From NCBI GenBank assembly GCA_002887195.1, contig PJAB01001030.1, positions 1 through 18,050 on the forward strand: a DNA stretch of 18,050 bases, in the 5' to 3' direction. Position 1 is the stretch's first letter. Each line of letters starts with the position of its first letter. Source of the DNA: Chrysochromulina parva. Taxonomy: Eukaryota > Haptophyta > Prymnesiales > Chrysochromulinaceae. Below, piece after piece: positions 1-18,050 of this stretch. The notes below the pieces were generated by a model. It was not told the origin of the DNA and ran no database searches. It was given only the letters and a program-made list of their open reading frames with translations. Position numbers and translations under genes: made by a program.

Positions 1-120
1 ACGAAACCGAGCGGCCGTTCGAGCCGCCCGCGACGGCGCTCGGTGACGAAACCGAGCGGCCGTTCGAGCCGCCCGCGACGGCGCTCGGTGACGAAACCGA
101 GCGGCCGTTCGAGCCGCCCG
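1..120 (-). repeat. 45-bp coding tandem repeat, about 2.7 copies
   Basis: Units at 1-45 and 46-90 are identical; a partial third copy covers 91-120, and the array may extend past the left edge. In the phosphatase frame each unit encodes 15 residues, GGSNGRSVSSPSAVA, giving a Ser-rich low-complexity tail. Perfect identity suggests recent expansion. Confidence 0.9.
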
Positions 121-3100
121 AGGCGCTGCTGAGCACCGAGCGGGACGACGAGGCATTCGACGAGCCGCCCGAAAAGGTGCTGTGCACTGAGACGGACGAA
201 TCTTGGCGCATCTGGCGCATCTGGCGCAATCTGAGCATGCTGGCGGGCTGTGGGAAGTGACTCTGATTCGAATGCAGCCGATCGACGAGCACAAACTTGT
301 CGGCCACGTCCCGGATCGCAATCGAGCCCCCCGGCCCAGCGGGGAGCGAAAGAGTCCGGAGCAGCGCGCCCTCGTGAGCGCCCACGCTCGGCGCCAAGAG
401 TGCGGCGCACTCGCTTGGATACATCTCCGCGAGGGCGCGGCACGCGGCGTGGCACTGGGAGCCCGTCACGACGCCCGTCCCCTCCCGATCGAGCCAGAGG
501 AGGAGCGCGAGCAGCTGCAGGTGCACCTGGAAGAGGCTGTTCAGGCTTGCGTCCTGCAGGCTGATCCGGTCGAGTAACGGCCGGTACGCTACCTGTGCGG
601 GGAGGGGGCGGGGCGCCGTGGTGAGCACTTGCATGCAGGGCAGGGAGGTCGAGTAACGGCCGGTACGCTACCTCCGTCGACGCGTGGGGCAGCGCGACGG
701 CGGTGGCGCCCGAGACGGCGCCCGAGACGGCGCCCGCGACGACGCCCGCGACGGCGCCCGCGACGGTGCCCGCGACGGCGCCCGATTTGGCGCCCGAGAC
801 GGCGCTCGACAAGTCTGGTGGCGGATCGAAAGAGCTGAGCGAGAGGAGCATGCTGATCGCCTCGGGCATGAGCGGCGACTTGAGGCGCGCGAGCTGCATG
901 AGGAACCTGTGCACGTGCCTGGCCTCGGTGTGAACGTGCCTGGCCTCGGTCGTCGCGCTCGAGAAGGCGACCTCGGCGGCGATCAAGCTCATCTCGCCCA
1001 GCGTGAGCACGCCGCGCGCCGGCTTTCGAGGGCCGTTACTACGGGGTTCGTCACCACGGGGTTCGTCACTACGGGGTCTACCGTCGTCGCCGCCGCTGCT
1101 GTCGACGCTCACCCCGCCGTTGGCGCTGGCCTCGTCGGCTGCTTCGAAGGCCTCGAGCAGCTGTTGGCGGTTGGCGAGCCACGCGCAGCACAGCTGGTGG
1201 GTGCGCTTCTGTTGCTTACGCAGTAGACGAACGGACTCGGCCGAGAACGATTCACAATAGAGTGCGCCAAACTCGAAGGCGTGCCAGCAGCCGATGCTGT
1301 CCGGTGACGGCGGCGCGGCGGCGTTCGTGTCCGCGCTGCCCACCACGGCGCTGATCTGATCTGAGGGGTGGGGGCTAGCTGTGCGCCGGCTGCCCTCCTT
1401 GCCGCTGCCCCCCGCCATCTCCCCCTCGTTCGTCCCCGAGTCATCCGCTGGCGGGTCGAGCAAGTTGCGGCTGCTCCTGGTGCTGCGCTGCATGCCAAAG
1501 CCCATCGTCTTCGCGCCAGGTGGCAGCCCTTCGCCCTTGCCCTGGCCACCCCCGAGCGCCGTGTTGAGCATCGGCGGCTGCCTATCGCCCAACGCAGCGC
1601 GGCTCAACATGGGCGGCCGTCCGCCGCCCAAGCTCGACGGCGGCGAGATGGCCGAGCTCGCGTCCTCGTGGTCGTCGTCGTCACCCACCTCGGACGGTGT
1701 GCGTGTGGGAGGGTCGTCATCCTCGCGGGAAGAGTCGCCACTGCCAACCGAGCGGGAAGAATCGCGGAAGAGGACGGAAACAAACGACTCCCTCTCTGTC
1801 GTCTCCGGTGGCGGCGGCTCGTACTTTGGAGCCACCTGCCCGATGAGCGAGGCCATCAGAGGCTTTCAGAGCCCATCAGAGGCCATCAGAGGCCATCAGA
1901 GGCCATCAGAGGCCATCAGAGGCCATCAGAGGTACGGATGGAGTCACCTGAACGCCTTTCGGGGGCACGGAGCCGACAGCGCCGATCTGCACGATCGCGC
2001 CGCGGTTGGTGTGATTGCACGCGTAATTGGACGCTGAGAAGACGGTTAAGCACAGATGGCCGTCGCCGTAAGGCCAGTCGTACCTGAGGAGGGGAGGGGG
2101 GGGCGCCGTGGTGAGCACTTGCATGCAGGGCATGTCCTCGTTGAGAAATGCGTCGTACCCGTTGTGCGCGGGTTCATGCGAGCGGATGAGGAGCTCGAAT
2201 CCTTCTTGGCGCAGGAAGTTGGCACACACGTCGGGGCCGAAGAGCATGCCCGTGCCCCGGCCCTTGTTGAAGCACGAGGTGCCCTCACGCTGGTCAGATC
2301 GGATCGGATGCAGCGCTTCGTCAGTAGCCATCAGTAGCAATCAGTGGCCATCAGTGGCCATCAGTGGCCGTCAGCAGCCATCAGTGGCCATCAGTGGCCA
2401 TCAGTGGCCATCAGTGGTCATCAGTGGCCATCATCTCACCTCAACGTTGATCGGATCGTTCCAGAGCGCTGCGTTGATCGGCCACATGAGTTCCTGCTGC
2501 TTGATGATGGACTCCATCTTCTCGCGCATCGCAGGATGAATGAGCACCTATTTTGGGCGGGACTCGTATCATTAGTCATTAGTGGCAATCAATGAGTGCC
2601 TATTTTGGGCCGGACTCGTATCATCAGTCATCAGTGGCCATCAGTGGCCATCAGTGGCCGTCAGTGCCCATCTTCTCACCTTTTTGCCCGGGCTCGCGTA
2701 ATTGGTCGCGTTGACGACGTACCTGATGAGGGAGCCAATCAACGGCCATCAGGGGGCAATCAGAGGCAATCAGAGGGTCTGATGAGGGAGCCAATCAACG
2801 GCCATCAGGGGGCAATCAGGGGCAATCAGAGGGCTCGCGTGGACGACGTACTGCGCGCGCGGTGCGGCCATCAAGTGTCATCAGTGGCAATCAGGCGCAA
2901 TCAGACGTACTGCGCGCGCGGTGCGGCCATCAGCTTCTCCATCGTCATTATCTCATCGACGCCTCCATGCAGCACGAGGACCTTCTCGTTCACGACCGTC
3001 GCGATCGGAAGCTGTGCGAAGACGCGGCTGAAGGCGTCGTACATGTCCTTATCGTACTTGGCCGTGCACTCCTGCATGAAGCCGTACACCGAGTGCACCG

Positions 3101-3850
3101 ACCGCTCTTCGTGGTTCCCCCGGTTGAGGAAGACGGATTGCGGATAGAGCTGCTGCAGCGCGAAGAGCGTGAGCGAGATCTCGACGCCGCAGTCGCCGCG
3201 GTCGACAAAGTCGCCGTTGAACAGGTAGCAGCGCTCAGGGCTCGGGAAGCCATGCCGGCGGAAGATGTGCATCAGGTCGACGAACTGACCATGCAAGTCA
3301 CCTACGATGCTCAGGCGCGCGCCCTCGGGCACCTTGAGGCGGATGGTGCAATTCGAGGCAATTAGAGGCAGTTCGAGGCAATTAGAGTTCGAGCGGTCGG
3401 CGGCACCTTGAAGTGGACGACGTTGGGCAACTTCTCGAGCAGCCGCTCCTGCCGCTCGAGAAGCTCGGCCGCCATGGCGCGCGGCGGCAAGCCGCGCCGC
3501 ACAAAGGCCGCTATGATGTCCATCACCGTGCTCTCGGAGATGTCGCCCGGTGGAAGCACCTTTGGCCCGAGGTAATTGTCCTCCGGCCTCGAGGCGACGC
3601 TGTCACTGCTGCTCCTGATCGGCTCGTTGAAGCTATGAGCGAGGCTCGTGGGTATCAAGCTGTGGATGTCGCCGAAACCCGGCTCGCTCTCGAGCATCTC
3701 GATGAAGGCGAGCAGCTCGGCATGCAGGTCTGCTGCGCTCGCGGGAGTAGTGGTGACGGCGGCGCGCGGTGCGTCCGCGGGCGGTGTCGGGCTTTGCGAT
3801 GACGACTTTTTGCTCGAGATGCTGAAGCCCTTGGCGAGTTTGTTCAGCAT
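1..3850 (-). CDS. PPP-family Ser/Thr phosphatase, RdgC/PPEF-like (8 exons, 3' end outside window)
   Basis: Metal-dependent protein phosphatase. Exons on the minus strand: 3850-3407, 3332-2911, 2722-2680, 2547-2440, 2289-2159, 2083-1948, 1835-672, 593-<1; the joined frame stays open for about 1013 residues. All PPP signatures are present: GDLHG (D160, H162), GDFVDRG (D189), RGNHE (N221, H222), LHGG (H270), LWNDP, IRSHE (H377), FSASNY (398-403). The full metal-ligand set suggests an active enzyme. The N-terminal 148 residues are Ser/Pro-rich, then helical (LLERQERLLEKLPNVVHF), as upstream of RdgC/PPEF catalytic domains. The C-terminal part has two degenerate EF-hand-like stretches (LLEAFEAAD...GVLTLGEM, split by about 35 residues, and LDREGTGVVTGSQ, Gln at the last ligand position) plus several in-frame tandem repeats. 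The ATG at 3850 is the first after an in-frame stop at 3898-3896. The PPEF label is inference; PPP membership is firm. Confidence 0.88.
569..673. repeat. 27-bp perfect direct repeat flanking intron 7
   Basis: Positions 569-595 and 647-673 are identical over 27 bp (beginning GGTCGAGTAACGG, ending GCTACCT), offset by 78 bp. The 51 bp between them (596-646) holds the introner-like core. On the minus strand each copy starts AGGTAGCG, so the duplication supplies the 5' splice site at one end and the exon start at the other. Confidence 0.97.
594..671 (-). other. Phosphatase intron 7 (78 nt), carries introner-like core
   Basis: GT-AG intron. Removing it joins GAG to GTAGCG and gives ...STEVAYRPLLDRISLQ. 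The core at 611-638 matches those at 2101-2128 and 5397-5424. Read on the minus strand it contains CTCAC, a good branch-point match, about 30 nt before a C-rich tract and CACAG. The length is 26 codons with no in-frame stop, so a retained intron would only insert residues. Confidence 0.75.
706..813 (-). repeat. 12-bp coding tandem repeat (about 9 copies)
   Basis: Degenerate units of GCGCCCGAGACG / GCGCCCGCGACG on the plus strand. In the phosphatase frame they encode an Ala/Gly/Val tract of GAVS and GAVA tetrapeptides. The array lies in the long seventh exon, between the two EF-hand-like stretches. Confidence 0.85.
909..950 (-). repeat. 21-bp coding duplication
   Basis: Two tandem units, 909-929 and 930-950, differ at one base and encode TEARHVH twice in the phosphatase C-terminal region. 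Confidence 0.85.
1033..1078 (-). repeat. 15-bp coding tandem repeat
   Basis: About three units built on ACGGGGTTCGTCACY on the plus strand. In the phosphatase they encode RSDEP/RGDEP/RSNGP pentapeptides that interrupt an EF-hand-like loop. Confidence 0.8.
1836..1947 (-). other. Phosphatase intron 6 (112 nt) filled by 10-bp repeats
   Basis: Donor CAG|GTGACT, acceptor GGGCAG|GTGGCT; the spliced product reads KGVQVAPKYE. Eight in-phase 10-bp units at 1851-1930 (GGCCATCAGA, two variant copies) make up most of the intron. The boundary sequences 1827-1838 and 1939-1950 match at 11 of 12 positions. The length is not a multiple of three, so retention would shift the frame. Confidence 0.8.
2084..2158 (-). 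other. Phosphatase intron 5 (75 nt), carries introner-like core
   Basis: Splicing joins HNG to YDWPYGDGHLCLTVFSASNY, which restores the family spacing between RSHE and FSASNY. The core at 2101-2128 is identical to 611-638 and has one difference from 5397-5424. An exact 8-bp direct repeat (GTCGTACC on the plus strand, 2077-2084 and 2152-2159) spans both splice sites. The length is 25 codons without an in-frame stop. Confidence 0.8.
2290..2439 (-). other. Phosphatase intron 4 (150 nt) with 10-bp repeat array
   Basis: Donor GAG|GTGAGATG, acceptor CTGACCAG|CGTGAG; joins ALWNDPINVE to REGTSCFNKGRG, the expected LWSDP-to-RG stretch of PPP enzymes. About ten units of GGCCATCAGT and variants lie at roughly 2331-2430. 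Unlike the other introns it has no clear splice-spanning direct repeat. Confidence 0.8.
2548..2679 (-). other. Phosphatase intron 3 (132 nt) with duplicated 3' splice region
   Basis: Donor AAAAAG|GTGAGAAG, acceptor AAAATAG|GTGCTC. Segments 2539-2590 and 2591-2642 are a 52-bp tandem duplication with about six mismatches, so the acceptor motif CCCAAAATAGG occurs twice. Using the upstream acceptor runs into a stop, so the downstream one is assigned. 10-bp CATCAGTGGC-type units lie at 2621-2670. Confidence 0.75.
2723..2910 (-). other. Phosphatase intron 2 (188 nt) with internal copy of exon junction
   Basis: Donor GCGCA|GTACGTC, acceptor CATCAG|GTACGTC; joins MAAPRA to QYVVNATNYASPGKK, a 43-nt exon at 2680-2722. 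The intron contains two near-identical 56-bp units (2723-2778, 2779-2834) rich in CAATCAG and CATCAG motifs, and a 29-bp exact copy (2845-2873) of 2904-2932, the end of the upstream exon plus the donor. The assignment rests on frame and splice consensus. Confidence 0.65.
3333..3406 (-). other. Phosphatase intron 1 (74 nt)
   Basis: Donor TTCAAG|GTGCCG, acceptor CTCAAG|GTGCCC; splicing gives NVVHFKVPEGARLSIVGDLHGQ, a typical PPP start. An exact 10-bp direct repeat GGCACCTTGA (3328-3337, 3402-3411) spans both sites. The interior is about four 10-bp units of RRTTMGAGGC type. Confidence 0.8.
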
Positions 3851-4215
3851 GCCGCCCGCAAGGCCGCTGGCGTGCAATGGGTGCAAGTTTCGAGCCTAAA
3901 CTTATCTTCCCCGAAAAGCGCATGACCCGGGGAGAAGAAGTCACTTACAAATGCACGGCACGTCAGTCATGCACAGTCGAAAAAGTCAGCTACCGAAATC
4001 GAAATCGCTTTGCTCACGAAATCACTGTCCGTTACAATTCGTGTAGTGGATAGACGGTTTGAGACATGTGCATCCCTGACCCCAGTCACAAGAGCATACA
4101 TGTAGCCCAATACATGTAACCAACGTCGTCTGCTGACATGAGGTTTTTGTGGTGAAGCGAACTCGCGGTGAGTTTTCGCGCGAAGCATTGTGAACCTCTC
4201 GCTAGCGAGCCATCC
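3851..4215. promoter_or_regulatory. Divergent promoter region, phosphatase / RecQ
   Basis: The 365 bp between the two divergent ATGs is less GC-rich than its neighbours and holds no credible ORF. Visible elements are a CCAAT box (4107-4111) between two TACATGTA palindromes (4097-4104, 4111-4118) and the palindrome TTCGCGCGAA at 4175-4184, which contains an E2F-like TTTCGCGC. Transcription start sites cannot be placed. Regulatory roles are inference. Confidence 0.5.
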
Positions 4216-7133
4216 ATGGACGACGACGATTGGCTTGACGCCGCCGCACTTGCGCAGATCGACGCCCTGGAGCAGCATCACGCGGCTTCCTCGCAGGGCT
4301 CCTCCCAGATGCAGAGCCCACCGCCCGCGCCGCTGCCTCCAGCACCAGGCCCTCCTCAAGCTCCGGACGACTTGAGCGCCCCGCTTTCGCACTACTTTGG
4401 CTTCAGCGCGCTCCGCGGTGGGCAAGAGGAGGCCATCCGCGGCGTCCTCTCTGGCCGCGACGTGTGCGTCTACTGGCCTACGGGCCAGGGCAAGTCGATT
4501 TGTTATCAGCTGCCTGCGCTGATCGCACGCAAGGTGGCGGTGGTCGTAACGCCGCTCGTGTCGCTCATGGTGGACCAGTGCGCGAAGCTCAATCACACCG
4601 TCGGCAGCCTGCCCGAGTTTGCCGGCAGGCGGCCCGCCATCTTCCTCGGTCCGCACCAGACAGACAACGCGGCCGAGGAGCGCGCGCTGCGCGGCGAGGG
4701 CGCACGCGTCATCTACTGCTCACCCGAGAAGCTGATGATGAGCAACCTGCTGACGCGGCTCGCCGAGCTGCACGCGCGTGGGCTGCTCGTCTTGATCGCG
4801 ATCGACGAGGCGCACTGCCTCTCTGCTTGGGGTCACGACTTCCGACCGGAGTACAAGGAGCTGGGCGTGCTGCGCCAGAGGTTGCCTTCGGTGCCGCTGA
4901 TCGCGCTGACTGCGACCGCGGTGCCTTCCGTGCAGACCGACATCCAGGGCGTCCTCGCGATGCGCCAGCCCATCGTGCTGCGTCAGTCGGCCTTCCGCGA
5001 CAATTTGGCGATCACCTGCCTCAAGAAGCTCGGCGGGCTGGGCGCCGATCTGCAACCGCTCGTCGAGGCGTTGCAGCGGAGTGTGCGCGTACCCCCGGCG
5101 AGTCGCAAGTCGACGATCGTGTACGCACCCACCGTCGGCCTGTGCCAGCAGGTGCACGCCCACCTGCAGCAGCGCTGCCCTGGGCTTCAGGTCGAGCTCT
5201 ACCATGGCTCACTCGACAAAGGCGCGCGCGAGACGGCGCACTTGAGCTTCCTCTCCGGTAAGGCGAGCGTGATCGTCGCGACGGTTGCGTTTGGTATGGG
5301 CATCGACAAGCCCGACATCCGGCACGTGGTGCACTACGGCGCGCCCAAGACCATCGAGGATTACTATCAGCAGGTGCGTGAGCTCCGCCCAATCCGCTGC
5401 ATGCAAGTGCTCACCACGACGCCCTCCCCTCCCCACAGATTGGGCGCGCTGGGCGCGATGGGGCGCCGTCGGAGTGCACGTTGCTCGCGAATGATGCGGA
5501 CTTCACGAGGTATGCGAGCGACTTCTATACGGAGAAGCTGCCCGAACATGCGAAGCAGCACATGCTCGCCTCGACGGAGCGGCTGCGCGCCTTTTTCAAC
5601 CAGCAATGCACGTGCCGCTGGGTCGAGCTGCTCGGCGCCTTCGAGGAGCGTGCCCCCTTTGCGAGCTGCGGCAGCTGCGACGTGTGCAAGACGCGCAAGG
5701 AGCATGCCGGCGACCTCGAGCGTGACTTCTCGGCCGAGGCACGCATCTTGCTGACCGCGGTGCGCCGCCTACCCGGCAAGTCGTGGACGCACCTCGAGAA
5801 GGAGCTCGGCGATAAGCACTCGCCCGTCGCCGCGCTGCGCGCCGCCCTGAAGGTCAAACGGAAGCTCGAGGTGCTCAAGGAGTTCATGACGCCCCTGGTA
5901 AGCAAAGGCTTGCTCGCGAAGCGAACCGTCAAGGGAAGCTATGCTGCCTTTGAGGTCATCGACCTGCCCCCCGCGGGCGCACAGGCCCTCACGCAACTCG
6001 AGAGAGGCGGTGGACCTCCCCTGCTGCTACCCGTGCCGGAGTTGGTGCGGCGAGCGGATCAGAAGGCGGCCGAGGAGGCGGTGGCGTTGCGCGCGCAAAT
6101 CGAGGCGGCACTCCAGGGCCACGGCGTCGACGTGTCGCTCGTCCCCGAGGCCGAGCTACAGCCATATGCCAACGGCGGGCCGGTGACAGAGGCGATCCTA
6201 GCGTACACGAACACGATCGCCGGCTGGCGTGCTCGAGGTCTGAATGCTCGGGCGGACGCACACGAGGAGCTCCTCGAGCGCATCCGGGCGTGGCGCCAAG
6301 CCGAGGCTGAGAGCCATCGGCTGGCGCCCGCCTCCGTGCTGCCCGACCACGTGGCCATGAGCCTCGTCAAAGTGAAACCGACTCAGCTCGAGGCGTTGCA
6401 TGCACTCGGAGTGCGCGTCGCGGGCGCCGCTGCTCTGCTTGGAGTGCTCGATGCATGGCGCGCCGAGCACGCTGCTGACGTTGGCGCGCCCGGCGGCGCG
6501 GCCGGCAGCCAGCCCTCGGCCGACGCGGGCGCTGGCGCGCCCGGCGCCCAACACGGCGCGAGTTCGGCAGCCGGCGCCGCGCCCGGCGCCCAATACGGCG
6601 CGTTGCCGCTCCCTCTCGGTCCGTACCAGCCGACGACTCCGTGGGCGTTGGCCAAGCCGTCGGCAGCTGCGGGCAAGAAGCCCGCCGCTTGGGAGGAGTC
6701 GTGGCGCCGCTTCAGCGCGGGCGAGCACCCCGAGGTGATCGCCATGAAGCAAGCGAGCGGCAAGCCCATCCAGACGAGCACCGTGGTGGGGCACGTGCTG
6801 GGCGCTCTCACGCAGGGACGCCCCGTCGACCTGCGCAGGCTCGCGAGCGCGGTGCCCGCGCCGACCATGCAAGAGTGGGAGGCGCTGCGGGAGGCTGAGG
6901 ACGCGGCGCGAATGGACGTGGTCGCCGACGACAAGGCGCAGATGACCGTGCTCCTTCGGACCTTCCTGCCCGCTGCCGCCAGGGAGTTTAACGAGCGCAC
7001 GCCGGCTGAGAAGGCGATGCTAGAAGGGTGGTACGGCCGTTGCCACTGGTACATGGCGCTGCGCCGCGTCGGTTACGCGCCGCCGCCCGCGGCGTCGGGC
7101 GAGCCCGAGGCGAAGAAGGTGCGCGTCGGGTGA
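4216..7133 (+). CDS. RecQ-family ATP-dependent DNA helicase (950 aa, one intron)
   Basis: 3'-5' DNA helicase of genome maintenance. Exons 4216-5373 and 5439-7133. Order: acidic/Pro-rich N-terminus; DEAH helicase core with Walker A PTGQGKS (88-94), DEAH (197-200) followed by CLSAWGHDFRPEY, TATA; helicase-C with motif VI QQIGRAGRDG (385-394), created only by splicing; RecQ zinc site (C445, C463, C466, C469); RQC winged helix (about 480-545); HRDC-like segment (about 666-723, ERIRAWRQAEAESHRLAPASVLPD); Ala/Gly/Pro linker; and a C-terminal helix-turn-helix segment (about 816-870, TSTVVGHV) resembling the WRN-type HTH. This is longer than bacterial RecQ and close to eukaryotic RQC/HRDC types. The start is the ATG in CCATGGACG; the GTG at 4168 is rejected. 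RecQ is certain; the WRN-versus-BLM subtype is not. Confidence 0.95.
5374..5438 (+). other. RecQ intron (65 nt), carries introner-like core
   Basis: Donor CAG|GTGCGTGAG, acceptor CCCCACAG|ATTGGG. Removing it restores YYQQ-IGRAGRDGAPSECTLL, the invariant motif VI, so splicing is essential. The core at 5397-5424 matches the phosphatase introns. A 9-bp inverted repeat (CGCCCAATC 5386-5394, GATTGGGCG 5438-5446) brackets the core. CTCAC at 5410-5414 is the likely branch point. Confidence 0.92.
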
Positions 7134-7720
7134 GATGAGGGCAAATGTGTGACGTGGGTACTGTTATGAACGCTCGATCATAAGTGAAGACGGTCGCACT
7201 CGACGCGTCACGCTCTTTTAAGAGTAGTTCGACTCCTTTAAACGAATCACACGCTCGATCGATTCATCATAAAACTGAAAGTCTAAAGTGAAGGACGATA
7301 CAAAATAGAGGGTTCCCCTGTTTGGGCTGTTATCCGTACACCGTACAGGTTTGACGTCGAAGCGGCAATGTCTCTGGGCTCGGATCGGACGCGCATATCT
7401 GGCTGCTGCGAGCCCGCACGATGCGCACGCATGTATGCGCGCGCAAACGCGTACGCGAACGCGTTCGCGTGCGCGCTGCGCTTTGCTGCGCGCGCGCGTG
7501 AAGGCCTCTGTGCATGCGTAGCCCATCTTAAACATTGCTTGCTGCTGAAACATGCTGAAACGTTCTGTCTTTCCCCTCTATCTCCCCTCTTTCTCAAGAA
7601 AAAAGCCGAAAAAAGCGCCCGCCGTCAGTTTCTTTTTCGCACCGTACTCGTGCACGAAATGACGGATGTGCAGTGCAAGCCTTCAGCGAGACAACGTTGC
7701 GGCTTGCGCAAGAGACAAAA
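7134..7720. other. Intergenic, no gene seen
   Basis: 587 bp of lower GC between RecQ and the next plus-strand gene. It contains an exact 18-bp palindrome at 7453-7470 (ACGCGAACGCGTTCGCGT) within a CpG-rich patch, and pyrimidine-rich runs at 7560-7600 and 7630-7640 that may belong to the promoter or 5' UTR of the downstream gene. ORFs here have no recognisable features. Confidence 0.5.
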
Positions 7721-9033
7721 ATGAAAGCTGATTTGGCATGGGATATCAAGGCACCAAAGCCGTCTACAGGTCGTGCAGGCAGCCGCTCCGTGGAAGAGTA
7801 TATAGCCTTGGGCTACACAGCAGCGGATTTGGATCAGCCTTTGATCGACTTCATCAAGGAATACGCTAAAACATTCGGAGAAAAACACCCTGGGTGCGAG
7901 GCCGAATGCATCGAGATCTGCCAAATCAATGCTTTGCTGAAACTCGAGGACCTGCGCAAGCTCTCGCGCCGCTGTTGGCTGGGCGAGTACTTCCCAGCAA
8001 ATGTGGCTCTGAGATTCGAAAGCGCACTTCAGTCGCCGGAGCTGCTCTATTTTTTCAAGAAGCTCGATGAAGTCGATAAGAAGAAGCCATGGGCGAATAC
8101 GTTTCACTTCACGTATTCGCTCGAATCCATGGAAAGTACGTGTGCGACGTATGGCATCCTTACGGCTCTCTTGCTTACAATGAACGTCGCTAGCTTCGGC
8201 GCGATAGAGATCGAGGAGTGGGGCGCATTTGAGTCAGGCGTTGCTTTGGAGCGCTGCAACGGCACATCTCTCTTCCGCTGGTCGTCTGGACGACCTGGCG
8301 AAACCGCGTCGAAGAGTGCATAACGGCTCTTTCTGCCGAGTCCGAGAAATGGTTCATCGTGGCCAACTTCGGGGCGTCCCTCTTCCTTATTTTGACGCTC
8401 TTGCTCTCCAGTTGGCTCTACATCGCATTTGGCATCCCTGGTGCGGACCGCACTAGGCCAGACGAGGTACAAGCTGTCGTCGCACGCCTTAGCGGAGAGT
8501 TTGCCACCCTCAACGTCCTCTTTCTCTTTTCTGTCGCGCTATCGTTCACGGGTATCCTCCAGCTCACTCAGATCAAGAGTAAGCATGCAGCTCGTCCTCG
8601 TCCGTGCAGGTAAGCCTGATGGCATCTGACATGCGCACACGTTGCTTTTTTGCTCGCAGTCCGATCCTGGAACTTGGTTGTCTTCTTGTCGACGATAGCC
8701 ATTATCACATTCGTTGGCATTTGTGTGCTTGCTTTGTGGCTCATATGGGAAATGGGGAACTCCAAGAGAGCCCTTGATGAGATTCGCACCGCGGCCGGCG
8801 CGGGCTCTAACGCGGGCTCTGACCAAAAGAAGTCCTGGCTGAAGAAGATCAAGGAGTTCTGGTATCAGTGTCTCTGGCGGAATCCGAAAGTTAATCCGAA
8901 AGTGGCACAGGAACAACCCGAAAAGATCACCCAGGAAGTGGCACAGGAACAACCCAAAAAGATCACCCTCGACGAAGCTGTCAAGGAGTATAAAGCGATG
9001 AAGTCCAAGAATGTCTGGCATTGCCCTTGGTAA
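7721..9033 (+). CDS. Multi-pass membrane protein, unrecognised; splice model partly unresolved
   Basis: I do not recognise a family. It starts at the ATG in AAAATGAAAG, then about 135 soluble residues (EEYIALGYTAADLDQP, a Cys-containing helical stretch), then hydrophobic segments: CATYGILTALLLTMNVASFGAI, WFIVANFGASLFLILTLLLSSWLYIAF, LNVLFLFSVALSFTGIL, WNLVVFLSTIAIITFVGICVLALWLIW. The tail is charged and repeat-bearing. The reading frame changes between about 8136 and 8316: either an intron (GTACGT donor at 8136, AG at 8251, which would remove the first hydrophobic segment) or a one-base frameshift or assembly error. The 8579-8659 intron is well supported. Its base composition is less GC-rich than the neighbours. 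Four helices suggest a channel-, receptor- or tetraspan-like membrane protein, but no function is assigned. Confidence 0.65.
8579..8659 (+). other. Intron of the membrane-protein gene (81 nt)
   Basis: Donor AAGA|GTAAGC, acceptor TTTTTTGCTCGCAG. Splicing gives QLTQIKIRSWNLVVFL and keeps the frame into the fourth hydrophobic segment; the intron contains an in-frame stop. The alternative donor at 8610 (CAG|GTAAGC) puts the last exon out of frame. Confidence 0.8.
8881..8967 (+). repeat. Coding tandem repeats, 12 bp and 36 bp
   Basis: The unit AATCCGAAAGTK occurs twice at 8881-8904 (NPKVNPKV). A 30-bp block recurs at a 36-bp offset (8902-8931, 8938-8967), encoding VAQEQPEKIT / VAQEQPKKIT in the cytosolic-looking tail of the membrane protein. 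Confidence 0.85.
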
Positions 9034-10289
9034 GTGGCACCGCATAGGTCTGATGACCTTGACTCATAAACCCCGAGAGCGCATCATAATCGCGTGCGGC
9101 TAGTTGAGGCAACTTAACGCTAAGGGCGCGGGCGATAATCAACGCAAAGTAAAGGCTGTTCCGCGTCTGGCGCGCCAACTTGACAACGAGGAGGTGAATG
9201 CTGCCGAGGCTTTGCCGAGGCAGCAGCGGTGATGGGAGACCGCTTAGGAGACCGCAGGCAGTAGCATGGGGCAGGGGCGGTGCACCAGATGGTGGCATGC
9301 GGAGCAATCGAGTTCCGAAGAGTGTGCAAGTGGACAGCGAGGCCTCGTGCGAGTGGCTTTGAGAGCTGTGCGGGTCATTTATCCGGAAAGCATGCCGACA
9401 GACACATCGGAGATCGGACGGACGAAAGCTGTATAACCTGTATGATGAATACATAGACCGGGTAAGTATCCGACCGACCGACTGTTTGTACATCGTGTGT
9501 CGTCCGTTTGCATTCCGGCGGTAACTTGATTTGCGGAACATGCGCTTGGATGCGCGTGACTACTCCCACACCGACGCGAAGAGTCGAACACCGGTCTCGG
9601 TGCTCGACTCCAGTCGACTCAGTTTTGTCGTCTACCGTGATTTCGTTTGATTTCGTGTCGTCCATCCGTGACACCTTGCCGTGCATGGTTGAGCATCTTG
9701 CACGTAAAACGTTGCGTCGAGGTCGCAAGCCCTGCCGAGAGTTCTAGCGTGCGCCATCGCTACGATCTAGACACGGCTTTGGCAGTGGGCTCGTTGGACG
9801 ATGGACGTTCGGTTCCGCCTGACCGAACGCGCTCTCGTGTCTCGAGAACTGTCCCTACTCGCGACGCGAAGTCCGGAACACACGGTGTGGTGTGTACCGT
9901 CGCGCGCCGGTAACCGAAAGAGCGGTCGCCGGAAGAGATTATTAATACTCTGAGGTCTGAGCACCTCTTGTTCCACCTATACAAGCTACATGTCCGTTTA
10001 ACCTGCCGCGTGCCAAGCGTCCCCTGGGCATGATCACCCAGGGTCACCCTTGCCCTTGCCCGGCGTTTTGAAGGAAAAAGGCTATCTTTTTCTACGAAAC
10101 TGTGAAGTCTGAGAAAGAAGTGTGAATTGTTGAAACCGGCGCGGTCGTTGCTTTCTCCGCTGCCAGTATGCCAATGCAGCAGTCCCGCGCCCCGCCTGCG
10201 CGGCTTCGGCGCCCGCACCTGTCGCGTGTGGCTAGACAGATCTCAGCGCGCCACCCCTCGCCCTTCGCATCCCTCCCGCAGGATTCGCC
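9034..10289. other. Intergenic, no gene seen; several inverted repeats
   Basis: 1.26 kb without a convincing ORF. Possible hairpins: 9199-9225 (7-bp TGCTGCC/GGCAGCA stem, GA/GA internal loop, GGC-TTT-GCC top); 9581-9610 (13-bp stem with one mismatch, GTCT loop); 10022-10043 (7-bp CCCTGGG/CCCAGGG). The 10255-10281 stretch (TCCCTCCCGCAG) looks like a 3' splice site just before the dynein light chain ATG, so a 5'-UTR intron is possible. Confidence 0.4.
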
Positions 10290-10643
10290 ATGGCGGACGA
10301 AGAGAAAGAGAAAAAGGTCAAGGGCGACCAGCCCGACACGTCGATCAAGGTCACGATCCTGAAGACGGACATGAGCGAGGAGATGGTGGCGGACATTGTC
10401 ACGGTGACGCAAACGGTGATCAAAAAGCACAAGCTTCACAAGGACCTTGCGACCGCGATCAAGACGGCCTTCGACATCAAACACCCGCCCGCTGACAACA
10501 AGGCGACCAGCGGCGTGTGGCACTGCGTCTGCGGCTCCAACTTTGCGGTATCGGTCACACACGAGACGCACTTCGCGTGCTACTGGGAGGCGTGTAACGT
10601 CAAGATGCTGCTCTGGAAGAGCAAGGACAGTCCCTTCGACTGA
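10290..10643 (+). CDS. Dynein light chain, LC8-type (117 aa)
   Basis: A small dimeric light chain of axonemal or cytoplasmic dynein. The segment from about residue 20 to the end is the dynein light chain type 1 fold: KVTILKTDMSEEMVADIVTV, the helix HKDLATAIKTAFDIKH, then WHCVCGSNFAVSVTHET, matching the LC8 signature WHC-x3-NF-x3-VTHET, and a closing strand VKMLLWKS. At 117 aa with a charged lysine-rich N-terminal extension (EEKEKKVKG), it is longer than canonical LC8 (about 89 aa) and closer to the LC8-like chains of flagellar outer-arm dynein. The start ATG sits in GCCATGG. No intron lies within the CDS. Family call is firm; axonemal location is inferred from the extension. Confidence 0.9.
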   Translation: MADEEKEKKVKGDQPDTSIKVTILKTDMSEEMVADIVTVTQTVIKKHKLHKDLATAIKTAFDIKHPPADNKATSGVWHCVCGSNFAVSVTHETHFACYWEACNVKMLLWKSKDSPFD

Positions 10644-11198
10644 GCACGGGGCGGCGCATGCGCGTTGCGATACAATAGACTCTCATGCCGTAAGCAAGTG
10701 CGCGGGCGCTGGTGGTGGCGAGACGGCGGCCACGAGGAAGCCGGTGCGAGCGCGAGCTGGCGACGGAGGGCGAGGTCAGAGGCAGGCCCAGTCTCCGGTT
10801 TCCGCCGCCGTCGCGCGTCGCAGCGCTGTTTCACCTGTCGCACCTCATCAGCCCTGTCGGTCACTCTGTGTAAAGTTGTCGGCACCCGGCGGCGCACAGC
10901 CATTAAGTACTGCATGCTCTCCACGTGAAAAGTGCTCTTACGTCCAACCGGCGGCGCGCTGCGTCGAGATGAATACTCGTCAAATACACCGTCGCGGCTG
11001 GCGGGGGCGGCCCGGGCGCGCGCCGCGGCCGCGGTGGCGTCGGGCCGTCGGCTACCTAGGCGCTAGCTTCAGGGGTTGCTCTGAGCTCGTGTGCTGGGTC
11101 TGAAGATGAACGCGTCCCCTGTGGCCCGCGTCCAAGGTTGTGAAACCTCCTAGGAGCATAAGTCCGCAAACGGTCAACTCCCCGGCGCACCATCGACC
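10644..11198. other. Intergenic, no gene seen
   Basis: 555 bp between two plus-strand genes. ORFs here are Arg-rich readings of GC-rich DNA with no domain. It presumably holds the 3' UTR of the dynein light chain and the promoter of the downstream gene; no TATA box or AATAAA is apparent. Confidence 0.4.
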
Positions 11199-12482
11199 AT
11201 GACTCTTCTCATGCTGGCTTCGCTGCTGCGGCTCGCGTGTGTGCGCTTCGAAGGGTTGCCGGACATGCCGGCCGGCACCGCCGCGACACCCTCAATCTAC
11301 GCCGCGGACAAACACGTGTACAGCACAAATGTGCGCATCGCACGCTCAATGGTGCGCTCGGCCAACATCAGCTGGACACTCGTGGGCACTGAGGGCGAGC
11401 AGCTCGTGTCCGCGAGCGAGGTCCGCGAGCGCTTTGCCGGCGTCATCTTCGTCGGCGACTCGCAGATTCGGGAGGTGGCGTGGGCGGCACTGCAGATACT
11501 GACGGCCGCGCAGGTCAAGGCGTTCGCAAAGAAGGATCCGGTGTTTGCAGGCCAGCGCAAGCTCAATGGGTACACGGCATGCGTGCCGCAAAGCGTTGGC
11601 AAGACGGGCTTCACCGCTTCGTGCAACGGCGCCGTGTGCGATCTGCACTCGCCCTTCCGCAACAAGACGCATGCGGAGCAGATGCGGCGACTGCTGCTGA
11701 CAAACCCACACTCATGGGACGGTGCGCTCTCGGTGAGCGAGTCTGTGTGCGACTCCGAGTTTTTCCTGTCCTACCAGGCCACGTGGGGTGCCATGCCCAT
11801 CGAGCCGACCACGCTGCCGCGCTGCCTCCACCCAGATCCAAGCGACCCGACCGGAAAGTATGCCCTCAAGCAGCGGACGAGTGGCGTGACGAAACCCGTA
11901 CTCTGGATCGTGGATGGCTGCGGGCTGCACGAGATGGAGTTTTGCGACAAGCGGCGCGACGAGCTGCCGCAGCATGCGTTCGCGCGCTTCTCGCCAGCGC
12001 TGCTCCGCTCGAGCACCATCGTGTACCAGACGGTGGGTGCGGGCTTCCTGATGCGCGCGAGCAACCGCTTCCGCGGAGATTGCGCCCAGATCAACGCGGA
12101 CCAGATCGCGGCCAAGGAGCGCGCCTGGCTGATGAGCCATGGCGTGCCCTACTACGACTACACGAAGCTCACCCTCCAGTACGCACCCCTCATGTTTGAC
12201 GCGATCCACTTTACGTACTATTGGGTGCCCTGTACACACACCTTCCCCGAGATGGCGCGGCTAGTGGCACAGCTCGGCTTCCAGCAAGCCGTCGGCAAGC
12301 CAGTCGAGGTTTGCCCGCCCGGCACGCCCGCTAGCGCACCCATGCCCGGCACGAGCAGCGTCAACCTCGGTCAGGGTTGGGAGGCTTCGCAGAATGCGAG
12401 AAGGGTCGCCATGCAGCTGGACGAGGCCGCCAAATACCTCAAGGCGACCAAGGCGGCCAAGAAGAAGGCTTCACAGGCTTGA
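11199..12482 (+). CDS. SGNH / PC-esterase-like protein with N-terminal signal or anchor (427 aa)
   Basis: Resembles the GDSL-like acyl-esterase fold of PC-esterase, TBL/PMR5 and Cas1p proteins, which O-acetylate or de-acetylate glycans in the secretory pathway. Residues 1-16 (MTLLMLASLLRLACV) are hydrophobic, like a signal peptide or anchor. Visible motifs: FVGDSQIREVAW (84-95, GDS nucleophile S88), LWIVDGCGLHE (235-245, the conserved central block), and FDAIHFTYYWVPCTH (333-347, the C-terminal DxxH with D334 and H337 completing a triad). About ten Cys residues fit a lumenal or extracellular protein. The C-terminus is a Lys/Ala-rich helix. The ATG at 11199 is the first in frame and places the signal at the N-terminus. 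Single exon. Fold is fairly confident; substrate and direction of reaction are unknown. Confidence 0.72.
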   Translation: MTLLMLASLLRLACVRFEGLPDMPAGTAATPSIYAADKHVYSTNVRIARSMVRSANISWTLVGTEGEQLVSASEVRERFAGVIFVGDSQIREVAWAALQILTAAQVKAFAKKDPVFAGQRKLNGYTACVPQSVGKTGFTASCNGAVCDLHSPFRNKTHAEQMRRLLLTNPHSWDGALSVSESVCDSEFFLSYQATWGAMPIEPTTLPRCLHPDPSDPTGKYALKQRTSGVTKPVLWIVDGCGLHEMEFCDKRRDELPQHAFARFSPALLRSSTIVYQTVGAGFLMRASNRFRGDCAQINADQIAAKERAWLMSHGVPYYDYTKLTLQYAPLMFDAIHFTYYWVPCTHTFPEMARLVAQLGFQQAVGKPVEVCPPGTPASAPMPGTSSVNLGQGWEASQNARRVAMQLDEAAKYLKATKAAKKKASQA

Positions 12483-12891
12483 GCACGCGATGCTGAGACA
12501 TTCTTCGCGGCTACAAGTCGCACTATGGTTGGAGACGACAGACGAGCAAGGTGCTGGCTGCTCGGGGTTCTGAGGGGCCCAGCGCTGCAATTCTCGGCGG
12601 CCCCGGCCCCGGGATTTTGCTTTTGAGTCGTTCCTTTTGTGTAGAATGTACTCTCTCTTGGTGGCATGTGTACGTATCCCCGCAGTACTAGCGAAAAAGC
12701 GCCGTAATAGGCATCCCAAAATTCGCATTCCACGCATCGGCGTCCGCGCTTCGCGGCCGTCCGAATTGTGTTTCGTGTCTTCTGCGATTTGTCAGCACCG
12801 CGGCAGTTGGACGACCCCTTGCCGCGGCGATGGACAACAGCTGGCGTGCCAGTCTGCCACCCTGCGAACAATTGTCTGATGGTCCGCAGTC
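12483..12891. other. Intergenic, no gene seen
   Basis: 409 bp. It contains a GC-rich stretch at 12570-12615 (GGCGGCCCCGGCCCCGGG) that could fold. An in-frame stop at 12877-12879 precedes the next ATG. An upstream exon supplying a signal peptide to the Pro-rich protein may lie here (CCGCAG at 12885-12890 could be an acceptor), but I could not identify it. Confidence 0.35.
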
Positions 12892-14520
12892 ATGGGTACC
12901 TTGCACATGGGCGACCACAGGTGGAAGGTGTGCAGACACGACTTGCCGCCGTTCGGGTGGCACACGTGCCGCCCACCGTTTGTTGGAGTCGCGTGCATCG
13001 GCGATCCACCTGCCGTGTGCGGCGATCCTGAGTCCGCTCAGGCCGGTTGCACGCTTCCCGAGGCACTCGCTCACCCCGAACGGCGCTACACATTCAGGTT
13101 CTTGCCACCATCGCCACCGCCATCGCCGAGTCCTCCGCCATTGCTACCACCGTTGCCAGCGCCACCGCCACCGATGCCGCCGCCACCGACCCAGCCGCCA
13201 GCGCCGACTCCTCCACCACCGAGGCCGCCGTCGCCATCTCCTCCACCACTGATACCGCCATTGCCATCGCCGCCGCCACCACGTCCGCCCTTGCCACCAT
13301 CCCAGCCCCCAGCGCCAAACCCTCCACCGCCTTGGCCATGGCCGCCGCCACCACCGCTGCCCTCGCCACCGCCGCCGCCACCACCAAATCCCCCGCCACC
13401 GAAATCGCCGTCGCCGTCTACCCCACCGCCTCCGCCACCATACCCAAACCCGCCTCCACCACCGTCGCCCTCGCCACCGCCACCGCCGCCACCCTCGCCA
13501 GCACCGCCTCCGCCACCATACCCATACCCGCCACCACCACCGTCGCCAGCACCTCCTCCACCACCAAGGCCATCTCCACCGCCGCCACCACCGCTGCCAC
13601 CACAGCTGCACTCGACGCCATCCGTGCTTCTCAGCTTATGGGATGCAGCGGACGACTGTTGGGAAGCGTTCGGCGCTGCATCTGAAGCGGTCACATCCAG
13701 CCCCTTGTGGCCATTGGCAAGCCTCGCCGTGCCGCTTCTTGCGATGCTCGCATGTTGTCGTCATCATCGTCAAAGCGCCGTCATCGCACCTGAACGCCCA
13801 ACGTCCTGCGTGGCTAACCTGGTTTGGCAACACCAGAGTCCTTCATCCTGCGTGACGCCCTCCCGCACGAGCGGCGGCGCCTTCATGGCCTCCTCGCACC
13901 TGACGAAGCCGACGGGCGCTGTGACGAAACCGACGGGCGCTGTGACTCGCCAGATGCCGCAGCACACGCCAACGACCGGTGAGAAAGATGCGTTGGACGT
14001 GGCGGCTCCTGATGAGGGAGACCATCAGTATGCAATCAGCGATGCAATCAGCGTCACGCCTTTGGACGTGTCGGGCGAGGCAAGCAGCGGTGCGGCCATT
14101 GGCAACCCTCGTGCCCCCGCCGCCCGGACCATGGGGCGACCTGGCAGCGGCTGCGCAGCGCTCGCGAGAGTAGATGATGCCGAGATGCCGACGCTGCAGA
14201 CGCCGTATACATCGAGCTCCCCAAAGGCACGGGCACATGCGGCGTCATGTCACTGGAAGCAGCAGCCTTGCTACGCGACGCCTCCGAGGCTTCCGCCGCC
14301 GCGCTCGTTGGGTGACGATCCCGATCCCGATTACTCACCCTCGCGTCCGGGGGTGATGGTGGCCCCATTACCGGTGACGCCATCCGCCCGGCGGTCGACG
14401 AGAGGGCAGCTTCCGCCCGAACCGCGGCCGTGCGCGCGGCTGGGAGTCGTCAGCGAAGAACCACCAGCGGTTCTGTTCGGACCGGGGGGAAGGTGGGTGC
14501 CGCTCAGCTCTTTGCATTGA
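12892..14520 (+). CDS. Cys-rich / Pro-rich single-pass membrane protein (542 aa)
   Basis: Layout: residues 1-62 carry five Cys and several Trp/His (C14, C26, C35, C43, C53), a likely disulfide-bonded extracellular module; 71-240 is a PPPSP/PPPP stalk like hydroxyproline-rich algal wall proteins (pherophorin/extensin type); 271-289 (PLWPLASLAVPLLAMLACC) is a probable membrane helix; it is followed by basic RHHR and a 250-residue Ser/Pro/Ala cytosolic-looking tail with a TKPTGAV heptad twice (13897-13944). No signal peptide follows the ATG, so either a first exon is missing or the membrane helix acts as the signal. I do not recognise a named family; a cell-surface structural or adhesion role is inference. 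The ATG at 12892 is 12 bases after an in-frame stop. Confidence 0.6.
   Translation: MGTLHMGDHRWKVCRHDLPPFGWHTCRPPFVGVACIGDPPAVCGDPESAQAGCTLPEALAHPERRYTFRFLPPSPPPSPSPPPLLPPLPAPPPPMPPPPTQPPAPTPPPPRPPSPSPPPLIPPLPSPPPPRPPLPPSQPPAPNPPPPWPWPPPPPLPSPPPPPPPNPPPPKSPSPSTPPPPPPYPNPPPPPSPSPPPPPPPSPAPPPPPYPYPPPPPSPAPPPPPRPSPPPPPPLPPQLHSTPSVLLSLWDAADDCWEAFGAASEAVTSSPLWPLASLAVPLLAMLACCRHHRQSAVIAPERPTSCVANLVWQHQSPSSCVTPSRTSGGAFMASSHLTKPTGAVTKPTGAVTRQMPQHTPTTGEKDALDVAAPDEGDHQYAISDAISVTPLDVSGEASSGAAIGNPRAPAARTMGRPGSGCAALARVDDAEMPTLQTPYTSSSPKARAHAASCHWKQQPCYATPPRLPPPRSLGDDPDPDYSPSRPGVMVAPLPVTPSARRSTRGQLPPEPRPCARLGVVSEEPPAVLFGPGGRWVPLSSLH
13102..13611 (+). repeat. Proline-codon repeat tract (CCR-rich)
   Basis: About 510 bp dominated by CCA/CCG/CCT triplets with few G runs on the plus strand, encoding the Pro-rich stalk. 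Most other frames are also open (Gly-rich, Trp/Arg-rich, Ala/Thr-rich), a by-product of the triplet bias. The minus strand is GGT/GGC-rich. Confidence 0.9.
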
Positions 14521-14602
14521 AAATTATCTTTCCCAGTTGAAAGCTGCCACTAGAGGACTAGCGACTAGGCCTTTAAGTTACTCGTACGGTACTAATAACA
14601 AA

Positions 14603-14629
14603 CTGCGAAACCTGTTAGCTGTTTCGCAG
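14603..14629. terminator. Perfect 9-bp stem-loop downstream of the Pro-rich gene
   Basis: CTGCGAAAC and GTTTCGCAG pair perfectly around a 9-nt loop, 83 bp after the stop codon. It could be a 3'-UTR structural element; a role in 3'-end formation is speculation, since eukaryotic termination does not need a hairpin. Confidence 0.3.
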
Positions 14630-14634
14630 CCATG

Positions 14635-14825
14635 TCACTGAGTTCAACCCAAAATCTCACGGGTCACAGGTGGTGCGGGGCCGGATAGTCCGGTCACTGT
14701 AAATCCGAAAAGAATACCTCCCCCTACCGCCCTTTGGGTCAATCACTGAGTTCAAAATCAGGTGGTGGGGATAGTGTGTGAAAGTGAATCCAGAAAGAAT
14801 ACCTCCCCCTACCCCTTTGGGTCAA
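14635..14825. repeat. Diverged tandem duplication (108 and 83 bp)
   Basis: Copy 1 (14635-14742) and copy 2 (14743-14825) both begin TCACTGAGTTCAA, share GAATACCTCCCCCTACC, and end TTTGGGTCAA. Copy 2 lacks about 25 bp from the middle. Confidence 0.85.
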
Positions 14826-14905
14826 ATTGTTCGCAGCACACACACTCACGCTCAACTACTGCGCGAATGCGCGATAGCATCTGCATTACCACTCGTCGGT
14901 TTGTG

Positions 14906-14996
14906 CGATATTGACGGGGGGGTCGCGATATCGTGGGATTCCGCGATTTCGTAGTCCGGTTAGCAATATCGTAGGATGCGCACGATATCTTGGGAA
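14906..14996. repeat. Degenerate repeat of about 19 bp, five copies
   Basis: Related units CGATATTGACGGG, CGATATCGTGGGA, CGATTTCGTAGTC, CAATATCGTAGGA and CGATATCTTGGGA start at 14906, 14926, 14944, 14964 and 14983, spaced 18-20 bp. Confidence 0.6.
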
Positions 14997-15832
14997 GTGT
15001 CGGCGTGCGAGAACTGCATCGTGACGTACGTTGATTGACAAACATCTTCTTGTACTCCACACCGCACGACAGATCGACCGGTTGTGAGTTGAGTTTCGTG
15101 TACATGCGCGCCCGCGCAGCGCCAGCGGCGCGGAGACGAGACGCGACAACGACTGAGAAATTTACAACATACAAGTACAGTATCAAGTTATCGTCGCGTT
15201 GCGGTTCCGAATCGCTTCTGCTCCCTCTTCCGTATGCACCGGTCCTTCCCCTGGGTAGGTGTGCTGTCGAACCGGTACTGCACCACGGGGTGCGTCCTCC
15301 CACGTTCTCTGCGCGCACACCCTTCCTGCTCTGGCTTGCGTGCCCCCTTGGGGCTTCCATTAGTTCACGAGTGAGGCGTCGAGTGAGCTGCTGCGTGGCG
15401 AGCTCCGCCTGCTCTTCCCGATGCCTCCAAGAGCTCGTTTGTCTTGGCTGTGGTGGGTTGCAGCGTGGCCGTTTTCCCATTAGACCCTCCCGAGCCCGGG
15501 CCTGCTGATCACGACCCCTTCCCTTTCGAGCTCTGGCCTGCCGAACCGAGGTCCTCCATCTCCACCATCTCTGTCTCCCACCGTGCTCTTTCGGAAACGG
15601 TAGGCAAAGGCACGTCGCCGCATGCCCCACTGATGCATGCCCGTCATCACACTGCCAGAGTCTCTCCCAATAAAACCGAATCACCGCTGCGTCTGGGAAT
15701 CATACGCAGAAGGAGGGCATCTCACCCCGCTCTTGATGATCTCATGCTTTGCAGAGCGCCTCTGCTAGAGCCTGGACAGCTCTCCCCAGGCGGCTGCGAT
15801 CCTTGATAGGTTCGTTGAATAACCTCGCTCTC

Positions 15833-17518
15833 TTACCCAACAGTGGCGGCCGCCTCGGGCAAGGCCATCTGGTCCATCATCTGTGCGCGCGCGGTGTGCC
15901 ACTGGTCCAGCGCACCCTTGCATGCGGGAAAGTCACGGTGGCGCGCCGCGTCGGCGTCGAAGGGCTTGATCCAGGTGAAGTGGATGATACGCATGCTCGC
16001 ATTGGCCGCTGCCCAAAAGGCGGGTTTCTGCGCCGCAGCCGCCAGGTTGGCGTTATACTCGAATGGCAGCTCCTGGAAGGTGCCGTTGTACTCAGCGTTC
16101 AAAAGCTCTGCCATGTCCATGCGGTAGTCGCGCCGCGTGCGGCGAGCCGCGTCCAAGCGCGCAAACTCGGTGGCGTTGGGCAACAGTGATGCGACACCCA
16201 TGTTAAAGTGCGCCCGTTGGGCGCCGCTCTCCCAGTCGCGCGCAGCGGCGAAGGGCGCCGTCATGCCCGTGAGCGCCGGCGCCGGGTCGCGAACAACCAG
16301 CGTGTCCGCGTCCAGGTAGAGTATGCGCTTGTACATAGTCGCGTTCCACAACGCAAGTTTGGTGAACTGCTCCCGAAATCGCTGCTCCCGAATCGCGCGT
16401 TTTTCAGGCGGTGGAATTAGCGGCACCACGCATGGCTGCCAGCCTATGAGCGCGTCGCGCGTGCGCGCAACCTCCGCGTCGCCGTGGTCACCAATCAGTA
16501 GCGCAACAAAGTCCACAGTTCGCTGCAGCTCCGGGTGGAGTGTCTTGCGCAGCGAGAACCACAGCACGTTGGCGGAGTCGACATACGCGGGGGTGCTGAC
16601 CAGCGTCGCCACCGCCAGCGGCTTGAAGACGCGCGTGCCACACGCGGCGCCCCAGTACGCCGCGTCGGCGGCAACCGCAGCAGGCGGCTTATTGTACAGC
16701 TCTTGCACCACGGCGCCGTATCCATCTGCGATTTTGTAGAAAAGCGAAGGCAACCGTGACCGCATCTCAGTGAAGATGATCTGGTCGCTGCCGCAGCGCC
16801 AGTCAGCCACGCGCGCCGCACAGATGCCGCGCTGAACCTCAAATGCCGCGTCAATCCGCGAGATGAGCGACCGAGGCATAAGGAAAGCAGTGCCTGCAAA
16901 GTCGTGGTCCTGCTCGCCCGTGCCGCTGTAGATAAGCTTGTCCGTCGGGAGCGTCGCCAGGTGAGTCGCGTCCGGCCAGGCGCCGGCCGGCGGTGGCCCT
17001 GTCCGGTAGGCGGCGATGCCGGCGTCCACCCAGGCAAACCAATCGGCGCCGGAGTCGTCATGCGCCGCCGCATCCGCCAGCAGCGCCACCTTCTCGAGCC
17101 ACACCAGCGCCAGTGCCATGGTGGGCACGTGCAGCCTGTGCGTCCAGCCAGCGTCATACGTGCCGAACGACCGGAAGGCGGACATGTCGCGCCGCACAAA
17201 GCGCGTGCGCCTCGAGCCACGCGACGCCGCAACCGCGGAACGCACGCCCTCCGCCGCCGCGTCAGCCTGCGCGCCGACGGTGTTGGGGCCGGCGCCGTAG
17301 TAGAAGACGTACGGCGCGTCCACGCGCATTGTGTTGCTGAACCACGCTGCGTAGTCTCCATTGCTGTGTTTGCTGCTGATTTTCCAGTAGCCGGACACAA
17401 CAGTCACGCCGCGCGCTGATGGCGCTGGCTGTGCGCACGCGGCGGCCAGCAGGGCCAGGAGCGCCGCCCGGAGGAGGAGAGCTCCTTCTCCAGGGCGCCC
17501 CGGGTGGCTCGCGTGCAT
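15833..17518 (-). CDS. Two-domain glycosyltransferase-like protein: HtrL/YibB-like + GT8 (561 aa from this start)
   Basis: Positions are numbered from the upstream in-frame ATG at 17593 (586 aa). The ATG at 17518 (residue 26) is preferred: it puts the hydrophobic stretch LLLRAALLALLAAACAQ (39-55) in signal-peptide position. Domain 1 (about 63-315) resembles HtrL/YibB: VTVVSGYWKISSKHSNGDYAAWFSN, WFAWVDAGI (186-193), GSDQIIF (268-274). Domain 2 (about 335-545) is GT8/glycogenin-like: RILYLDADTLVV with the Mn/UDP-sugar DAD at 428-430, FNMGV (463-467), ELPFEYNAN (508-516) and HFTWIKPF (538-545), equivalent to the glycogenin HF-x3-KPW end. Likely a Golgi or secreted sugar transferase with UDP-sugar donor; the acceptor is unknown. 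Single exon. GT8 is firm; the HtrL/YibB call is by motif memory. Confidence 0.8.
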   Translation of the reverse strand: MHASHPGRPGEGALLLRAALLALLAAACAQPAPSARGVTVVSGYWKISSKHSNGDYAAWFSNTMRVDAPYVFYYGAGPNTVGAQADAAAEGVRSAVAASRGSRRTRFVRRDMSAFRSFGTYDAGWTHRLHVPTMALALVWLEKVALLADAAAHDDSGADWFAWVDAGIAAYRTGPPPAGAWPDATHLATLPTDKLIYSGTGEQDHDFAGTAFLMPRSLISRIDAAFEVQRGICAARVADWRCGSDQIIFTEMRSRLPSLFYKIADGYGAVVQELYNKPPAAVAADAAYWGAACGTRVFKPLAVATLVSTPAYVDSANVLWFSLRKTLHPELQRTVDFVALLIGDHGDAEVARTRDALIGWQPCVVPLIPPPEKRAIREQRFREQFTKLALWNATMYKRILYLDADTLVVRDPAPALTGMTAPFAAARDWESGAQRAHFNMGVASLLPNATEFARLDAARRTRRDYRMDMAELLNAEYNGTFQELPFEYNANLAAAAQKPAFWAAANASMRIIHFTWIKPFDADAARHRDFPACKGALDQWHTARAQMMDQMALPEAAATVG

Positions 17519-17851
17519 TCTTTGTGTGGAGAACCTGTACAGTCGGTGCCGAAAAAATCCAACTCGAGTCTCCCACAATGTAACAGCCTGCATGCATGCA
17601 GATACATTTTGTATGCCACACGGCGGGTCCGGCGCCCCGCCCCGGGTGCCCCGACGTGCAGGAGCGCGCCAGATAACATAGGTTGCAACGTCTGGTCATC
17701 GCTGCTACGACCCGATGTCGGCGGTGTGTGAAACAGCACCTGTGTTAACAGCTGAGCATAGACGACGACCCCTATGCTCACCGCGATCGCTCCTTCTCCA
17801 GGGCGCCCCGGGTGCTCGTGGCTCGCGTGCATCTTTGTGGTGAACCTGTAC
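17481..17851 (-). repeat. Duplicated 5' coding segment (17481-17540 and 17789-17851)
   Basis: Two copies about 310 bp apart. Both contain an ATG and, on the minus strand, encode MHASHPGRPGEGA (ATG 17518) and MHASHEHPGRPGEGA (ATG 17832), preceded by YRFSTQR / YRFTTK. The two-codon difference is an in-frame 6-bp indel. Each copy is followed by a different hydrophobic run (ALLLRAALLALLAAA versus AIAVSIGVVVYAQLL). The upstream copy is in a different frame from the glycosyltransferase. Confidence 0.85.
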
Positions 17852-17856
17852 ATTTT

Positions 17857-17888
17857 GTCTCGTCTCGTCTCGTCTTGTCGTCTCGTCG
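17857..17888. repeat. TCTCG microsatellite
   Basis: About six imperfect pentanucleotide units of GTCTC/TCTCG, in the candidate intron or leader between the last exon-like sequence and the duplicated 5' segment. Confidence 0.85.
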
Positions 17889-17916
17889 CATGCGGCTGCG
17901 CATTCGCCTCGCATAC

Positions 17917-18050
17917 CTGGCGCAAGCCCGCCACAGCCGAGGCTGCGGAATCCGAGCTCCTGTGCCGCTTGCGCAACCATCGCCTCGGGGTTGTGCTTGT
18001 TCCACTGCCAGGTCGCCTCGCTGATCGCCGCAAAGCGCGTGTCCCAGTGG
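17917..18050 (-). CDS. Probable exon of a gene running in from the right edge
   Basis: The minus strand reads HWDTRFAAISEATWQWNKHNP then EAMVAQAAQELGFRSLGCGG, a non-repetitive, protein-like sequence, ending at a good donor GCGCCAG|GTATGC (17917/17916). After that point the frame becomes low-complexity (the TCTCG repeat), which supports an intron. Its phase does not join to the glycosyltransferase frame at the CAG|GTTC acceptor near 17535, so it is probably a separate gene or an exon whose partner I cannot place. Product not recognised. Confidence 0.4.

Follow-up and report, generated by a model that had tools for sequence, protein, structure and literature searches.

Results

Genes and core-bearing introns of the window

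The stretch of Chrysochromulina parva DNA that we analysed (the window, 18,050 nucleotides in all) holds genes recognised by their domains as a RecQ-type helicase (DEAD, Helicase_C) on the plus strand and a calcineurin-like phosphatase (Metallophos) on the minus strand. Among the matches listed, the nearest named relative was Prymnesium parvum for the RecQ protein (49% identity) and Haptolina brevifila for a dynein light chain (79% identity). We take these two proteins to indicate a haptophyte near Prymnesiales; a short 18S motif gave no match in the assembly. A 28-bp core, CTGCATGCAAGTGCTCACCACGGCGCCC, is found on the minus strand in two identical copies at positions 611-638 and 2101-2128, and with one changed base, as CGACGCCC, on the plus strand at 5397-5424. 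These are the coordinates and sequences reported in a first-pass annotation of this DNA, and the core does lie in the sense of transcription at all three sites, as that annotation stated, despite the location of the genes on opposite strands. The features are listed in Table 1.

Table 1. Introns, inserts and target sites identified in the window.
Feature	Position	Strand	Remarks
Phosphatase intron, 79 nt, class I	593..671	-	Predicted donor GT from duplicated exon; insert brings branch point, pyrimidine tract and acceptor
Sense-upstream copy of 27-bp target duplication, holds the donor	647..673	-	Perfect match to 568-594
Sense-downstream copy of 27-bp target duplication, start of next exon	568..594	-	Perfect match to 647-673
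Insert of the 79-nt intron: core 611-638, C-rich tract and acceptor	593..638	-	
Phosphatase intron, 75 nt, class I-like	2084..2158	-	8-bp repeat GGTACGAC at 2152-2159 and 2077-2084
Second insert kind in phosphatase gene	2845..2932	-	GATTGCC-type insert between perfect 29-bp direct copies (2845-2873, 2904-2932)
65-nt intron of the RecQ-type helicase, flanked by YYQQ and IGRAGRDG	5374..5438	+	CCCAATCCG before the core, common to L034
Empty target site	5760..5795	+	36 bp, single in the window; doubled around a core-like element in relative P0001 (inferred from protein frames)

The rest of each intron had been described as unrelated, which holds when the introns are compared with each other but not for the 5' part of the 593-671 intron, which is a perfect 27-bp copy of the downstream exon, separated from the core by 8 bases (639-646). 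Repeat scoring against a mismatched-pair control found no target duplication at the RecQ intron, and the repeat of the 2084-2158 intron, with a score of 7, is not above the 99% level of that control (8). The CGAGGACATGCC that precedes the core in the latter intron is common to L065 and was probably derived from a donor, that is, from another copy. The window also contains an in-frame direct-repeat pair with a period of 51 in the RecQ C-terminal region (6474-6546) and, as judged by eye, GACGGCGCCCGCGAC-like units repeated in tandem close to where the phosphatase gene has its 3' end (1-170 and 700-810).

Copy number of the core in the assembly

The assembly of the window comprises 45,074,565 bases in 2,199 contigs. 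The 20-mer CTGCATGCAAGTGCTCACCA gave 115 exact matches across it (65 and 50 by strand) and its reversed pattern 0, while the 17-mer TGCATGCAAGTGCTCAC gave 1,657 matches with at most two mismatches, against 4 for the reversed control. The copy number of the core is far above chance, and the assembly-wide search that the first-pass annotation proposed thus bears out a family. An exact 19-mer of the core had no match in IMG/VR viral contigs, in a scan that may omit records near this genome.

We read 60 regions from the places of the 20-mer and 60 from those of the 17-mer (100 places listed for each). Of 160 copies, 155 were distinct and had enough flank, all of them with a perfect 17-mer and representing at most 155 of the 1,657; 94 were assigned to class I by a pyrimidine-rich stretch and an AG after the core, a loose rule that admits a few copies such as L020, 17 to class II by a GTACGT-like donor before the core, and 44 to neither. 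Many similar copies thus occur as separate predicted introns in different genes, as expected of introners (94 of class I and 17 of class II among the 155 classified). All copies read share one unit, the branch-point core. The earlier proposal of an introner-like family that has many copies, was recently active and brings its own branch point stands, and most copies read do carry a 3' splice site, but this site belongs to one subclass only.

Most class I copies take their predicted donor from a target duplication

In 73 of the 94 class I copies, the stretch that starts right after the acceptor AG had a second copy on the upstream side of the core, with a score exceeding that of 99% of mismatched pairs (cut-off score 8, n = 1,858). 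This duplication measured 9-46 bp (median 25) and began with GT in 62 of the 73 copies, with an AG before it in 31, and with another start in 11. The apparent introns were 63-99 nt long, except two of 116 and 119. No repeat above the control was detected in the other 21 copies, which include the RecQ intron and the 2084-2158 intron. In class I, the duplicated exon is predicted to give the donor, and the insert the branch point, the pyrimidine tract and the acceptor. The 5' parts of these introns differ because they are mostly copied exon.

When the two introns longer than 105 nt were left out of the 73, intron length was not a multiple of three in 49 of 71 copies, the frame was open after removal of the intron in 62, and the coding score was higher on the sense strand in 60. 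The length of the duplication was negatively correlated with that of the rest of the intron (r = -0.60), a value that is partly built in, duplication and filler being bounded by the core.

The length of these duplications bears on the cut-and-paste DNA transposon (MITE-type introner), with a fixed short duplication and inverted ends, that is known for other algal introners (PMC9860276). Duplications of 3-9 bp are given there for the earlier-described families, and the introners of Amoebophrya are described with direct repeats of 3-5 nt and inverted repeats (PMC7789003). The spread and median found here, rather than a fixed 3-9 bp, make such a transposon a very improbable source. By eye, CTG...CAG was the only terminal inverted repeat seen.

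Most class II copies take their predicted acceptor from a target duplication

The class II insert starts with GTACGTTGATTGCC... or GCACGTTG..., passes through the core and ends some way past it, and the exon stretch ending in AG on its left is repeated on its right. This is the mirror image of class I: the insert carries the donor and the duplication supplies the acceptor of the predicted intron. Fourteen of the 17 copies were above the 99% level of the control, and in those 14 the right copy ended in AG, with repeats of 8-34 bp and apparent introns of 69-88 nt. A 26-base class II pattern had 28 matches genome-wide with at most one mismatch, against 0 for the reversed control. Wherever a duplication was found, the 5' part of class I and the 3' part of class II were derived from the target.

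Core inserts that are in frame and are not introns

A core-independent scan for direct-repeat pairs around a spacer yielded 152 pairs in 284 kb (two small overlapping loci kept in) against 1 in a 9-mer block shuffle. In a slightly looser scan with overlaps removed, 70 of 169 pairs lay in confident coding sequence. Among these, multiples of three made up 5 of the 34 pairs with a possible sense GT...AG and 26 of the 36 pairs without it, which include plain minisatellites (Fisher p about 1e-6); for core-only pairs the corresponding values were 4 of 25 and 10 of 13. Of 69 coding pairs, 34 had a possible GT...AG on the sense strand and 5 on the antisense strand, and the core was in sense in 25 of 25 intron-type pairs, both counts made with one place (L027/L126) entered twice.

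In the first set of 75 copies, the 57 that bear an acceptor were 38 in sense, 5 in antisense and 14 unclear relative to the coding strand, and the 18 without an acceptor were 6 in agreement, 3 in disagreement and 9 unclear. The preference for the sense of transcription, put forward earlier from three sites, extends to the acceptor-bearing copies read, in which the two orientations are not equal, including all 25 of the stricter set.

Inspected one by one, the 13 core-only pairs without a possible GT...AG include six inserts in coding sequence that were clearly not introns (L009, L020, L027, L041, L042, L043). Their lengths of 45, 54, 42, 51, 45 and 45 are all multiples of three, they contain no stops, and two of the six (L009 and L043) are antisense to the coding strand. 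Five other rows (L011, two in L015, L016, L104) were set aside, having acceptor- or donor-like ends that may mark missed introns, as were L045 and L088, which are pairs of cores rather than an insert with its duplication. A gapped duplication test was passed by 16 of the 44 copies of neither class, several of them tandem arrays, at a high control threshold. We also rejected the idea that copies without an acceptor are decayed introns, since frame and orientation are against it. Insertion seems to be blind to splicing and to orientation, because these six inserts are not intron-like, are all in frame and include two in antisense; splicing or frame would act as a later filter. The antisense basis is two cases, and many in-frame pairs without the core are plain minisatellites.

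These inserts weigh against reverse splicing of excised introns into DNA, the route proposed for fungal introner-like elements. Class I and class II inserts do meet the exon exactly at the splice site with an intact intron end, and the RecQ intron taken alone would fit, but an exact fit is also expected from selection for clean splicing. Reverse splicing cannot yield in-frame core inserts that lack splice sites, two of them antisense, and it predicts insertion in sense without a duplication, not one of 9-46 bp. Given these duplications and the in-frame copies in antisense, we set it aside as highly unlikely.

Presence and absence in relatives

The protein P0001, 97% identical over 90% of the RecQ query, reads YYQQIGRAGRDG without the RecQ intron, as do P0002 and P0071 and, with one changed residue, P0004. 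The intron is present and read through in P0003 and P0010; P0005, in which it is missing, could represent either a transcript after splicing or an allele with the site empty. After KSWTHL, P0001 has a core-like element (ACRCSPRRLAPLPH) followed by window bases 5758-5880 again in another frame, and 5760-5795 is therefore duplicated there around an insert. The presence/absence comparison that the first-pass annotation suggested for strains, made here with a relative, gave exon insertions present in one and absent from the other at one site in each direction, for P0001 against the window and at the protein level.

The empty site also tells against minisatellite growth, in which slippage would duplicate exon and existing intron pieces with no insertion at all. 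Several arrays of target and core, such as those of L025, L042, L059 and L061, are of the kind that it would produce, but one core occurs in many loci with different repeats, and we give this explanation very little credence. Tandem arrays of a unit made of target stretch and core were observed in those four regions and in L067, with many copies in L042.

Inserts without the core

Away from the fetched 20-mers, 200 kb of flanks held 88 repeat-flanked inserts, 15 with the core and 73 without it. Many of the 73 are 10-11-mer repeats such as CTGATTGCCTC, and the non-core inserts of L015, L045 and L056 have AG|GT inside the duplication. Repeats of 10-11-mers such as CTGATTGCCTC or CTGATGGCCAC are also seen in the window at 2300-2930 and in L022, L047 and L064, often between long direct repeats; in this they are similar to what class II inserts have in their 5' part.

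The 21-mer (CCCTAA)n occurs in 18 contigs of the assembly. Nine interstitial telomere arrays were read (L056, L129-L136), the first of them chosen for short arrays, and six of the nine had flanking repeats of 17-34 bp; these scored 13.8-30.5, whereas none of 72 mismatched pairs scored above 9.5. Flanking repeats were not found at L133 and L135, which share a sequence, or at L134, where the flank was too short. The insert of L131 fits class I (83 nt) and that of L132 class II (90 nt), in L056 (62 nt, array at L056:1878-1971) and L136 (148 nt) the repeat itself contains AG|GT, and no clear splice pair was seen at L129 and L130. Removal of the stretch restored a gapless match across the junction to the TTL domain in L131 (profile 237-281 over residues 1-45) and to the IF140/IFT172 TPR domain in L056 (99-156 over 1-58); domain support was absent for L132 and L136, and for L131 and L132 the sense strand was not favoured when the coding score was taken by itself. 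Judged from their sequences, up to four telomere-repeat arrays (L056, L131, L132, L136) thus look like introns. Among the papers listed in a search of the open-licence literature, none deals with telomere-repeat introns.

Shared flanks and homology at the joins

As judged by eye, bases that precede the core are common to certain pairs of copies: CCCAATCCG to the RecQ intron and L034, CGAGGACATGCC to the 2084-2158 intron and L065, and CCACCCGTCCCTC to L028 and L050. In copies that share such bases, the distance from donor to core, compared by hand, was not equal and the register was not kept. L049 carries the end of the stretch that is duplicated at L032, as judged by eye, and the exons of L032 and L049 may be related. 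At the left join, a match of at least 3 bases to the element was found in 4 of 21 copies against 1.8% expected (p 5e-4), three tandem-repeat copies having been left out of 24 and one of the four positives, L059, also lying in an array.

Discussion

The origin of new introns is a long-standing question, and Huff et al. 2016 reportedly dealt with algal introners. The first-pass account of the three introns did not include the target duplications with their great and varying length, the mirror class with a 5' splice site of its own, the in-frame non-intron copies (two of them antisense), or the telomere-repeat and other inserts of like architecture. As the source of the inserts we lean towards fill-in repair of staggered breaks with copied filler, which we hold to be somewhat better than an even bet. 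A break or a pair of nicks would leave overhangs of some 10-45 nt, and their fill-in would duplicate the target stretch. The filler, a short copy of an existing insert with some donor flank, aided by short homology at the joins, or else telomere repeats, would be sealed in between the two target copies by a process blind to splicing. Selection would then retain spliced or in-frame products, which could become donors for more. As observed, an insert is an apparent intron wherever it forms GT...branch point...AG in combination with the target copy, and some non-core inserts take both splice sites from the duplication; the clear cases in coding sequence that lack this combination are in frame.

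Break repair is favoured by duplications, of varying length in class I, that score higher than 99% of mismatched pairs in most copies of both classes (class I, 73 of 94; class II, 14 of 17), and breaks with overhangs have been described as a source of small tandem duplications (PMC8355091). The excess of multiples of three among coding pairs without GT...AG, the six non-intron core inserts, the pre-core bases shared between copies, the homology at the left join and the duplications around telomere arrays also speak for it. Against it, the core in 15 of 88 inserts exceeds random filler, so that something favours the core, 21 of 94 class I copies, including the RecQ intron, have no duplication above the control, and the microhomology signal is modest. 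A kinship of the L032 and L049 exons would weaken the case for L032 as a donor. The enzyme and the break site are hypothetical, and presence and absence were seen in proteins at two sites.

The main rival is target-primed reverse transcription, in which a LINE- or Penelope-type reverse transcriptase would insert a very short RNA, antisense to the core and with the 3' end ...GCATGCAG, at variable staggered nicks and with 5' truncation. Duplication length does vary, there is some homology at the joins, the CTGCATGC end of non-intron copies looks more constant than the other end by eye, and the genome has at least five RVT_1 matches. A non-LTR retroposon would combine a variable duplication with one fixed end; the duplication is variable here, and the classes differ in which end is constant. 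However, the reverse transcriptases found are few for more than 1,600 copies, and the pre-core bases are shared only by some copies and so extend past the supposed RNA end. The like duplications around telomere arrays and 10-11-mer repeats would, moreover, need several RNAs. We consider target-primed reverse transcription unlikely, at roughly one chance in four, and retain break repair as the preferred source.

The introners of Symbiodinium carry the 3' splice site, whereas their 5' site comes from duplicated target (Gozashti et al. 2022, PMC9860276), and class I resembles them in its donor from the target duplication and in its many similar copies in genes. Unlike them, with their 4-bp duplications and inverted terminal repeats, the copies described here have variable duplications of 9-46 bp, no inverted ends that could be seen and, apparently, bases carried from the donor flank. 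Class II is like family 5 of Chrysochromulina sp. (TARA_PON_109_MAG_00232, PMC9860276), perhaps a related alga, which carries the 5' splice site and obtains the 3' site from the duplication; that duplication is 4 bp against 8-34 bp here (14 of 17 class II copies), and the two, compared by description, may or may not be one family. Among the papers listed in a search of the open-licence literature, none deals with haptophyte introners as judged by titles and abstract openings; PMC9860276 does report this Chrysochromulina family.

L015, L045 and L056, with AG|GT inside the duplication, are like the introners of Florenciella, in which both splice sites come from the target (PMC9860276), but their insert is a 10-11-mer or telomere repeat and not a defined element. 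As in intron gain by tandem genomic duplication in a potato gene (PMC4974935), the intron comes from tandemly duplicated gene sequence; unlike that case, a reused branch-point insert lies between the copies. Double-strand breaks are also known to receive telomere repeats, as interstitial telomeric sequences inside the genome (PMC2246262, PMC7215372); those read here differ in having duplications of 17-34 bp and, in up to four cases, forming an apparent intron.

A broader reading, which we offer tentatively and at rather less than even odds, is that introns may arise incidentally, through a single repair route for staggered breaks. Any filler with a branch point (the core, a 10-11-mer or telomere repeats) could serve, with splice sites from the overhang; no transposon would be needed, and introns could be telomere DNA.

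An insertion of 25-55 bases can, on predicted splicing, become a new intron when the splice site that it lacks comes from the duplicated target. In this one genome the mutational step can be told apart from the selective filter, as insertions that never became introns (in frame, with two of the six in antisense) stand beside others seemingly rescued by splicing. Families of this kind would probably escape surveys in which similarity has to reach both splice sites. If true, two mirror ways of making introns from one core, together with telomere-repeat introns, would tie intron gain to break repair.
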